Assembly (NCBI RefSeq): GCF_015234515.1
Contig: NZ_JADGMY010000017.1
Span: 20,826-84,825 of the forward strand
Origin: Cellulomonas sp.
Lineage (GTDB): Bacteria; Actinomycetota; Actinomycetes; Actinomycetales; Cellulomonadaceae
Reading direction: 5' to 3'
DNA length: 64,000 bases
This document shows positions 1 through 64,000 of this stretch, one piece after another. The position numbers and the translations under genes were made by a program. The first letter of the stretch is position 1. The number at the start of each line of letters is the position of its first letter. A model generated the notes under the pieces. That model searched no databases and was not told where the DNA came from. It was given only the letters and a program-made list of their open reading frames with translations.

Positions 1-51
1 GCGTCCGGGGCCGACGCCCCACACAGTGCCCCGCGCAGCGGGGAGCCCGAG

Positions 52-73
52 GTCGCCGGACGCGTCCGGCGAC
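52..73. other. 22-bp perfect palindrome ahead of pgk
   Basis: Two 9-base arms (GTCGCCGGA / TCCGGCGAC) flank a self-complementary CGCG, making a fully symmetric 22-bp element that ends 16 bases before the pgk start. A smaller hairpin (CCCCGC-GCA-GCGGGG) lies at 29-43. The pair may be an intercistronic terminator or processing hairpin after an upstream gene outside the window (gap is the usual neighbour in actinobacteria, which is inference). Confidence 0.4.
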
Positions 74-89
74 AGGTAGGTAGGAGACC

Positions 90-1289
90 ATGAAGACCAT
101 CGACGACCTGGGGGACCTGCGCGGCAAGCGCGTCCTCGTCCGCTCCGACTTCAACGTGCCGCTCGACGGCACCACCATCACCGACGACGGCCGCATCCGC
201 GCCGCCCTGCCGACGCTGCAGGCGCTGCTGGCCAAGGGTGCGCGCGTCGTCGTGGTGGCCCACCTCGGCCGCCCCAAGGGCGCGCCGGACGCGAAGTACT
301 CGCTGGCGCCGGTCGCCGCGCGGCTCGGTGAGCTGCTCGGTCAGCCTGTCGCGCTCGCGCAGGACCTGGTCGGCGACTCCGCGAAGGCCACCGTCGCGGC
401 CCTCGAGGACGGGCAGCTCGCGCTGCTCGAGAACGTGCGCTTCGACGCGCGGGAGACCTCGAAGGACGAGGCAGAGCGTGGCGCCCTCGCCGACGAGCTC
501 GCGTCGCTCGTGGACGCGTACGTCTCCGACGGCTTCGGCGTCGTGCACCGCAAGCAGGCGTCGGTCTACGACGTCGCGCAGCGGCTGCCGCACGCGGTCG
601 GCCAGCTCGTCCTCAAGGAGGTCGAGTCGCTGCGCAAGGCGACCGACGACCCGGCCCGCCCGTACGTCGTCGTGCTCGGCGGCTCGAAGGTCTCCGACAA
701 GCTCGGCGTCATCGAGAACCTCCTGAGCAAGGCGGACCGCCTGCTCATCGGCGGCGGCATGCTCTTCACGTTCCTGGCCGCGCAGGGTCACTCGGTGGGC
801 AAGAGCCTGCTCGAGGAGGACCAGATCGACCGCGTCAAGGGCTACCTCGCCACGGCGAAGGAGAAGGGCGTCGAGATCGTCCTGCCCGTCGACGTCGTCG
901 TCGCCCCCGAGTTCAAGGCCGACGCCCCGGCCACGGTCGTCGACATCGACGCGATCCCGGACGACCAGATGGGCCTGGACATCGGCCCGAAGACCGCCGA
1001 GCTGTTCGCGTCGAAGATCGTCGACGCGAAGACCGTCGTCTGGAACGGTCCGGCCGGCGTGTTCGAGTTCGAGGCGTTCGCCGCCGGCACCCGTGCCGTG
1101 GCGCAGGCGCTGGTGGACGCGGGCCGCAACGGCGGGTTCACGATCGTCGGCGGCGGTGACTCGGCCGCGGCCGTGCGCACGCTCGGCTTCGACGAGGCCG
1201 ACTTCGGCCACATCTCGACCGGCGGCGGCGCGTCGCTGGAGTTCCTCGAGGGCAAGACCCTCCCCGGCATCGCGGTCCTGGAGGGCTGA
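90..1289 (+). CDS. pgk: Phosphoglycerate kinase
   Basis: Cytosolic glycolytic enzyme that transfers phosphate from 1,3-bisphosphoglycerate to ADP. The 399-residue length is normal. The N-terminal substrate-binding segment [10 protein letters not shown], the central [16 protein letters not shown] segment and the nucleotide-binding GGGDSAAA near the C-terminus are all present. The ATG follows a TAGGAGACC ribosome site with good spacing. Only three bases separate it from tpiA, so the two are co-transcribed. No anomaly seen. Confidence 0.98.
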
Positions 1290-1292
1290 GAC

Positions 1293-2087
1293 GTGGCAAC
1301 GACCCGCACCCCGCTGATGGCGGGCAACTGGAAGATGAACCTGGACCACCACCAGGCGACGCACACGCTGCAGAAGCTGGCGTGGACGCTCAAGGACGCG
1401 AAGCACGACTTCGCGGCCGTCGAGGTCGCGGTCCTGCCGCCGTTCACCGACCTGCGCAGCGTGCAGACCCTGGTCGACGCGGACAAGCTCGAGATCGTCT
1501 ACGGCGCGCAGGACGTCTCGGCGCACGAGTCCGGCGCGTACACCGGCGAGATCTCGCCGCTGTTCCTCGCGAAGCTCGGCGTCACCTACGTGGCCGTCGG
1601 ACACTCGGAGCGTCGCCAGTACCACCACGAGGACGACGCGATCGTCAACGCCAAGGTGAAGTCCGCCCTGGCTGCCGGCCTCGTGCCGATCCTGTGCGTC
1701 GGTGAGCCGCTCGAGGTCCGCAAGGCCGGCGAGCACGTGCCGCACACCCTCGCGCAGCTGGACGGCGCGCTCGAGGGGCTGACGGCCGAGCAGGTCGCCG
1801 GCCTCGTCGTCGCGTACGAGCCCGTGTGGGCCATCGGCACCGGCGAGACCGCGACGCCCGAGGACGCGCAGGAGCTCTGCGAGGCGATCCGCGTGCGCGT
1901 GTCGGAGCTGTACGACCAGGCCACGGCCGACGCAGTGCGCGTCCTGTACGGCGGCTCGGTGAAGTCGTCGAACGTCGCGTCGATCATGGCCAAGCCCGAC
2001 GTGGACGGTGCCCTGGTCGGTGGCGCGAGCCTCGACCCGGAGGAGTTCGCCAAGATCGCGCGGTACCAGGCGCACACCGTCGCCTGA
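1293..2087 (+). CDS. tpiA: Triose-phosphate isomerase
   Basis: Interconverts dihydroxyacetone phosphate and glyceraldehyde 3-phosphate. The 264-residue protein has the N-terminal GNWKMN (catalytic Lys), GHSERR (catalytic His), [11 protein letters not shown] (catalytic Glu) and phosphate-binding GGSVKSSN motifs in the expected order of a TIM barrel. The GTG start lies four bases after the pgk stop, giving a pgk-tpiA operon that ends at the hairpin at 2095-2134. Confidence 0.98.
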
Positions 2088-2094
2088 CCCTCGA

Positions 2095-2134
2095 CCGGGG
2101 CCAGGACGCCGCACCCGCGGCGCCCTGGCCCCGG
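2095..2134 (+). terminator. Hairpin terminator after tpiA
   Basis: An 11-bp outer stem (CCGGGGCCAGG / CCTGGCCCCGG) and a 5-bp inner stem (GCCGC / GCGGC) separated by a 2-base internal loop, eight bases after the tpiA stop. There is no U tract, as is common for actinobacterial terminators. It separates the glycolytic pair from secG. Confidence 0.6.
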
Positions 2135-2313
2135 GCCTGGCGTCCCACGGACTGCGTGGTGGTGGAACCTACCGCCCCACGTCGCCTACCCTGTACCGCG
2201 GTCACCCAGTCGACGCACGCGCCGACGACCGCACCGGCACGACATGCGACGACGCCGACCACGGCACCGGCGCACTGCTGCACCGAACCGCCCGAGTGAG
2301 GAATCCCACCGAC

Positions 2314-2559
2314 GTGACTGCCATGCGTATCACCCTCCAGGTGCTGCTGGTTCTCGCCAGCCTGCTGCTCGTCCCGCTGGTGCTGCTGCACAAGGGCAAG
2401 GGCGGCGGCCTGTCGGACATGTTCGGCGGTGGCATCACCGCCGGCGCCGGATCGTCGGGCGTGGCCGAGCGCAACCTGAACCGCATCACGGTGACCGTCG
2501 CCCTGCTGTGGACGGTCATGATCGTCCTGCTCGGTCTGATCGAGAAGTTCTCGGAGTAG
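2314..2559 (+). CDS. secG: Preprotein translocase subunit SecG
   Basis: Small subunit of the SecYEG protein-export channel. The roughly 80-residue product has the family pattern: a first membrane helix (VLLVLASLLLVPLVLL), the charged loop HKGKGGGLSDMFGGG, then NLNRIT and a second helix. GTG 2314 is chosen because GAGGA lies 11 bases upstream; ATG 2323, three codons later, is also possible. It sits between tpiA and rbpA, a conserved actinobacterial order. Confidence 0.95.
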   Translation: MTAMRITLQVLLVLASLLLVPLVLLHKGKGGGLSDMFGGGITAGAGSSGVAERNLNRITVTVALLWTVMIVLLGLIEKFSE

Positions 2560-2571
2560 GGGGGCCTGGCC

Positions 2572-2919
2572 ATGGCGAGCGGGAGTGCGATCAGGGGGTC
2601 GCGCGTCGGAGCCGGCCCGATGGGCGAGGCGGAACGCGGTGACGCAGCCCCGCGCGTGTGGATCTCCTACTGGTGCGCGAACGGGCACGAGACGCGGCCC
2701 AGCTTCGCGGAGGAGGCCGCCGAGGAGGCACCCGTCACGTGGGACTGCCCGCGTTGCGGCTTCCCGGCAGGGCAGGACCCGGAGGCCCCGCCGGCACCGG
2801 TCAAGAACGAGCCGTACAAGACCCACCTCGCGTACGTGAAGGAGCGTCGTAGCGAGGAGGACGGTGCAGCGATCCTCGACGAGGCCCTCGCGGCACTGCG
2901 GGCACGGCGGGGCCGCTGA
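2572..2919 (+). CDS. rbpA: RNA polymerase-binding protein RbpA
   Basis: Actinobacterial transcription factor that binds RNA polymerase and principal sigma factors and stabilises open complexes. The N-terminus MASGSAIRGSRVGAGP and the zinc-ribbon-like core, with C-ANGH (one Cys plus His) and CPRCG, are typical, followed by the sigma-interacting C-terminus (KTHLAYVKERRS). The length of 115 residues is normal. ATG 2572 follows a G-rich ribosome site 12 bases after secG, suggesting co-transcription. Confidence 0.96.
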   Translation: MASGSAIRGSRVGAGPMGEAERGDAAPRVWISYWCANGHETRPSFAEEAAEEAPVTWDCPRCGFPAGQDPEAPPAPVKNEPYKTHLAYVKERRSEEDGAAILDEALAALRARRGR

Positions 2920-2970
2920 GCCCCACGAGCCGCCACCGGTCCTGACGCCGGTCGGCACCTCGACGTCGCG

Positions 2971-3001
2971 ACGGCGCCGCACCCCACGGGTGCGGCGCCG
3001 T
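2971..3001. terminator. Bidirectional hairpin between rbpA and the pgl fusion
   Basis: A perfect 14-bp stem (ACGGCGCCGCACCC / GGGTGCGGCGCCGT) with a CAC loop lies between the convergent rbpA and the minus-strand pentose-phosphate operon, 45 bases from the end of the latter. Its symmetry suits termination from both sides. Confidence 0.75.
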
Positions 3002-3045
3002 CGTCGTGCACCGCGGCGCGTCGACGACGCGCCGGGCGGGCGGGG

Positions 3046-4539
3046 TCAGCGCACGCGCAGGAGCGCGAACCCGTCGTAGCCCTTCTCGCCGACCGTCTGC
3101 ACGACCGTGCCGTCGAGCCTGTCGTCGGCAGCGGCGTGCTCGTAGAACGCACGCACGCCCTGCACGCGGTCGTCGGGGTGCTCGGGATCGACCACGGCGC
3201 CGTTGCGCACCACGTTGTCGACCACGATGAGGGCGCCCGCCCGGGACAGGGCGATCGCCCGGTCGAGGTACGCGGCCAGCTGCTGCTTGTCGGCGTCGAC
3301 GAACACGAGGTCGAACGGGTCGGTCCCGGAGGCGACGAGGCGGTCGAGCGACGCGAGGGCGGGACCCACGACGAGCTCGACGCGGTCGTGCAGACCGGCG
3401 TCCTGCAGGGACGCCCGCGCGACAGCGGCGTGCGCCTCGCTCAGCTCCAGGGTCACGACCGTGCCGTCCGCCGGCACGGCCTGCGCGAGCCACCACGTGC
3501 TGTACCCGCCGAGCGTGCCGATCTCGAGGACCCGACGCGCGCCGACGGCGCGCGCGAGCACGTCCAGGAGGCGTCCCTGGGCGGCGCTCACCGCGATGTC
3601 GGGCAGTCCCGCGTCGGCGGCGGCGGCCTGCACGGCCCGCGCGGCCGGTGGCTCGTCGACGAGCGGGGCGACGTACGCGTCCACCGCGGCCCACGCACCC
3701 TCCGCGCCGGAGGCGCTGCGTGGACGCAACCCGCCGTCGGCGGTGCCGCCCGGCTGCCCCGGGTCCACGGACGCGTCGGAGGCCGGCAGGTCCGCGGCCG
3801 ACGCCAGGTCCAGCAGCCAGACGGTGCGCTCGGTGCCGTACGCGCCCGCTGCGGGCGTCTCGCGGACGTCGTCCCCCGCGAGGGCGCGGGCGACGGCGGG
3901 GGCCTTCTCGGCGCCGGCGGCGACGACCCACACCTCACGCGCCGACCGGATCAGCGGGAACGTCAGGGTGACCCGCTCCGGCGGCGGCTTGGGGGAGTCG
4001 TGCTCCGCGACGACGATCGAGTTGGCCTCGAACAGCGACGTGCGCCCGGGGAACAGGGACGCCACGTGCCCGTCGGGTCCCATGCCGAGGAGGAGGACGT
4101 CGAGCTGCGGCGCGACACCGTCCCCCGCCGCGTGGGCGCGCAGCTCGGCCGCGTAGCGTCGCGCGGCGCTCTCGCCGTCGGGGACGTCGGCGGACAGCGG
4201 CGGGACGGGGTGGACGTTGCCGGCGGGCAACGCGTCACCCAGGGCGTCGATGAGGGCCTCACGGGCCTGCGTCTCGTTCCGGTCCGGGTCGCCGTCCGGG
4301 AGGAAGCGCTCGTCGCCCCACCACAGGTGCACGCCGCTCCAGTCCACGGCGTCGCGCACGGGGGAGGCGGCCACGGCCCGCAGGGTCGCGATGCCCACGG
4401 TGCCGCCCGTGAGGACGACGTGCACCGGTGACCGGTGGGACTGGAGGTCGATCAGTCGCGTGAGCAGGCGGGCGGCCGTCGCGGCGGCCAGCACGTCGGC
4501 GTCGGGGTGGACCAGGACCTCGGGCGGGGCGGGGCTCAT
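3046..4539 (-). CDS. pgl: 6-phosphogluconolactonase fused to O-methyltransferase
   Basis: One uninterrupted 497-residue frame. Residues 1 to about 245 form a complete 6-phosphogluconolactonase (LTGGTVGIATL, LWWGDERFLP, GMGPDGHVASLFPG), which hydrolyses the lactone made by Zwf. After an Ala/Gly/Pro-rich stretch, residues about 280-497 form a class I SAM O-methyltransferase of the catechol-OMT-like type: SAM motif VLEIGTLGGYSTWW, metal ligands FVDADKQQ and VVDNVVRNG. ATG 4539 has GGAGGAG six bases upstream. An in-frame GTG at 3768 (codon 258) could give a separate methyltransferase, but no stop ends the lactonase before it. The gene is last in tkt-tal-zwf-opcA-pgl. The methyl acceptor is unknown. 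Confidence 0.88.
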   Translation of the reverse strand: MSPAPPEVLVHPDADVLAAATAARLLTRLIDLQSHRSPVHVVLTGGTVGIATLRAVAASPVRDAVDWSGVHLWWGDERFLPDGDPDRNETQAREALIDALGDALPAGNVHPVPPLSADVPDGESAARRYAAELRAHAAGDGVAPQLDVLLLGMGPDGHVASLFPGRTSLFEANSIVVAEHDSPKPPPERVTLTFPLIRSAREVWVVAAGAEKAPAVARALAGDDVRETPAAGAYGTERTVWLLDLASAADLPASDASVDPGQPGGTADGGLRPRSASGAEGAWAAVDAYVAPLVDEPPAARAVQAAAADAGLPDIAVSAAQGRLLDVLARAVGARRVLEIGTLGGYSTWWLAQAVPADGTVVTLELSEAHAAVARASLQDAGLHDRVELVVGPALASLDRLVASGTDPFDLVFVDADKQQLAAYLDRAIALSRAGALIVVDNVVRNGAVVDPEHPDDRVQGVRAFYEHAAADDRLDGTVVQTVGEKGYDGFALLRVR

Positions 4540-4613
4540 GCGTCTCCTCCAGTACCCGGCGCCGCCGGGCTCGTCGGGCAGGGTGGCGCCGGCGGCCGGA
4601 TGCCGCGCCGGTG

Positions 4614-5531
4614 TCACGTGTCGATGCGGGTGAGGCCCTTCTGCAGGACGTCGCCGTACACCTCGTCGGCGTCGAGCCGGCGCAGCTCCTCCACGAGGCA
4701 CTCGCGCAGCTGGCGGATCGGCAGCGCGATGCGGTGCTCCGGCTGGTCGGGCTGCCGCAGGGAGGCGGTCTTCCCGTCGGGACGGTCGAGCACGATGTCG
4801 CCGGACGTGCGCTCGAGCCGGACCTGGGTGATCGCCGGGGCCCCGGGCACCCGCTCGATCTCGACGGGGCAGCGCAGTGCCTGGGCGAGCCAGGCGGCGA
4901 TGAGGTCCACCGACGGGTGCGTGCTCTCGCCCGTGACGACCGCGCGGTGCACGGGCTCGTAGGGCGGCTGGTCGAGCGTCGCCGCTATCAGCCCGCGCCA
5001 GAGCGTCGCGCGGGTCCAGGCCAGGTCCGTGTCGCCCTCGGCGTACACCTGCGCGAGGTTGCGCAGCGCGCGGCTGGGACGCGAGCACGCCGTGGTGTCC
5101 GTGATGCGCCGCTGCGCCATGCGGCCCAGCGGGTGCTCGGAGGGGTTGGTCGGCACGTCGTACGGCCACCACACGACGATCGGTGCGTCGGGCAGCAGCA
5201 GCGGCATCACGAGCGTGTCGACGTGCCGCGTGACGCCGCCGGAGATCCGCAGGACGATCACCTCGCTGGCCCCCGCGTCACCACCGAGGCGGATCTGCGC
5301 GTCGAGGTTCGCCTCGTCGGCGCCGGCGCGCTCCGTCATGACGATGATCCGGCAGGGGTGCTCACGGCTCGCCGCGTTGGCGGCGGCGATCGCGTCCTCG
5401 GGGTCGTGCGCGTCGGCGTCGATGATGAGCGTGAGCACACGGCCCAGCGCGACCGCCCCACCCTCCTCGCGCTCCTTGATCAGCCGCCGGTTGATGGCCC
5501 GGGTGCTGGTGTCAGGCATGTCGATGATCAC
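4614..5531 (-). CDS. opcA: Glucose-6-phosphate dehydrogenase assembly protein OpcA
   Basis: OpcA is needed for, or stimulates, Zwf in cyanobacteria and actinobacteria and is not itself known to be an enzyme. The 305-residue protein starts [16 protein letters not shown] after the start codon, as in its family, and has the conserved VVWWPYDVPTNPSEHPLG block. GTG 5531 is chosen because it overlaps the zwf stop (GTGA) and gives the family N-terminus; ATG 5519 is internal. Coupling to zwf fits a stoichiometric partner. Confidence 0.93.
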   Translation of the reverse strand: MIIDMPDTSTRAINRRLIKEREEGGAVALGRVLTLIIDADAHDPEDAIAAANAASREHPCRIIVMTERAGADEANLDAQIRLGGDAGASEVIVLRISGGVTRHVDTLVMPLLLPDAPIVVWWPYDVPTNPSEHPLGRMAQRRITDTTACSRPSRALRNLAQVYAEGDTDLAWTRATLWRGLIAATLDQPPYEPVHRAVVTGESTHPSVDLIAAWLAQALRCPVEIERVPGAPAITQVRLERTSGDIVLDRPDGKTASLRQPDQPEHRIALPIRQLRECLVEELRRLDADEVYGDVLQKGLTRIDT

Positions 5532-7069
5532 GGCAGCCTCCAGCTGCGCCCGTCGCGGGCCATCATCTCGTCGGCCGAGGCCGGGCCCCACGTGCCCGCC
5601 CGGTACTCGTCGGGCTTGCCGTGGGCCGCCCAGTACTCGGTGACCGGGTCGAGGATCTTCCAGGACAGCTCGACCTCCTCGTGCTGCGGGAAGAGCGGCG
5701 GGTCGCCGAGCAGCACGTCGAGGATGAGGCGCTCGTACGCCTCGGGGGAGGACTCGGTGAAGGCGTGCCCGTAACCGAAGTCCATCGTGACGTCGCGGAC
5801 CTCCATCGCCGTGCCGGGCACCTTGGCGCCGAACCGCAGCGTGACGCCCTCGTCGGGCTGGACGCGGATGACCAGGGCGTTCTTGCCCAGTTCCGACGCC
5901 GCGGTGGCCTCGAACGGCAGGTGCGGGGCCTTCTTGAAGACCACAGCGATCTCGGTGACCCGTCGCCCCAGCCGCTTGCCGGTGCGCAGGTAGAACGGCA
6001 CGCCGGCCCAGCGCCGGGTGTCGATGTCCACGCGGATCGCGGCGTACGTCTCGGTCGTGGAGTCGGGGTTGAAGCCCTCCTCCTCCGCGTACCCGACGAC
6101 CTTCTCGCCACCCTGCCACCCGGCGGTGTACTGCCCGCGGGCGGTGTTCCGGCCGAGGTCGCGGGGGAGCCGCACGGCCGAGAGGACCTTCGTCTTCTCG
6201 GCACGCAGGGCCGCCGCGTCGAACGAGACCGGCTCCTCCATCGCCGTCAGCGCGAGCAGCTGCAGCAGGTGGTTCTGGATGACGTCACGGGCGGCGCCGA
6301 TGCCGTCGTAGTACCCGGCCCGGCCACCGATGCCGATGTCCTCGGCCATGGTGATCTGCACGTGGTCGACGTAGTTGCCGTTCCAGATCGGCTCGAAGAG
6401 CTGGTTGGCGAAGCGCAGCGCCAGCAGGTTCTGGACCGTCTCCTTGCCCAGGTAGTGGTCGATCCGGAAGATGTCGTCCGGCCGGAAGACCTGCGACACG
6501 ATGTCGTTGAGCTCGCGAGCCGACTCCAGGTCGTGTCCGAACGGCTTCTCGATGACGACACGGCGCCAGGTGCCCTCCTTGGGCTGCGAGAGGCCGGAGC
6601 GGGCGAGCTGCTGGCACACCACCGGGAACGAGCTGGGGGGCACCGAGAGGTAGAACGCGTGGTTGCCGCCGGTGCCGCGCGTGACGTCGAGCTCCTCGAC
6701 GGTCTTGCTCAGCCGGTCGAAGGCGTCGTCGTCGTCGAACGTCCCCTGGACGAACCGGATGCCCTCGGACAGCTGGCGCCAGGTGGCCTCCCGGAACGGT
6801 GTGCGTGCGTACTCCTTGACCGAGTCGCGCACGACCTGCTCGAAGTCCTGGGTCTCCCAGTCACGTCGCGCGAAGCCCGTCAGGGCGAACCCGGGCGGCA
6901 GCAGCCCGCGGTTGGTCAGGTCGTAGACCGCAGGCATGAGCTTCTTGCGGGCCAGGTCGCCGGTGACGCCGAAGATGACCAGGCCGCTGGGCCCGGCGAT
7001 GCGCGGCAGGCGCCTGTCGCGCGGGTCGCGGAGGGGATTCTGGTCCGGCCCGACCTTCGCGGGCGTCAC
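5528..7069 (-). CDS. zwf: Glucose-6-phosphate 1-dehydrogenase
   Basis: Catalyses the first oxidative pentose-phosphate step, producing NADPH and 6-phosphogluconolactone. The 513-residue enzyme has the nucleotide-binding [13 protein letters not shown], the active-site RIDHYLGKE and the EKPFGHD segments. ATG 7069 overlaps the tal stop as ATGA. In many actinobacteria pgi lies between tal and zwf; here the two touch directly. Confidence 0.97.
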
Positions 7070-8199
7070 CTGCTCGCCTCATCAGGACCGGCCGCCTGCG
7101 CGAGACCCGCCTCCACCGTCGCCAGCAGCTCCGTCCAGGACGCCTCGAACTTCCGCAGGCCCTCGACCTCGAGCTGCTCGGTGACGTCGTCGACCGAGAT
7201 GCCGAGCGCCTCGATGCGGTCGAGCAGCGCGGCCGACGCCTCCTGCGTGCCGGTGACGGTGTCACCGTGCACGTCGCCGTGGTCCGCGACGGCGTCGAGC
7301 GTCTTCTCGGGCATGGTGTTGACCGTGCCCGCCACGACGAGCTCGTCGACGTACCGGGTGTCGGGGTACGCGGGGTCCTTGACCCCGGTCGACGCCCACA
7401 GGGGCCGCTGCGGGCGAGCTCCGGCCGCGGCCAGCGCCTGCCACCGCTCACCCGTCACGACGTCCTGGTAGACGCCCCACGCGAGCCGCGCGTTGGCGAT
7501 CGCGGCCGTGCCGCGCAGCGCGGCGGCCTCGTCCGTGCCGAGGGCGTCGAGCATCGGGTCGATCGCGGCGTCGACGCGCGAGACGAAGAACGACGCGACG
7601 GAGGCGATCGGTGCCAGGTCGATCCCGGCGGCGCGTGCCTGCTCGAGCCCGTCGACGAACGCGTCGAGGACCGCGCGGTAGCGCTGCAGCGAGAAGATCA
7701 GGGTGACGTTGACGCTGATGCCCTGGGCGAGCGCCGCCGTGATCGCGGCCAGGCCCTCGACGGTGGCGGGGATCTTGACGAAGAGGTTGGGCCGCTCGAT
7801 CTCGGACCAGAGGGTCTCGGCCGACGCGATGGTCGCCGCGGTGTCACGCGCCAGTCGCGGGTCGACCTCGATCGACACGCGCCCGTCGACACCGTCGGTC
7901 GCGTCGTACACGGGGCGCAGCACGTCGCACGCGTCGCGCACGTCGTCGGTCGTGATCCGGAGCACCGCCTCCTCGACGGCCGCGCCGTCGACGGCGAGCG
8001 CACGCAGCTGGGCGTCGTACGCGTCACCCTTCGACAGCGCGGAGGCGAAGATCGTCGGGTTCGTCGTGACGCCGACGACGCCGCGGGCGACCAGGTCGGC
8101 CAGGCCCCCCGAGGCGATCCGTTGCCGGGACAGGTCGTCGAGCCACACGGCGACGCCCGCGTCCCGCAGCGCGTGCAGGGGTGTGGTGCTGGAGGTCAT
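7066..8199 (-). CDS. tal: Transaldolase
   Basis: Transfers a dihydroxyacetone unit in the non-oxidative pentose-phosphate pathway. The 377-residue length is typical of the actinobacterial type. Visible motifs are [13 protein letters not shown], the Schiff-base lysine in [11 protein letters not shown], and [14 protein letters not shown]. The open frame extends far upstream, but that part is antisense to tkt; ATG 8199 is the first sensible start, with GGGGAACG just upstream. Second gene of the operon. Confidence 0.96.
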
Positions 8200-8241
8200 G
8201 GTCGTTCCCCTTCGTCGCACGAGGTGCTTCGCGTCCTGCGC

Positions 8242-8273
8242 GTGGCGGGGCCGGCCGCAGCCGGCCCCGCCAC
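8242..8273 (-). terminator. Hairpin between tkt and tal
   Basis: A perfect 14-bp stem (GTGGCGGGGCCGGC / GCCGGCCCCGCCAC) with a 4-base loop lies in the 83-base gap between tkt and tal. As all downstream genes belong to the same pathway, it is more likely a partial terminator or mRNA-stability element that tunes tkt against the rest than a full stop. Confidence 0.6.
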
Positions 8274-8282
8274 GATCGAGCC

Positions 8283-10451
8283 TCAGGCGGGCAGGTCGCC
8301 CGTCCCCGACTGCGTCGGGGTGCCCGGAGCGTCGGACCCGGCGTGCGCCCCACGCGCCGCCGCGACCGACTCGTGCGCCGCGGCCACGACGGCCTCGGCG
8401 GTGATACCGAACTCGCGGTACAGCGTCTGGTAGTCGGCCGACGCACCGTAGTGCTCGATCGACACCGAACGACCCGCGTCGCCGACGATCTTGTGCCACG
8501 ACATCGCGATGCCGGCCTCGACCGACACCCGTGCGCGCACGGAGGACGGCAGCACCGACTCGCGGTACTCCTCGTCCTGCTCGGCGAACCACTCGAGGCA
8601 CGGTGCGGACACGACGCGCGTCGCGACGCCCGCCGCCTCCAGGGTCTCGCGCGCCTCGACGGCGAGCTGAACCTCGGAGCCCGTGCCGATGAGCACGACG
8701 TCCGGCGTGCCGGACGACGCCTCGAGCAGCACGTACGCACCGCGGGCCACCCCGTCGGTGGTCGCGAAACCGTCCTCGCCCCGCGGGTACGTCGGCACGT
8801 TCTGCCGCGTCAGCACGAGCGCCACGGGCCCGTCGGTCCGCTCGAGCGTCGCCTTCCACGCGGCGGCGGTCTCGTTGGCGTCGGCGGGACGCACGACGGC
8901 CAGACCGGGGATCGCGCGGACCGCGGTGAGGTGCTCGACGGGCTGGTGCGTCGGGCCGTCCTCGCCGAGGCCGATCGAGTCGTGGGTCCACACGTAGGTG
9001 ACGTTGACCCCCATGAGGGCCGCGAGGCGCACCGCGCCACGCATGTAGTCGGAGAACGTGAAGAACGTGCCGCCGTAGGGCCGGGTCAGGCCGTGCAGGC
9101 GGATGCCCGACAGGATCGATCCCATCGCGTGCTCGCGGATGCCGAAGTGCAGCGTGCGGCCGTACTGGTCGCCGGCGAACTCGTGCGACGACCGGTGCGC
9201 CGGCAGGAACGACGGCTCACCCTTCATGGTCGTGTTGTTCGAGCCCGCGAGGTCGGCCGAGCCGCCCCACAGCTCGGGCAGCACGGGTGCGAGCGCCGAC
9301 AGCACCTCGCCGGACGCCGCACGGGTCGCCACGGCCTTGCCGGCGGGGAAGGTCGGCAGCGCGTCGGCCCAGCCCTCGGGCAGCGCGTCGGCACGCAGCC
9401 GGTCGAGCAGCGCCTTGCGGTCGGGGTTGGCGGCGGCCCAGGCGTCGAAGGACTCCTGCCAGGCCGCACGCTCGGTGGCGGCGCGGTCGGCGAGCGAACG
9501 CGTGTGCGCGATGACCTCGGGCGCGACCTCGAAGCTCTTCTCGGGGTCGAAGCCCAGGACCTCCTTCAGGCCGCGGATCGCCTCGCCGCCCAGCTTCGAG
9601 CCGTGCGACGAGTGGTCGTCGGTCTTGCCGGGGGTCGGCCACGCGATGAGCGTGCGCAGGCCGATGAACGACGGCTTGTCCGTGACGGCCTTGGCGGCCT
9701 CGATCGCCGCGTGCAGGGCGTCGACGTCCTCGCGGTACTCGCCGCCGACGGTCCAGTCGACGTACTGCACGTGCCAGCCGTACGACTCGTACCGCTTGAG
9801 CACGTCCTCGGTGAACGCGATCTGGGTGTCGCCCTCGATCGAGATGTGGTTGTCGTCCCACAGCACGACGAGGTTGCCGAGCTCCTGCGTCCCGGCGAGC
9901 GACGAGGCCTCGCTCGTCACGCCCTCCTGCAGGTCGCCGTCAGAGGCGATCACGTACACGTGGTGGTCGAACGGGCTCGTCCCGGGCGCGGCCTCGGGGT
10001 CCAGCAGGCCGCGCTCACGGCGGGCCGCCATCGCGAAGCCGACGGCCGAGGCCAGTCCCTGGCCCAGCGGGCCGGTCGTGATCTCGACGCCCGCGGTGTG
10101 CCGGTACTCGGGGTGGCCGGGGGTCTTGGAGCCCCACGTGCGCAGCGCCTCGATGTCCTCGAGCTCGAGGCCGAAGCCCGCGAGGTAGAGCTGGATGTAC
10201 TGCGTGAGGCTGGAGTGCCCCGCCGACAGGATGAACCGGTCGCGGCCCAGCCAGTGCGGGTCGGTCGGGTCGTGCCGCATCACCGTCTGGTAGAGCAGGT
10301 AGGCGGCCGGCGCGAGGCTGATCGCCGTACCGGGGTGGCCGTTGCCGACCTTCTCGACCGCGTCCGCCGCGAGCACGCGGGTGGTGTCCACCGCACGCAG
10401 GTCAAGGTCGGACCAGCCGACCTTGGTGGCCAGGGGAGCCTTCGCGTTCAC
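8283..10451 (-). CDS. tkt: Transketolase
   Basis: Thiamine-diphosphate enzyme that exchanges two-carbon units between sugar phosphates. The 722-residue protein contains the N-terminal [13 protein letters not shown], the cofactor motif [15 protein letters not shown] and the central [19 protein letters not shown] signature. GTG 10451 gives the usual N-terminus. It is the first gene of the minus-strand pentose-phosphate operon, divergent from ctaB across a 304-base gap. Confidence 0.97.
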
Positions 10452-10755
10452 CGCACCTCATTCCCGTCCCGCACGCGCGGGGCGTCGTTCCGAGCGTCTC
10501 CGGTCAGCGGCCGCAGGGGAGCGGCGCGTCCGGCTGGGGCCCCGTCGCATCGTCGGACGGGGATGTCTGCTGGCGGCGAGCCTATAGCCCACCGGAGTTG
10601 TCGTGCTCACCCGGTCCATCCTGGCGGCAATCGATTGCCAGCCGACTTCCGGAGGGTGCGGGCGCTGGTCAACGCCCCGATGCGACGGATCTCACGCGCT
10701 GCGGGGCGCGTCCGGCCGGGGCGGCGCCACCCGGGCCCGTGCCAGGGTGCGTACC
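10452..10755. promoter_or_regulatory. Divergent tkt/ctaB intergenic region with a 14-bp palindrome
   Basis: No gene is seen in these 304 bases. They contain a perfect palindrome GGCAATCGATTGCC at 10626-10639, A/T-rich at its centre and a plausible operator. A minus-strand -10-like TATAGG is at 10581-10586, pointing at tkt; no convincing -35 was found by eye. The first 50 or so codons of the frame running into ctaB also lie here but look non-coding. Confidence 0.4.
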
Positions 10756-11871
10756 ATGGCGGTCGGGACCTCGGTCCCACCTGCCCTCGTCCGTGCGGTC
10801 GTCGGCAGCCCCGTCCGCCCTCCCGAACGGATACCGAAGCGCGTGCGACCGTCCACCCCCGCGTCCGTCGACGCGACCAGCCCCGATGCCGTCGTCGGCG
10901 CGGCAGGCGCGGTGGAACGCGGTGAGTCGCAGGATCCGCAGGGCGCCCCCTCGGCGGCGCCCGGATCGCCGGTCCGCGGGTGGTCGGGCGTGCTGGGCAC
11001 GCTCGCCGCGTACGTCGCGCTGACCAAGCCGCGTGTCATCGAGCTCCTGCTCATCACCACGATCCCGACGATGTTCCTCGCGGCGCGGGGGATGCCGTCC
11101 CTGGGCCTGGTGGCAGCGACGCTCGTGGGCGGTGCGGGTGCGGCCGGCGCGGCGAACACGCTGAACCAGTACCTCGAGCACGACATCGACGCCGTCATGA
11201 ACCGCACGCGGCGGCGCCCGATCGTCACCGGTCGCGTCACGCCGCGTGCCGCGCTGGTCTTCGGGCTGGTCCTCGGCGTGGTGTCCCTGTCGTGGATGTG
11301 GTTCGTGGTCAACCCGCCGTCGGCCATGTGGACCGCCTCGGCGATCCTCATCTACGTCGTGGGTTACACGATGATCCTCAAGCGCCGCACGCCGCAGAAC
11401 ATCGTGTGGGGTGGCGCGGCCGGGTGCATGCCGGTCGTCATCGGCTGGTCCGCGGTGACGGGCGGCATCTCCTGGGAGGCCGTCCTGCTGTTCGGCGTCG
11501 TGTTCTTCTGGACACCGCCGCACTACTGGCCGCTGTCGATGAAGTTCCGGCGGGACTACGCGGCCGCAGGCGTCCCGATGCTGCCGGTGGTCGCCGCCGA
11601 CACCAAGGTCGCGCGGGAGATGATCGCCTACACCGTCGCGATGATCGCCTGCTCGCTGCTGCTCGTCCCCGTCGGTGGGATGACGTGGGTCTACGCCGCG
11701 GTCGCGGCCGCGCTCGGCGCGTGGTTCCTCTGGTTGTGCATCGCGCTGCTGCGTCGTGCCCGCGACCCCCAGCACCCGCCGCTGCGCGCCATGACGGTGT
11801 TCCACGGGTCGATCACGTACCTGACGCTGCTGTCCGTCGCGGTCGCGGTGGACGTCTTCCTCCCGCTGTGA
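10756..11871 (+). CDS. ctaB: Protoheme IX farnesyltransferase
   Basis: Integral membrane prenyltransferase that converts heme B to heme O for cytochrome oxidase. The catalytic core has the Asp-rich loop [19 protein letters not shown] and [13 protein letters not shown], with about nine hydrophobic segments from [10 protein letters not shown] onward. ATG 10756 gives 371 residues with an unusually long, charged, proline-rich N-terminal tail of about 85 residues; a later start cannot be excluded. Heme-copper oxidase genes are not in the window. Confidence 0.93.
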
Positions 11872-11881
11872 CGTCGCGGAC

Positions 11882-12814
11882 GTGGCCGACCGTCTGACCG
11901 CCGCCCTCGAGGGCTACCTCGCGCACCTCGCGGTCGAGCGGGGACTGGCCGTGCACACGCTCGCCGCGTACCGACGGGACCTCACGCGGTACGTCGAGCA
12001 CCTGCAGGCCTCCGGCCGCACCGACCCCGCGGAGATCACCGAGCGTGACGCCGAGGACTACGTCATCGTGCTGCGCACGGGCTCCGACGGGCGCTCCGTC
12101 CTGTCGCCGGCGTCCGCCGCCCGCAGCGTCGTCGCGCTGCGGGGGTGGCACCGGTTCCTGGCGCTCGACGGCCTCGCCCCGACCGACGCCGCCGCGGAGG
12201 TCCGTCCCCCCGCGCAGCCACGGCGCCTGCCCAAGGCGATCTCCGTCGACGACGTGGGCCGGCTCCTGGACGCCGCAGGGCTGGGCGACGGTCCTGTCCC
12301 GCTGCGCGACCGCGCGCTGCTCGAGCTCGTGTACTCCACGGGCGCCCGGATCTCCGAGGCGGTCGGGCTGGACGTCGACGACCTCGACCTGTCGCCGGAC
12401 CGCGCGTCGGTCCGGCTGCTCGGCAAGGGACGCAAGGAGCGTGTCGTGCCCGTCGGCTCGTACGCGGCGCGCGCAGTCGAGGCCTACCTGGTGCGGGGCC
12501 GGCCCGTGCTCGCGGCGGCGGGGCGCGGCAACGCCTCGATCTTCCTCAACACGCGCGGCGCGCCGTTGAGCCGGCAGTCGGCGTGGGCGGTGCTGCGGGT
12601 GGCGGCCGAGCGTGCCGGCCTCGGTGCCGACCACGTGTCGCCGCACACGTTGCGGCACTCGTTCGCCACCCACCTGCTGGCCGGCGGCGCGGACGTGCGC
12701 GTCGTGCAGGAGCTGCTGGGGCACGCGTCGGTGACGACCACGCAGATCTACACGATGGTCACCCCGGACACCATGCGCGAGGTGTACGCGGCCAGCCACC
12801 CGCGAGCCCGATGA
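11882..12814 (+). CDS. xerD: Tyrosine recombinase XerD
   Basis: Site-specific recombinase that resolves chromosome dimers at dif, normally with XerC. The 310-residue protein has an N-terminal SAM-like domain and the complete catalytic set: Arg in STGARISEA, Lys in [26 protein letters not shown] and the nucleophile Tyr in TTQIYT. GTG 11882 is ten bases after ctaB. Placement just before parA-scpAB is the usual actinobacterial order and argues for XerD rather than a phage integrase. Confidence 0.93.
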
Positions 12815-12922
12815 TGCGGATCGCGGGTCGCCCGGTCTGTCGTACCGGGTCCGGGCGCCGCGCTCCGGTAGGTTGTCCGCGAGGTGGGCCCGGACGGGCG
12901 ACGGGGAGCAGATGGTGAGCCG

Positions 12923-13786
12923 ATGAGCCAGGAGACGACCGAGCAGCCGCTCGACGCGGTGGGACGCCCGCTGCCCGCATTTGCCGTGCCCGCGCCGTTG
13001 GCGTCGCACGGGCCGGCGCGGGTCATCGCGATGTGCAACCAGAAGGGTGGCGTCGGCAAGACGACGACCACGATCAACCTCGCGGCCGCGCTCGCCGAGT
13101 ACGGCCGGCGCGTGCTCATCGTGGACTTCGATCCGCAGGGCGCCGCGTCCGTGGGCCTCGGCATCAGCCCGCACGAGCTGGACCGCACCATCTACAACCT
13201 GCTCATGGAGCGGGATGCCGACATCCACGAGATCATCCGCCACACCGCCGTCCCGAACCTCGACCTGCTGCCGGCCAACATCGACCTCTCGGCGGCCGAG
13301 GTCCAGCTCGTCGGCGAGGTGGCCCGGGAGTCGGTCCTGGCGCGTGTGCTGCGGCCCGTCATGGACGAGTACGACGTGGTGTTCATCGACTGCCAGCCGT
13401 CGCTCGGTCTGCTGACGGTCAACGCGCTGACCGCGTCGCACGGCGTGCTGATCCCGCTGGAGTGCGAGTTCTTCGCGCTGCGCGGCGTCGCGCTGCTCAT
13501 CGAGACCATCGAGAAGGTGCGCGACCGGCTCAACCCGCGCCTCGAGGTCGACGGGATCCTCGCGACGATGTACGACTCGCGCACCCTGCACGCCCGCGAG
13601 GTCGTGACGCGCGTGCGTGAGGCGTTCGGCGACACGCTCCTGCACACCGTCATCGGCCGGACCGTCAAGTTCCCCGACGCGACCGTGGCGGCCGAGCCGA
13701 TCACCCAGTACGCGCCGACGCACGCGGGTGCCGAGGCCTACCGCCAGCTCGCGCGCGAGCTCGTGGCGCGTGGCGACGCCGCCTGA
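12923..13786 (+). CDS. ParA-family ATPase linked to scpAB
   Basis: Deviant Walker ATPase of the ParA/Soj family. It contains NQKGGVGKTTTTINLA (Walker A with signature Lys), VDFDPQGAASVGLG and VVFIDCQPSLGLLTVN. ATG 12923 gives 287 residues; a GTG at 12884 in the same frame would add 13 poor residues. No ParB gene is adjacent, and the stop overlaps scpA by 17 bases. It is probably not the main oriC-proximal parA but the scp-linked paralogue; an assisting role in chromosome organisation is inference. Confidence 0.88.
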   Translation: MSQETTEQPLDAVGRPLPAFAVPAPLASHGPARVIAMCNQKGGVGKTTTTINLAAALAEYGRRVLIVDFDPQGAASVGLGISPHELDRTIYNLLMERDADIHEIIRHTAVPNLDLLPANIDLSAAEVQLVGEVARESVLARVLRPVMDEYDVVFIDCQPSLGLLTVNALTASHGVLIPLECEFFALRGVALLIETIEKVRDRLNPRLEVDGILATMYDSRTLHAREVVTRVREAFGDTLLHTVIGRTVKFPDATVAAEPITQYAPTHAGAEAYRQLARELVARGDAA

Positions 13787-14723
13787 GGGCGTCCTCGACG
13801 CCACGACCGGACAGGGCACGCCCGGGGACGGTGCGCCGGGGGAGAGCGCACCTGCCGGGTCCTCGGGCTTCGAGGTCCACCTCGACGTGTTCAGCGGCCC
13901 GTTCGACCTGCTGCTCGGGCTGATCGCCAAGCACAAGCTCGACATCACCGAGATCGCGCTGGCGCAGGTCACCGACGAGTTCATCGCGCACATCCGCGCC
14001 GGGGAGCGTGCCGCCGCGCTGGGCGGGCGGGACTGGGACCTGTCGCAGGCCAGCGAGTTCCTGCTCGTGGCCGCGACGCTGCTCGACCTCAAGGCCGCAC
14101 GGCTGCTGCCGTCCGCGCAGGTCGAGGACGCCGAGGACCTCGAGCTGCTCGAGGCGCGCGACCTGCTGTTCGCGCGGCTGCTGCAGTACCGCGCGTACAA
14201 GGTCGTCGCAGCGGACCTGGGCACCCAGCTCGAGGCGGGCTCGCGCCGCCACGGGCGCAGCGTGGCGCTCGAGCCGCACCTCGCGGCCCTGCTGCCCGAG
14301 CTGGTCTGGCAGATGGGTCCCGAGCAGCTCGCGGTGCTCGCCGCGCGGGCGCTGGCGCCCAAGCCGCCCCCGCCGGGCGTCGACATCAGCCACCTGCACG
14401 CCCCGCTCGTCAGCGTCCGCGAGCAGGCGGCGGTCCTCGTCGACCGGTTGCGCCGCCACGGCGCGACGACGTTCCGCGCCCTGACCGCCGACGCCGGGGA
14501 ACCGGTCGTCGTGGTCGTGCGCTTCCTCGCGCTGCTGGAGCTCTTCCGCGAGGGCGCCGTCGGCTTCGACCAGGTCGAGCCGCTCGGTGAGCTGACCGTG
14601 CGGTGGACGGGCAGCGACGACGGGGAGATCTCGGTGTCGGACGACTTCGACCGCGACGACGGTGCCCCGCCGCTGCCCGTCGAGGACGTCGTGGCACCCG
14701 TCGACCAGGAGGCCGGAGCATGA
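13770..14723 (+). CDS. scpA: Segregation and condensation protein A
   Basis: Kleisin subunit of the SMC-ScpAB condensin complex. The conserved core starts with HLDVFSGPFDLLLGLIAKHKLDI and continues with ASEFLLVAATLLDLKAARLLP, the part that bridges the SMC heads; the C-terminal winged-helix part follows. GTG 13770 lies inside the end of parA (17-base overlap), the only start that leaves the frame intact upstream of the core. The length of 317 residues is a little above average because of acidic ends. Confidence 0.93.
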   Translation: MATPPEGVLDATTGQGTPGDGAPGESAPAGSSGFEVHLDVFSGPFDLLLGLIAKHKLDITEIALAQVTDEFIAHIRAGERAAALGGRDWDLSQASEFLLVAATLLDLKAARLLPSAQVEDAEDLELLEARDLLFARLLQYRAYKVVAADLGTQLEAGSRRHGRSVALEPHLAALLPELVWQMGPEQLAVLAARALAPKPPPPGVDISHLHAPLVSVREQAAVLVDRLRRHGATTFRALTADAGEPVVVVVRFLALLELFREGAVGFDQVEPLGELTVRWTGSDDGEISVSDDFDRDDGAPPLPVEDVVAPVDQEAGA

Positions 14724-15448
14724 CCGAGAACGTCCCACACGGCACGACGCCCACCACGGGTGACGAGCCGGCGCCCCCGACGTCGGCCCACGGCAGCCTC
14801 GCGGACGGGCCGTTCGACGCCACCCGCGACGAGCCCGCGCCCGACGAGCTCGCCTTCGACGTCGAGACGCTGCCCGGGGGAGCGCTCGCGGCGATCGAGG
14901 CCGTCCTCATGGTCGTCGACGAGCCGGTCCCCGCCGTGCGGCTGGCGACCACGCTCGGGCTGCCCACCGCGCACGTGGAGGACCTGCTCGCGCAGCTCGC
15001 GGCCGAGTACCGCGGCGAGCACGGTGGCCGCCCGCGCGGCTTCGAGCTGCGACGTGCCGGCGACGGCTGGCGGATCTACTCGGCGGGCGCCCACGGGGAC
15101 GTCGTCGGACGCTTCGTCGTCGACGGCCAGACGCAGCGGCTCACGCAGGCCGCGCTGGAGACCCTGGCGGTCGTCGCGTACCGCCAGCCCGTCAGCCGCG
15201 GTCAGGTCTCGGCCGTCCGCGGCGTCAACGTCGACGGCGTCATGCGCACCCTGTCGACCCGCGGGCTGGTCGCCGAGGTCGGCCAGGACGCGGCGACTGG
15301 TGCAGTCCTGTACGGGACCACGGGATACTTCTTGGAGCGGATGGGCCTGTCGAGTCTCGACGAGCTGCCCCCGCTGGCGCCCTACCTGCCGGACATCGAG
15401 TCCCTGGAGGGCATCGACACGCACCACGGACGAGAGGACCCACGATGA
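14720..15448 (+). CDS. scpB: Segregation and condensation protein B
   Basis: Winged-helix partner of ScpA in the SMC complex. Typical segments are GALAAIEAVLMVVDEPVP, RLTQAALETLAVVAYRQPV and GVNVDGVMRTLSTRGLV, followed by YFLERMGLSSLDELPPLAP near the end. ATG 14720 overlaps the scpA stop as ATGA, so both subunits are translationally coupled. The length is 242 residues, with an acidic N-terminal tail of about 45 residues. Confidence 0.94.
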   Translation: MTENVPHGTTPTTGDEPAPPTSAHGSLADGPFDATRDEPAPDELAFDVETLPGGALAAIEAVLMVVDEPVPAVRLATTLGLPTAHVEDLLAQLAAEYRGEHGGRPRGFELRRAGDGWRIYSAGAHGDVVGRFVVDGQTQRLTQAALETLAVVAYRQPVSRGQVSAVRGVNVDGVMRTLSTRGLVAEVGQDAATGAVLYGTTGYFLERMGLSSLDELPPLAPYLPDIESLEGIDTHHGREDPR

Positions 15449-16323
15449 GCGGCACGGGAGCGCGTGGCCACCGAGGGGGCGGGCGCGCAGAAGGTGCGAG
15501 CCGCCCGGGCGGCGGGAGCGGGCGTCGCGGCCCGCGCAACACGCAGCGCCCGGCGCGGCGCGGCGCGCAGGTCGCCGAACCGATCGACGTGCACGACCCG
15601 GAGGGCGTGCGGCTGCAGAAGGTGCTCGCCTCCGCCGGGCTCGGGTCGCGCCGGGCCTGCGAGGAGCTGATCGCGGCCGGCCGCGTCACCGTCGGCGGCC
15701 AGGTCGTCACCGAGCTCGGCGTGCGCGTCGACCCGACGACCGCGGTCATCCACCTCGACGGGATGCGCGTCCAGCTCGACTCCTCGATCATCACCCTGGC
15801 GCTGAACAAGCCGGTGGGCGTCGTGTCGACCATGCACGACCCCGACGGGCGTCCCTCGCTCGCGCAGTACGTCGCCAACCGCGAGGAGCGGCTCTTCCAC
15901 GTCGGCCGGCTCGACGCGGACTCCGAGGGGCTGCTGCTGCTGACGAACGACGGCGAGCTGGCCAACAGGCTCGCGCACCCCTCGCACGGCGTCCCCAAGA
16001 CCTACCTCGTCGAGGTCGAGGGCCGCGTCCGCGAGGCGCTCGGTCAGCAGCTGAAGCGGGGCATCGAGCTCGAGGACGGGACCGTGCAGGTCGACGAGTT
16101 CAAGATCGTGCAGGTCGCCAGCCACGCGAGCCTCGTCGAGGTCGTGCTCCACGAAGGGCGCAACCGCGTCGTGCGCCGCGTGTTCGACGAGGTCGGGCAC
16201 CCCGTCGCCCGCCTCGTGCGCACCCGCATCGGCCCCATCCGCCTCGGCGACCTGCGGCCCGGCCGCACCCGCGTCCTGTCGAAGACGGAGGTCGGGTCGC
16301 TCATGACGGCGGTGGGCATGTGA
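15445..16323 (+). CDS. RluB/RsuA-type pseudouridine synthase
   Basis: Isomerises a specific uridine in ribosomal RNA (23S for RluB). After a basic Gly/Arg-rich tail of about 45 residues comes an S4 RNA-binding domain (RLQKVLASAGLGSRRACEEL) and the catalytic core with the active-site Asp in FHVGRLDADSEGLLLLTND. The C-terminal HEGRNRVVRRVFDEVGHPV also matches. ATG 15445 overlaps the scpB stop. Genes of this family follow scpB in many bacteria; the exact target uridine is not deducible. Confidence 0.92.
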   Translation: MSGTGARGHRGGGRAEGASRPGGGSGRRGPRNTQRPARRGAQVAEPIDVHDPEGVRLQKVLASAGLGSRRACEELIAAGRVTVGGQVVTELGVRVDPTTAVIHLDGMRVQLDSSIITLALNKPVGVVSTMHDPDGRPSLAQYVANREERLFHVGRLDADSEGLLLLTNDGELANRLAHPSHGVPKTYLVEVEGRVREALGQQLKRGIELEDGTVQVDEFKIVQVASHASLVEVVLHEGRNRVVRRVFDEVGHPVARLVRTRIGPIRLGDLRPGRTRVLSKTEVGSLMTAVGM

Positions 16324-17429
16324 CGATCGCCACCGCCGGGCCCGTCCGCGTCGTCGGCACGGGCCTGCTCGGCGCGTCGCTCGGCCTGGCGCTGCGGCAG
16401 CACGGCGTCGACGTGCAGCTCGAGGACCCATCGCGCACCGCGCTCGCGCTCGCGCGTGACGTGGGCGCCGGGTCACCCGTCGACGCGTCGACGCCCGCTC
16501 CGGCCCTCGTCGTCGTCGCCGCCCCGCCCGACGTCACGGCCGCCGCGGTGGCCACCGCGCTCGCGGACCACCCCGACGCGGTCGTGACGGACGTCGCGAG
16601 CGTCAAGGGGCACGTCCTGGCCGAGCTGCGGGCGTCCGGCGCCGACCTGACCCGGTACGTCGGGTCGCACCCGATGGCGGGCCGGGAGCGGTCGGGCCCG
16701 TCCGCCGCCGTGCCCGACCTCTTCCTCGGTCGGCCGTGGGTCATCACGGACTCCGGCGTTTCGCGTGACGACGCGCTGCTGGCCGTGCGGCACCTCGCGG
16801 TCGACGTGGGTGCCGTCCCGGTCACCATGGACGCCGACGAGCACGATGCGGCGGTCGCGGTCGTGTCGCACGTGCCGCAGCTCGCCTCCTCGCTCGTCGC
16901 GGCACGGCTGCGGGCCGTCGACGAGGACGCGCTCGCGCTCGCGGGGCAGGGTCTGCGCGACGTGACCCGCCTGGCGGCCTCCGACCCGGCGCTGTGGACG
17001 TCGATCCTCGCGGCGAACGCCGCCGCCGTCCGCGACGTCCTGGTCGCGCTGCGCGACGACCTCGACGTCGTCGTCGGCGCGCTCGACCTCGCGGCGGCGG
17101 CCTCCGGGCCGGAGGACGTCGAGCTCGGTGCGCTCGCGACGATCGCCCGGGCCATCGCCGACGGCGGCACGGGCGCCGCACGCATCCCCGGTAAGCACGG
17201 CGGGGCCAGCAAGCAGTACGCCGTGGTCACCGTGCTGGTCCCGGACGTGCCCGGCGAGCTGGCGCGCCTGCTCGGCGACGTCGGGCGAGCCGGCGTGAAC
17301 CTGGAGGACCTGCGGCTCGAGCACGCCGCGGGACGCCCGGTCGGCATGGCGTCGATCGCGGTGCTGCCCGCCCGGGCCGAGCACCTGGAGACCGAGCTGA
17401 CCGCTCGGGGATGGAGGTTGGTGACGTGA
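16320..17429 (+). CDS. tyrA: Prephenate dehydrogenase with ACT domain
   Basis: NAD(P)-dependent oxidative decarboxylation of prephenate in tyrosine synthesis. The N-terminal Rossmann motif is VVGTGLLGASLGLAL; GSHPMAGRERSGP is the substrate-binding segment. The last 75 residues (VVTVLVPDVPGELARLLGDV) form an ACT domain, which usually senses amino acids and suggests feedback control. GTG 16320 overlaps the upstream stop (ATGTGA). The length is 369 residues. Confidence 0.93.
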   Translation: MTIATAGPVRVVGTGLLGASLGLALRQHGVDVQLEDPSRTALALARDVGAGSPVDASTPAPALVVVAAPPDVTAAAVATALADHPDAVVTDVASVKGHVLAELRASGADLTRYVGSHPMAGRERSGPSAAVPDLFLGRPWVITDSGVSRDDALLAVRHLAVDVGAVPVTMDADEHDAAVAVVSHVPQLASSLVAARLRAVDEDALALAGQGLRDVTRLAASDPALWTSILAANAAAVRDVLVALRDDLDVVVGALDLAAAASGPEDVELGALATIARAIADGGTGAARIPGKHGGASKQYAVVTVLVPDVPGELARLLGDVGRAGVNLEDLRLEHAAGRPVGMASIAVLPARAEHLETELTARGWRLVT

Positions 17430-18127
17430 GCACCGTCGTCGCGGTGGACGGACCGTCGGGGTCCGGCAAGTCGAGCGTGTCGCGCGAGGTCGCGCGTCGC
17501 CTCGGCCTGGCCTTCCTCGACACGGGGGCGATGTACCGGGCCGCCACGTGGTGGTGCCTGGACCAGGGTGTGCCCCTGACCGACCAGGTCGCCGTGGCGC
17601 AGGCGGTGCGGGACCTACCGCTCGTCGTGGGCGTCGACCCGGACGGACCCACCGTCGTCGTCGACGGGCGCGACGTGGGCGTCGCGATCCGCACGACCGA
17701 GATCTCGTCGCGTGTCAGCGCCGTGGCGACCAACCTCGAGGCGCGCGGCGAGCTGGGACGCCGCCAGCGCGCCGTCATCGAGGCCGAGCGCACCGGTGGC
17801 TGGTCCGGTGGCCGGGGCGTGGTCGCCGAGGGGCGTGACATCACCACGGTCGTCGCCCCCGACGCCGACGTGCGGGTCCTGCTGACGGCCTCCGAGGAGG
17901 CGCGGCTCGCGCGCCGGGCCCGCGAGCTGCACGGCACCGCCGACGCGGCGGCCCTCTCCGCGACGCGCGACCAGGTCGTGCGCCGCGACGCCGACGACTC
18001 CACGGTCGTGCAGTTCCAGGTCGCCGCCGACGGCGTCGTCACGGTCGACTCCTCGGACCTGGACCTGGAGCAGACCGTCGAGGCCGTCCTCGACGTCGTC
18101 GAGCGGGCGCGGGGAGCGCGGGCATGA
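17426..18127 (+). CDS. cmk: Cytidylate kinase
   Basis: Phosphorylates CMP and dCMP. The 233-residue protein begins at the P-loop VAVDGPSGSGKSSVSREVARR, with FLDTGAMYRAATWW and the GRDITTVVAPDADV segment. GTG 17426 is preferred over ATG 17411: GGAGG at 17413-17417 lies eight bases upstream and the start overlaps the tyrA stop as GTGA. Confidence 0.96.
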   Translation: MSTVVAVDGPSGSGKSSVSREVARRLGLAFLDTGAMYRAATWWCLDQGVPLTDQVAVAQAVRDLPLVVGVDPDGPTVVVDGRDVGVAIRTTEISSRVSAVATNLEARGELGRRQRAVIEAERTGGWSGGRGVVAEGRDITTVVAPDADVRVLLTASEEARLARRARELHGTADAAALSATRDQVVRRDADDSTVVQFQVAADGVVTVDSSDLDLEQTVEAVLDVVERARGARA

Positions 18128-18819
18128 CGCACGCCGGGAAGGCCGTCGAGCCGCACGTGCCCTCGGCGCGCGGACCCGCGTGGTCGCGCTGGGTCGGGTG
18201 GTTCCTCGCCCACGTCGTGTGGGACGCGCAGGTCACCGGCGCCGACCGCGTCCCGGTCACCGGGCCGGTGGTCCTCGCCGCCAACCACGTGACCGCGCTC
18301 GACGGGCCGCTGCTCGTGGGGACCTCGCCGCGCCCGCTGCACGTCCTGATCAAGACGGAGATGTTCCGTGGCCCGCTCGGCACGTTCCTGCGTGCCGCCG
18401 GGCAGATCCCCGTCGACCGCGCCGTGGCACGACCCGCCCTGCAGTCCGCTCTCGGGGTGCTGCGGCGCGGCGGCCCCGTGGGCATCTTCCCTGAGGGCAC
18501 GCGCGGTAGCGGCGCCGTCGAGCAGGTCCGCGCGGGTGCCGCGTGGCTCGCGGTGAACGGACAGGCCACGGTCGTGCCCGTCGCGATCCTCGGCACCCGC
18601 CGCACCGGCGACGCCCGGCGCGGGCTGCCCCCGCTGCGCCGCAAGCTGTACGTGGAGTTCGGCGAGCCGATCGACGTCAGCAGCACCGGCGGGTCGCGAC
18701 GCGCGGCGATCGACCACGCCGCCACGGCGATCCGCGACGCGCTCGCGGACCTCGTGGTGACCGCGCAGGACCGCACGGGCGTGCGGCTGCCGGAGGACGA
18801 CGCGCACGCCGTGGTCTGA
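18124..18819 (+). CDS. 1-acyl-sn-glycerol-3-phosphate acyltransferase family protein
   Basis: PlsC-family acyltransferase likely involved in phosphatidic acid or another phospholipid acylation at the membrane. It has the NHVTALDGP active-site block (HX4D), the FPEGTRGSG substrate motif and the [10 protein letters not shown] segment. ATG 18124 overlaps the cmk stop as ATGA. The 231-residue length is normal. Location between cmk and der is conserved in actinobacteria; substrate specificity cannot be read from sequence. Confidence 0.9.
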
Positions 18820-18850
18820 CCTGCCACCCCCGCCGGGGGACAATGGACGC

Positions 18851-20425
18851 ATGGAGCAGCCGGACCCCACCACGACGCACGCCTCGGACGACGACCGCGT
18901 CGGCCTCGCCGACCCCGCCGCACCCCGGGGCGACGCCGCACCGCAGGGTGTCGACGACGCGCCGGACGGCCTGGACCCGGCGGCGGACGGCGTCGACGAC
19001 GCGGCGCGCGAGCGTGCCCTGCTCGCGGGACTCGCCGAGTACGACCTCGCCGACGAGGACCTCGCTCTCCTCGAGGGCGAGGCGACGGACGACGAGCGTG
19101 AGGTCGCCACGACGCTGCCCGTGCTCGCGGTCGTCGGACGCCCGAACGTCGGCAAGTCGACCCTCGTCAACCGCATCATCGGCCGGCGTGAGGCGGTCGT
19201 CGAGGACAACCCGGGCGTCACGCGCGACCGCGTCAGCTACCCCGCCGAGTGGTCCGGCCGCCGCTTCACCCTCGTCGACACCGGCGGCTGGGAGGTCGAC
19301 GTCGCGGGCATCCACAAGCGCGTCGCCCAGCAGGCGGAGGTCGCGATCGAGCTGGCCGACGCGGTCCTGTTCGTCGTGGACGCCACGGTCGGCTCCACCG
19401 ACACCGACGAGCAGGTCGTGCGGCTGCTGCGGCGCTCCGGCAAGCCCGTCGTGCTCGTCGCCAACAAGGTCGACGGCCCCGCGGTCGAGGCCGACGCCGC
19501 CGCGCTGTGGTCCCTGGGCCTGGGCCAGCCGCACCCCATCTCGGCGCTGCACGGCCGGGGTACCGGTGACCTGCTCGACGCCGCCATGGCCGCCCTGCCG
19601 ACCGTCTCGGCGCACGCCACGCCGCTGCCGGACGGGCCGCGCCGCGTCGCGCTCGTCGGGCGTCCCAACGTCGGCAAGTCCTCGCTGCTGAACAAGGTCG
19701 TCGGCTCCGAGCGCGTCGTCGTCGACGACGTCGCCGGCACCACGCGCGACCCGGTCGACGAGCTGGTCGCGCTCGGCGGCAAGCCGTGGGTCTTCGTCGA
19801 CACCGCGGGCATCCGACGCCGGGTGCACCAGACGTCCGGCGCGGACTTCTACGCCTCGCTGCGCACCCAGGCGGCGGTCGAGAAGGCCGAGGTCGCGGTC
19901 GTGCTCGTCGACGCGTCGGCACCCATGACCGAGCAGGACATCCGCATCGTCCAGCAGGTCATCGACGCCGGGCGCGCCCTGGTCGTGGCGTACAACAAGT
20001 GGGACCTCATGGACGAGGACCGCCGTCCCTACCTGGAGCGGGAGATCGAGCAGCAGCTGGTGCAGGTCCAGTGGGCACCGCGCGTCAACGTGTCCGCGAA
20101 GACCGGGTGGCACACCGACCGGCTCGTGCCTGCCCTGGAGCGCTCGCTCGCGTCCTGGGACACCCGCATCTCCACCGGGCGCCTCAACGCGTTCCTCGGT
20201 GAGCTCGTGTCCGCCCACCCGCACCCGCTGCGCGGCGGCAAGCAGCCGCGCATCCTGTTCGCCACCCAGGCCTCGACGCGTCCGCCCCGGTTCGTGATCT
20301 TCGCCAGCGGGTTCCTCGAGCCGACGTACCGGCGGTTCATCGAGCGTCGCCTGCGCGAGACCTTCGGGTTCGAGGGCACCCCCATCACGATCTCGGTGCG
20401 CGTCCGCGAGAAGCGCAAGCGGTGA
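18851..20425 (+). CDS. der: Ribosome biogenesis GTPase Der (EngA)
   Basis: Two tandem GTPase domains and a C-terminal KH-like domain, needed for 50S subunit assembly. Domain 1 has [14 protein letters not shown] and NKVD; domain 2 has [14 protein letters not shown] and NKWD. The KH-like end includes [10 protein letters not shown] and TPITISVR. The 524-residue length exceeds the usual 440-490 because of an acidic N-terminal tail of about 90 residues, a common feature in actinobacterial Der. Confidence 0.96.
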
Positions 20426-20432
20426 CGCGGGG

Positions 20433-21491
20433 GTGACGGTCCGGCAGCCCGAGGACGCCGCGCGCGCGGCGACGCACGTGATGCTGCGCCTCGGTCTGCC
20501 GCGCGACCCCCGTGGTCCGCGTCATCTCGCCACGTTCCTCGTCGCGACCGGGGTGACCGTCCTGGGCACGCGTGCGCTGCTGGCGGCCACCGGGTACCCG
20601 CAGCTCGGTGGGGACGGCCTGCACATCGCGCACGTGCTGTGGGGCGGGTTGCTGATGGCGGTCGCGTTCCTCCTGCTGCTCTCGTTCGTCGGGCCGTCGC
20701 TGCGCCCGCTTGGTGCGCTCGTCGGTGGCATCGGGTTCGGGTTGTTCGTCGACGAGGTCGGCAAGTTCGTCACGTCCGACAACGACTACTTCTACGAGCC
20801 GACCGCCGCGATCATCTACGCGACGGTGGTGGGTCTGGGGCTCGTCGCCGACGCGCTGCACGGCCGCCGCCCCCGCGACCCCCGAGAGGCCCTCGCCGGG
20901 GCTGTCGACGAGGCGGTGGCCGGGGTGGTCGGCGGGTTCACGCCGGCTGCGCGCAGCCGCGCGGAGGCGCGCCTGGCCGACGCGGGGGACGTGCCGGGGG
21001 CGCGGGAGGCCCGGGCGCTGCTGCGGAGCATCGAGCTCGACCACGCCGAGCTGCCGGACCCCGTCGGGATCGTGGCGTCGGCGGTCGTGCGGGTGCTGCA
21101 CACGCTGGTGCGGGCGCGGTTCGTGCCGTGGCTCGCGGTCGCCGTGCTCGTGGGGACGTCCGCGGTGACCGTCAGCGGCGCCGTGTACCGCTGGTGGAGC
21201 GGTGACGACTCCCCGGGCTGGGTGGTCGCCGGGGCCCTGGTCGCGGGCGCGGCCAGCGTGGTGCTCGCCGGCGTCGGGCTGGTGCGGGTCCGCCGGGACG
21301 CGGTCGACGGGTACCTGTGGTTCCGCCGCGCGGTGCTCGTCAGCCTGCTGGTGACGCAGTTCTTCCTGTTCCGGCTCTCGCAGTGGGACGCGTCGTGGGG
21401 CCTGCTGATCGACCTGCTCGTGCTGGGCGTCGTCGGCGCGGAGCTCGAGGTGCTGCGGCGTCGGCGCGAGGAGCGGGACGCGAGCGCCTGA
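20433..21491 (+). CDS. Predicted multi-pass membrane protein, function unknown
   Basis: I do not recognise this 352-residue protein. It has about eight hydrophobic stretches, including GLLMAVAFLLLLSFVG, VPWLAVAVLVGTSAV and VVAGALVAGAASVVLAGVG. The short motif GFGLFVDEVGKFVTSDNDYFYEP between helices is polar, conserved-looking and could be functional. GTG 20433 starts eight bases after der, so it is probably co-transcribed with it. It ends before the tRNA gene. Confidence 0.75.
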   Translation: MTVRQPEDAARAATHVMLRLGLPRDPRGPRHLATFLVATGVTVLGTRALLAATGYPQLGGDGLHIAHVLWGGLLMAVAFLLLLSFVGPSLRPLGALVGGIGFGLFVDEVGKFVTSDNDYFYEPTAAIIYATVVGLGLVADALHGRRPRDPREALAGAVDEAVAGVVGGFTPAARSRAEARLADAGDVPGAREARALLRSIELDHAELPDPVGIVASAVVRVLHTLVRARFVPWLAVAVLVGTSAVTVSGAVYRWWSGDDSPGWVVAGALVAGAASVVLAGVGLVRVRRDAVDGYLWFRRAVLVSLLVTQFFLFRLSQWDASWGLLIDLLVLGVVGAELEVLRRRREERDASA

Positions 21492-21583
21492 CGTCGCGGG
21501 TGCTGTGACACGCCTCCCGCACGTTGTGGTCCGAGCGACGGCGTCGGGTGCGATAGAGTCTTCGAGGCTTCTGCGGGAGCCAA

Positions 21584-21657
<74 letters not shown>

Positions 21658-21673
21658 CAGAGATGTGCAGGTC

Positions 21674-21706
21674 AGAGGCTCGTCCCGGACGCCGGGACGA
21701 GCCTCT
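21674..21706. terminator. Terminator after tRNA-Pro
   Basis: A perfect 15-bp stem (AGAGGCTCGTCCCGG / CCGGGACGAGCCTCT) with an ACG loop, 17 bases after the tRNA and before the convergent universal stress gene. It can act on both strands. Confidence 0.8.
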
Positions 21707-21744
21707 GCTGCGTGGGGTGTCCTGCGCTTGCCGACCCGTGGGCC

Positions 21745-22611
21745 TCAGGCCGCTGCCCGGCTGACCAGCACGCTCGACGACGCGTTGCGCAGGACGTCGT
21801 GGCTCACGGAGCCCAGCAGCATGCCGCGGAACGCGCCGAGCCCGCGGCAGCCGACCACGACCAGGTCGCTGCTGCGCGACCGCGCGGCCAGGGCGTGCGC
21901 GGGGTGGTCCTCGACCACCTCGACCTCGACGCGCAGCCCGGGGTGCTCCTGCTGGAGGTCCTCGGCGAGGCGTGCCACCGCGTGGTGCGCTGCACCGGCC
22001 TCGTCCGGCGCGACCGGGGCGGGCGCGTCGTGGGTGCCGTACGGGTCCACCACGGTCGGGCGGGCGTGCACGAGCACGAGCGGGACGTCGCGCGAGTGCG
22101 CCTGACGTGCCGCGGTCCGTGCTGCGACGAGCGAGGCCGCGGAGCCGTCGACGCCGACGATCACCGGACCCGCCGGCGCGTCGCCCGGGGCCTGCCGGAC
22201 CACGGCGACCGGGACGGGCGCGTGCGCTGCGACGTGGCCGGTCACGCTGCCCAGCCGGGACCCGTCGGGGCGGCCGCTGGAGCCGATGACCAGCAGCTGT
22301 GCGCCCTCGGCGACCGCGAGCAGCGCGGGGACGACCGCGCCCTGGATCGCGCGGGTCTGGATGCGCAGCCGCGGGTGGTGGGCCGCTGCGTGCTCCTTCT
22401 GGGCGTCGAGGTAGCGCTGCGCCTCCAGGTCGATCCCCAGAGCGCCCAGGGGCGCGTACCAACCCCACGGCGTGACCTCGTACGGCTCCTGCCAGGCGCG
22501 CACGAGCAGCACGTCCGCGTCGCGCCGTTCCGCCTCCTCCAGGCCCCACTGCAGCGTGTGAGCGCTGTGCGCCCCGCCGTCCAGGGCGATGACCACGGGT
22601 CCGTCGACCAT
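21745..22611 (-). CDS. Tandem universal stress protein
   Basis: The 288-residue protein has two UspA domains. Each carries an ATP-binding loop: GSSGRPDGSRLGSVTGHVAAH and GCRGLGAFRGMLLGSVSHDV, both fitting the G-2X-G-9X-G(S/T) pattern, so both domains probably bind ATP. ATG 22611 follows GAGGGGG. Such proteins help survival in hypoxia, starvation or stationary phase in actinobacteria. It lies downstream of the nitrilase cluster on the same strand, separated by 113 bases, and may be independent. Confidence 0.92.
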   Translation of the reverse strand: MVDGPVVIALDGGAHSAHTLQWGLEEAERRDADVLLVRAWQEPYEVTPWGWYAPLGALGIDLEAQRYLDAQKEHAAAHHPRLRIQTRAIQGAVVPALLAVAEGAQLLVIGSSGRPDGSRLGSVTGHVAAHAPVPVAVVRQAPGDAPAGPVIVGVDGSAASLVAARTAARQAHSRDVPLVLVHARPTVVDPYGTHDAPAPVAPDEAGAAHHAVARLAEDLQQEHPGLRVEVEVVEDHPAHALAARSRSSDLVVVGCRGLGAFRGMLLGSVSHDVLRNASSSVLVSRAAA

Positions 22612-22724
22612 CGTGTCCCCCTCCTGTTCGAGTGGTCGAAATCGTGCTCTTCTCCAGATTCCGCCCTCGTCGGCGCCGGGTCGCGTGACCTAGGGCCCAT
22701 GCGGTGGTCGTCGTCGCGGCCGGC

Positions 22725-24194
22725 TCACCCTGCGTCGCGCGGGGTGGTCCCGGCCGCGCCCGGCAGGTCGCGCCGGCGCACCTTGCCGGCGTCGTCACGC
22801 ACGGGCGTGCGCACGACGTGCACGACGGTCGGGCGCCGTGCAGGATCCAGCCCGCGGGCGGCGTGCTCGAGCAGCGCCGCGGGGAGGACCTGCGACTCGG
22901 CGACGTCGACGACCGCCTCGAGGCGCTGACCGTGCTCGTCGTCCGGCACCCCGTACGCGACGGCCGAGCGCACGGCGGGATGCCGCTCGAGGATCCGCTC
23001 GACCTCGACGGGGTGGATGCGCTCACCGCCGCGGACGATGACGTCGTCCTCCCGGCCGGTGATCCACAGGTACCCGTCGGCGTCGAGGTGGCCCACGTCG
23101 CCGAGGGTGTCCCACCCGTCGGCGGTGCGTCGGCTGCGGGCACCGAGGTACCGGTAGGTCGGGCGGTCGCCGCGCCGCATCCAGACCGCACCCGGCTCGT
23201 CCGGGGCTGCCGCGGTGCCGTCGGGACGCAGGACGCGCACCTGCGTCCCCGCGATCGGGCGCCCCACGCTGCCGCGCCGCCGCAGCCACTCGTCACCGCG
23301 GATCATCGTCAGGCCGTTCGACTCCGACCCCGCGTACACCTCGACGACCCGCTCGGCACCCAGCCAGGTCACGAACTCCTCCTTGAGCCGTGGGGGGCAC
23401 GGCGCCCCGAGGTGCAGCACGGTCTCGAGCGACACCAGCCGCCGCACGTCGCGCTGCGCGGGCGGGACCCGCAGCAGCCGGTCCATCGTCGTGGGGGAGA
23501 GCAGCGTCCACGTGACCCGGTGACGCTCGACAGCGTCGAGCCACGCGCTCTGCTCGAAGCGGGGCAGGAGCACCAGCGTGTGCCCGGTGAGCAGGCCGCG
23601 GAACGCGTACGTGAAGGCCGCCGAGCCCGTGAGGGGGGCGCTGACGAGCTGCGTCGCCCGCCGGGGCAGGAAGTCGGCGACCGGCTGCTCGGGGTCGAGC
23701 AGCGCCGGTGCCGTGGTCAGCACGACCTTGGGCGTGCCGGTGCTGCCCGACGACGTCGGGGCCTTCCACGCGCGCGCCCACGCATCGGGCAGCGGACCGT
23801 CGTCCACCCCGGGGCGGTGACCCTCGGGAAGGGTCGGCGTCCCGTCGACCGCGAACCCGACGGTCACCGCGGTGCGCGCCGCCCGCACGACAGCCGCCCG
23901 GTCGGCGGCCGTCAGCGTGCGCGCGACCGGCTGCGGGGTGGCACCCACCTTCCACACGGCCGCGCACACCACGAGCATCTCCAGGCCGTTCGGCAGACAG
24001 ACCGCGACCAGGTCGTCCCGCGCGACGCCGCGCGCGAGCAGATCGCGCGCGTACGCGTTGCTGCGGCGGTCGAGCTCGCGCGCCGTCAGCGTCCGCTCGC
24101 CCTGCGCGGTCACCGCGACCGCGACGACGCGGGCGGGCTCAGCGTCGGCCAGCCGCCGCAGGATCCGCGAGATCGACAGGCGCGCCACGGTCAC
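22725..24194 (-). CDS. AMP-dependent acyl-CoA synthetase/ligase
   Basis: ANL-superfamily adenylating enzyme, expected to activate an unknown carboxylic acid as acyl-AMP and then acyl-CoA. Motifs are SSGSTGTPKVV (phosphate loop), EVYAGSESNG, ITGREDDVIVRGGERIHP and the catalytic Lys in DDAGKVRRRDL, so it looks active. GTG 24194 gives 489 residues and overlaps the preceding glycosyltransferase by 56 bases. It is the last gene of the Nit1C-type cluster; a ligase occupies the equivalent place in Mycobacterium smegmatis (family context from memory). Confidence 0.88.
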   Translation of the reverse strand: MTVARLSISRILRRLADAEPARVVAVAVTAQGERTLTARELDRRSNAYARDLLARGVARDDLVAVCLPNGLEMLVVCAAVWKVGATPQPVARTLTAADRAAVVRAARTAVTVGFAVDGTPTLPEGHRPGVDDGPLPDAWARAWKAPTSSGSTGTPKVVLTTAPALLDPEQPVADFLPRRATQLVSAPLTGSAAFTYAFRGLLTGHTLVLLPRFEQSAWLDAVERHRVTWTLLSPTTMDRLLRVPPAQRDVRRLVSLETVLHLGAPCPPRLKEEFVTWLGAERVVEVYAGSESNGLTMIRGDEWLRRRGSVGRPIAGTQVRVLRPDGTAAAPDEPGAVWMRRGDRPTYRYLGARSRRTADGWDTLGDVGHLDADGYLWITGREDDVIVRGGERIHPVEVERILERHPAVRSAVAYGVPDDEHGQRLEAVVDVAESQVLPAALLEHAARGLDPARRPTVVHVVRTPVRDDAGKVRRRDLPGAAGTTPRDAG

Positions 24195-25311
24195 CCCCGT
24201 GCGCCGCGACGGCCTGGTAGAACCGCTCGTGCGCGGCCGCCGCCGCGTCCCACGAGTGCCGCCACGCCAGTGCCCGCCCCGCGTCGGTGTCGCCCGCCGG
24301 GACCCCGTCCACGGCCCGGGCCAGCGCCGACGCGATCGACGGCACGTCGTGGCCGTACCCGACCTGGGCACCGAAGACCTCGCGGGTCACCGGCAGGTCC
24401 CGGGCGACGACCGGCACACCGGCTGCCAGCGCCTCCATCGCCGCCAGGCCGAAGCCCTCCTTCGTCGACACCATCGCCAGGGCCGACGCGCCGGCGACCA
24501 GCGGTGGGACGTCGTCGTCGGCGAGCGTGCCGAGCACCACCGGCGCGGTGCCCAGCTCACGCGCCCGCTGCTCGAAGCGCTCGCGGTAGGGCCGGTAGTC
24601 GAAGAGCGTCTCCCCACCGCCGAAGACCAGCCGCAGTGCCGGGTGCGTGCGGCGCAGCAGCACGAACGCCTCGAGCAGGTCGATCGAGCCCTTGCGCGGC
24701 TCGATGCCGCCGAGCGCCAGCACGTACGGACCGAGGCGCCCACGCCACGCCGCCCGCGCCGCCGCACCACCGGGCGCGGCGGCGGCCGTGAACCGTGCGG
24801 CGTCCACGCCGTTGGGGATGACCGTGGGCCGCACCCCGTAGGCGTCGGCGACCTCCTGTGCGACGGCCCGCGACACGCACAGGCGGGCCACCGGCCGGGT
24901 CACCGCGAGGTCGTGGCACTCCACGAGGCGGGGCGTCGTGAACTCGTCCAGGTGGTGGATCGTGCGCACGACACCGATGCGCGCCACGGCGGCGGCGTTC
25001 GCCGAGATGCAGTCCTGGGCGTGCACCACGCCGTCCACCGCGGTCCCGTGGGACCGCGCCAACGCCGCGCCCATCGCCCGGATCGAGCGCTCGATGCGCT
25101 CGCCGACGCTCTCGTCCTCCCGGGCGGCGAACGGCACGACCCGGACCCTCACCGTCGGGTCCACCGGCCGGAAGAACGCCGCGTCGCCGCCGCGGCCCAG
25201 GGTCCACACGCTCACGTCATGGCCGCGCCGCGCCAGCGCCTCCGCCAGGGCGAGCGTGTGCACCACACCGCCGCGCGGCCGGGTGGAGTAGGTGATCTGC
25301 GCGATGCGCAC
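24139..25311 (-). CDS. Glycosyltransferase, MSMEG_0565-like
   Basis: GT-B fold, GT4-type glycosyltransferase of 390 residues. The N-terminal RGGVVHTLALAEALARRGHDV and the C-terminal nucleotide-sugar region with STKEGFGLAAMEALAAGVPVVA (the EX7E motif) are visible. It matches the glycosyltransferase that accompanies nitrilase clusters of the Nit1C type. GTG 25311 follows the second nitrilase gene by 17 bases. Donor and acceptor are unknown. Confidence 0.88.
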   Translation of the reverse strand: MRIAQITYSTRPRGGVVHTLALAEALARRGHDVSVWTLGRGGDAAFFRPVDPTVRVRVVPFAAREDESVGERIERSIRAMGAALARSHGTAVDGVVHAQDCISANAAAVARIGVVRTIHHLDEFTTPRLVECHDLAVTRPVARLCVSRAVAQEVADAYGVRPTVIPNGVDAARFTAAAAPGGAAARAAWRGRLGPYVLALGGIEPRKGSIDLLEAFVLLRRTHPALRLVFGGGETLFDYRPYRERFEQRARELGTAPVVLGTLADDDVPPLVAGASALAMVSTKEGFGLAAMEALAAGVPVVARDLPVTREVFGAQVGYGHDVPSIASALARAVDGVPAGDTDAGRALAWRHSWDAAAAAHERFYQAVAAHGGDRGAPVDLADPAAAGRR

Positions 25312-25328
25312 GGGCGGCCTCCGAGCTC

Positions 25329-26198
25329 TCAGGCGTGCGCGTACGGGCCGAGCCCGTACGCGTCGACGACGCGGTCACGCAGGTGGTGCATGGTGCGGCG
25401 CGCCCGCGTGACGTCGTGCAGCACGTCCGCGGTGGCCACCGCGAGGCCGCCCTTCGCCCACGTCTTGGCGACGATCTCCCCGGCCGGGTCCACGACCTTC
25501 GCCTGCCCCAGGAACCGCAGACCGCCCAGGACGCCGGTCTGGTTGGACGAGACGAGGTACAGCTGGTTCTCGGCGGCCCGCGCGCAGTCGTACAGGTCGA
25601 ACAGGTGCGCCTGCCGGTCGTTGCGGATGCGGTCCGAGCGGTCCGTGACGCTCGCCGGCCACGCACTGAGGCACGCGAGCACGACCGCCCCGTCGAGCGC
25701 GAGCGTGCGGGCCGACTCCGGGAACGTCTTGTCGAAGTCGATGAGCATGCCCACGCGCCCCACCGGGGTGTCGAACGCCGTGAAGCCCGTGCCCGCCCGG
25801 TACGCCTCGTTCTCCGCGAGCGGCAGGTGCACCTTGCGGTGCACCCCCAGGACCCCGTCGCCGTGCACCGCGAGCGCCGTGTTGTACCGGACCTCACGGC
25901 CGCCCTGCACCGCACGCTCCGCGATGCCGAAGCAGACGACCATGTCGCCGGCCATCGCCACGACCGCGGCCACCTCGGGTCCGTCGAGGTCCACGGCCGG
26001 GGGCAGCCCGCCGCCGTCGGGGCCGGCGCCGGGGTGGTACAGGTCGTGCAGGTAGCCGCCGATGGTCGCGTCCGGCAGCACCAGCAGGTCCGCCCCGCGC
26101 TCGCGGGCGCGGTCCACGATGCCGGGGAGCTTGAGCAGCGTGCGCTCGATGTCCCGACCGAAGTGCGCGGCGACCGCCGCCATGGTCACCGCGGTCAC
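25329..26198 (-). CDS. Nitrilase-fold protein lacking catalytic Cys and Glu
   Basis: The 289-residue protein is clearly a paralogue of the nitrilase at 27853-28755 (shared SAWPA, RFDLYDCAR-like, SNQTG, FLGQAKVVDPAGE segments). Of the Glu-Lys-Cys triad only Lys remains (HRKVHLPL). The Glu position reads LVLPDATIGGYL where the paralogue has VFPEASIGGYL, and the Cys position reads GMLIDFDKTFPE where the paralogue has GLQICYDKAFPE. Both changes are visible in the codons (GAC in each case). The frame is intact and the fold conserved, so it is probably expressed as a non-hydrolytic subunit, binder or scaffold. GTG 26198 is chosen by alignment to the paralogue; ATG 26183 is an alternative. Confidence 0.88.
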   Translation of the reverse strand: MTAVTMAAVAAHFGRDIERTLLKLPGIVDRARERGADLLVLPDATIGGYLHDLYHPGAGPDGGGLPPAVDLDGPEVAAVVAMAGDMVVCFGIAERAVQGGREVRYNTALAVHGDGVLGVHRKVHLPLAENEAYRAGTGFTAFDTPVGRVGMLIDFDKTFPESARTLALDGAVVLACLSAWPASVTDRSDRIRNDRQAHLFDLYDCARAAENQLYLVSSNQTGVLGGLRFLGQAKVVDPAGEIVAKTWAKGGLAVATADVLHDVTRARRTMHHLRDRVVDAYGLGPYAHA

Positions 26199-26217
26199 GG
26201 CGCGCCCGCCGCGGGGA

Positions 26218-27528
26218 TCACGACGGGACGGCGACGACCCGGTCGCCGACGAGGTTCTCGCGCACCTCCGGCGGGACCGACGCCGTGAGCTGCTGCGCCA
26301 GGTGCTGCGCGTCGTCGGCGACCCCGAGGAACCTGCCCGACCCCCAGGTGTGCTGCCAGGGCAGACCGAGGAACGCCAGGCCCGGCACGGGACTGCGCCC
26401 ACGGACGTGCCGGGGGTGCCCCTCGTCGTCGAGCACGCGCGCGGCCAACGGTCCCAGCCACGACCAGTCGGCCCGGAACCCGACCGACCACACCACCGCC
26501 GAGATGCGCTCCACCGGCAGCGCCGCCGGCTCGTCCGGCGGCTGCCACACGGGCGTGTACCGCGCCTCGACCGGCGCGTCGATGCCCTGGGCCGCGATGT
26601 ACCGGTCGATGTCGTCCTTGATGGACTCCGCCACCGAGTCCGCGTGGTCCAGGTCGGCCGCCAGCGTGGGCGCGAACACGACGGCCGCGGCCCCGGCACG
26701 GTCCTCGACGCCCGTCGCCCGCCCGTACAGGTGCATCCCGCGGCGTGCGAAGTCCCGCAGGTCGACGTCCCGACCGCCGTCCCGGCCCGTCACGTAGTGG
26801 TTCGTGGACTCGCGCTTGGCCAGCCCCCGGGCGGCGACGGGGACGTCGTACACGCCCATCTGCGCCAGCCACGTCATGCAGTCCCTGCCCCGGTAGCGGC
26901 GGGCCACCCGCGGCGCGCGGCCCGCGGCCAGGTGCACCTCGCGGCCGGCGAGCAGGAGGTCCTCGGCGATCTGCGTGCCGGACTGGCCCGTGCCGACCAC
27001 GAGCACCGGACCGGCCGGCAGCTGGGCGGCGTTGCGGTACCGGTGGGAGTGGACCTGCACCACGTCGGCGGGCAGGGCGTCCGCCCAGGCGGGGGTCACC
27101 GGCCGGTGGTACCCCCCGACCGCCGCGACGAGCGCGTCGGCCGTCACCGTGCCCGCAGAGGTCGTCACCACGAACCCGCCGCCGTCCCGCGCGGCGACGT
27201 GCGTCACGGCGACGCCCTCGGCCACCGGGGCGTCGAACGTGTCCGCGTAGCCGCGCACCCACCGGTACACCTCGTCGCGCGTCATGAAGCCGTCCGGGTC
27301 GGGCCCGTCGTACGCGTACCCGGGCAGCCGGCAGTGCCAGTTGGGCGTCACCAGCGTGAACGCGTCCCAGCGGCCGTCGCGCCACTCGTGCGCCACGCTC
27401 TCCCGCTCGACCACGAGGTGGTCGACCCCGGCCGCGACCAGGTGGTGCGAGAGCGCGAGACCCGCCTGCCCGCCACCGACCACGACCACCCCGTGGTGGG
27501 CGCCGTCACGGACCGTCGCCCGGATCAC
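26218..27528 (-). CDS. Flavin-dependent oxidoreductase, MSMEG_0569-like
   Basis: Two dinucleotide-binding motifs are present, VVVVGGGQAGLALS (FAD) near the N-terminus and VLVVGTGQSGTQIAEDL (NADPH) mid-protein, as in class B flavoprotein monooxygenases. The length is 436 residues. It matches the oxidoreductase of nitrogen-starvation nitrilase clusters. GTG 27528 overlaps the upstream stop as GTGA. It would oxygenate or oxidise an unidentified substrate, possibly a nitrogen-containing product handled by the adjacent nitrilase. Confidence 0.9.
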   Translation of the reverse strand: MIRATVRDGAHHGVVVVGGGQAGLALSHHLVAAGVDHLVVERESVAHEWRDGRWDAFTLVTPNWHCRLPGYAYDGPDPDGFMTRDEVYRWVRGYADTFDAPVAEGVAVTHVAARDGGGFVVTTSAGTVTADALVAAVGGYHRPVTPAWADALPADVVQVHSHRYRNAAQLPAGPVLVVGTGQSGTQIAEDLLLAGREVHLAAGRAPRVARRYRGRDCMTWLAQMGVYDVPVAARGLAKRESTNHYVTGRDGGRDVDLRDFARRGMHLYGRATGVEDRAGAAAVVFAPTLAADLDHADSVAESIKDDIDRYIAAQGIDAPVEARYTPVWQPPDEPAALPVERISAVVWSVGFRADWSWLGPLAARVLDDEGHPRHVRGRSPVPGLAFLGLPWQHTWGSGRFLGVADDAQHLAQQLTASVPPEVRENLVGDRVVAVPS

Positions 27529-27860
27529 GCGTCACACCCCGGTGCAGCGGGCGTCGGGCCGGCCGGCGCGGTCGGCAGGGGCGGCGCCATGCCCAGCACC
27601 CGCACGGGTGCGGCCGGGTCGAACCGCGCGGCGAGCACGCCGATCGCCGCCTGCTGCTCGGCCGCGGACGTGCACCGCACCCCGTAGCGCTCGCGGACGC
27701 GGTCGCTCGCCTCGCCGAGGCCTCGACTGGTGCGTCGCACGAACTCGGCGACCGGGTACGTCGCCCCCACCTCCAGGTGGTCCCACATCACGAGGCTGGG
27801 GGAGTAGCACGCGGTGTCGGACCCGTCGGGCCAGCGCACGTCGAACGTCATCTCAGGCAT
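27525..27860 (-). CDS. MSMEG_0570-family nitrogen starvation response protein
   Basis: A 111-residue protein beginning MPEMTFDVRWPDGSD, the recognisable start of this small family found only in Nit1C-type clusters. Its biochemical role is unknown. ATG 27860 overlaps the end of the nitrilase gene by eight bases; a second ATG at 27851 is possible. The tail of about 30 residues is Pro/Ala-rich and probably disordered. Confidence 0.85.
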   Translation of the reverse strand: MPEMTFDVRWPDGSDTACYSPSLVMWDHLEVGATYPVAEFVRRTSRGLGEASDRVRERYGVRCTSAAEQQAAIGVLAARFDPAAPVRVLGMAPPLPTAPAGPTPAAPGCDA

Positions 27861-28755
27861 GGGCGGGCTCCCGGGTCTGCTGCGGCAGCGGCGTGCCGGT
27901 GTCGGTGACGGGTCCGTACGCGTCGGGACGTCGGTCGCGCAGGTGGAACATGCCCGCCCGCATCGCGCCGAACGTGCCCGCGACGTCGATCTCCGCGACC
28001 GCCAGCCCGGCGCCGAGCAGGGTGGTGGCCAGCACGTTGCCGCCGGGGTCCACCACCTTGCTGTTGCCGACGTACCGCAGCGACCCGAACGTCCCCGACT
28101 GGTTGGACGCGATCCAGAACACCTGGTTGTCGAGCGCGCGGGCGCAGTCGAACAGGTTGAACCGGTACGTCCACCGGTCCTCCTGCAGGTTCTCGGCCGT
28201 CGCGGTGCGCGCCGCCGGCCACGCCGACACCGACGCCACGATCTCCGCGCCGTCCAGGGCCAGGACGCGTGCCGCCTCGGGGAACGCCTTGTCGTAGCAG
28301 ATCTGCAGGCCGATGCGTCCCACCGGGGTGTCGAACGCGCGGTACTCCGACCCGGCCGCGTAGGACATCGCCTCGCCCAGCGGCTGGTGGACCTTGCGGT
28401 ACGAGCCGTAGACGTGGCCACCGTCGAGGCACACGGCGGCGTTGAACCGGGTCTGCCCGTCGGCGGCCAGCTCGCAGAACCCGATCACCACGACCGTGTC
28501 GCCGGCCAGCGCCTGGACCCGCCGGATCTCCGGGCCGTCCAGCCGGATCGCGGGGGGCAGCGAGCGGCTCGTCGTGCGGGCCGTGTCGCCGTGGTTGCCG
28601 AGCGACGACAGGTACCCCCCGATGGACGCCTCCGGGAACACGACGAGGCGGGCGCCCGCGGCCCGGGCGTCGTCGAGCATCTGCTCGATGACGGCGAAGT
28701 TCTGCTCGAGGTCCCGCGTGAAGTTCGCCGACACCGCGGCGACGGTGAGGCTCAT
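27853..28755 (-). CDS. Nitrilase (Nit6803-like)
   Basis: Carbon-nitrogen hydrolase that would convert a nitrile to the acid plus ammonia. The full catalytic triad is present: Glu in VVFPEASIGGYL, Lys in YRKVHQPL and Cys in GLQICYDKAFPE. The length of 300 residues is slightly short of the 330-340 of well-studied nitrilases. ATG 28755 is ten bases after the MSMEG_0572-like gene. In other bacteria this cluster has been linked to growth on cyanide or to nitrogen stress; the physiological substrate here is not known. Confidence 0.92.
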   Translation of the reverse strand: MSLTVAAVSANFTRDLEQNFAVIEQMLDDARAAGARLVVFPEASIGGYLSSLGNHGDTARTTSRSLPPAIRLDGPEIRRVQALAGDTVVVIGFCELAADGQTRFNAAVCLDGGHVYGSYRKVHQPLGEAMSYAAGSEYRAFDTPVGRIGLQICYDKAFPEAARVLALDGAEIVASVSAWPAARTATAENLQEDRWTYRFNLFDCARALDNQVFWIASNQSGTFGSLRYVGNSKVVDPGGNVLATTLLGAGLAVAEIDVAGTFGAMRAGMFHLRDRRPDAYGPVTDTGTPLPQQTREPAHA

Positions 28756-28765
28756 CGCGGACCCC

Positions 28766-29287
28766 TCACAGGTTGTAGGTCGAGTTGATGATGGCGCCCT
28801 TGCGCGCGTAGTGGATCAGCGCGTCCTGGACGTCGAGGGGGTGCGCCGGGATCACGCCAGCGATGAGGTCCTCCTCGCGCATGCCGTGCAGGGCCATGCC
28901 GAACCGGCAGCAGAACACCGTGCCGCCCTCCGCGATGAAGGTCTCCAGCGAGCCGTTCATGTTCAGCTCGCCCGGGAAGCCCGCGTCGCCCGTCGTGGGG
29001 AACCCGCGGTTCGCGGCGCACGCCAGGGCCCCGGGGCCGTAGAAGTAGATGGCGGACTCGAAGCCCTTGCGCAGCGCCCGTGTCGCCTGCAGGATCGCGA
29101 CGAAGCTCACGGAGGACTCGTGCGGGATGCCGTGCACGAGCGTGAGGTACGACTGACCCGGCTCCGCCTGGTAGTCGGGGAAGATCTTGGTCGAGCCGTA
29201 CAGGTTGGTGCCCTTCGGCAGCGACGGGTGCGGGATCTCCGCGAGCGACGCGTCGATGGCGGCCTGGATCTGGTCGTCGAACGGCAT
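28766..29287 (-). CDS. MSMEG_0572/Sll0783-family nitrogen starvation protein
   Basis: The 173-residue protein matches the Sll0783 family known from cyanobacterial nitrogen-stress studies. Characteristic parts are ESSVSFVAILQATRALRKGF, YFYGPGALACAANRGFPTTG and ETFIAEGGTVFCCRFGMALHG. The DsrE-like alternating pattern and the Cys pair are visible; activity is unknown. ATG 29287 follows AGGAGAG. It ends with the fixed-looking INSTYNL, ten bases before the nitrilase gene. Confidence 0.9.
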   Translation of the reverse strand: MPFDDQIQAAIDASLAEIPHPSLPKGTNLYGSTKIFPDYQAEPGQSYLTLVHGIPHESSVSFVAILQATRALRKGFESAIYFYGPGALACAANRGFPTTGDAGFPGELNMNGSLETFIAEGGTVFCCRFGMALHGMREEDLIAGVIPAHPLDVQDALIHYARKGAIINSTYNL

Positions 29288-29340
29288 GGTGGGGCTCTCC
29301 TCTTGGTGGGGGACCTGCGTGGTGGGTGGGTCGGTCGGGG

Positions 29341-30792
29341 TCAGGCGGTGCCCAGGCCCGTCGCCGGGCCGGGGACCGCGTCGGTGAGCGCGCCGTCCGG
29401 CCACCGCAGCCGGACACCCGGCCGCGCGGTGAGGACGCCGCACTCGGCGGACTGCGCGAGGGCGCCCGTCGCTGCGGGCATGCGCGACGTGCCGGGCGGG
29501 TCGGCGGTGAGCATCGCGAAGCCGGGGAAGCACGTGAGCCAGTCGCCCGTCGCCGCGCTCGCGGGCGCCGGCACACGCGCGACGTCGATGTCGGCACCCG
29601 TGCCCGACGCCTCGGCGAGCATCGCCGTCGTGCCCACGACCCCGGCCATCGACACGTCCTTCGCCGCGCGGGGGGAGGCCGTCGCGACGGTCGCGGCGAG
29701 GTGGCGCAGGTCCGCAGCGCCACGGGCCGACGTGGAGTCCCACTGCCGGCCCTCGAAGCCGCGGCGCCACCGGCCGGACACGTCGGCCGTCAGCGACAGC
29801 GCGTCGCCGGGCCGCCCGCCGCCGCCGGGCACCGGACGGGACGTGCGACCCAGGGCGGTGACGGACAGGGCGGCCGCCGTGCCGAGCTGCGTGTGGCCGC
29901 CCAGGACCGGGACGCCCCATGCCTGGGCGGCGCTGCGCACGCCGTTCATGACCCGGTGGGCGAACGACACCGTCGGTGCGGCCAGGGCGTCCAGCAGCCC
30001 GACCGGGCGCGCGCCCATCGCCGTGAGGTCGTTGACGTTGACGAGGACGGCGCACCAGCCCGCCCACTCCGGGTCGCGCTCGAGGAGCGCCGGCAGGATG
30101 GCGTCGCACGCGGCGACGAGGTCGGTGCCGGGCACGGGAGCACCGTCGTCCCCGCGGAACCCCGCGCCGCCGAGGGTGCCGCCCGGCAGCAGCGTCCCCG
30201 CGTCGTCGGCCAGCGCACCCAGCACCGACGCGAGGTCGGCCTTCGTGGCCCGGACGAGGTCGGCGACCCGGGTGACCGGCCAGCGCATCCGCACGTGCGG
30301 GGCGCCCTGCACGGTGCACGTGTCCCAGGCCTGCCACCCGAGGCGCTCGAAGAGCACGCGGTTGGGCGCCTGCACCGTGGCCTCGAACCGCAGGACACCG
30401 AGCTCGGCGGCGCGCACGCACGCGGCCCGGACCAGTGCCGCCCCGATCCCGCCGGCCCGGCGCGCCGTCCTGGCCACGACCAGCCGGCTGCCGGTCCACC
30501 AGCCCAGGTCGCGTCCCGCCGCGTCGAGCGCCTCGACCGCCGGGGACAGGCGCACCCCGCCCACGACGCGCCCGTCGCGGTCGACCGCGACGAGGACCTC
30601 CGTGCGCGGGTCCTCGTCGACGCGGTCGCGGTCGTGACCCGCGAAGAGCGCCTGCTCGTCGACGAAGACGTCGCGGCGCAGCGCCCGGTACTCCTCCACC
30701 TGCCGCGGTGACGCGGGCCGCACCGTCCACGGCGCCGGCACGACGACCGGGGCGGCGCCCGTGAGCGTCGGGACGTCGAGCACCTCAGCCAC
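29341..30792 (-). CDS. GNAT acetyltransferase-AIR synthase-like fusion, MSMEG_0567-like
   Basis: About 483 residues in two parts. Residues about 25-170 form a GNAT domain (EEYRALRRDVFVDEQ, acetyl-CoA loop RTARRAGGIGAALVRAA). Residues about 190-483 resemble AIR synthase/PurM-type ATP-binding proteins (VLVNVNDLTAMGARP, PVLGGHTQLG). In Synechocystis these are separate genes (sll0786, sll0787); a fused form is known in mycobacteria. GTG 30792 overlaps the end of the radical SAM gene; GTG 30783 is also possible. Confidence 0.87.
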   Translation of the reverse strand: MAEVLDVPTLTGAAPVVVPAPWTVRPASPRQVEEYRALRRDVFVDEQALFAGHDRDRVDEDPRTEVLVAVDRDGRVVGGVRLSPAVEALDAAGRDLGWWTGSRLVVARTARRAGGIGAALVRAACVRAAELGVLRFEATVQAPNRVLFERLGWQAWDTCTVQGAPHVRMRWPVTRVADLVRATKADLASVLGALADDAGTLLPGGTLGGAGFRGDDGAPVPGTDLVAACDAILPALLERDPEWAGWCAVLVNVNDLTAMGARPVGLLDALAAPTVSFAHRVMNGVRSAAQAWGVPVLGGHTQLGTAAALSVTALGRTSRPVPGGGGRPGDALSLTADVSGRWRRGFEGRQWDSTSARGAADLRHLAATVATASPRAAKDVSMAGVVGTTAMLAEASGTGADIDVARVPAPASAATGDWLTCFPGFAMLTADPPGTSRMPAATGALAQSAECGVLTARPGVRLRWPDGALTDAVPGPATGLGTA

Positions 30793-31852
30793 CCACCGCG
30801 GCGAGCGCGCTGCAGGCACCGCACGCCGCACAGCCGGCGGCCTGGTCCGAACCCCGCATGCCGGCGGCGCGCAGCAGGGACCCGACGCGCGCCGTCACGT
30901 CCGCGACCACCCCCCGGTGCGGCGCCGGCACCCTGTCGACGTCGGTCGCGAGCGTGCCCGCCAAGGGGCGGAACGGCACGACGAACGGGTAGACACCCAT
31001 CTCGACCAGCTCGGCCGCGGCGGCCACCATCTCGTCCGGGTCCTCACCCAGCCCGACGAGCAGGTACGTCGACACCTGGTTGCGTCCGAACACCCGCACG
31101 GCCTCGCGCCAGGCCGCGCGGTACTCGTCCAGGGGGACGGTCGACTTGCCCGGCATCCAGCGCCGACGGACCTCGTCGTCCATGGACTCCACGTGGATCC
31201 CGATGGACCGTGCGCCCGCGTCGTACAGGTCGGTGATGGTCCGCAGGTCGGCCGGCGGCTCGCACTGCACCTGGATCTCCAGCTCCGGCACCGCGTCCTT
31301 GACGGCCCGCACGCAGCGCGCCAGGTGCGTCGCGCCACGGTCCCGGCCGTTGGACGTCCCGGTGGTCATCACCATCTGCGACACCCCGTCGAGGTCCCGC
31401 GCCGCTCGGGCGACCTCCGCCAGGACGGCGGGCGTCTTCACGGCGATGGTGGTGCCGGCGGCGAGCGACGCCTCGATCGCGCAGAACCGGCACCGCTCGG
31501 CCTCGCCGTACCGGACGCACGTCTGGACCACGGTGGTCGCGAGGACGTCCCGACCGTGCAGCTTGGCGATCTTGTCGTACGACGTGCCGTCGGCCGTCGC
31601 GAGGTCGTAGAACCGGGGCCGCGCCACCGGCTGCACGTCCATGCCCAGGTCCGCGCCGTCGAGGGTCAGCCGGCCCCCGCGGACCACGTACGGGCTGGCC
31701 GGGTCCAGCGGGATGGCGGCCCCCGCACCGCCGATGACGAAGTGGCCGTCGTCGCTGGGGCCCGCACCTCCCGTGCGGCGGACGGGTGCGTCGCTGCGGA
31801 CGCCCAGGATCGCGAGGTCCACACGGGTCGTGAGCTGGTCGGTCGGCGGCAT
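30785..31852 (-). CDS. Radical SAM protein, MSMEG_0568-like
   Basis: A 355-residue radical SAM enzyme, the first gene of the Nit1C-type cluster. The cluster-binding cysteines are in TCVRYGEAERCRFCAIE (C-X8-C-X2-C, wider than the canonical CX3CX2C but characteristic of this family). SNGRDRG and an IHVESMDDEVRRRWMPGK segment follow. The C-terminus carries extra cysteines (GCAACGAC), possibly an auxiliary site. Its reaction is unknown. ATG 31852; upstream spacing and promoter are unclear. Confidence 0.88.
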   Translation of the reverse strand: MPPTDQLTTRVDLAILGVRSDAPVRRTGGAGPSDDGHFVIGGAGAAIPLDPASPYVVRGGRLTLDGADLGMDVQPVARPRFYDLATADGTSYDKIAKLHGRDVLATTVVQTCVRYGEAERCRFCAIEASLAAGTTIAVKTPAVLAEVARAARDLDGVSQMVMTTGTSNGRDRGATHLARCVRAVKDAVPELEIQVQCEPPADLRTITDLYDAGARSIGIHVESMDDEVRRRWMPGKSTVPLDEYRAAWREAVRVFGRNQVSTYLLVGLGEDPDEMVAAAAELVEMGVYPFVVPFRPLAGTLATDVDRVPAPHRGVVADVTARVGSLLRAAGMRGSDQAAGCAACGACSALAAVGG

Positions 31853-32043
31853 GCCACCAGTGAAGGGGGTGGTTCTTTCGGTGTGGTTTCCGTCGGAATA
31901 CGTTCGTTCGGATGTTCCGTTGCCGCCGTGTTTCGTCGTGCGGGTGACGCCATCTGCGGCGCAGCCGTCGTCGCCGCTCGCCGGCCGCGGTCGTCCTCGG
32001 TCCCCGGTTGCGAGCCGACGGCCGCCGGACCAGCCTCGGGGAG

Positions 32044-32913
32044 ATGGAGCCCGGCAGCCGCGCGACGCTGCGCGTCCTGACGTTCAACGTCCTCGCCCCC
32101 GCGAACCCCGACTGGGCGCGGCGCGCGGACCTCGTCGTCCGCACGGTGCGCGGGCTCGCCCCCGACGTCGCGGCGTTCCAGGAGGTCCCCGTCGGTGACG
32201 ACGGTGCGTTCCTGCGTGCGCTGATGGGGGACGACGTCCACGTGGCCGTGCACCGGTCGCCGGACGAGCACGGTGTGGGCGCCGCCCTGGTGTCGCGGTG
32301 GCCGCTGCGGGACGTCGAGCACGTCGACCAGGTCGTCACGCGGCGACCCGGGCTGCTGCCGTGGCTGGGGAGCGTCGTGGCCGACGTCGACACCCCGCTC
32401 GGCACCGTGACGGTCGCGCACCACAAGCCGACCTGGGAGCTCGACCGCGAGGGCGAGCGGGTGCGGCAGGCCGTCCGCCTCGTGGACGCGCTCGCACGTC
32501 GCCCACCGACCGTGGCGAGGGTCGTCCTCGGCGACCTCGACGCGACGCCCGACGCGACGAGCCTGCGGTTCCTGCGCGGGCGCGAGCCGGTCGAGGGCCG
32601 CAGCACGTTCCACCAGGACTGCTGGGAGACGGTGCACGGAGACGTGCCCGGGCACACGTTCGCCCCCACGAACCCGCTGGTCGCCGACGGGCAGATGGCG
32701 ACGGTCCTGCCGCGGCGCATCGACCACGTCCTGGTGGGCGGGGGAGCGTTCGGCCCGGCGCTCGACGTCGTCGACTGCCGCCGTGTCCTCGACCGACCGG
32801 TGGCAGGGGCCTGGGCCAGCGACCACGCCGGCGTCCTGGCCGACCTCGCACTCCCTACGCACGCTCCCGGTGCGTGGCACGCCCCAGCGGACGACCCGAG
32901 CAGGAGGGCATGA
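32044..32913 (+). CDS. Endonuclease/exonuclease/phosphatase family protein
   Basis: Metal-dependent EEP-fold hydrolase of about 289 residues acting on an unknown phosphodiester (nucleic acid or lipid headgroup). It shows TFNVLAPANPDW (Asn), FQEVPVGDD (catalytic Glu), GDLDATPDA (Asp, in place of the common GDFN) and WASDHAGVLADL (catalytic Asp-His). ATG 32044 is taken; a TTG at 32008 would add 12 residues. No signal peptide. It diverges from the Nit1C-type cluster. Confidence 0.85.
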   Translation: MEPGSRATLRVLTFNVLAPANPDWARRADLVVRTVRGLAPDVAAFQEVPVGDDGAFLRALMGDDVHVAVHRSPDEHGVGAALVSRWPLRDVEHVDQVVTRRPGLLPWLGSVVADVDTPLGTVTVAHHKPTWELDREGERVRQAVRLVDALARRPPTVARVVLGDLDATPDATSLRFLRGREPVEGRSTFHQDCWETVHGDVPGHTFAPTNPLVADGQMATVLPRRIDHVLVGGGAFGPALDVVDCRRVLDRPVAGAWASDHAGVLADLALPTHAPGAWHAPADDPSRRA

Positions 32914-32993
32914 GCCCGCAGCGCCGCGGCGAGCACCACGGTGCCGCCCCGCAGCCGAGGTCACCGGATGCCGGATACGGCCCGGAGGAGCAG

Positions 32994-33009
32994 TGTGGGA
33001 CGTCTCACA
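32994..33009. promoter_or_regulatory. CRP/FNR-type box upstream of manganese catalase
   Basis: TGTGG-GACGTC-TCACA differs by one base from the CRP-family consensus TGTGA-N6-TCACA. It is embedded in a larger dyad, CAGTGTG and CACACTG arms around the self-complementary GACGTC (32991-33012). It ends 25 bases before the catalase ATG, so a regulator bound there would probably overlap the promoter or start of the transcript and could repress. Confidence 0.55.
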
Positions 33010-33033
33010 CTGCGACATCGCGAAGGGGCAGCC

Positions 33034-33987
33034 ATGTACCTGCACGTCCAGCGCCTGATCAACGAGATCGTCCCCGACGAGCCGGACCCGGCCGCCGCCA
33101 ACGCGCTCCAGGAGGGCCTGGGCGGGCAGTTCGGCGAGATGCGGACGATGATGCAGTACCTGTTCCAGAGCATCAACTTCCGTGGACCTGCCGGTAAGCC
33201 CTACCGCGACCTGCTGCAGGGGATCGGCACGGAGGAGATCAGCCACGTGGAGCTGATCGGCACGACCATCGCCCGGCTGCTCGACGGCTCGCCCCGCTAC
33301 CAGGGCAAGAAGACGGACCCGCTCGACACTCCCGGCGCCGGCGGGGACACGCCCCTGAGCACGGCTCTGGACCAGAGCAACATCCACCACTACCTGGTCG
33401 CCTCGCAGGGCGCCCTGCCGGTGGACGCCGCGGGCAACCCCTGGAGCGGGTCCTACGTCTACAACTCCGGCAACCTCGTCCTGGACCTGCTGTACAACCT
33501 CATGCTCGAGTCCACCGGCCGGCTGCAGAAGTGCCGCATCTACGAGATGACGGACAACAAGACCGCCCGCTCGACGATCTCCTACCTCATCGTGCGCGAC
33601 CAGGCGCACGAGAACGCGTACGCCCGAGCCCTGGAGACCCTCGGCGTCGACTGGGCCAAGGTCCTGCCGATCCCGAAGACGAGCGCCGAGAGGTTCCCCG
33701 AGGTCAAGAAGCTCCTGGACCTCGGGCTGCAGAGCAAGCAGTACTCCTTCGACCTCACGGCCGCGTCCGAGGCGGGCAAGATCTTCCAGGGCATGTCCCC
33801 GTCGAAGGACGGCACGCAGCTCGACGCGAGCGAGCAGGCCCCGGCCGGTGTGCCGATCACCATCGCGGAGGAGCGCTACGAGGAGTTCTCGCCGGGGCTC
33901 GACCCCGAGCTCCTCTCGCTCATCCAGGCGACCGCGGACCTCGAGATGGCGGAGGTGCAGCCGCTCTACGGCCCCGTTGCGCCGTAG
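33034..33987 (+). CDS. Manganese catalase
   Basis: Non-heme ferritin-like dimanganese catalase, detoxifying hydrogen peroxide. The 317-residue protein begins MYLHVQRLINEIVPDEPDP and has metal-ligand helices with Glu/His pairs: GGQFGEMRTMMQYLFQS, GTEEISHVELI, and RDQAHENAYARAL. ATG 33034 has AAGGGG upstream. The CRP-like dyad just before it suggests regulation by carbon or redox status. A near-identical 33-base piece of its sequence occurs at 39226-39258. Confidence 0.93.
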   Translation: MYLHVQRLINEIVPDEPDPAAANALQEGLGGQFGEMRTMMQYLFQSINFRGPAGKPYRDLLQGIGTEEISHVELIGTTIARLLDGSPRYQGKKTDPLDTPGAGGDTPLSTALDQSNIHHYLVASQGALPVDAAGNPWSGSYVYNSGNLVLDLLYNLMLESTGRLQKCRIYEMTDNKTARSTISYLIVRDQAHENAYARALETLGVDWAKVLPIPKTSAERFPEVKKLLDLGLQSKQYSFDLTAASEAGKIFQGMSPSKDGTQLDASEQAPAGVPITIAEERYEEFSPGLDPELLSLIQATADLEMAEVQPLYGPVAP

Positions 33988-34023
33988 CCGAGCTGCCGCG
34001 GGGCGCAGTGACGTCCGCCGGTG

Positions 34024-34057
34024 CGACGACCGGTCCGGAACTCCGGACCGGTCGTCG
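34024..34057. terminator. Hairpin after manganese catalase
   Basis: A perfect 15-bp stem (CGACGACCGGTCCGG / CCGGACCGGTCGTCG) with a 4-base AACT loop, 37 bases after the catalase stop. Confidence 0.75.
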
Positions 34058-34161
34058 CCTCTGTCTCGTCACGCGATGAGTTCCGGCCACGCCCGGTGTC
34101 TGTAGTGGGGACGCCAGGGCGCCGGACCGCGGTGCCCGCCACACCCGCCCGCGGAGAGACC

Positions 34162-34941
34162 ATGACCACCACGCACGAACCCCCGACCTCCTTGCCCGGC
34201 CGCCCGCCCGTCGTCGACCCGGCCACCTGGCAGGCGGCCCGCGACGCGCTGCTCATCCGCGAGAAGGCGCACACCCGCGCCGGCGACGCGCTCGCGGCCG
34301 AGCGGCGGCGCCTGCCGATGGTGGAGCTCGACGGGAGCGTCGAGGTCGTCGGCGCCGACGGCCCCGTCCCGTTCGTCGAGCTGTTCGGCGACCACGACGA
34401 GCTGCTCGTGTACCAGCACATGTGGCACGACGGCGCACCGCACCAGGGGCAGTGCGAGGGCTGCACCGTCTCCGCGTGGCACCTCAGGGACGCCGTCTAC
34501 CTCGACGCGCGGGGCGTCTCCTTCGCGATCCTCACGACAGGACCGTGGGAGGAGGTCGCGCCGTACCTGGAGTTCATGGGGTACACGCAGCCCTGGTACT
34601 CCGTGCGCGGCCTCGACGAGCCGATCGGCGGGGACATGGGTTCTTTCGCGTGCTTCCTGCGCGACGGCGACCGCGTGTTCCTCACGTACTCGACGACGGG
34701 CCGGGGCGTCGAGCAGGCGGCGGGGTCGTTCAGCCTGCTCGACCTGACGCCCTACGGACGACGCGAGGCGTGGCAGGACGTGCCGGACGGCTGGCCCGAG
34801 GGCAACGAGCCGTGCTGGTACTGGCGCACCGACGTGGACGGGCACGCGACGTGGGGTCCCACCGGCCGTCCGGTCCCGCAGTGGACCCGGCCGGGCGCGA
34901 CCGCAGCCGACACGTTGGGCAGGCACGGCCACCACCACTGA
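34162..34941 (+). CDS. DUF899 thioredoxin-like family protein
   Basis: A 259-residue DUF899 protein, a family with a thioredoxin-like fold and no established reaction. The block HMWHDGAPHQGQCEGC with a CEGC pair and the MGYTQPWYSVRG segment are typical. ATG 34162 has GGAGAG five bases upstream. The histidine-rich C-terminus (GRHGHHH) could bind metal but is not a family feature I know. Neighbouring catalase suggests a stress setting, without proof. Confidence 0.85.
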   Translation: MTTTHEPPTSLPGRPPVVDPATWQAARDALLIREKAHTRAGDALAAERRRLPMVELDGSVEVVGADGPVPFVELFGDHDELLVYQHMWHDGAPHQGQCEGCTVSAWHLRDAVYLDARGVSFAILTTGPWEEVAPYLEFMGYTQPWYSVRGLDEPIGGDMGSFACFLRDGDRVFLTYSTTGRGVEQAAGSFSLLDLTPYGRREAWQDVPDGWPEGNEPCWYWRTDVDGHATWGPTGRPVPQWTRPGATAADTLGRHGHHH

Positions 34942-34962
34942 CGCGCGACGTGCGCAGGGCAT

Positions 34963-35136
34963 CTACCGGTCGCACTCGCAGACGAGGTTGAGCTCGACGA
35001 CCTCCTCGCCGGGCTGCGCCCAGGCCGCCGCCTCGGCCCGGTCCGCGAACCGGCGTCCCGCCAGCCGCCCGTTCGCCAGGAGCACGGCGACCTGGATCTG
35101 CTCGCGTGGGTCGTCGGGATCGACCACCGTGACCAC
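34963..35136 (-). CDS. Small hypothetical protein
   Basis: Unrecognised protein of 54-57 residues, ending VVELNLVCECDR, with a CEC motif. The frame could start at GTG 35199, 35136 or 35127. GAGGTGG lies eight bases before GTG 35127, which makes that start likely; 35136 is given as a compromise. Composition (DPDDPREQIQVAVLL, FADRAEAAAWAQPGEE) looks like a real small domain. Confidence 0.5.
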   Translation of the reverse strand: MVTVVDPDDPREQIQVAVLLANGRLAGRRFADRAEAAAWAQPGEEVVELNLVCECDR

Positions 35137-35267
35137 CTCGATCGTTCGTCGTGCTCCAGTATGCGTCGCGTCGTTGCCGCCGTCGCCTGGCGGGCGCACG
35201 CTGGGACTGTCGTCGACGATGCGTCACGGCGCTGTGAGGCCGTCGTGCGCACCGGGAGGTCCCGCGC

Positions 35268-35939
35268 ATGCCCGACACGGCCAGGCGCTACCCCGACCGC
35301 GCCGCTGCCGGGCGTGACCTCGCGCGTCATCTCGCCGCCTACGCCCGCGACGCGCGGGTCCTCGTCCTCGCGCTGCCGCGCGGCGGGGTGCCGGTCGCGG
35401 CCCCGGTCGCCGCGGCGCTCGGCGCACCGCTGGACGTCGTCGTCGTCCGCAAGCTCGGACTCCCCGGATATCCCGAGGTCGCGATGGGTGCCATCGCCGG
35501 GATCGGCGACGCGGTCGAGCTGGTGCACGAGCACCGGGTCCAGGCGCAGGCACGTGTCACGGCGGACGACTTGGACCGCGTGCGCCGCCGGGAGCTCGTC
35601 GAGCTGCGCCGCCGCGAGGCCGCGTACCGCGGCGGGCGCCCTGCGCCGGACGTCCGCGGTCGCGTCGTGGTGCTCGTGGACGACGGGCTGGCGACCGGCG
35701 CGACCATGCGCGCCGCCGTCTCGGCTGTCCGCAGCCACGCTCCGGCGCACGTCGTCGTGGCAGTGCCGGTCGGATCCGCCGACGCGTGCGCGGCCCTGGC
35801 GCGCGAGGCCGACGAGGTCGTGTGCGTGCGGCGGCCGACGCCGTTCCGGGCCGTGGGCCAGGCGTACGTCGACTTCGACCCGCCCACCGACGACGAGGTG
35901 CGGGCGCTGCTCGTAACCGGGGGAGGGAGGCCCCGCTGA
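35268..35939 (+). CDS. Phosphoribosyltransferase family protein
   Basis: Type I phosphoribosyltransferase fold, 223 residues. The PRPP-binding loop VVLVDDGLATGATMRAAV is intact, and LALPRGGVPVAAPVA forms the pyrophosphate loop. The family resembles stress-linked putative phosphoribosyltransferases seen near universal stress or dormancy genes in actinobacteria; the base used is unknown. ATG 35268 follows GGGAGG. Confidence 0.85.
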   Translation: MPDTARRYPDRAAAGRDLARHLAAYARDARVLVLALPRGGVPVAAPVAAALGAPLDVVVVRKLGLPGYPEVAMGAIAGIGDAVELVHEHRVQAQARVTADDLDRVRRRELVELRRREAAYRGGRPAPDVRGRVVVLVDDGLATGATMRAAVSAVRSHAPAHVVVAVPVGSADACAALAREADEVVCVRRPTPFRAVGQAYVDFDPPTDDEVRALLVTGGGRPR

Positions 35940-36084
35940 CGTCGCCCACGCGGCTGCCGCCCGGGCCATCGTCAACGAGGAACCCACCTGGTGGTGGAAC
36001 ACGCTGTCCTACGTGACTGACGAGGTCCGCGGCGGCGCCTGGCCGAGCACTTCGGTGGCTGTGTAGATGTGAACGAACACCGGA

Positions 36085-36149
36085 TGTCGATGAGTTCTGA
36101 CACTGGTAGGAGTCGCTTCGGGTGCCTGGTGTCGATGAGAGCTGGCACC
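36085..36149. repeat. Two imperfect copies of a 20-bp repeat
   Basis: TGTCGATGAGTTCTGACACT (36085) and TGTCGATGAGAGCTGGCACC (36130) share the pattern TGTCGATGAG-N2-CTG-N-CAC, spaced 45 bases apart. Each also has a short internal dyad (TGTC/GACA or GGTGTC/GGCACC). They lie in non-coding sequence beside a broken gene, as expected for remains of a mobile element end or a regulator binding pair; I cannot tell which. Confidence 0.4.
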
Positions 36150-36170
36150 CCTTGGAGGAGGTTCAGGCGG

Positions 36171-36489
36171 GTGTGAGTGCGGCCCGGAGACGACGATGAC
36201 CCTGTCGTTGCAAGCCGAGAACGCCTTCACGCCGATTGCGGCGTCGACCAAGGCGTCGACGGCAACCGCGTCGATCCCGCGCAGCGTGTCGCCGGCCAGC
36301 TCCGGGCCACCCTCACCGCGGCTGCGGGCGGTCACACGTCGACGCAGCTGCTCACGTCCTGCCCGCAGCCGGACGACGAGCAGCGGCGTCGCCCCCAGGG
36401 CCCGTCGGTAGCGCTCGACGGACGCGGCGGACTCGACGTGCCCCTGTGTGTCGGTGAGCGCTGCGGCGAAGGACTGCCGGGCGGCACGC
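36171..36489 (-). pseudogene. Remnant of a nucleotide-kinase-like ATPase
   Basis: About 106 codons in one minus-strand frame read as a plausible protein fragment (SVERYRRALGATPLLVVRLRAG, REQLRRRVTARSRGEGGPELAG), resembling the C-terminal part of P-loop kinase-like proteins with a lid region. There is no P-loop, start codon or upstream domain: where these should be, the membrane protein gene 36518-37486 occupies the other frame. I read it as a decayed 3' end truncated by rearrangement. The rest of 35940-36517 holds no gene I can support. Confidence 0.4.
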
Positions 36490-36517
36490 AGGTGGGGGCG
36501 TCCTCGGAGGTGGGGTG

Positions 36518-37486
36518 TCAGGAGCTCGTGCGTGCGCGGGCCGTGTGCCGGGCCTTCCGTGCGGCCAGTGCGAGCAGTGCTGCGCCGGTCGCCGCCCAGA
36601 CGACCAGTCCGAGCAGAGGCCTGGTGACGCTGGTGGTGTGGAGGTAGGCGCTGGCGCGTGCGGTGTCGATGAACTGGCCCAGAGGCAGGACGCTGTGGAG
36701 CCAGTGGAGGGCGGGTGGGAGCATGTCGGCGTTGACGGTGGCGCCGGAGGTGGGGATGCCGAGGATGAGGACGAAGGTCATCGCAGCGGGCATGAAGTAC
36801 TGGCGCAGGCTGAGGGCTGCGGCGGTGGTGAGCCACCCGATCGCCTGGGTGAGGATGAAGCCATAGAGAACCAGCCTCGGGTCGGCGGGGATCGCGTCCA
36901 GCGTGGTGGCGACGAGGTAGGCGAACACCGAGGCGAACGCGCCGGTGGCGGCGATGGTGATGACTTTGTTGCGGACCCGCCAGGGGCCCAGCTGGAGCAG
37001 CACGATGGACGTGATGAGGCCGACCAGCAGCAGCGGCAGGGCGTAGAAGAACAGGCTGACGCCGCTGATGTCTCCGGCAGCGGTCGGGACGAGGTCGACG
37101 ACGCGCGTGTTCCCGGGGGTGAGGTCGGGGGCGATCTGGGTGAGGAAGTCCGCGCGGGTCGGGCTGGCGGCGGAGGCGACGTAGACGGTGTCGCCGTCGA
37201 TCGCCGCGGCTGCGCGCCCCTCGGCAACGGCTGCGCGGGCCTCCGCTGCGCTTGCCTGGGGAGTAAGGGTGAACGCGTCGGTTCCGAAGCGGGGCTCGAG
37301 GGCGGTGATCGTGGTGCGGGTCGTGTCGCTGTCGGGTCCTTCGGCGACGGCGATCTGCACGTGGTGGGGTGCGGGGTGGTGGAAGGCGAGCAGCCCGGAC
37401 ACGCTGAAGGCGGCGGCGAAGAAGAACGGGAACCACAGCATCGACACGAGGCGACGCATGGTGGGGCGAGGGTGCGCGGAAGTCAC
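36518..37486 (-). CDS. ABC-2/YhgE-like membrane protein
   Basis: About 322 residues: one N-terminal membrane helix (LVSMLWFPFFFAAAFSVSGLL), an extracytoplasmic domain of about 130 residues, then five helices (such as FFYALPLLLVGLITSIVLLQ). This topology fits ABC-2 type permeases and YhgE/Pip-like proteins. No ATPase gene is next to it, so export by itself is unproven. GTG 37486 has GGAG upstream; GTG 37501 and ATG 37459 are alternatives. It lies downstream of the isochorismatase gene but beyond a terminator. Confidence 0.78.
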   Translation of the reverse strand: MTSAHPRPTMRRLVSMLWFPFFFAAAFSVSGLLAFHHPAPHHVQIAVAEGPDSDTTRTTITALEPRFGTDAFTLTPQASAAEARAAVAEGRAAAAIDGDTVYVASAASPTRADFLTQIAPDLTPGNTRVVDLVPTAAGDISGVSLFFYALPLLLVGLITSIVLLQLGPWRVRNKVITIAATGAFASVFAYLVATTLDAIPADPRLVLYGFILTQAIGWLTTAAALSLRQYFMPAAMTFVLILGIPTSGATVNADMLPPALHWLHSVLPLGQFIDTARASAYLHTTSVTRPLLGLVVWAATGAALLALAARKARHTARARTSS

Positions 37487-37513
37487 GGTGCTCCGAATCA
37501 CGAGATCACAGGG

Positions 37514-37548
37514 GCCGGTCCCGCACCCGAGTGGGGTGCAGGACCGGC
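37514..37548 (-). terminator. Terminator after the isochorismatase-family gene
   Basis: Stem GCCGGTCC-C-GCACCC paired with GGGTGC-A-GGACCGGC (14 pairs with one C/A mismatch) around a 5-base loop, 11 bases past the stop of the gene at 37559. Confidence 0.7.
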
Positions 37549-37558
37549 GTGGGGGGTG

Positions 37559-38182
37559 TCAGGCGGTCTTGGTGGCGAGGTAGGTCTGGACGCCCTTGGC
37601 CATGGCGGGCTGATGCTCGCGCATGATCTGCTGCAGGATCGGGCCCCGCGGCGAGGTGTGGTCGTACTCGAACTCTCCCGCCAGGGAGTACCAGGTGGTG
37701 GGGACGGCGCCGGCCTGGATCATGCGCTGCACGGCGGTGTCGTGCGTCTCACGGGTGAGGCTGCCGGATGCGTCGACGATCAGATTCACCTCGTAGTCCA
37801 GGCGGAGCGCTCCGAGCACGCTCTGCAGCACGCAGCCTTCGGTGGACACGCCGGCGATCGCGAGCTTGCGGCGGCCGGTCGCGGCCACGGCCTCGGCGAA
37901 GGCCGCGTCGTCGAAGGCGTTGGTCGCGCCGGGGCGTTCGATGACGGGGTGGTCGCCGAGGACGTCTGTCAGCTCGGGGTAGAGCGGGCCGGAGGGCTTG
38001 CCCTTGACGCCGTTGGTGACGACCAGCCCACTACCGAACAGCAGAGCGGTCTTGGCGAGTCCGACGGTGTTGTTGATGTGGGTGCCCAGGTCGTGGGACC
38101 GGAGCAGGTTCGCGAACCCGACCGCGTGGTCGATCATCACGATCGTCGTGCTCTCCGGGGTCAGGGGCTCGGGAACGGTCAT
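37559..38182 (-). CDS. Isochorismatase-family cysteine hydrolase
   Basis: A 207-residue YcaC-like hydrolase. The putative triad is Asp in VMIDHAVGF, Lys in NGVKGKPSG and Cys in GVSTEGCVLQSV, with the non-proline cis-type loop before Cys. Substrate unknown; family members hydrolyse amides, isochorismate or similar. ATG 38182 follows GAGGAGGCACCC. It is divergent from an HxlR regulator, a common pairing in which the regulator controls the hydrolase. Confidence 0.87.
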   Translation of the reverse strand: MTVPEPLTPESTTIVMIDHAVGFANLLRSHDLGTHINNTVGLAKTALLFGSGLVVTNGVKGKPSGPLYPELTDVLGDHPVIERPGATNAFDDAAFAEAVAATGRRKLAIAGVSTEGCVLQSVLGALRLDYEVNLIVDASGSLTRETHDTAVQRMIQAGAVPTTWYSLAGEFEYDHTSPRGPILQQIMREHQPAMAKGVQTYLATKTA

Positions 38183-38304
38183 GGGTGCCTCCTCGGGCGA
38201 TGGGTGGATGACGCCGCCCGGGTTCGGGACGGCGATGCTGGCGTGGGCTCGTTCTGGGTGATCCGTGTCCCCGGCGACGCCGGGGGCACAGGTATGGCGA
38301 CGTC

Positions 38305-38347
38305 CTATGGATTCAGTAGGAACTATGGAAACCATAGGGGCTATGAT
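38305..38347. promoter_or_regulatory. CTATGG operator array and hxlR -10 element
   Basis: CTATGG occurs at 38305 and 38323, its complement CCATAG at 38332, and CTATGA at 38341. The middle pair forms a perfect dyad CTATGG-AAA-CCATAG (38323-38337). The steps of 18 bases place the copies on similar helix faces. TATGAT at 38342-38347 is a good -10 hexamer seven bases before the regulator ATG, implying a leaderless mRNA. Likely autoregulation and control of the divergent hydrolase. Confidence 0.55.
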
Positions 38348-38353
38348 CGTCGT

Positions 38354-38707
38354 ATGGCAAACGAGGCGCGCGCAGGCGAGGTGGAGGAGCGCGATGTCGC
38401 GTTCGGGCACTGCCGCAGCTACCATGCCGCGATCGAGCTCATCGGCCGGAGGTGGAACGGTGTGATCCTCCAGCGGCTGCTCGGCGGCCCGTTGCGGTTC
38501 TCCGAGATCCGCCGCGACATCCCGCGGCTGACCGACGCGATGCTCTCCCAGAGGCTCCGCGAGCTCGAGGACGCGGGGATCGTGGAACGGGCGGTCACCG
38601 ACGACCGGCCAGTCCAGATCACGTACGGACTCACGCCGGTCGGCCAGCGACTCTCGCCTGTGCTGAACGCGGTCGCCGAGTGGAGTGACGAATGGGCACG
38701 ACGCTGA
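38354..38707 (+). CDS. HxlR-family transcriptional regulator
   Basis: A 117-residue winged-helix protein with the HxlR pattern: CRSYHAAIELIGRRWNGVIL, LRFSEIRRDIPRLTDAMLSQ (recognition region) and RELEDAGIVERAVTDDRPVQ. The usual single Cys near the N-terminus (HCRSYH), a redox or electrophile sensor in some relatives, is present. ATG 38354 sits at the predicted transcription start. Its operators are probably the CTATGG repeats upstream. Confidence 0.9.
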   Translation: MANEARAGEVEERDVAFGHCRSYHAAIELIGRRWNGVILQRLLGGPLRFSEIRRDIPRLTDAMLSQRLRELEDAGIVERAVTDDRPVQITYGLTPVGQRLSPVLNAVAEWSDEWARR

Positions 38708-39529
38708 CGGACCCCGTGGGGCTCTCGCATCACTGAGTGCGCGGTGGAGTGCACGGCTCCGCGTGGCCGCGGGCTACTCGTCACGAGGGGTGCGTCGGGG
38801 CCGGGAAGCGCGGCGCGCCCTGGACGGCGCCAAGCGCGAGAGCCCGCCGCGCGCGGCCGAGTGCTGGGCGAGGATCAGGCGGCAGCGAGACGCGTCGCGG
38901 TGTGCACCAGGCCGGTGACGCCTGGAGACCTGCTCTGCGGCGGCCAGGCGATGACGGTGGTGACCGGCGGCGCGTCAGGGAGCGGGACGACGGCCAGTCC
39001 GGCGCGCAGGTTCGCGCTGACCGACTGGGGTAGCACGATTGCCGTGCGGCCGAGCCGCACCAGCTGCGGCACCTGGGTCAGGTCGCGCAGCTCGGGGCCG
39101 GGTCCGTGAGGGTAGGTGCCGTCGAGCTGCGGCCACCGAGGGGGTGGCAGGTCGGGGAGCGAGGTCGCTTCAGCGACGGTCATCGAGGGCAGGCTGCTCG
39201 TCGGGTGGACGGCGGGCAGGATCGGTTCGACCTCACCGCGGCGTCCGAGGCCGGCAAGACGTGGTGACGTACGCGTCGGGGGAGTCGACAACGTTCGCGT
39301 ACGACGAGCGGGGCAACCTGCTGTCCGGCCGGCTCGTAGGGCGCGACGTGGGCACGACGAGCGGCGCGCGGGCCGTAGTCCGCGTCCGCGGACTCCCACC
39401 CATCGCACTCGCGTGAACCGTTGCCACCTGACGACCTGACCATTGGATCCATCCATATCCATTGGTAACAGGGCCGGGGGCCGGGGGCCGGGGGAGGGGC
39501 GCCCTCGCCGGCGCGCGGTGCGATCGCCG
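38708..39529. other. Region of gene remnants without an intact gene
   Basis: About 820 bases that hold no complete gene. Recognisable debris: the 3' end of a LysR-type regulator (38875-39230, minus strand), a 33-base catalase-like piece (39226-39258, plus strand) and a YD-repeat-like stretch (39261-39335, plus strand). 38708-38874 and 39340-39529 show nothing I can support; an A/T-rich spot with two CCATTGG copies lies at 39440-39466. Confidence 0.6.
38875..39230 (-). pseudogene. Truncated LysR-type regulator (C-terminal part only)
   Basis: About 118 codons matching the end of the LysR effector domain: PILPAVHPTSSLP, DGTYPHGPGPELRDLTQ, LVRLGRTAIVLPQSVSANLR and TTVIAWPPQSRSPGV. The DNA-binding domain and first half of the effector domain are missing; upstream of 39230 the frame turns into unrelated sequence. 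The stop at 38875 is the natural C-terminus. Confidence 0.65.
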
Positions 39530-40162
39530 TCAGACGGCCGCGGGCCCGCCGTCCTCGGGAGCTGCGCCGACCTCCACCTCGTCGGCGTCGGGCGTCGGGC
39601 GGGTGGTGGGCGGACCGCTGAGGCCGCGCGGCGGGGCGCCGAGCCGGGAGGTCATGTGCCCGCCGAGGTAGCCACCCGCGCCCACGAGCCCCGTGGCGGC
39701 GAGCGACGCGGCGACACCCCAGGTGTGCGCACCGCGCCGACGCAGCACCCAGGAGGCGGTGAAGAGCCCGAGCCCGACGGAGTTCAGGGCGGCGTGGGCC
39801 GATCCGACCCGCCGGGTTCGCCTGCCCGACACGGCCCAGTCCGCGAGGCCGGTGAGAGCCGTCGGCAGCGCGGCCAGGATGCCCATCCCGATGAGGCGCT
39901 CGGAGTGCGGGCGTGCCGACGGGCCGCCGGTGACGTCGAGCACCACCGCGCTGGACCACAGCCCGATGGGGACGTCGGTCAGGACGGGGTGGAGCGCGTG
40001 ACCCAGGGGGCGTCCGTGCAGCAGGGCCGCGACGTCCGGCCGGCGGGCGAGCAGGTCGGCCACGACGGGCCGCACGCGCTCGATGACGGGGTCGAGGGCA
40101 GGGCTGTCCTCGAGGGACCGGACTGCTCGGAGGGCTGCGGACCGGTCGTCCGTGCGGGTCAT
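39530..40162 (-). CDS. DUF2231-type membrane protein
   Basis: A 210-residue membrane protein with the DUF2231-like opening RPLGHALHPVLTDVPIGLW followed by three or four helices (LIGMGILAALPTALTGLADW, VGLGLFTASWVLRR, AATGLVGAGGYLGGHM). The tail is Pro/Glu-rich. ATG 40162 has AGGAGG upstream. Members often occur near redox or Rieske-type genes; here it is divergent from sdhCAB. Function unknown. Confidence 0.85.
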   Translation of the reverse strand: MTRTDDRSAALRAVRSLEDSPALDPVIERVRPVVADLLARRPDVAALLHGRPLGHALHPVLTDVPIGLWSSAVVLDVTGGPSARPHSERLIGMGILAALPTALTGLADWAVSGRRTRRVGSAHAALNSVGLGLFTASWVLRRRGAHTWGVAASLAATGLVGAGGYLGGHMTSRLGAPPRGLSGPPTTRPTPDADEVEVGAAPEDGGPAAV

Positions 40163-40459
40163 CGGGGCCTCCTGTCGGCGACGGGTGTGGACGTCGTCGA
40201 GCGTCTCACGGGCACCGGGAGCCCGCAGGTCAGCGAACCGGCCGAACGTCGGAGCGTGCAGATAACGGAACCTAGCGCCGGGACCGGCACAGCAACAGCG
40301 AAAAAGCTCTGCCCTGACGGGCCGGGGAGAGGCAAGGCCCGGGAGCGACGTGCGCACGCGGGACTCCGGTCCCACCTGGGGCGTCGTCGGTGGTGGAAGT
40401 GTCGAGGAGCTGGACGTCGCGTTCCCCGCGGCGCCGGTCGACACGGAGGTCAAGCAGCG
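40163..40459. other. Divergent spacer before sdhCAB
   Basis: No gene seen in these 297 bases. They should contain promoters for the DUF2231 gene and for sdhCAB; no hexamers stood out by eye. CTATGG-like or CRP-like boxes were not found. Confidence 0.4.
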
Positions 40460-41206
40460 GTGGCAGTCCCGACCAGCACGCGCCCCGAACCGGACCGCCT
40501 TCCGGCGGTCGCGCGACCCGCGACGAGCCCGCCACCACGCCCTGCGACCTGGGCGCTCAAGGCCGTCATGGCCGTCACGGGAAGCGTGCTGGTCGTCTTC
40601 GCGGTCGTGCACCTCGTCGGGAACCTCAAGATCTTCCTCGGCCCCGAGCATCTCGACGGGTACGCCCACTGGCTGCACGAGGACCTGCTGGCACCCCTCG
40701 TGCCGCACGGGTGGTTCATCTGGATCTTCCGCGTCGTCATGCTCACGGCTCTGGTCGCCCACGTGTGGGCGGGGGTGGTGCTCCGGCGCCGCGCGCGGCT
40801 CGCCCGGGGGCCCCACCGCCGGCAGGGGATGCGCGGGCTGCGCAGCTTCCAGGCGCGCAGCATGCTCGTCACCGGCACGGTCCTGCTGCTCTTCGTCGTC
40901 TTCCACGTCCTGGACATCACGACCGGCACCAGACCGGCCGCGACGGACGAGTTCGTGGCCGGGCAGGCGTACGACAACATCGTCAGCTCGTTCCAGAGGC
41001 CTGCGGTCGCGGCGTTCTACATCCTCGCGATCGGCACCCTGACGCTGCACCTCGCGCACGGTCTGTGGAGCGTGGTCAACGACCTGGGCGCCACCGGCCG
41101 CCGGCTGCGCGCCACCGGCGCGGCGGTCGCCGGCATCGTCGGGCTCCTGATCCTCGTGGGCAACCTGATCATCCCCATCGCCGTGCTGACGGGAGTCGTG
41201 GCATGA
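40460..41206 (+). CDS. sdhC: Succinate dehydrogenase cytochrome b subunit (type B)
   Basis: Single membrane anchor of a three-subunit succinate:quinone oxidoreductase. About 248 residues with five helices (MAVTGSVLVVFAVVHLVGNL, MLVTGTVLLLFVVFHVLDI and others) and histidines placed for two hemes (HLVGN, HVWAG, FHVLD, LHLAHGLW). GTG 40460 has GGAGG ten bases upstream. sdhA overlaps it as ATGA. The type-B architecture implies menaquinone use (family knowledge). Confidence 0.9.
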   Translation: MAVPTSTRPEPDRLPAVARPATSPPPRPATWALKAVMAVTGSVLVVFAVVHLVGNLKIFLGPEHLDGYAHWLHEDLLAPLVPHGWFIWIFRVVMLTALVAHVWAGVVLRRRARLARGPHRRQGMRGLRSFQARSMLVTGTVLLLFVVFHVLDITTGTRPAATDEFVAGQAYDNIVSSFQRPAVAAFYILAIGTLTLHLAHGLWSVVNDLGATGRRLRATGAAVAGIVGLLILVGNLIIPIAVLTGVVA

Positions 41207-43209
41207 CCGACGCCACCCGGCCGGACCCGACCCAGAGGGAGACGACGCCCGTGCTCGCACCCGAGGCGGTACGCACCGTCGGCAGCCCGCTGGACGGCAA
41301 GGTCCCCGACGTGCCCGCCGAGCAGGCGTGGGACGACCGGCGGCTGCACTACGACCTGGTCGCGCCGGCCAACCGCCGCAAGTTCACCGTGATCGTCGTC
41401 GGGACCGGCCTTGCCGGGGCCGGCGCCGCGGCCGCGCTCGGCGAGCTGGGCTACCAGGTGGAGTGCTTCACCATCCACGACGCCCCGCGTCGTGCGCACT
41501 CGGTCGCAGCCCAGGGCGGCATCAACGCCGCACGGGCGCGCAAGGTCGACAACGACTCCGTCCACCGGTTCGTCAAGGACACCGTCAAGGGCGGGGACTT
41601 CCGTGGCCGCGAGGCCGACGCCTACCGGCTCGGTCAGGAGTCGGTGCGCGTCATCGACCACATGAACGCGATCGGTGCGCCGTTCGCGCGCGAGTACGGC
41701 GGCGAGCTGGCCACCCGGTCCTTCGGCGGTGTGCAGGTCTCGCGCACCTACTACACGCGCGGCCAGACCGGTCAGCAGCTGCAGGTCGCCGGGGCGAACG
41801 CGCTGCTGCGGCAGGTGGCCCGTGGCTCGGTCACGCTGCACACGCGCCAGGAGATGCTCGACCTCGTCGTCGCGGACGGCCGGGCGCAGGGCATCGTCGT
41901 GCGCGACCTGGTCACGGGGAAGGTCCGTGCGGTCACCGCGCACGCCGTCGTCCTGGCGACAGGCGGCTACGGGAACATCTACTGCAAGTCGACGCTCGCC
42001 AAGAACTCGAACGCGACGGCCGCCTGGCGCGCCCACAAGCGGGGCGCCCACTTCGCCAACCCGTCGTTCATCCAGTTCCACCCCACGGCGCTGCCGCTGA
42101 TGAGCGAGTGGCAGTCCAAGACGATCCTCATGTCGGAGTCCCTGCGCAACGACGGCCGGATCTGGGTCCCGGTGCGCGCCGACGACGACCGGGCGCCGAC
42201 CGACATCCCCGAGGACGAGCGGGACTACTACCTCGAGCGCCGGTACCCGACGTACGGCAACCTGACGCCGCGCGACGTCGCGTCGCGGGCCGCCCGCGAG
42301 CGCATCGACGCAGGGTTCGGGGTGGGCCCGCTGAAGAACGCGGTCTACCTGGACTTCGCGGACGCGGTCGCCCGGCTGGGGCGCGCGACGGTGATGTCGC
42401 GGTACTCGAACCTGTTCCACATGTACGAGCAGGCGACGGGGGACGACCCGCTGCGTACCCCCATGCGCATCGCACCGGGCGCGCACTTCGCCATGGGCGG
42501 GCTGTGGTCCGACTACGACCTGATGACGTCGGTCCCCGGGCTGTTCGTCGGGGGAGAGGTCGGCTGGGGCTACCACGGGGCCAACCGTCTGGGCGCCAAC
42601 TCCCTGCTCTCGGCGTGCGTCGACGGGTGGTTCACCCTGCCGTACGCGGTGCCCGGGTACCTGGCTCCGCTGCTGGGCACGGCCCCGTTGGCGCCGGACG
42701 ACGACGCCGTGCTCGACGCGGTCGAGGCGGTCGAGGCGCGGACGCAGCGGCTCCTGAAGAACGAGGGCACCCAGGGCCCCGACCGGTTCCACCGCCGGCT
42801 CGGAGAGATCCTCTACCGCTGCGCCGGCGTGAGCCGCACGCCGGAGGGCCTCGCGCAGGGCATCACGGAGATCCGTGCGCTGCGCGAGGAGTTCTGGCGC
42901 GACGTGCGCGTCCTGGGGGAGGGGACGGCCCTCAACCAGGAGCTCGAGCGCGCGGGCCGCGTCGCGGACTACCTCGAGATGGCCGAGCTGCTGTGCGTCG
43001 ACGGGCTCGACCGGGACGAGAGCTGCGGCGCGCACTTCCGCGCCGACCACCAGACACCCGACGGCGAGGCGCTGCGCGACGACGCGGCGTGGTGCCGCGT
43101 CTCGGCGTGGGAGTCACCGGCTCCTGACGCCACCGACGGACGGTTCGTCCGGCACGACGAACCGCTCACGTTCCAGGCCGTGCCGCTGCAGACGAGGAAC
43201 TACGCGTGA
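41203..43209 (+). CDS. sdhA: Succinate dehydrogenase flavoprotein subunit
   Basis: Catalytic subunit oxidising succinate to fumarate (or the reverse). It has the FAD loop VVGTGLAGAGAAAALGELG, the covalent-FAD histidine in RAHSVAAQGGINAAR, QFHPTALPL and a large capping domain. The length is 668 residues, fitting the non-classical type B enzyme. It overlaps both neighbours (ATGA with sdhC, GTGA with sdhB), so subunit synthesis is coupled. Confidence 0.96.
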   Translation: MTDATRPDPTQRETTPVLAPEAVRTVGSPLDGKVPDVPAEQAWDDRRLHYDLVAPANRRKFTVIVVGTGLAGAGAAAALGELGYQVECFTIHDAPRRAHSVAAQGGINAARARKVDNDSVHRFVKDTVKGGDFRGREADAYRLGQESVRVIDHMNAIGAPFAREYGGELATRSFGGVQVSRTYYTRGQTGQQLQVAGANALLRQVARGSVTLHTRQEMLDLVVADGRAQGIVVRDLVTGKVRAVTAHAVVLATGGYGNIYCKSTLAKNSNATAAWRAHKRGAHFANPSFIQFHPTALPLMSEWQSKTILMSESLRNDGRIWVPVRADDDRAPTDIPEDERDYYLERRYPTYGNLTPRDVASRAARERIDAGFGVGPLKNAVYLDFADAVARLGRATVMSRYSNLFHMYEQATGDDPLRTPMRIAPGAHFAMGGLWSDYDLMTSVPGLFVGGEVGWGYHGANRLGANSLLSACVDGWFTLPYAVPGYLAPLLGTAPLAPDDDAVLDAVEAVEARTQRLLKNEGTQGPDRFHRRLGEILYRCAGVSRTPEGLAQGITEIRALREEFWRDVRVLGEGTALNQELERAGRVADYLEMAELLCVDGLDRDESCGAHFRADHQTPDGEALRDDAAWCRVSAWESPAPDATDGRFVRHDEPLTFQAVPLQTRNYA

Positions 43210-43955
43210 AGCTCACCCTTGACGTCTGGCGTCAGCCCGACGCCGCATCGCCCGGCGCGTTCGAGTCGTACGTCGTCACCGACGCGACGGCGGAGATGAC
43301 CCTGCTGGAGCTGCTGGACCGGCTCAACGACCAGCTGGTCGAGGAGGGCCGGGAGCCCGTCGCGTTCGAGTCCGACTGCCGCGAGGGCATCTGCGGGTGC
43401 TGCGGCGTGAACGTCGACGGGCGCCCTCACGGCCCCGAGGCGAACACCCCGTCGTGCGAGCAGCACGTGCGGTCGTTCGCCGACGGCGACCACATCGTCC
43501 TCGAACCGCTGCGCTCGGCGGCGTTCCCCGTGGTCAAGGACCTCGTGGTGGACCGCTCGGCGCTCGACCGCGTCATCCAGGCCGGTGGGCATGTGGCCGT
43601 GGACGCCGGTACCGCGCCCGACGCCGACACGACCCGCATCGACCACGAGACCGCCGAGATGGCACTCGACTTCGCTGCCTGCATCGGCTGCGGCGCGTGC
43701 GTGGCGGCGTGCCCCAACGGGTCGGCGTCGCTGTTCACCGGCGCCAAGCTGACCCACCTGGCCACCCTGCCGCAGACGCAGGCGGAGCGGGGACGTCGGG
43801 CCGTGGCGATGGTCGACCAGATGGAGCACGACTTCGGGCCGTGCTCGACGTACGGCGAGTGCGCCCTGGTCTGCCCGGCCGGCATCCCGCTGACGGCCAT
43901 CGCGGCCGTGGGCAAGGAACGGATGCGGGCGTTCCTGCGGGGTCGCGCGCGCTGA
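43206..43955 (+). CDS. sdhB: Succinate dehydrogenase iron-sulfur subunit
   Basis: Electron-transfer subunit with three iron-sulfur clusters: [2Fe-2S] ligands in CREGICGCCGVNVDG plus a later Cys (TPSCEQHV), then CIGCGACVAACPNG and CSTYGECALVCPAGIPL. The length is 249 residues. GTG 43206 overlaps the sdhA stop. It completes the sdhCAB operon. Confidence 0.96.
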   Translation: MKLTLDVWRQPDAASPGAFESYVVTDATAEMTLLELLDRLNDQLVEEGREPVAFESDCREGICGCCGVNVDGRPHGPEANTPSCEQHVRSFADGDHIVLEPLRSAAFPVVKDLVVDRSALDRVIQAGGHVAVDAGTAPDADTTRIDHETAEMALDFAACIGCGACVAACPNGSASLFTGAKLTHLATLPQTQAERGRRAVAMVDQMEHDFGPCSTYGECALVCPAGIPLTAIAAVGKERMRAFLRGRAR

Positions 43956-44010
43956 CCTCGCCGCCGGAAAGCACGGGTGAGGGCTGGGACCGGTGCGTTA
44001 GCGTCACGTC

Positions 44011-45306
44011 GTGACCTCGCGCGCCGACCTGCCCGCACCCGCGGTGGGAGGAGCGGTGGCGGGGCTTCCCGACCTCACGCGGTTGCGGCGTCGGACGGTC
44101 GCGGTCCTGGCCACGGCCCAGGTCCTCGGGGGCCTGGCCGCGGGAGCGGTCGTCTCGGTCGGCTCCCCGCTCGCGTACGAGCTGTCGGGCCAGGAGGCGT
44201 GGTCGGGCGTCATGACGACCGCCTCGACGCTCGGGGCGGCGATGGCCTCGCTCGGGTTGGCGCGTCTGGCCGTCGCACGTGGTCGGCGTCGGGCGTTGTC
44301 CACGGGGCTTGCGCTGGCGGCGGCCGGTGCGGCCGGGATCGTGCTCGCCACCGTCCTCGCGTCGTTCCCGCTCCTCGTCACAGGGGCGGTCCTCATCGGG
44401 GTGGGGTCCGCGGTGAACCTGCAGTCGCGGTTCGCCGCGACGGACCTGTCGACGCCGGCGAGCCGCCCGCGGGACCTGTCCCTCGTCGTGTGGGCGAGCA
44501 CGGTCGGTGCGGTCGTGGGACCCAACCTCGTCGGCCTGGACGAGTGGCTGTCGCGCATCTCCGGACTTCCCTCGTCGGCAGGCGTGTTCGTGTTCGCCGG
44601 CGTCGGCATGCTTGCCGCGCTCGTCGTGGTGCAGGTCGGGCTGCGCCCCGACCCGCTCGACGTGGCCGGCCGCGCGGACGGTGCGACCGGCGGGCGCGAG
44701 CAGGTGCCGGTGCGGGTCGCGGCGGCGACCCTGCGACGTCACCCGCCCGCCGCCGGTGCCGTCGTCGGCGTCGTCACCGCGCACGCCGTCATGGTCGCGG
44801 TGATGGCCATGACGCCGCTGCACATGACGGGGCACGGTGCGTCGAGCCCGCTCATCGGCCTGACCGTCAGCGTCCACCTCGCAGCGATGTTCGCACTCTC
44901 CCCGCTCATGGGGATGCTCGCGTCCGTGGCAGGCCCACGCCGCGTCCTCGTCGCAGGGCTCGGCGTGGTCGTCGTGGGTGCGGCGGTGTGCGGCGCGGCC
45001 GGCGGTGCGCACGCGCTCGTGACGGTCGGCCTCACGCTGGTCGGGGCGGGCTGGTCCGCGGCGACGGTCGCGGGGTCGAGCATCCTGGCAGGTGAGGTGC
45101 CGGGTGCGGAACGCGTCGCCATCCAGGGGCTGTCGGACGCGCTGATGCTGTTCGCCGGCGCGGGCGGCGGCCTGCTCGCCGGCGTCGGCCTGGGGCTGAT
45201 CGGGTTCGCGGGCATCGGGGTGACGTCCGCGGCCGTGGCGCTCGGCGGCGCCGTGGCCGTCCTCGTGGTCTCGCGACGCCGGGACACGGCGGCCCGGAGG
45301 GTGTGA
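44011..45306 (+). CDS. Major facilitator superfamily transporter
   Basis: A 431-residue protein with about 12 hydrophobic helices in two halves and a central basic loop (VGLRPDPLDVAGRADGATGG). The MFS A-like motif between helices 2 and 3 is degenerate (LARLAVARGRRRAL). GTG 44011 is 55 bases after sdhB. The substrate is not deducible; efflux or uptake are both possible. Confidence 0.85.
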   Translation: MTSRADLPAPAVGGAVAGLPDLTRLRRRTVAVLATAQVLGGLAAGAVVSVGSPLAYELSGQEAWSGVMTTASTLGAAMASLGLARLAVARGRRRALSTGLALAAAGAAGIVLATVLASFPLLVTGAVLIGVGSAVNLQSRFAATDLSTPASRPRDLSLVVWASTVGAVVGPNLVGLDEWLSRISGLPSSAGVFVFAGVGMLAALVVVQVGLRPDPLDVAGRADGATGGREQVPVRVAAATLRRHPPAAGAVVGVVTAHAVMVAVMAMTPLHMTGHGASSPLIGLTVSVHLAAMFALSPLMGMLASVAGPRRVLVAGLGVVVVGAAVCGAAGGAHALVTVGLTLVGAGWSAATVAGSSILAGEVPGAERVAIQGLSDALMLFAGAGGGLLAGVGLGLIGFAGIGVTSAAVALGGAVAVLVVSRRRDTAARRV

Positions 45307-45402
45307 CGATCCATCCCGCCGCTGGGCGCCGCCCGCGGTGCAGCGTGCGTCACGTCCGCGGCGCCGGCGTGCGGTTCTGCCGTGCGATGCCAAGGTGTCT
45401 CC

Positions 45403-46239
45403 ATGACCACTGCCTCCATCACGCTGAACAACGGCATCCAGATCCCGCAGGTCGGCTTCGGCACCTTCCAGGTCGACCCGGACGACACCCAGCGGACCGT
45501 CGAGGACGCCCTCGCGGCCGGGTACCGCCACATCGACACCGCTGCCGGCTACTACAACGAGGCGGGCGTCGGGGCGGCCGTCCGTGCGTGCGGCCTGCCG
45601 CGGGACGAGGTCTTCGTCACCACGAAGCTGCGCAACGGCGACCACGGCTACGAGCAGGCGCTGCGCGCGTTCGAGGACAGCCGCCGCGAGCTCGGGCTCG
45701 ACGTCGTCGACCTGTACCTCATCCACTGGCCCGTGCCGAGCACGGACCTGTACGTCGAGACGTGGCGCGCGTTCGAGAAGCTGCTCGCCGACGGCGCGGT
45801 GCGTGCGATCGGCGTGTCGAACTTCCTCCCCGACCACCTCGACCGGCTCGTGCGCGAGACGGACGTCGTGCCGGCCGTCAACCAGGTCGAGGTGCACCCG
45901 ACGTTCCAGCAGCGCCCCACGCAGGACGCCTCCACGGGTCACGGCATCGCGGTCGAGGCCTACTCGCCGCTCGGCCGCGGCAAGGACCTGCAGGCCGACG
46001 CGATCACGCAGGTCGCCGAGCGGCTCGGCGTCACGACCGGCCAGGTCGCGCTGCGCTGGCACGTGCAGGCCGGGCGGATCGTCATCCCCAAGTCCGTGAC
46101 GCCCGAGCGCATCCGGTCGAACCTGGACCTGTTCTCGTTCGAGCTCACGGCGCAGGACGTCGCCGCGATCGACGGCCTGGACTCCGACGAGCGCACCGGT
46201 GCCGACCCCGCGACGGCGGCGTTCACGCAGATGCGCTGA
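45403..46239 (+). CDS. Aldo/keto reductase
   Basis: NADPH-dependent aldo/keto reductase of 278 residues, of the 2,5-diketo-gluconate reductase-like group. The tetrad is visible: Asp and Tyr in HIDTAAGYYNEAGVG, Lys in VTTKLRNGDHGY and His in LIHWPVP. The C-terminal cofactor segment IVIPKSVTPERIRSNL is intact. ATG 45403 chosen because it gives the family N-terminus ITLNNGIQIPQVGFG. Substrate unknown. Confidence 0.93.
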   Translation: MTTASITLNNGIQIPQVGFGTFQVDPDDTQRTVEDALAAGYRHIDTAAGYYNEAGVGAAVRACGLPRDEVFVTTKLRNGDHGYEQALRAFEDSRRELGLDVVDLYLIHWPVPSTDLYVETWRAFEKLLADGAVRAIGVSNFLPDHLDRLVRETDVVPAVNQVEVHPTFQQRPTQDASTGHGIAVEAYSPLGRGKDLQADAITQVAERLGVTTGQVALRWHVQAGRIVIPKSVTPERIRSNLDLFSFELTAQDVAAIDGLDSDERTGADPATAAFTQMR

Positions 46240-46274
46240 CGCGCAGCGACAGCGCGGGCGCAGCCCGTCGCCGA

Positions 46275-46313
46275 CGCGCCCCGTCCCGGACCTCACGTCC
46301 GGGGCGGGGCGCG
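46275..46313. terminator. Terminator after the aldo/keto reductase
   Basis: CGCGCCCCG-T-CCCGGAC pairs with GTCCGGG-G-CGGGGCGCG around a CTCAC loop, 16 pairs with one T/G in the middle, 35 bases after the stop. Confidence 0.75.
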
Positions 46314-46331
46314 CGTCTGCACACTGTGAGG

Positions 46332-46829
46332 ATGACCGGTCCGTTCGAGGACGTCGTGCGTGTGCACGGCGGCACCGTGCTGCGCGTCTGCCGCGCGGTG
46401 CTCGCCGGGCACGACGCCCAGGACGCGTGGTCCGAGACGTTCCTCGCGGCGCTGCGCGCGTGGCCCGGTCTGCCCGCGGACGTCAACGTCGAGGCGTGGC
46501 TCGTGACCGTCGCGCGCCGCAAGGCGATCGACGAGCTGCGCCGACGGACCCGGCACGCGGTACCCGTCGAGGAGCCGGGCGCCCTGGACGGGGTCCCGCT
46601 GCTCGGCGGCGTGGCCGGGCCGGGGGAGCGGGACCTCGACCTGTGGCAGGCCGTGCGCGCCCTGCCGGACAAGCAGCGACGGGTCGTCGTGCTCCACCAC
46701 CTCGGCGGGCTGCCGTACGCCGAGGTCGCGCGCCTCGTCGGCGGCACCGACGCGGCGGCGCGGCGCGCGGGCGCGGACGGCGTGGCGGCCCTGCGCCGCA
46801 CCTACGGAGCCCAGGAGGAGGAGCGATGA
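46332..46829 (+). CDS. ECF-like RNA polymerase sigma factor
   Basis: A 165-residue sigma-70 family protein with only regions 2 (HDAQDAWSETFLAALRAWPGL, NVEAWLVTVARRKAIDELRRR) and 4 (RALPDKQRRVVVLHHLGGLPY, AEVARLVG). No anti-sigma gene is adjacent. Its stop overlaps ogt (ATGA), so it is translationally coupled to a DNA-alkylation repair gene and may direct its own operon; that regulation is inference. Confidence 0.85.
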   Translation: MTGPFEDVVRVHGGTVLRVCRAVLAGHDAQDAWSETFLAALRAWPGLPADVNVEAWLVTVARRKAIDELRRRTRHAVPVEEPGALDGVPLLGGVAGPGERDLDLWQAVRALPDKQRRVVVLHHLGGLPYAEVARLVGGTDAAARRAGADGVAALRRTYGAQEEER

Positions 46830-47473
46830 GCACCCTGCCCCACGGACAGGTCGGGGCCGTGCGCGGCACGGTGGACGACGCCGACGACGAGAGGCTGCTG
46901 GCGTCCCTGCACACGCGCCTGGTCGCACGTGCGCAGGACGAGGGGCTGCTGGACGTGGCGTACCGGGTCGTCGACTCGCCCGTCGGCCGGGTGCTCGTGG
47001 CGGCGGGCGAGGCGGGCGTGCTGCGCGTGGCCTTCGAGGTCCAGGGGCACGAGGCGGCGCTCGACGACCTCGCGGCGCGCGTGAGCCCCCGGGTGCTCGA
47101 GGGGGGTGCCCGCCTCGACCCCGTGCTGCGCCAGCTCGACGAGTACTTCGCCGGCAGACGGACGTCGTTCGACGTCCCGGTCGACCTGCGCCTGACCCGA
47201 GGGCTGCGACGTGACGTGGTCGAGGCGTTGCCGCGCATCGCCTACGGTTCGACCGCGTCGTACGCGCAGGTCGCCGCTGCCGTGGGGCGACCTGCGGCGG
47301 TGCGTGCCGTCGGGACGGCGTGCGCGCTCAACCCGGTGCCCGTGCTCGTGCCCTGCCACCGCGTCGTCCGGTCCGACGGCTCGACCGGCCGGTACGCCGG
47401 CGGCGACGAGGCGAAGCGCACGCTGCTGGAGCTCGAGCGCACTGCTCTGGTCCCGGACGCTCCCGAGGCGTAG
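46826..47473 (+). CDS. ogt: Methylated-DNA-[protein]-cysteine S-methyltransferase
   Basis: Suicide repair protein that removes alkyl groups from O6 of guanine. The active-site PCHRV motif (VLVPCHRVVRSDGSTG) and the upstream helix-turn-helix RIAYGSTASYAQVAAAVGRP are intact; the C-terminal GRYAGGDEAKRTLLELE follows. 215 residues, slightly long because of an acidic N-terminus. ATG 46826 has AGGAGGAG and overlaps the sigma factor stop. Confidence 0.94.
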   Translation: MSTLPHGQVGAVRGTVDDADDERLLASLHTRLVARAQDEGLLDVAYRVVDSPVGRVLVAAGEAGVLRVAFEVQGHEAALDDLAARVSPRVLEGGARLDPVLRQLDEYFAGRRTSFDVPVDLRLTRGLRRDVVEALPRIAYGSTASYAQVAAAVGRPAAVRAVGTACALNPVPVLVPCHRVVRSDGSTGRYAGGDEAKRTLLELERTALVPDAPEA

Positions 47474-47484
47474 TTTCGGCTGAC

Positions 47485-47772
47485 ATGTGCAGGAACATCA
47501 CGACGCTGCGCGGCCTGGAGCCGCACGCCACCGACGCGGAGATCGAGGCGGCGGCCCGGCAGTACGTGCGCAAGGTCACGGGTGTCCAGCAGCTCTCGGA
47601 CGCCACGCGTGAGCCGTTCGAGCGCGCCGTCGCCGAGATCGCCCACATCACGACGCACCTGCTGGAGGACCTGCCGGAGCGGAGACGCCCGCCGACGACG
47701 GTGCCGCCGCTGCGTCGGCCCGAGGTCGCCGCCCGGGTCGCTGCCCGGCAAGCCGCCCGGGAAGCCGGCTGA
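47485..47772 (+). CDS. DUF2277 family protein
   Basis: A 95-residue protein starting MCRNITTLRGLEPHATDAEI, the hallmark of DUF2277 (unknown function). ATG 47485 lies 12 bases after ogt and is probably in the same transcript. Basic, alanine-rich C-terminus. Whether it has a DNA-repair role is not known. Confidence 0.88.
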   Translation: MCRNITTLRGLEPHATDAEIEAAARQYVRKVTGVQQLSDATREPFERAVAEIAHITTHLLEDLPERRRPPTTVPPLRRPEVAARVAARQAAREAG

Positions 47773-47815
47773 CGGACCGGCTGCCCGTACGCGCGGCGCC
47801 TCCGTCCGGACTCGT

Positions 47816-48133
47816 TCAGTCGGCGGACGCGGGCGCCGGCGAGCCGATCAGCCGGGGGATGCCCGGCGGTGCGACCGCCGACAGCGCGAGGAACCGCGCC
47901 TCGGCACGGTGCAGCCGGATGTGCTCGTCGAGCGACCAGCCGGGCCCGTTCGTCAGTGTCATGCCGCACGCGCACCCGATCGTCACGCCACCGTCGGGGT
48001 CGACCACGACCTGACCGACGGTCGTGTGGTCGGTGTACGCGCGGACCTTGGCGTGCCGCATGGGCGCGCTGACGGGGACCGGGAGGTCCCCGGGCGGGAT
48101 GTCGGTGCTGTCGGCGCTGTCCTCGTTCTGCAC
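47816..48133 (-). CDS. Small hypothetical protein with CAC motif
   Basis: A 105-residue protein I do not recognise. The middle VRAYTDHTTVGQVVVDPDG and TIGCACGMTLTNG, plus HIRLHRAEARFLA, look structured and could bind metal through the two Cys and His residues. GTG 48133 lies four bases after mqo, so it is probably the second gene of that transcript. Confidence 0.6.
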   Translation of the reverse strand: MQNEDSADSTDIPPGDLPVPVSAPMRHAKVRAYTDHTTVGQVVVDPDGGVTIGCACGMTLTNGPGWSLDEHIRLHRAEARFLALSAVAPPGIPRLIGSPAPASAD

Positions 48134-48137
48134 GAGG

Positions 48138-49625
48138 TCAGTGTCCGCCCGCCAGGGTCCCGTCGTCCACGAGCTGGTGCAGCGCGAGCGCCGCGTCCCA
48201 CTCGCCGCCGCCCAGGCTGGGCATCAGGCGCTGCAGCTGGGGACGCCAGGCCTCGGCCCGCTCCGGGAAGCACCGGTCCAGGAGGTCGAGCATCGTCGCG
48301 ACCGCGGTCGAGGCCCCCGGAGAGGCGCCCAGCAGACCGGCGATCGAGCCGTCGGCCGAGGCGACCAGCTCCGTGCCGAACTCCAGCACGCCCCCGCCCT
48401 TGCCGCGCTTGATCACCTGGACGCGCTGCCCGGCGGTGATGAGCTCCCAGTCGCGAGGGTGCGCCGACGGCATGTAGGACCGCAGCGAGCGCAGCCGCGC
48501 GGTGTCGCTCGCGGTGACCTCCCGCAGCAGGTACGTCACGAGGTTCATGTTGCGCAGCCCCACCGCGAGCATCGGCACGAGGTTGCCGGGGCGCACGGAC
48601 CGCAGCAGGTCGGTCCACGACCCACGCTTGAGGAACTTCATGCTCCAGCCCGCGTACGGCCCGAACATCAGGGCCTGACCGCCGTCGACCGAGCGGGCGT
48701 CCAGGTGCGGCACCGACATGGGCGGGGCACCGATCGCGGCCTTGCCATACACCTTGGCCCGGTGCTGCTCGACGAGCTCCGGGTTCGTGGTCCGCAGGAA
48801 CTGGCCGCTGATCGGGAAGCCCGCGTAGCCGCGGATCTCCTTGATCCGCGAGCGCTGCAGCAGGTGCAGGGCACCCCCACCGGCACCGACGAACACGAAG
48901 CGCGCGGTGAGCGTGCGCGGCCGCTGCCCGTTCCAGCGGCGGTCGGCGACGGTGACGCGCCAGCGGCCGTCGCGCAGCTGCTTGAGCCGTGTGACCTCGC
49001 TGCTCGTGTGCAGGGCGGCACCGCGTGCGGCGGCGTCGGTGAGCATCGCGCGCGTCAGGGAGCCGAAGTCGACGTCGGTGCCCCAGGTGGCGCGCGTCGC
49101 GGCGATCGGCTCGTCGTCCGTGCGGTCCGCCACGAGCAGCGGTGCCCAGCGGGCGATGACGGCCGGGTCGGTGGTGAACTCGAGGTCCGCGAAGAGGCGG
49201 TGCTGGCGCAGGGCCTCCCAGCGCCGGCGCAGGAACTCGACGTCGGCGGCGCCGCGCACGAACGTCAGGTGCGGGGTGGTCGTCACGGCGTCCTCGGCGC
49301 CCGGCAGCCGGCCGGCGGCGGCGAGGTGGTGCCAGAGCTCGCGCGAGAGCTCGTACTGCTCGTTGATCGTCACGGCCTTGGTGACGTCGACGGTGCCGTC
49401 GGGGCGCTGCGGCGTGTAGTTCAGCTCGCAGAGGGCCGCGTGCCCGGTGCCCGCGTTGTTCCACGGGTTGGAGCTCTCCAGCGCGGGGGCGTCGAGCCGT
49501 TCGTGGATCTCGATCCGCCAGCTGGGCTCGAGGCTCCCGAGCAGCGACGCGAGGGTCGCGCTCATGATGCCTCCGCCCACCAGGAGGACGTCGACGTCGG
49601 CGGTGTCGTGCGTTCCAGGAGCCAC
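48138..49625 (-). CDS. mqo: Malate:quinone oxidoreductase
   Basis: Membrane-associated FAD enzyme oxidising malate to oxaloacetate and passing electrons to quinone. FAD motif VDVLLVGGGIMSATLASLLG, the family block NPWNNAGTGHAALCELNYTP and GPYAGWSMKFLKRGS are clear. GTG 49625 gives 495 residues; upstream codons to ATG 49703 overlap the 34-bp dyad and are poor in coding sense. It complements sdhCAB as a TCA-cycle entry to the quinone pool. Confidence 0.94.
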   Translation of the reverse strand: MAPGTHDTADVDVLLVGGGIMSATLASLLGSLEPSWRIEIHERLDAPALESSNPWNNAGTGHAALCELNYTPQRPDGTVDVTKAVTINEQYELSRELWHHLAAAGRLPGAEDAVTTTPHLTFVRGAADVEFLRRRWEALRQHRLFADLEFTTDPAVIARWAPLLVADRTDDEPIAATRATWGTDVDFGSLTRAMLTDAAARGAALHTSSEVTRLKQLRDGRWRVTVADRRWNGQRPRTLTARFVFVGAGGGALHLLQRSRIKEIRGYAGFPISGQFLRTTNPELVEQHRAKVYGKAAIGAPPMSVPHLDARSVDGGQALMFGPYAGWSMKFLKRGSWTDLLRSVRPGNLVPMLAVGLRNMNLVTYLLREVTASDTARLRSLRSYMPSAHPRDWELITAGQRVQVIKRGKGGGVLEFGTELVASADGSIAGLLGASPGASTAVATMLDLLDRCFPERAEAWRPQLQRLMPSLGGGEWDAALALHQLVDDGTLAGGH

Positions 49626-49671
49626 GACTGGCGACTTTAGGTCGGTGCCGGAGCATCTCCCAGGGCAAGTC

Positions 49672-49705
49672 ATGTGATGTTTGTCCCATGGGACTTTGGT
49701 CACAT
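49672..49705. promoter_or_regulatory. 34-bp dyad upstream of mqo
   Basis: A perfect 12-bp palindrome GTCCCATGGGAC (49683-49694) sits exactly central between outer arms ATGTGA (49672-49677) and TCACAT (49700-49705), each separated by five bases. All 24 arm positions pair. The element ends 47 bases before mqo GTG 49625. It looks like an operator for one large or two nested dimeric regulators; a small hairpin role is also possible. Confidence 0.6.
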
Positions 49706-50032
49706 CCGCAGGTCTGACCTGGACCGACGCGTCGGGGTCGGACCCCGGTCAGGTCAGGACAGCGTGCACGCCACGCCGTCGAGCGACGCGGCCGTGGGCG
49801 GGTTGCTCGGCGTCGGTGTGACGGTGCCTGGCGGCTCGGGAGTCGGTCCCGTCCCGTTCGACGACGATGCTGCGCTCGTGAGGCGGCAAGACGCGCAGGA
49901 GGCGTGGGCAGCCCACCCCGCCGGGCCGCACGTCCCTCGCGGCGGGCGACACGCCGCAACCACCGCGGCGACACGCGGGCCGATGGACGCGACCGGATGC
50001 GGGACCCGGCCCGGCCTTGGTAGAACCGGTGC
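49706..50032. other. Spacer with no recognisable gene
   Basis: About 330 bases between the mqo dyad and the small gene at 50033. Long open frames cross it on both strands, but they have no start with a ribosome site and no recognisable family. It should contain the promoter of the gene at 50033. Confidence 0.4.
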
Positions 50033-50245
50033 ATGAGCCCGAACCGCACGAGCGACCTGACGTCCGATCCCTCGGCGCACGGTCTCGCCGACCAGCCCCT
50101 GGTGCAGGCGGACCTGGACGCCGCGGACGCCCGCGCGGGAGGGGACGCCGCCCGCGCTCCCCGCTCCCTGCGGGCGGCGGAGCTCGCGCCCGACGACGAG
50201 GCCATCGCGTCGAGCGACGACTGGGACGACCCCGAGCGGCTCTGA
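50033..50245 (+). CDS. Small acidic hypothetical protein
   Basis: A 70-residue protein, strongly acidic and Ala/Asp-rich (AELAPDDEAIASSDDWDDPERL), probably disordered. I recognise no family. ATG 50033 has no strong ribosome site. It ends 38 bases before the convergent App1 gene. Composition fits a real small cytosolic protein, but evidence is limited. Confidence 0.5.
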   Translation: MSPNRTSDLTSDPSAHGLADQPLVQADLDAADARAGGDAARAPRSLRAAELAPDDEAIASSDDWDDPERL

Positions 50246-50283
50246 GCCGCAGCACCACCGCCGGGTCGGCCGGCGAGGACGGG

Positions 50284-51477
50284 TCAGCCGGCGAGCCCTG
50301 CCTCCCGGACGCGGCCGAGGAGCTCCTCGCCGTCGGCGCCCAGCAGCACCTCGATGCCCGGCGCCTCGTCGGCGTCGTCCGCCGCGTCCTCCTGCTCGGG
50401 GGTCGCCGCGGGCAGACCGTGCGACAGCACGTGCTCGCCGGCGGTCAGCTGGCGGATCAGCACCGCCGCGACGTGGTCGGGGAACCGGGCCACGGCCCCC
50501 GCGTAGATCTGCGGGTCGTGCTGGCCGTCGTCGCCGACGAGGATCCAGCGCACCTGCGGGAGCTCGGCGAACAGCCGCCGCAGCTGGGCGACCTTGTGGC
50601 GCTGCCCGCTGCGGAACAGGCCGGTGTTGGTCGGTCCCCAGTCCGTCATGAGCATCGGGCCGGCCGGGTAGTCGTGCCGGCGCAGGAACCGGCCGATCGC
50701 GGGTGCCGCGTTCCACGCACCCGTCGACAGGTACACCACGGGGGAGTCGGGACGCGCCGCCCGCAGCTCCCGGTAGAGCTGCGACATGCCGGGGACGGCC
50801 TCCCGTGCGTTCTCGTGCCGGACGAACACGTTCCACGCCGCGACGAACGGGCGGGGCAGGCGCGTGACCATCACCGTGTCGTCGATGTCGCTGACGATGC
50901 CCACGGTCGGCTCGGGACCGACGACGACCACGCGCGTCGTGGCGCGGGCACCGTCGAGCGAGGTGAGCGTCAGGTCGTGCCAGCCGGGCTCGAGGTCCGC
51001 GTCGACCAGCTCGTCGACGTAGCCCCCACGGTCGGTGGTCAGCTGGTGGGTGGTCTCGCCGACCGTCACCTCGACGGGCGCGCCGGCGACCGGCGCGGTG
51101 AAGAAGGAGCGCCACCCGCGCACGGCGTCCGCCGGTCGCTCGCCGGTCTGCGCGTCGCCACCGCTGTCCGGCAGGTCCTGCTGCCGCACGCCCGGGGACG
51201 CGAGCAGGGTGCGCGCCAGGACCCGCACCTTGCCGCCGGACCCGTACCCGGCGTACCCCACGACGCGCACGGTCCAGCCGCGGCGCCGCAGGACGTGCGC
51301 GAGCGCGGAGTCGAACCGGTCCTCGAGCCGGGCCGCCACGTGCAGGCGCTGCACCGGGGAGCCGTCCGGGTTCTCCAGCCGCGGCGCGACGCGGCCCGCC
51401 CGCAGCCCGTCCTGCCCGGACTCACCGGCCAGGTCGGGGTGCGGGGCGTGCGTGCCGGGGCGGTGTCCCGTCGTCAC
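50284..51477 (-). CDS. App1/DUF2183 family phosphatase
   Basis: A 397-residue member of the App1-like (DUF2183) family, HAD-type phosphatases related to phosphatidate phosphatase. The HAD motif I IVSDIDDTVMVT (DXDXT) and motif II VVYLSTGAWN are present, with ILVGDDGQHDPQIY as the later Asp pair. The N-terminal part forms a beta-rich domain (LTTDRGGYVDELVD). GTG 51477 overlaps the dps stop as GTGA. Lipid substrate is probable but unproven. Confidence 0.88.
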   Translation of the reverse strand: MTTGHRPGTHAPHPDLAGESGQDGLRAGRVAPRLENPDGSPVQRLHVAARLEDRFDSALAHVLRRRGWTVRVVGYAGYGSGGKVRVLARTLLASPGVRQQDLPDSGGDAQTGERPADAVRGWRSFFTAPVAGAPVEVTVGETTHQLTTDRGGYVDELVDADLEPGWHDLTLTSLDGARATTRVVVVGPEPTVGIVSDIDDTVMVTRLPRPFVAAWNVFVRHENAREAVPGMSQLYRELRAARPDSPVVYLSTGAWNAAPAIGRFLRRHDYPAGPMLMTDWGPTNTGLFRSGQRHKVAQLRRLFAELPQVRWILVGDDGQHDPQIYAGAVARFPDHVAAVLIRQLTAGEHVLSHGLPAATPEQEDAADDADEAPGIEVLLGADGEELLGRVREAGLAG

Positions 51478-52049
51478 GACGTCGTACGGGACGCAGCCGC
51501 CTCGGCGGCCTCGGCCGCCCCCTTCTCGGTGGACGTGCCGGCCGTCGAGAGCGCACCACCGGAGGACTCGAGGTGCGCACGGACGAACCAGTGGAAGAGC
51601 TCGAGCTCGGCCAGGTGACCGACCAGGAGGTCGTTCGTCACGGTGTCGAGCTCCTCGGCCTGTGCGGCGGCCTTCCGGTGGTCGGTGATGACCCCGACGT
51701 ACACCTCGTCGAGGGCGCCGAGGTGCTCGGTGGTGCTCGCACGGCCGATCGAGTAGTCGTCCCACGTGCGGGCCGCGACGAGGGCGCCGGGCGTGCCGAC
51801 CGGTGCGGAACCGAGCGTGGCGATCCGCTCCGCCGTGGCGTCGACCATGAGTCGCACGGCGTCGACCTGCGGGTCCAGCATCTCGTGGACCGCGATGAAG
51901 TGGGGGCCGACGACGTTCCAGTGGATGTGCTTCAGCGTGAGCGCCAGGTCGTTCAGTGCGTTGAGGCGTTCCTGGAGGATCGCCGCCACCTTCGCGCCGT
52001 CCTCCGGGGTGAGGGACGGGACGGTGTACTTCGGCAGATCGCGGGCCAT
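51474..52049 (-). CDS. dps: Dps family DNA-protecting ferritin-like protein
   Basis: A 191-residue Dps-like protein: HIHWNVVGPHFIAVHEMLD and DAVRLMVDATAERIATLG carry the interface ferroxidase ligands, and LFHWFVRAHLESSGG closes the four-helix bundle. The C-terminal Ala/Glu-rich tail is extended. ATG 52049 has AGGAG upstream; the longer upstream frame lacks such a site. Protects DNA and stores iron under oxidative or starvation stress. Confidence 0.92.
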   Translation of the reverse strand: MARDLPKYTVPSLTPEDGAKVAAILQERLNALNDLALTLKHIHWNVVGPHFIAVHEMLDPQVDAVRLMVDATAERIATLGSAPVGTPGALVAARTWDDYSIGRASTTEHLGALDEVYVGVITDHRKAAAQAEELDTVTNDLLVGHLAELELFHWFVRAHLESSGGALSTAGTSTEKGAAEAAEAAASRTTS

Positions 52050-52167
52050 GACCACTCCTTCGCGTACGTGCCGGGCTCGTCGGGCCCGGGTGACGTCCAC
52101 GCTGCCAGGCCCGGAGGACGCCCGCCATCCGAGCGCCACCGGTCAAGGACGTGACGTGCACCCGGCG

Positions 52168-53049
52168 TCAGACGTCGAACGGGTCCCCGTCGCGGGCCAG
52201 ACGCGCCGCCGCCTCGGCGGCCGTGAGCTGCTGCAGCCCCGGGCCGATCTCGTCCCACTCGCGCGGCGCGGCGACCGTGGGACGGTCCCGGCCGCGCAGC
52301 GACCACGGCGTGATCGTCGTCTTGGCGGGGTGGTTCTGCGACCAGTCCAGCAAGATCTTCCCGCCGCGCACGTCCTTGCGCTGCACGGCGACGACGAGGT
52401 CCGGGTGCTCGGCCGCGAGCGCGTGCGCCAGGGTGCGCGCCTGCTCCCGCACGCTCGTGGCGGGCCGGGGGCGGGGGAGCGGTGCGTAGAGCTGCAGCCC
52501 CTTGGAGCCCGACGTGACCGGCACGGTCCGCTCGAGGCCCTCGTCGCGCAGCCGCTCGGCGACGACGTGCGCGACGCGGGCGCACTCGTCGAGGCCCGCG
52601 CCGGGTCCGGGGTCGAGGTCGACCACGAGGCGGTCGGCGTCGCGCAGGCCGCCGCGCGGACCGACCGTCCACTGCGGCGTGTGCAGCTCCAGGGCGCCGG
52701 AGTTGGCCGCCCACATGAGCCCCGCGAGGTCGTCGAGGAACGGCAGGTCGAGGACCGTGCCCTCGTCCTCCGTCCCCGGCGAGGCGGGCAGCCGCTGGTG
52801 GCGCAGCCAGGACGGCGCCCCGCGCGGCGTGTTCTTCTCGAAGAACTTCTCGCCGCCCACACCGTCGGGCCACCGGATGCGGGTGACGGGCCGGTCCCGC
52901 AGCTGGCGCAGGATCGCCGGCTCGACCTGCACGAGGTAGTCCATGACCTCGGCCTTGGTCGTGCCCGTCGCCGGGTACACGACCTTGTCCAGGTGGGTGA
53001 GGCGGACCGGGCGGCCCCCGACGTCGACGGTCTGGCGTTCCGGGCTCAT
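52168..53049 (-). CDS. LigD-type DNA polymerase domain protein
   Basis: Standalone primase-polymerase (LigD polymerase domain) of 293 residues that fills gaps in non-homologous end joining. The catalytic VVDLDPGPG (DXD), TSGSKGLQLYAPL and ILLDWSQN motifs are present. ATG 53049. It is transcribed after the separate ligase gene at 53072 (22-base gap), and both diverge from ku, so the NHEJ enzymes are split over genes here. Confidence 0.92.
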   Translation of the reverse strand: MSPERQTVDVGGRPVRLTHLDKVVYPATGTTKAEVMDYLVQVEPAILRQLRDRPVTRIRWPDGVGGEKFFEKNTPRGAPSWLRHQRLPASPGTEDEGTVLDLPFLDDLAGLMWAANSGALELHTPQWTVGPRGGLRDADRLVVDLDPGPGAGLDECARVAHVVAERLRDEGLERTVPVTSGSKGLQLYAPLPRPRPATSVREQARTLAHALAAEHPDLVVAVQRKDVRGGKILLDWSQNHPAKTTITPWSLRGRDRPTVAAPREWDEIGPGLQQLTAAEAAARLARDGDPFDV

Positions 53050-53071
53050 GCGGCTGCGTCCCCTTCCTGCC

Positions 53072-54007
53072 TCACGGCTGCTCCCAGGGGTCCACGGTGG
53101 CATCGGTGCGCACCCCCCGCACGACCGGCTGTCGCAGCCGGCCTGACGGCGTGCGGACCAGGTACAGGGTCTCGACGACCACGACAGGGTCGCACCAGAC
53201 GGCACCGCGTGCGTCGAGTGCCGGCACGTCGTCCGCGAACGGGCTGCCGGAGCGTTCGTGGGGCGCGAGCAGCTCGCGCATGGCCCGGGCGGCAGGACCC
53301 CCGAGCCCGGAGCCCGCGCGGCACAGGTACCGCAGCCCGCCGGTCGCGTCGGGAGCGCCGAGCAGCACGGCACCGAGGCGCCCGGTCCCGGTCGACTCGG
53401 GGCGCCAGCCACCGACGAGTGCCGTCCGGGTGCGGCGGTGCGCGGCCTTCACCCAGTCGGGCGACCGCCGTCCGGGTCGGTACGGTGCGTCGCGACGCTT
53501 GGCGACCACTCCCTCGAGGCCGTGGGTGGCGGTGACCTGCCACAGGTCGTCGCCGTCGTCGTACCAGGGCGAGGTCTGCACGTGCTCGGGCAGCACCAGG
53601 TCCTCGAGGACTGCGCGGCGCGCGTCCAGCGGCACCCCGGTGAGGTCCCGGCCGTCGCGGCGCAGCACGTCGAACACGACGTAGGTGACGGGCCGGGCTG
53701 CCGCGAGCGCCTGTGCCCGTCGCAGGTCACGCACGTGCATGCGCTCGGCCAGCGCGGCGAACGAGGGGCGTCCGCCGTCCATCAGGACGACCTCGCCGTC
53801 GAGCAGCACGTCCCCCAGGGCGGCCAGGCCGCCGAGCTCGGGGTACGCCGGGGTGACGTCGCGCTCGTTGCGGCTGCTCAGCCGGACGGCTCCGCCGCGT
53901 GCGTCGGCGAGGACCCGCACCCCGTCCCACTTGACCTCGAACACCCAGTCGCGACCGCGCGGGAGCGCGGCGGATGCGGGTGCAGGGGTGGCGAGCATGG
54001 GCTCCAC
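53072..54007 (-). CDS. ATP-dependent DNA ligase (LigD ligase domain)
   Basis: A 311-residue DNA ligase with nucleotidyltransferase motif I EVKWDGVR (adenylated Lys), SSRNERDVTP, DGEVVLMDGG and EGVVAKRRD, followed by an OB-fold. It seals breaks in Ku-dependent end joining. GTG 54007 or ATG 53998 start. No 3'-phosphoesterase domain is fused or adjacent. It diverges from ku over 82 bases. Confidence 0.92.
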   Translation of the reverse strand: MEPMLATPAPASAALPRGRDWVFEVKWDGVRVLADARGGAVRLSSRNERDVTPAYPELGGLAALGDVLLDGEVVLMDGGRPSFAALAERMHVRDLRRAQALAAARPVTYVVFDVLRRDGRDLTGVPLDARRAVLEDLVLPEHVQTSPWYDDGDDLWQVTATHGLEGVVAKRRDAPYRPGRRSPDWVKAAHRRTRTALVGGWRPESTGTGRLGAVLLGAPDATGGLRYLCRAGSGLGGPAARAMRELLAPHERSGSPFADDVPALDARGAVWCDPVVVVETLYLVRTPSGRLRQPVVRGVRTDATVDPWEQP

Positions 54008-54089
54008 GGGTCCATCCTGCCCTGGACGGTGCAGCGGGCCGCGTGGGCGGCCGGGGTGGGCCACGCCGCCACGACGAAGGAGGACGGCC

Positions 54090-55070
54090 GTGCGGGCGAT
54101 CTGGAAAGGCGCAGTGGCCTTCGGCCTGGTGAACGTGCCGGTGCGGCTGTACGCGGCGACTGGCGAGCACGAGGTGCGGCTCCACCAGGTGCACCGTGAG
54201 GACGGCGGACGCATCCGCTACCGCAAGGTGTGCAGCCTGGACGGCGAGAGCGTGGAGTGGTCGGACATCGCCAAGGGCTACGAGACCGAGGACGGTGAGC
54301 TCGTCGTCCTGACGGACGAGGACTTCCAGCAGCTGCCGCTGTCCACCGAGCGCGAGATCGAGGTCCTGGAGTTCGTGCCCGCCGAGCAGGTGGACCCGAT
54401 CCTGCTGCAGAAGACCTACTTCCTGGAGCCCGACAAGAGCGCCGCCAAGCCGTACGCGCTGCTGCGCGGCGCGCTCGAGGAGACGGACCGCGTCGCGGTC
54501 GTGAAGGTCGCGATCCGGCAGCGCGAGTCGATGGCCGTGCTGCGCGTGCGCGACAAGGTCATCGTGCTGCAGACGCTGCTGTGGCCCGACGAGGTGCGGG
54601 AGGCCGACTTCCCGGTCCTCGACGACGACGTCACGGTCCGGCCGCAGGAGCTGACGATGGCGTCGTCGCTCGTGGAGTCGCTCGCCGGTGACTTCGACCC
54701 GTCGCAGTACGAGGACGCGTACGTCGCGGCCCTCGAGCAGCTCATCGCCGCGAAGGTGTCGTCGGGTGATACCCAGGCACCCCCGGCCCCGCCGGAGGAG
54801 GAGGCGTCCGAGGGTGGTGGCGAGGTCGTCGACCTGCTCGCGGCGCTGCAGCGTTCCGTCGACAAGGCGCGTGCGGCGCGCGGTGAGGAACCGCAGGAGG
54901 CGGAGCCTGCCGAGCGTGGGACGAAGAAGGGCGCCGGCACGTCGAAGAAGAAGCCTGCTACGAAGGACGGGGCGGGCAAGGCGTCCAAGGCCACGTCCGG
55001 CACCAAGGACGACGACACGGCCGAGGAGGCCGCACCCGCCCGCCGCCGGGCCCGCACCAAGGCGTCGTGA
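54090..55070 (+). CDS. ku: Non-homologous end joining protein Ku
   Basis: A 326-residue bacterial Ku that binds DNA ends as a dimer and recruits LigD. The core begins RAIWKGAVAFGLVNVPVRLY and includes the KVCSLDGESVEWSDIAKGYE block. The C-terminal 70 residues are a Lys/Ala/Glu-rich extension (GTSKKKPATKDGAGKASK), longer than minimal Ku, of the type that aids DNA binding. GTG 54090 has GGAGGAC upstream. Confidence 0.95.
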   Translation: MRAIWKGAVAFGLVNVPVRLYAATGEHEVRLHQVHREDGGRIRYRKVCSLDGESVEWSDIAKGYETEDGELVVLTDEDFQQLPLSTEREIEVLEFVPAEQVDPILLQKTYFLEPDKSAAKPYALLRGALEETDRVAVVKVAIRQRESMAVLRVRDKVIVLQTLLWPDEVREADFPVLDDDVTVRPQELTMASSLVESLAGDFDPSQYEDAYVAALEQLIAAKVSSGDTQAPPAPPEEEASEGGGEVVDLLAALQRSVDKARAARGEEPQEAEPAERGTKKGAGTSKKKPATKDGAGKASKATSGTKDDDTAEEAAPARRRARTKAS

Positions 55071-56104
55071 GCGCACGCGAGGACCAGGACCGGGCCGTTG
55101 CGACGCTGCGGCGCGTCGCCTTCCTCCTCGAACGCGCCCAGGCCAGCCGGTACCGCGCGGAGGCGTACCGGGCCGCGGCGCGCACGGTCGAGCGCCAGGA
55201 GGCGGCACGGCTCGGGGCCCTGGCCCGCGCGGGCGCCCTGACGGACCTCCCGGCGGTCGGCAGCAGCACCGCCGAGGTGGTCTCCCGCGCGATGGCGGGG
55301 CGTGCGGTGCCGGCCCTCATCGAGCTCGAGGAGCAGGCAGCGGCGGACGACGCGCGCACGACGCCCGCCGCGGCCGCGCTGCACGCGGCCCTGCGCGGCG
55401 ACCTGCACAGCCACACCGAGGCCAGCGACGGCGCGACACCCGTCCAGGAGATGGTGCTGGCCGAGCTCGAGCTGGGACGCGACTACCTGGCGGTCACGGA
55501 CCACTCGCCGCGCCTGACGGTGGCGAACGGGCTGTCCGCGCCCCGGTTGCGGGCCCAGCTGGCGCAGCTCGCCGCCCTGCGACCCGCGGTGGCGCCGTTC
55601 GAGGTGCTCAGCGGCATCGAGGTCGACATCCTCGACGACGGCACGCTCGACCAGGACCCCGACCTGCTCGACGAGCTGGACGTCGTGGTCGCGTCCGTGC
55701 ACTCGAAGCTGCGCATGGACGGCGCCGCCATGACGCGCCGCATGCTCACGGCCGTGCGCGACCCCCGCACCGACGTGCTGGGGCACTGCACGGGCCGGCG
55801 GGTCGCGGGCAGGCACCGGCCCCCGAGCGAGTTCGACGCACGGGCGGTCTTCGACGCGTGCGCCGAGCACGGCGTCGCCGTCGAGATCAACTGCCGGCCC
55901 GACCGCCTGGACCCGCCGCACGAGCTGCTCCAGCTCGCCGCGGACGCGGGCTGCGAGTTCACGATCGACTCCGACGCGCACGCCCCCGGTCAGCTCGACT
56001 GGTTGCGCGCCGGGTGCGAGCGTGCCGTCGCGCACGGCATCGGACCCGACCGAGTGGTGACCACCCGCAGCGCCGCCGCGGTGCGCGCGCGCTCCCGGCG
56101 GTGA
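55067..56104 (+). CDS. PHP domain phosphoesterase with N-terminal HhH region
   Basis: A 345-residue protein: an N-terminal helix-hairpin-helix-like region (EAYRAAARTVERQ, LPAVGSSTAEVVSRA) then a PHP domain with the metal-ligand set intact (GDLHSHTEASDG, VTDHSP, GIEVDI, VASVHS, LGHCTG, TIDSDAHAP). This resembles PolX without its polymerase domain. Its GTG overlaps the ku stop, so it is co-translated with Ku and may supply the end-cleaning activity that a LigD phosphoesterase normally provides; that link is inference. Confidence 0.85.
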   Translation: MSAREDQDRAVATLRRVAFLLERAQASRYRAEAYRAAARTVERQEAARLGALARAGALTDLPAVGSSTAEVVSRAMAGRAVPALIELEEQAAADDARTTPAAAALHAALRGDLHSHTEASDGATPVQEMVLAELELGRDYLAVTDHSPRLTVANGLSAPRLRAQLAQLAALRPAVAPFEVLSGIEVDILDDGTLDQDPDLLDELDVVVASVHSKLRMDGAAMTRRMLTAVRDPRTDVLGHCTGRRVAGRHRPPSEFDARAVFDACAEHGVAVEINCRPDRLDPPHELLQLAADAGCEFTIDSDAHAPGQLDWLRAGCERAVAHGIGPDRVVTTRSAAAVRARSRR

Positions 56105-56245
56105 CCGACGACACGGTGCGAGGAAGCACGCCACTGCTGGTCGGCGCGGTTAGGGTCGGAAACCGTGCGCACGCTGGTCGTGCGGCACCGCCGCGGCCCG
56201 CACTGTGCCGCGGCTGCGAAACCCCATCACCGAGGAGCACCCGTC

Positions 56246-56527
56246 GTGAGCTTCAACCGCACCGAGCTCGTCCAGGCCGTCGCCGAGAAGGCCGGACTGA
56301 CCAACGCCGACACCGACAAGGCGCTCAAGGCCCTGCAGGAGGTCGTGGTCGAGCAGCTCGCCGCCGGCGGCAGCGTCTCGATCCCCGGCTTCCTGGCCGT
56401 GGCCCGCGCCGACCGCGCGGCGCGCACCGGCGTGAACCCCCAGACGGGCGAGAAGCTGGAGATCCCCGCGGGCTACCGCGTGAAGATCACGGCCGGGAGC
56501 GCCCTCAAGCGCGCCGTCCAGGGCTGA
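56246..56527 (+). CDS. hup: HU-family DNA-binding protein
   Basis: A 93-residue nucleoid protein. MSFNRTELVQAVAEKAGL at the N-terminus and the DNA-intercalating arm RTGVNPQTGEKLEIPAG are typical of HU. GTG 56246 has GAGGAG eight bases upstream. It lacks the long basic C-terminal tail of the mycobacterial form. It bends DNA and compacts the chromosome. Confidence 0.96.
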   Translation: MSFNRTELVQAVAEKAGLTNADTDKALKALQEVVVEQLAAGGSVSIPGFLAVARADRAARTGVNPQTGEKLEIPAGYRVKITAGSALKRAVQG

Positions 56528-56533
56528 GTCGAC

Positions 56534-56579
56534 CGACGGCCCCGTGCCGCACCTGCGAGGGTGCGGCACGGGGCCGTCG
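56534..56579. terminator. Strong hairpin terminator after hup
   Basis: A perfect 19-bp stem (CGACGGCCCCGTGCCGCAC with its complement) around an 8-base loop, seven bases after the hup stop and before the convergent gene at 56591. Confidence 0.85.
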
Positions 56580-56590
56580 TCGTTCCCGCC

Positions 56591-57145
56591 TCAGACGGTG
56601 CGGTCGTCGCCGTCGGGGTCGGCGCGCTGGGCGATGACGTGGGGGAGCACCAGCCAGGCCACGACGATCGTGAGCAGCACCGCGCCACCGGCGACGATGC
56701 CCGCCGTGCGGGTCAGCACGACGTCGAACAGCAGCATCGTCGCGCCCGTGAGGACCAGCGCCAGGGCCGCGAGCCCCGCGCGGGCGAACCAGTGGCCCGC
56801 GTCGACGAGCTGCGGCTTGAGACGACGTCGGAACAGCAGCCGGTGCAGGCTCACCGGCGCGACGATGAGGATCGTCGCCAGCACGGCCAGGAGCACCAGG
56901 ACGAGGAACACGTCCTGCTGGTACGCGTCGAGGTCCGAGAAGCGGGCCTGGAACGGCAGGGTCAGCAGGAAGCCGGTGAGGATCTGCGCGCCGGTCTGCG
57001 TCACCCGCAGCTCCTGCAGCAGCTCGGCCCAGTTGCGGTCCATCCGCTCGACGAACGTCTCGTTGCGGTCGTCGTCGGTCGCTCCGGTCGGGGCGTCCGA
57101 CGGCCGGGCGTCTGCAGGCCGGGCGTCGTCGCCGGTGCGGTCCAT
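56591..57145 (-). CDS. DUF6328-type membrane protein
   Basis: A 184-residue membrane protein with four helices; the start of the conserved part is WAELLQELRVTQTGAQILTGF, followed by LPFQARFSDL, a signature of this family. The N-terminal 40 residues are acidic and disordered. ATG 57145 has AGGAG upstream. Function unknown. Confidence 0.82.
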   Translation of the reverse strand: MDRTGDDARPADARPSDAPTGATDDDRNETFVERMDRNWAELLQELRVTQTGAQILTGFLLTLPFQARFSDLDAYQQDVFLVLVLLAVLATILIVAPVSLHRLLFRRRLKPQLVDAGHWFARAGLAALALVLTGATMLLFDVVLTRTAGIVAGGAVLLTIVVAWLVLPHVIAQRADPDGDDRTV

Positions 57146-57245
57146 GTGGGGTCTCCTGTCGGTCGGCTGCACGGATCATGCCGCTCGCCGGCCCGTCCTG
57201 CACGACGAGGACCCTCGAGGGCGACCGGTCGGCGAGACTGGGGAC

Positions 57246-58331
57246 GTGACCGAACAGCACGCTCCCGTCGTCCACCACTTCGCCTCGGACAACTACGCCG
57301 GCGCGCACCCCGAGGTGCTCGCAGCCGTCGCCGCGGCCAACGTCGGGCACGTGCCCGCCTACGGCGACGACCCGTGGACCGCGCGCCTGCAGGACGTCGT
57401 GCGCGCCCAGCTCGGCGACCAGGCCGTCACCTACCCCGTGCTCAACGGCACGGGCGCCAACGTCCTCGCACTCCAGGCCATGCTGCCCCGGTGGGGGGCC
57501 GTGATCTGCACCGAGGCGGCGCACGTGCACACGGACGAGAACGGTGCGCCCGAGCGTGTCGGAGGGCTGAAGCTGCTGACCGTCCCGGCCCCCGACGGGC
57601 GCCTGACACCCGAGCTGGTCGAGCGCCAGGCCTGGGGGTTCGGCGACGTCCACCGCGCGCAGCCCGGCGTGGTGTCCCTCACGCAGGCCACGGAGCTCGG
57701 CACGGTGTACACGCCGGAGGCGGTCCGGGAGCTGTGCGACCAGGCGCACGCCCTGGGCATGCGCGTCCACATGGACGGGTCACGGCTCGCCAACGCCGCC
57801 GCCCACCTGGGCCTGCCGCTGCGCGCCCTCACGACGGACTGCGGCGTCGACGTGCTCTCGCTCGGTGGGACCAAGAACGGCCTGCTGCTGGGGGAGGCCG
57901 TCGTCGTCCTGGACCGGGAGGCGGTCACGGGCGTGGAGTACCTGCGCAAGGCGGACATGCAGCTGACGTCGAAGATGAGGTTCGTCTCCGCCCAGCTCGT
58001 CGCGCTGTACGAGGGTGACCTGTGGCTGCGCTCGGCGGGACGCGCGAACGCGATGGCCGCACGGCTCCGTGCGGGCATCGACGCGATCGGGTCCCTCGAG
58101 GTCGTGCAGCCCACCGAGGCGAACGCGGTCTTCGTCCGCCTGCCCGCGCACGTGGCGGCAGCCCTGCGGCGGCGGTGGCGCTTCTACGACTGGGACGCGA
58201 CCGACGGCACCGTGCGCCTCATGTGCGCGTTCGACACCACGGAGCAGGACGTCGACGAGCTGCTCGCAGCCCTGGCCGAGGCCCTGGACGACGCGTCGGC
58301 CCTCGACGGCGGGGCGCCCACCCCGGCGTGA
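57246..58331 (+). CDS. Low-specificity threonine aldolase
   Basis: PLP-dependent enzyme splitting L-threonine or allo-threonine into glycine and acetaldehyde. The PLP lysine is in LSLGGTKNGLLLGEAVV; HFASDNYAGAHPEVL opens the protein and RVHMDGSRLANAAA carries the cofactor Asp. 361 residues. GTG 57246 lies 100 bases from the divergent membrane gene. Beta-eliminating lyases share this fold, so specificity is inferred. Confidence 0.9.
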   Translation: MTEQHAPVVHHFASDNYAGAHPEVLAAVAAANVGHVPAYGDDPWTARLQDVVRAQLGDQAVTYPVLNGTGANVLALQAMLPRWGAVICTEAAHVHTDENGAPERVGGLKLLTVPAPDGRLTPELVERQAWGFGDVHRAQPGVVSLTQATELGTVYTPEAVRELCDQAHALGMRVHMDGSRLANAAAHLGLPLRALTTDCGVDVLSLGGTKNGLLLGEAVVVLDREAVTGVEYLRKADMQLTSKMRFVSAQLVALYEGDLWLRSAGRANAMAARLRAGIDAIGSLEVVQPTEANAVFVRLPAHVAAALRRRWRFYDWDATDGTVRLMCAFDTTEQDVDELLAALAEALDDASALDGGAPTPA

Positions 58332-58337
58332 GCACGC

Positions 58338-58372
58338 CCGGCCGCCGTCCCCGAGGAGGGAACGGCGGCCGG
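58338..58372. terminator. Bidirectional terminator between threonine aldolase and GH5
   Basis: CCGGCCGCCGT pairs with ACGGCGGCCGG (11 bp), extended by CCC/GGG after one mismatch. It lies between convergent genes, 16 bases before the GH5 stop. Confidence 0.75.
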
Positions 58373-58388
58373 ACGTCATGGTGTCGGG

Positions 58389-60164
58389 TCAGCCCACCGT
58401 GCAGGGAGCACCGTTGAGCGCGAAGCCGCTCGGGGTGCCGGCCGTGCCCCCGTGCGACGCGTTGAAGCCGATCTCCGCGGTGCCGCCCGCGGCGAGGTTG
58501 CCGTTCCACGCGGCGTTCGTCACGGTCACGGCGGTCCCCGACTGGGACCACGTCCCGCCCCAGCCCTGCGTGACGCTCACCCCGGCCGGTGCGGTGAAGG
58601 TGAGCTTCCAGGACGTGAGCGTGCTCCCGGTGTTGGTCAGGCGCACCGAGCCCGACAGGCCCGAGCTCCAGGAGCTCGCGGTGTAGGTGACGGCGCACGC
58701 ACCGACCGCGGGACTCGCCGTGGCCGACGGCGTGACCGACGGCGTCGCACTCGGTGTGACCGTCGGGGTGGCGCTCGGCGTCACGCTCGGCGTGACCGAC
58801 GGCGTCGGGGTGGCGGTGGGGGACGGGGTCACGGTCGGGCCCGCGCCGTTCACCTGCGACAGCGACGTGCCGGTGGTGCTGCCCACGCCACCGAGGGGGA
58901 CATCGTGGTCCAGACCGACGAACTTGCCGCCGTCCTGCCACAGCGCCGGCTCGAGCAGCGCGTACTTCTCCTCGTCCCAGGTGGCCCAGTCGTAGCCGAG
59001 CAGGCCGCCCGTGTCACCCGAGTTCGGGTTGAGCACCCAGAAGGTGTGGCTCAGACGGCGGTCGGTGATGAGGTCGCGCAGCGCGAGCATCCACTTCTCG
59101 TTCGGCCCGCCGTCCATGAAGCCGCCCCACTCGCCGATGAGCAGCGGAGCGGTGTTCTCCTTGTGCAGGTACAACCAGTTCGGGTCCCACACGTCGCGCT
59201 CGAGGCTCGCCCGGTCGAAGTCGCCCTCGAACCACGGCTGCAGGTGCACGAGCGGTCCGTAGTCGTGCGGGGAGTACACGAGCTGGTCCTGGTTCGCCCC
59301 CAGGTCGATCGGGAAGTCGCGCACGCCGCGCAGGTTCCCGCCCCACCACATGGTGTGGTAGTCCGTGAGTCCCGTCGAGGTCCAGGAGACCCCCTCCTTG
59401 GGGTAGACCTCGATGCCCTCGACGAAGACGAGCCAGTTCGGGTTGATCGCGAGGATCTTGCGTGACGCCGTCTCCGCGAAGTGCTTGAAGTTGTCCTTGT
59501 CCGTCGAGCCGTCCCACTTGGCGCGCTCGGTGGACCCCTGCGTGCCGTGGGGCTCGTTCTTGATGTCCGCGCCGATCATCGTGTCGTTGGTCCGCCAGCG
59601 GGTCGCCGCCCACTCCCAGCCCTCGTACACGTCCTCGGTGGTGATCGACCCCTTCCACCACACCGGGTGCACGTGCCCGGAGTTGTCCGCCTCGGCGCTG
59701 TGCACGTCGAGGAAGACCTTCAGGCCGTACTCCTCGCACATCGCGAGCCACTTCTCGAAGATCTGCAGGCTGTTGAGACCCGCGAGCTCGGGGTTCGCGA
59801 ACTCGTTGACGTTGGGCTTGGTGAACGTGCCGGCCTTCCACTCGAGCAGCAGCTCGGTGGAGATCGGCACCCGCACCACGTTCATGCCGCGGTCGGCGAT
59901 GCCCTTGGTGAGCGTGCGCATGTCGGCCGACCACAGCCCGTGGAAGATGCGCTCGTCGGCGTTGAAACCGAACCAGTTGACCCCCGTGAGCCACACCTCC
60001 TTGCCGGAGGAGTCGACGATCTTGTTGCCCTGCACGTGCAACCAGTCCGGGGTGGGCGCGGCCTGGGCGGGTGCTGCGGACAGTGCGAGGGGCAGTGCGA
60101 GGGCACCGGCGGCGACGACACCACCGAGTGCTGTGCGCAGACGGCGCACGTGCGAGCTGGACAC
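58389..60164 (-). CDS. Secreted GH5 cellulase with CBM2
   Basis: A 591-residue endoglucanase. Signal peptide about 1-36 (ALALPLALSAAPAQA), GH5 catalytic domain about 37-430 with the acid/base Glu in IKNEPHG and the nucleophile Glu in LLIGEWGGF, a Ser/Thr/Pro linker (TPSPTATPTPSVTPS...) and a C-terminal family 2 CBM (WNGNLAAGGTAEIGFN, GFALNGAPC) for cellulose binding. GTG 60164 has AGGAG upstream. It follows the GH6 gene after a terminator. Confidence 0.95.
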   Translation of the reverse strand: MSSSHVRRLRTALGGVVAAGALALPLALSAAPAQAAPTPDWLHVQGNKIVDSSGKEVWLTGVNWFGFNADERIFHGLWSADMRTLTKGIADRGMNVVRVPISTELLLEWKAGTFTKPNVNEFANPELAGLNSLQIFEKWLAMCEEYGLKVFLDVHSAEADNSGHVHPVWWKGSITTEDVYEGWEWAATRWRTNDTMIGADIKNEPHGTQGSTERAKWDGSTDKDNFKHFAETASRKILAINPNWLVFVEGIEVYPKEGVSWTSTGLTDYHTMWWGGNLRGVRDFPIDLGANQDQLVYSPHDYGPLVHLQPWFEGDFDRASLERDVWDPNWLYLHKENTAPLLIGEWGGFMDGGPNEKWMLALRDLITDRRLSHTFWVLNPNSGDTGGLLGYDWATWDEEKYALLEPALWQDGGKFVGLDHDVPLGGVGSTTGTSLSQVNGAGPTVTPSPTATPTPSVTPSVTPSATPTVTPSATPSVTPSATASPAVGACAVTYTASSWSSGLSGSVRLTNTGSTLTSWKLTFTAPAGVSVTQGWGGTWSQSGTAVTVTNAAWNGNLAAGGTAEIGFNASHGGTAGTPSGFALNGAPCTVG

Positions 60165-60218
60165 GGTTCTCCTGGTTGGTCGGGCGTGAAGGGGTGGGGG
60201 AGCGAGGGGTGGTGGGCC

Positions 60219-60262
60219 GACGAAGGGGCCCTCCCGGACTGGTCCAGGAGGGCCCCTTCGTC
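60219..60262 (-). terminator. Terminator between GH6 and GH5 genes
   Basis: A perfect 16-bp stem (GACGAAGGGGCCCTCC with its complement) and a further 4-bp GGAC/GTCC pair inside the 12-base loop, 35 bases past the GH6 stop. GH5 therefore needs its own promoter downstream of it. Confidence 0.85.
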
Positions 60263-60296
60263 ACGTCAGGCGTTCACGACGCCCGGATGGTGCACC

Positions 60297-62174
60297 TCAG
60301 GAGCAGGTGGCACCGTTCAGCGTGAACGACGTCGGGGCGTTGTTCGTCCCGGAGTGCGAGCCGTTGAAGCCGATGTCCACCGAGCCACCCGGTGCCAGCG
60401 TGCCGTTCCAGGCCGCGTTCGTGGCCGTCACGGTCGAGCCGGACTGCGACCAGGTCGCGCTCCAGCCCTGCTGGACCTGCTGGCCGTTGGCGAACGTGAA
60501 CTTCAGGTTCCAGCCGCTCAGCGCGGTGGTCCCGCGGTTCGTGACCTTCACCGAGGCCGTGAAGCCGGTGTTCCAGCTGTTCGCCGTGTAGCTCACCGAG
60601 CAGGACGCCGTGGGGTTCTGCGTCGGCGTCGGGCTCGACGTCGGCGTCGGCGTGACCGTCGGCGTGGGCGTCACGGTGGGCGTCGGCGTGACCGTAGGAG
60701 TCACGGTCGGCGTCGGCGTCGCCGTGGGCGTCGCGGTGGGCGTCGGCGTCGGCGTCGTGTCGCTCGTCGGGATCGCCGGGTAGGCGTTCTTCACCAGGGT
60801 GACGAACTGCGTCTCGAACCACTTGCCGGAGACCGGCGCGTCAGGGGTCGCGCCCGTCAGCAGGTTGGAGAGCTTCGGCGAGTTGAACGTCGGGTCGCAC
60901 ATGCGGTCGAAGCTCTTGCCCTCGTCGTTCGGGATCTCCTTCGAGGCCCCGTCCGACTCGCCCGGGGGCTTGATCCAGACGTACGCGTCCAGGTGCGACG
61001 CGGACGGAGCGCCGGCCGGCGTGGCCACCGGGAGCTCACCGATGCCCGCACCCAGCGGGTTGCACCAGGCGCCACGGTGCGTGCGCCGGTCGATGCGCGA
61101 CTCGTCGACGTACGTGTCGACGTTCGTGCTCGTCGAGGCGGCCGTCGGACGGTTCGGGCCGCCCCAACCGTTGCGCGAGGTGTCGATCAGCATGCCGGTC
61201 GAGGCAGGGAAGCCCTCGGCGACGAGCAGGCGGTGCAGCTGCGCCGTCCACGCGTGCTCACCGAAGTCGGTGTTCCACTCGTAGAACTTCGACGAGCGGA
61301 CCGGGACGCCCCCGACCTGCTGGTTCGGGTCCGTCAGGAACGGCTCGGCGAGCGGCGTGGTGTTCGCCGTGTTGGTGACGAAGCCGTCGATCGACGCGAA
61401 GCCCTTCTTCGTGGTCTTGGCGACCTCCGCGAAGAGCTTGGCCGCCGGGCCCGCGTTGGTCTCCCACCCGAGCCAGCCCGAGTGGGCCGCGTCGATGTAG
61501 GTGTAGACGTTGTCCAGCGTCTTCAGCTCGTCGAGCGCGTACTTGACGCCCTCACGGTAGAAGGGGCCGGCCGTCTGGCAGGCAGCCTCGGAGTTGTTCG
61601 TGATGAGGTTCGGCAGCGAGTCGGGCTCGATCGTCGCCGCGATCCGCAGGCCCTCGTACTTCGAGTCCGACAGCAGGTCGACGATGGGGTCGATGTACTC
61701 GGTCTGGTACCGGGTGAGGCCGGCGGCGGTGGCGGGGAGCTCACCGTTCGACGCGAGCGCGTAGCAGTCGCGGCCGGGCAGGTTGTAGATGACGAGGTTG
61801 AAGACGAGCGGCGTGCTGCCGGTCTTCTGCTTGAGGGCCTCGTCGAGGTGGAACTTCAGGCCGGGGCCGTCCGCGTTGCCCGTGATGGCGCTGGTGCGGT
61901 CCATCCAGACAGCGGTCGGCTGCTTGGCGACCGTGCGCATCCGGGCCGCGAGGGTCGGGTCACCGGCACGTGTGGCAGCGCTCTCAACCGTCGCTGCCCA
62001 GTTCGGGTTCACGTACTGCTTGGCGCCGGCGTAGGGGTTGTCGACGTGGGCCTCGGCCGCGGTCGCGGTCGAGCTCATGAGCGTCATCGGCACTGCGACG
62101 AGCGCCGTTGCCGTCGCGGCGGTCGCGACGGCGCGCAAGCGCCGCCCGGCCGTTCGATTGCCGTGTGTGGACAC
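60297..62174 (-). CDS. Secreted GH6 cellulase with CBM2
   Basis: A 625-residue family 6 glycoside hydrolase (endoglucanase or cellobiohydrolase). Signal peptide about 1-40, catalytic domain about 45-470 with the signatures VIYNLPGRDCYALASNGE, IEPDSLPNL, YIDAAHSGWLGW and AYVWIKPPGESDG, a TP-repeat linker, then a family 2 CBM ending TSFTLNGATCS. GTG 62174. It acts outside the cell on cellulose. Loop lengths, which decide endo versus processive action, cannot be judged by eye. Confidence 0.95.
   Translation of the reverse strand: MSTHGNRTAGRRLRAVATAATATALVAVPMTLMSSTATAAEAHVDNPYAGAKQYVNPNWAATVESAATRAGDPTLAARMRTVAKQPTAVWMDRTSAITGNADGPGLKFHLDEALKQKTGSTPLVFNLVIYNLPGRDCYALASNGELPATAAGLTRYQTEYIDPIVDLLSDSKYEGLRIAATIEPDSLPNLITNNSEAACQTAGPFYREGVKYALDELKTLDNVYTYIDAAHSGWLGWETNAGPAAKLFAEVAKTTKKGFASIDGFVTNTANTTPLAEPFLTDPNQQVGGVPVRSSKFYEWNTDFGEHAWTAQLHRLLVAEGFPASTGMLIDTSRNGWGGPNRPTAASTSTNVDTYVDESRIDRRTHRGAWCNPLGAGIGELPVATPAGAPSASHLDAYVWIKPPGESDGASKEIPNDEGKSFDRMCDPTFNSPKLSNLLTGATPDAPVSGKWFETQFVTLVKNAYPAIPTSDTTPTPTPTATPTATPTPTVTPTVTPTPTVTPTPTVTPTPTSSPTPTQNPTASCSVSYTANSWNTGFTASVKVTNRGTTALSGWNLKFTFANGQQVQQGWSATWSQSGSTVTATNAAWNGTLAPGGSVDIGFNGSHSGTNNAPTSFTLNGATCS
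61973..61986. promoter_or_regulatory. CebR/CelR-like box inside the GH6 gene
   Basis: TGGCAGCGCTCTCA matches the actinobacterial cellulase operator TGGGAGCGCTCCCA at 12 of 14 positions with the central AGCGCT intact. It lies about 190 bases inside the GH6 reading frame (codons for the N-terminal region), where such boxes have been seen to act as roadblocks in Streptomyces. A half-site TGGGAG occurs on the minus strand at 62285-62290. Confidence 0.4.
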
Positions 62175-62452
62175 GGGTGTCCTCCGGGGGGTCGGTCGGT
62201 CGTACCCGGCCCTCGGCGGCGACGGGTACGAGCCGCCGGGGACTCCAGTCCTCGACGACTGCTGCGGAATCCATCACGGTCCGTCTCCCAGCGGAGCGGG
62301 GCAAATCGTTTAGGCCCACCCCCGTTACCGAATCGTGACCTTCTCACGAGCCTGCCATCGACGGTGAAATGCCTGGTCACGGCCATGTGGCCCGACGGCC
62401 GGGCGTCTCGGCGACCGCAGTCCGCCCCGGGGCCGAGGCGCGCCTCGCGGCC

Positions 62453-63553
62453 TCACCGCGAGCGCGGCCCGGTGCTGCCGCGCACCGCCAGTCCGCCCAC
62501 CTCGATCTGGCGCACGGGGGTCGGCTGCGAGTCGAGGATCGTCAGGACGGCCTCGCCCACGGCCGTCCCGAGGTCGGCCTGCACGGACGGCAGCGCGGTG
62601 ATCGAGGGGGTCGCGAGCCGGCAGAGCGGGGAGTCGGACAGCGCCACCACCGACACGTCCCAGGGCACCGCCAGACCCGTGCGCCGCGCGACGTCGAGCG
62701 CCGCGACCGCCATGTGGTCCGTGTCGAACACGACGGCCGAGGGCGGGCGGTCACCGGTCAGCAGGCGCCGGCAGGCCGCCGCGGCCTCCTCCGGGGAGCC
62801 GCCGGTCGGCTCGTGCACGAGGGTCGCGCCGCCGGTGTCGAGCGCACGCTCCATGCCGGCGATGCGGGACCTGGTCCGCTGGAGCGATGCCGGTCCTGTC
62901 ACCGAACCGACGTGCCGGTGGCCGAGCTCGATGAGATAGCGCCCCACCCGCTCGGCCGCCTGCTCGTCGTCGACCCGGACGTTGGCGACCTCACCGGGCA
63001 CGTCGCCGGCGCCGACGACCACGGCCGGGATCCGCAGCCGCCGGAGCGCGTCGAGCCGGGGGTCCTCGGTCCGGACGTCGGTGACCACCATCACGTCGAA
63101 GCGACGCTCGGCCCACCACTCGCCGTAGAGCGTCACGGCAGCCGGGAGGTCGTCCACCACCTGCAGCACCAGCGCGAGGCCGCGCGTCGCCAGGACGTCC
63201 TGGAGCGCGACGACGAACTCCAGGACGTGGGCGCCGTACCCGACCGCCCCGGTGAGCCCGCGGTCCACCACGAGCCCCACGGCGCGCGGCCCGCTGCGCA
63301 TCGAGCGCGCAGCGGCGCTCGGTCGCCAGCCGAACTCGTCGGCGACGCGCAGCACCCGTTCTCGGGTCGCCGCCGAGACGCCGGGACGGCCGTTGAGCGC
63401 GTAGGACACGACGGCGATGGACACCCCCGCGGCCTTGGCGACGTCGGTGATCGTCGGTCGGCGGGCGCCAGGGCCGCCGAGGACGGGCTGGGCTCCGGTC
63501 GTCGGAGAGACAGCATCTTTGCCTGTGTCATGTGCAGGAGTGACCACGATCAC
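62453..63553 (-). CDS. LacI-family transcriptional regulator
   Basis: A 366-residue LacI/GalR regulator with an N-terminal helix-turn-helix (TITDVAKAAGVSIAVVSYAL, hinge RPSAAARSM) and a periplasmic-binding-like sugar domain. A serine/alanine-rich 30-residue leader precedes the helix-turn-helix; GTG 63553 or 63547 is the start. Next to two cellulases, it is a candidate for their cellobiose- or sugar-responsive repressor. It is divergent from the partial gene at 63622. Confidence 0.9.
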   Translation of the reverse strand: MIVVTPAHDTGKDAVSPTTGAQPVLGGPGARRPTITDVAKAAGVSIAVVSYALNGRPGVSAATRERVLRVADEFGWRPSAAARSMRSGPRAVGLVVDRGLTGAVGYGAHVLEFVVALQDVLATRGLALVLQVVDDLPAAVTLYGEWWAERRFDVMVVTDVRTEDPRLDALRRLRIPAVVVGAGDVPGEVANVRVDDEQAAERVGRYLIELGHRHVGSVTGPASLQRTRSRIAGMERALDTGGATLVHEPTGGSPEEAAAACRRLLTGDRPPSAVVFDTDHMAVAALDVARRTGLAVPWDVSVVALSDSPLCRLATPSITALPSVQADLGTAVGEAVLTILDSQPTPVRQIEVGGLAVRGSTGPRSR

Positions 63554-63621
63554 CTAGTGTTGCGCCCGATGTGGGTGAAATGCATCAGCTCGACTCCGAC
63601 GGCGTGGGCGAGGTGTGGAAA

Positions 63622-64000
63622 ATGATGACAGTCCGACGCGGGGTACCCGCCACGGTGCGTCGGACGATCGGCGTCCTGTCCCCGGTGGTCGGGGGCTTCT
63701 ACTTCGGTGCAGTGATCGCCGGTGTGGCGCGTGCCGCACGCGGCGTGGGGCACCGGGTGGTGGCGGTCCAGACGTACCCGGCGGGGCTCGACCGCGAGCG
63801 CTACCCCGAGGAGTCGGTGCTCGACACGCCGGTCGCGCTGGGCGCGGTCGACGGCCTCGTCGTGATCGGCAAGGCCCTCAGCCCCGAGCGGCTCGCCGCC
63901 GTCCGGGAGTGGGGCGTGCCGGTCGTGCTCATCAGCGAGGACCCGGCGCACCCCGACGACCCCGTGGTGGTCCCGGACAACGTCGGAGGCGTCCGGGCCG
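63622..64000 (+). CDS. LacI-like sensor domain protein, cut by window edge
   Basis: An open frame from ATG 63622 to the end of the window, 126 codons. It begins RRTIGVLSPVVGGFYFGAVI and continues with VDGLVVIGKALSPERLAAV and PDNVGGVR, the start of a LacI-type ligand-binding domain. There is no helix-turn-helix before it, so it is not an ordinary repressor; in related organisms such domains can precede signalling modules, which may lie beyond 64000. No strong ribosome site is visible. Confidence 0.7.
   Translation, partial: MMTVRRGVPATVRRTIGVLSPVVGGFYFGAVIAGVARAARGVGHRVVAVQTYPAGLDRERYPEESVLDTPVALGAVDGLVVIGKALSPERLAAVREWGVPVVLISEDPAHPDDPVVVPDNVGGVRA

Follow-up and report, generated by a model that had tools for sequence, protein, structure and literature searches.

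The question raised by this locus is what a nitrilase-fold protein that has lost its catalytic cysteine and glutamate does beside a paralogue that has kept both. Within the window, by which we mean the whole 64,000-nucleotide stretch of Cellulomonas sp. DNA analysed, the gene concerned lies at 25329-26198 on the minus strand, in the position of MSMEG_0566, and is an intact open reading frame of 289 aa with a GTG start. Its product scores 120.2 bits against the nitrilase superfamily profile PF00795 (cut-off 23.2) and belongs to the alpha-beta-beta-alpha nitrilase fold. The motifs LVLPDATIGGYL and GMLIDFDKTFPE are both found, the lysine is retained in HRKVH, and the codons on the minus strand read GAC for Asp43 at the Glu site (26070-26072), AAG for the retained catalytic Lys122 (25833-25835), and GAC for Asp154 at the Cys site of the nucleophile elbow (25737-25739). 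The protein, referred to below as DKD, has Asp/Lys/Asp and lacks the Glu-Lys-Cys triad of active C-N hydrolases. The first-pass annotation had described a preserved frame with aspartate at both the Glu and Cys positions and the lysine kept, and the reading frame and its codons bear this out.

The second nitrilase-fold gene, at 27853-28755 on the minus strand in the MSMEG_0571 position, encodes a protein (EKC) that carries LVVFPEASIGGYL and LQICYDKAFPE when aligned to DKD and has Glu42-Lys121-Cys153, as expected of the intact copy that had been reported alongside it. The two proteins are 49% identical, and in a search of its own genome DKD retrieves its paralogue at 272 bits and the next match at 29 bits. 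The two genes flank, as had also been noted, an MSMEG_0569 family flavin-dependent oxidoreductase (26218-27528; TIGR04046, 581.7 bits, cut-off 498.35) and an MSMEG_0570 family protein (27525-27860; TIGR04042). Upstream of EKC are an MSMEG_0572/Sll0783 family protein (28766-29287; TIGR04044), an MSMEG_0567 protein in which a GNAT domain is fused to an AIR-synthase-like domain (29341-30774; TIGR04045 and TIGR04050), and an MSMEG_0568 family radical SAM protein (30785-31852; TIGR04043). Directly downstream of DKD is an MSMEG_0565 family glycosyltransferase (24139-25311; TIGR04047), followed by an AMP-dependent acyl-CoA ligase-like gene identified by profile search (22725-24188), which in relatives is often the next gene. 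All are on the minus strand, giving the transcription order 0568, 0567, 0572, EKC, 0570, 0569, DKD, 0565, and the acyl-CoA-ligase-like gene. Some 6 kb upstream of the cluster lies a YcaC-like cysteine hydrolase (37559-38182) that scores 140.7 bits, below its family cut-off of 310.

The TGA of the EKC gene overlaps the start of the 0570 gene at 27853-27860 (ATGCCTGA). Selenocysteine read-through has been proposed for the UGA of MSMEG_0571 in the available sections of PMC6039565. The stop codon is TGA in 111 of 116 aligned EKC rows and TAG in the remaining 5, and plain gene overlap fits this usage better than read-through does.

The first-pass annotation had called the cluster Nit1C-type, a designation that holds for the accessory genes and not for the nitrilase itself. 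The Nit1C/gpr set of radical SAM, GNAT plus AIRS-like, 0569, 0570, and 0572 genes is present, with TIGR04042-04047 and TIGR04050 all over cut-off; however, neither nitrilase-fold protein passes the Nit6803 model TIGR04048 (DKD 25.9 bits, EKC 39.1 bits, cut-off 502.6). Neither passes the N-carbamoylputrescine amidase model TIGR03381 (82.5 and 113.9 bits, respectively, cut-off 410.25), and both have nearer relatives than Nit6803 among archaeal amidases and N-carbamoylputrescine amidases. The Nit1C clusters described so far (Podar 2005; Pseudomonas nitBCDEFGH) share the radical SAM, GNAT, AIRS-like, 0569-, 0570-, and 0572-type genes with this one, but in the accessible parts of their descriptions (PMC1199592, PMC11049912) they have one nitrilase gene, whereas here an amidase-branch pair takes its place. 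AguB/MtCPA and the Pyrococcus amidase/nitrilase have Glu-Lys-Cys, unlike DKD.

The Mycobacterium smegmatis counterpart, MSMEG_0565-0572, is described in the available text of PMC6039565 as gpr (GlnR-dependent peroxide resistance), an operon that is activated by GlnR and whose mutant is peroxide-sensitive. According to the accessible portions of two further studies, nitrogen starvation raises MSMEG_0566 8.94-fold and MSMEG_0571 48-fold (PMC4222082), and both are up under nitrogen starvation with values of 2.96 and 4.06 (PMC4617892). In two other Mycobacterium loci (L142 and L148), the genes run 0572, EKC, 0570, 0569, 0568, 0567, DKD, 0565, in line with the MSMEG numbering, and by this gene order, as opposed to its own sequence, MSMEG_0566 is of the Asp type. 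The same three papers, as far as their texts were available, call MSMEG_0566 an aliphatic amidase, which sits at odds with a DKD group that has neither the catalytic Cys nor the Glu. A literature search that covered few subscription journals, and some texts in part, found no published description of the lost triad or the Cys-to-Asp change, in agreement with the earlier remark that no dead partner had been described in this cluster.

We then ask whether the aspartates are peculiar to this genome. A contig scan confirmed 487 relatives, of which the best 80 were retained; these 80 loci were found with two peptide patterns, one of which includes the Asp. The genera represented are Cellulomonas, Promicromonospora, Microbacterium, Clavibacter, Curtobacterium, Rathayibacter, Frigoribacterium, Janibacter, Aeromicrobium, Nocardioides, Rhodococcus, Williamsia, Mycobacterium, Arthrobacter, Phytohabitans, and other genera. 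Among these best 80 of 487, all carry Asp at the Cys site, and at the Glu site 79 have Asp and one (L133) has Tyr. An EKC copy is present in the same locus in 74 of the 80; five of the other six are cut by a contig end, and one from a metagenome assembly (L134) is not obviously cut. The 0565 gene follows DKD directly in 71/80. No fused EKC-DKD genes were met incidentally, outside any systematic search.

For residue conservation, 267 rows were aligned, and removal of 13 identical and 4 too short left 250 distinct rows: 125 of the DKD group, 116 of the EKC group, and 9 outgroups. Every DKD member has Asp154, Lys122, and His124 (125/125 each), and 124/125 have Glu129, while Glu or Cys stands at its triad site in none of the 125. 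In contrast, Glu-Lys-Cys is present in 116/116 distinct intact paralogues, and none of the 250 rows is intermediate between the two types. The fixation of Asp at the Cys site in one group against Cys in the other is more than chance. Position 43 is looser, with Asp in 110 members, Gly in 7, His in 6, and Tyr and Gln in one each. As such, of the Asp-Asp form suggested at first, the half at the Cys site proves invariant and the half at the Glu site drifts. Further near-fixed differences between DKD and EKC fall at positions 158 (Thr/Ala), 196 (Gln/Trp), 199 (Leu/Arg), 209 (Ala/Leu), and 230 (Leu/Val). At 196 and 230 the DKD-group letters also occur in six EKC rows that come from beyond the class (L063-L066, L069, and L071), so at these two positions the EKC proteins of the main clusters may be the changed ones; L065 and L069 do sit in clusters of this kind. 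Glu-site variants, seen at L169:7250-8035, L044, L046, and L010, are Gln or Gly in family f36, Gly in f57, and His in f14. Families f36 and f14 also include members without the DKD gene, and their variants may mark a path to its loss.

The phylogeny shows that the DKD proteins are old. In a tree of 84 representatives at 80% identity, built with the triad columns removed and two long outgroup rows left out, a branch with support 95/97 separates all 36 DKD rows from the rest, as in 94% of 200 bootstrap trees, while no branch sets the 42 EKC rows apart. The same DKD group comes back, with support 76, in a quick tree of 86 rows. The DKD proteins are thus one old group, consistent with a single duplication, within which the Glu site has changed at least 5 times in the 84-row tree. 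Selection was gauged by NG86 at dS 0.15-1.5 on 106 close pairs among 69 named loci, pairs that overlap and are not independent. Median omega is 0.116 for DKD (99 pairs, range 0.022-0.276) and 0.112 for EKC (101 pairs, range 0.014-0.276), with DKD above EKC in 58/99 pairs; DKD is thus under roughly the same constraint as its intact paralogue. Purifying selection maintains the fold and, in the pocket, Lys122, His124, and Glu129.

These results bear on the simplest explanation, a decaying duplicate without function. Two catalytic residues are lost, the gene is missing from several lineages, and one copy is an orphan outside any cluster (L166), all of which decay would account for. Against it, the gene belongs to a single old group spread across many actinobacterial families, with 57 invariant columns among 36 diverse members, low omega, full-length frames, and a nearly fixed place. 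The first-pass annotation had proposed looking for a conserved clade with a fixed place in the cluster and measuring dN/dS, and had taken a change confined to one genome under relaxed selection as the mark of decay; what we observe is a conserved group with a nearly fixed place, under purifying selection and spread over many genomes. Decay is very unlikely, to the point that we give it next to no weight. With its catalytic residues gone and that loss conserved under purifying selection, the DKD group has the hallmarks of a pseudoenzyme.

In the nitrilase superfamily, the covalent intermediate requires the Cys thiolate. DKD has no such thiolate and could form no covalent intermediate, so the usual nitrile or amide hydrolysis should not occur. 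From these residues, the cysteine chemistry has very likely been lost, classical C-N hydrolysis by DKD is very likely absent, and the protein, although annotated as an amidase, probably acts instead as a helper or binding subunit.

Strong selection could also reflect a retooled enzyme, with Asp154 serving as nucleophile or as acid/base together with Lys122 and Glu129. Some alpha/beta hydrolases have Asp in place of Ser or Cys at the elbow, and by analogy the fixed Asp (125/125), the retention of Lys and Glu129, the presence of a possible base (Asp or His) at the Glu site in 116/125, and a constraint like that of the intact paralogue would all suit such an enzyme. However, the Glu site, which has changed repeatedly and is Gly, Tyr, or Gln in 9/125, does not behave as a catalytic residue, and we know of no nitrilase-fold enzyme with an Asp nucleophile. 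We regard retooling as unlikely. The fuller version, in which the Cys-to-Asp change made a new enzyme, with an Asp nucleophile or an Asp/Lys/Glu acid-base centre, acting on a gpr/Nit1C intermediate so that one fold would serve two reactions, is more doubtful still.

Whole-genome searches, free of the Asp-pattern bias that affects the 80 named loci, covered an order sample of 396 genomes, a class sample of 394, and a phylum sample of 396. Both copies occur in 17 genomes of the order sample, where every Asp-type copy was read directly; 49 genomes of the class sample have at least one match at E <= 1e-60, 32 of them two; and 9 of the phylum sample have a match, with one extra pair outside the class (G1089). 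Counting once the window genome, which is in both the order and class samples, 49 sampled genomes have one of each type, 22 the intact type only, and one the Asp type only. Asp occupies the Cys site in every Asp-type copy. The second copies were likewise read, and the 28 read last comprise 27 EKC and one.KC truncated where its contig stops. Among the single-copy genomes in the class sample, 17 in all, 16 have EKC only, including G537 and G654 in which that gene is at a contig edge, and one has DKD only (G422). In the order sample, G014 has the full cluster without DKD, and G143 is counted as EKC-only although its contig ends inside the cluster with EKC split over two frames, making the absence of DKD uncertain. 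Outside the class, G841, G861, G881, and G1095 in the phylum sample carry EKC-type copies only. The cluster is kept without DKD in several lineages (G011, G014, G431, and, outside the class, G861), and DKD is therefore not needed everywhere. DKD is nearly always encoded with a Glu-Lys-Cys paralogue, but the reverse does not hold. In the one exception among the sampled genomes, G422, DKD is without both the intact paralogue and the radical SAM; this orphan gene (L166:6390-7178) lies outside a cluster and alone among the 125 rows has Val for Thr at position 158.

The 0568 radical SAM is found in 54 of the 394 class-sample genomes, and EKC in 48 of these 54, alone in 16 and with DKD in 32. None of the 48 with either copy lacks the intact paralogue, while the presence of DKD instead tracks 0569. 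The six radical-SAM genomes with neither copy have lower-scoring radical SAMs (371-396 bits), and a simple nitrilase motif found no match in their loci (L177-L182). Near the 0568 radical SAM, frames resembling FdrA (L177) and carbamate kinase (L179) were read by eye, a possible hint at pathway chemistry.

In the class sample, 0569 passes its family cut-off in 31 of the 32 DKD genomes (the exception being G416) versus 2 of 16 clusters with EKC only (Fisher p 3.5e-9). This contrast is what would be expected if DKD were a binder or scaffold for the MSMEG_0569 step, its dead pocket holding the unstable compound that this oxidation yields or consumes and handing it on. By eye, three streptomycete-like clusters without DKD (L153, L161, and L164) have, in the place of 0569, another FAD-oxidoreductase-like frame with a GxGxxG start, which fits the same idea, as does a mirror-tree comparison in which the partial correlation between DKD and 0569 (0.57) is joint highest in 44 loci (0.62 and highest by ranks). 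However, the association owes mostly to one family (f36), that of the three clusters just named, and so represents few independent events; linkage could explain the correlation of DKD with 0569, since the two genes often lie close together in the genome, and in the remaining 25 loci this pair does not rank within the top five raw partials; G011, G014, G431, and G861 carry 0569 without DKD; and two Williamsia loci (L135 and L150) have DKD with no 0569 in the locus. A binding role at the 0569 step is accordingly something we consider improbable. As 0569 accompanies DKD in all but one of these genomes and yet occurs in four without it, DKD is an accessory of the core cluster, often but not always found together with 0569. 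In streptomycete-like clusters with EKC only, a frame of ~550 aa of the FAD-oxidoreductase-like kind, read by eye, takes the place of both 0569 and 0570 (L153:6673-8319, L164:6474-8105).

The reading we prefer, and put forward tentatively at a little short of an even chance, is that DKD serves the actinobacterial Nit1C (gpr) pathway as a pseudoenzyme subunit, pairing with the intact enzyme and tuning it. A mixed assembly of the two proteins is plausible. Asp154 would form a fixed ion network with Lys122 and Glu129, locking the pocket, and the subunit would dimerise with its intact paralogue in the manner usual for the nitrilase superfamily. Part of the C-terminal segment of DKD, presumably equivalent to the one swapped into the pocket of its mate in the nearest eukaryotic relative, could then wall the entrance of the intact enzyme and so influence which substrates it accepts or how stable it is, chiefly where the pathway employs the MSMEG_0569 flavoenzyme. 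The segment is only partly kept: positions 275 and 277, Asp in 114/116 and Arg in 113/116 of the intact group, vary in the DKD group, and Medicago Trp277 aligns with Leu, Met, Val, or Ile. Our confidence in the partner model is lower because of this partial conservation. Also counting against it are G422 and L134, which show DKD and no intact copy in the genome and on the contig, respectively, the lineages that retain the cluster but not DKD, and the way DKD follows 0569 in the class sample. Capping of a nitrilase spiral, which the first-pass annotation had proposed beside regulation and binding of the intermediate as a hypothetical role, is neither favoured nor disfavoured: DKD and EKC resemble amidases and carbamoylputrescine amidases more than they do Nit6803, but the Medicago carbamoylputrescine amidase is an octamer that looks like an incomplete helical twist, per the available sections of PMC4812014.

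Three further signals were considered and set aside. The mirror-tree correlation between DKD and EKC, pooled over 69 loci (r 0.81, partial 0.67), was rejected as support, having vanished within subgroups: the partial is 0.34 in the 44 loci, below that of DKD with 0569, and -0.29 in the 25, the top pair in neither. There is no sign of gene conversion between the copies, with identity at 0.493 within genomes and 0.490 between them and a genome's own copy closest in 2/69. Finally, EKC positions 94 and 238 agree in 84/84 paired rows and differ in most of 14 solo rows, and position 269 contrasts 84/84 paired with 8/14 solo rows; as the solo rows are mostly one family, this is not counted as evidence.

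A precedent for the proposed tuning exists in mixed plant nitrilases, where, in the accessible text of PMC6214922, an inactive subunit alters the specificity of an active one. That subunit is an engineered mutant, whereas DKD would be a natural and ancient one in a putative complex. If DKD is a natural inactive nitrilase-fold subunit, it would be an evolved example of what plant nitrilase engineering made; if it has acquired new chemistry, it would add a novel catalytic type to the nitrilase fold. In both cases, DKD offers a concrete way into a pathway of unsettled substrate. The operon, which serves peroxide resistance in nitrogen-starved M. smegmatis and is found in many actinobacteria, holds a protein whose annotation as an amidase is very likely wrong.
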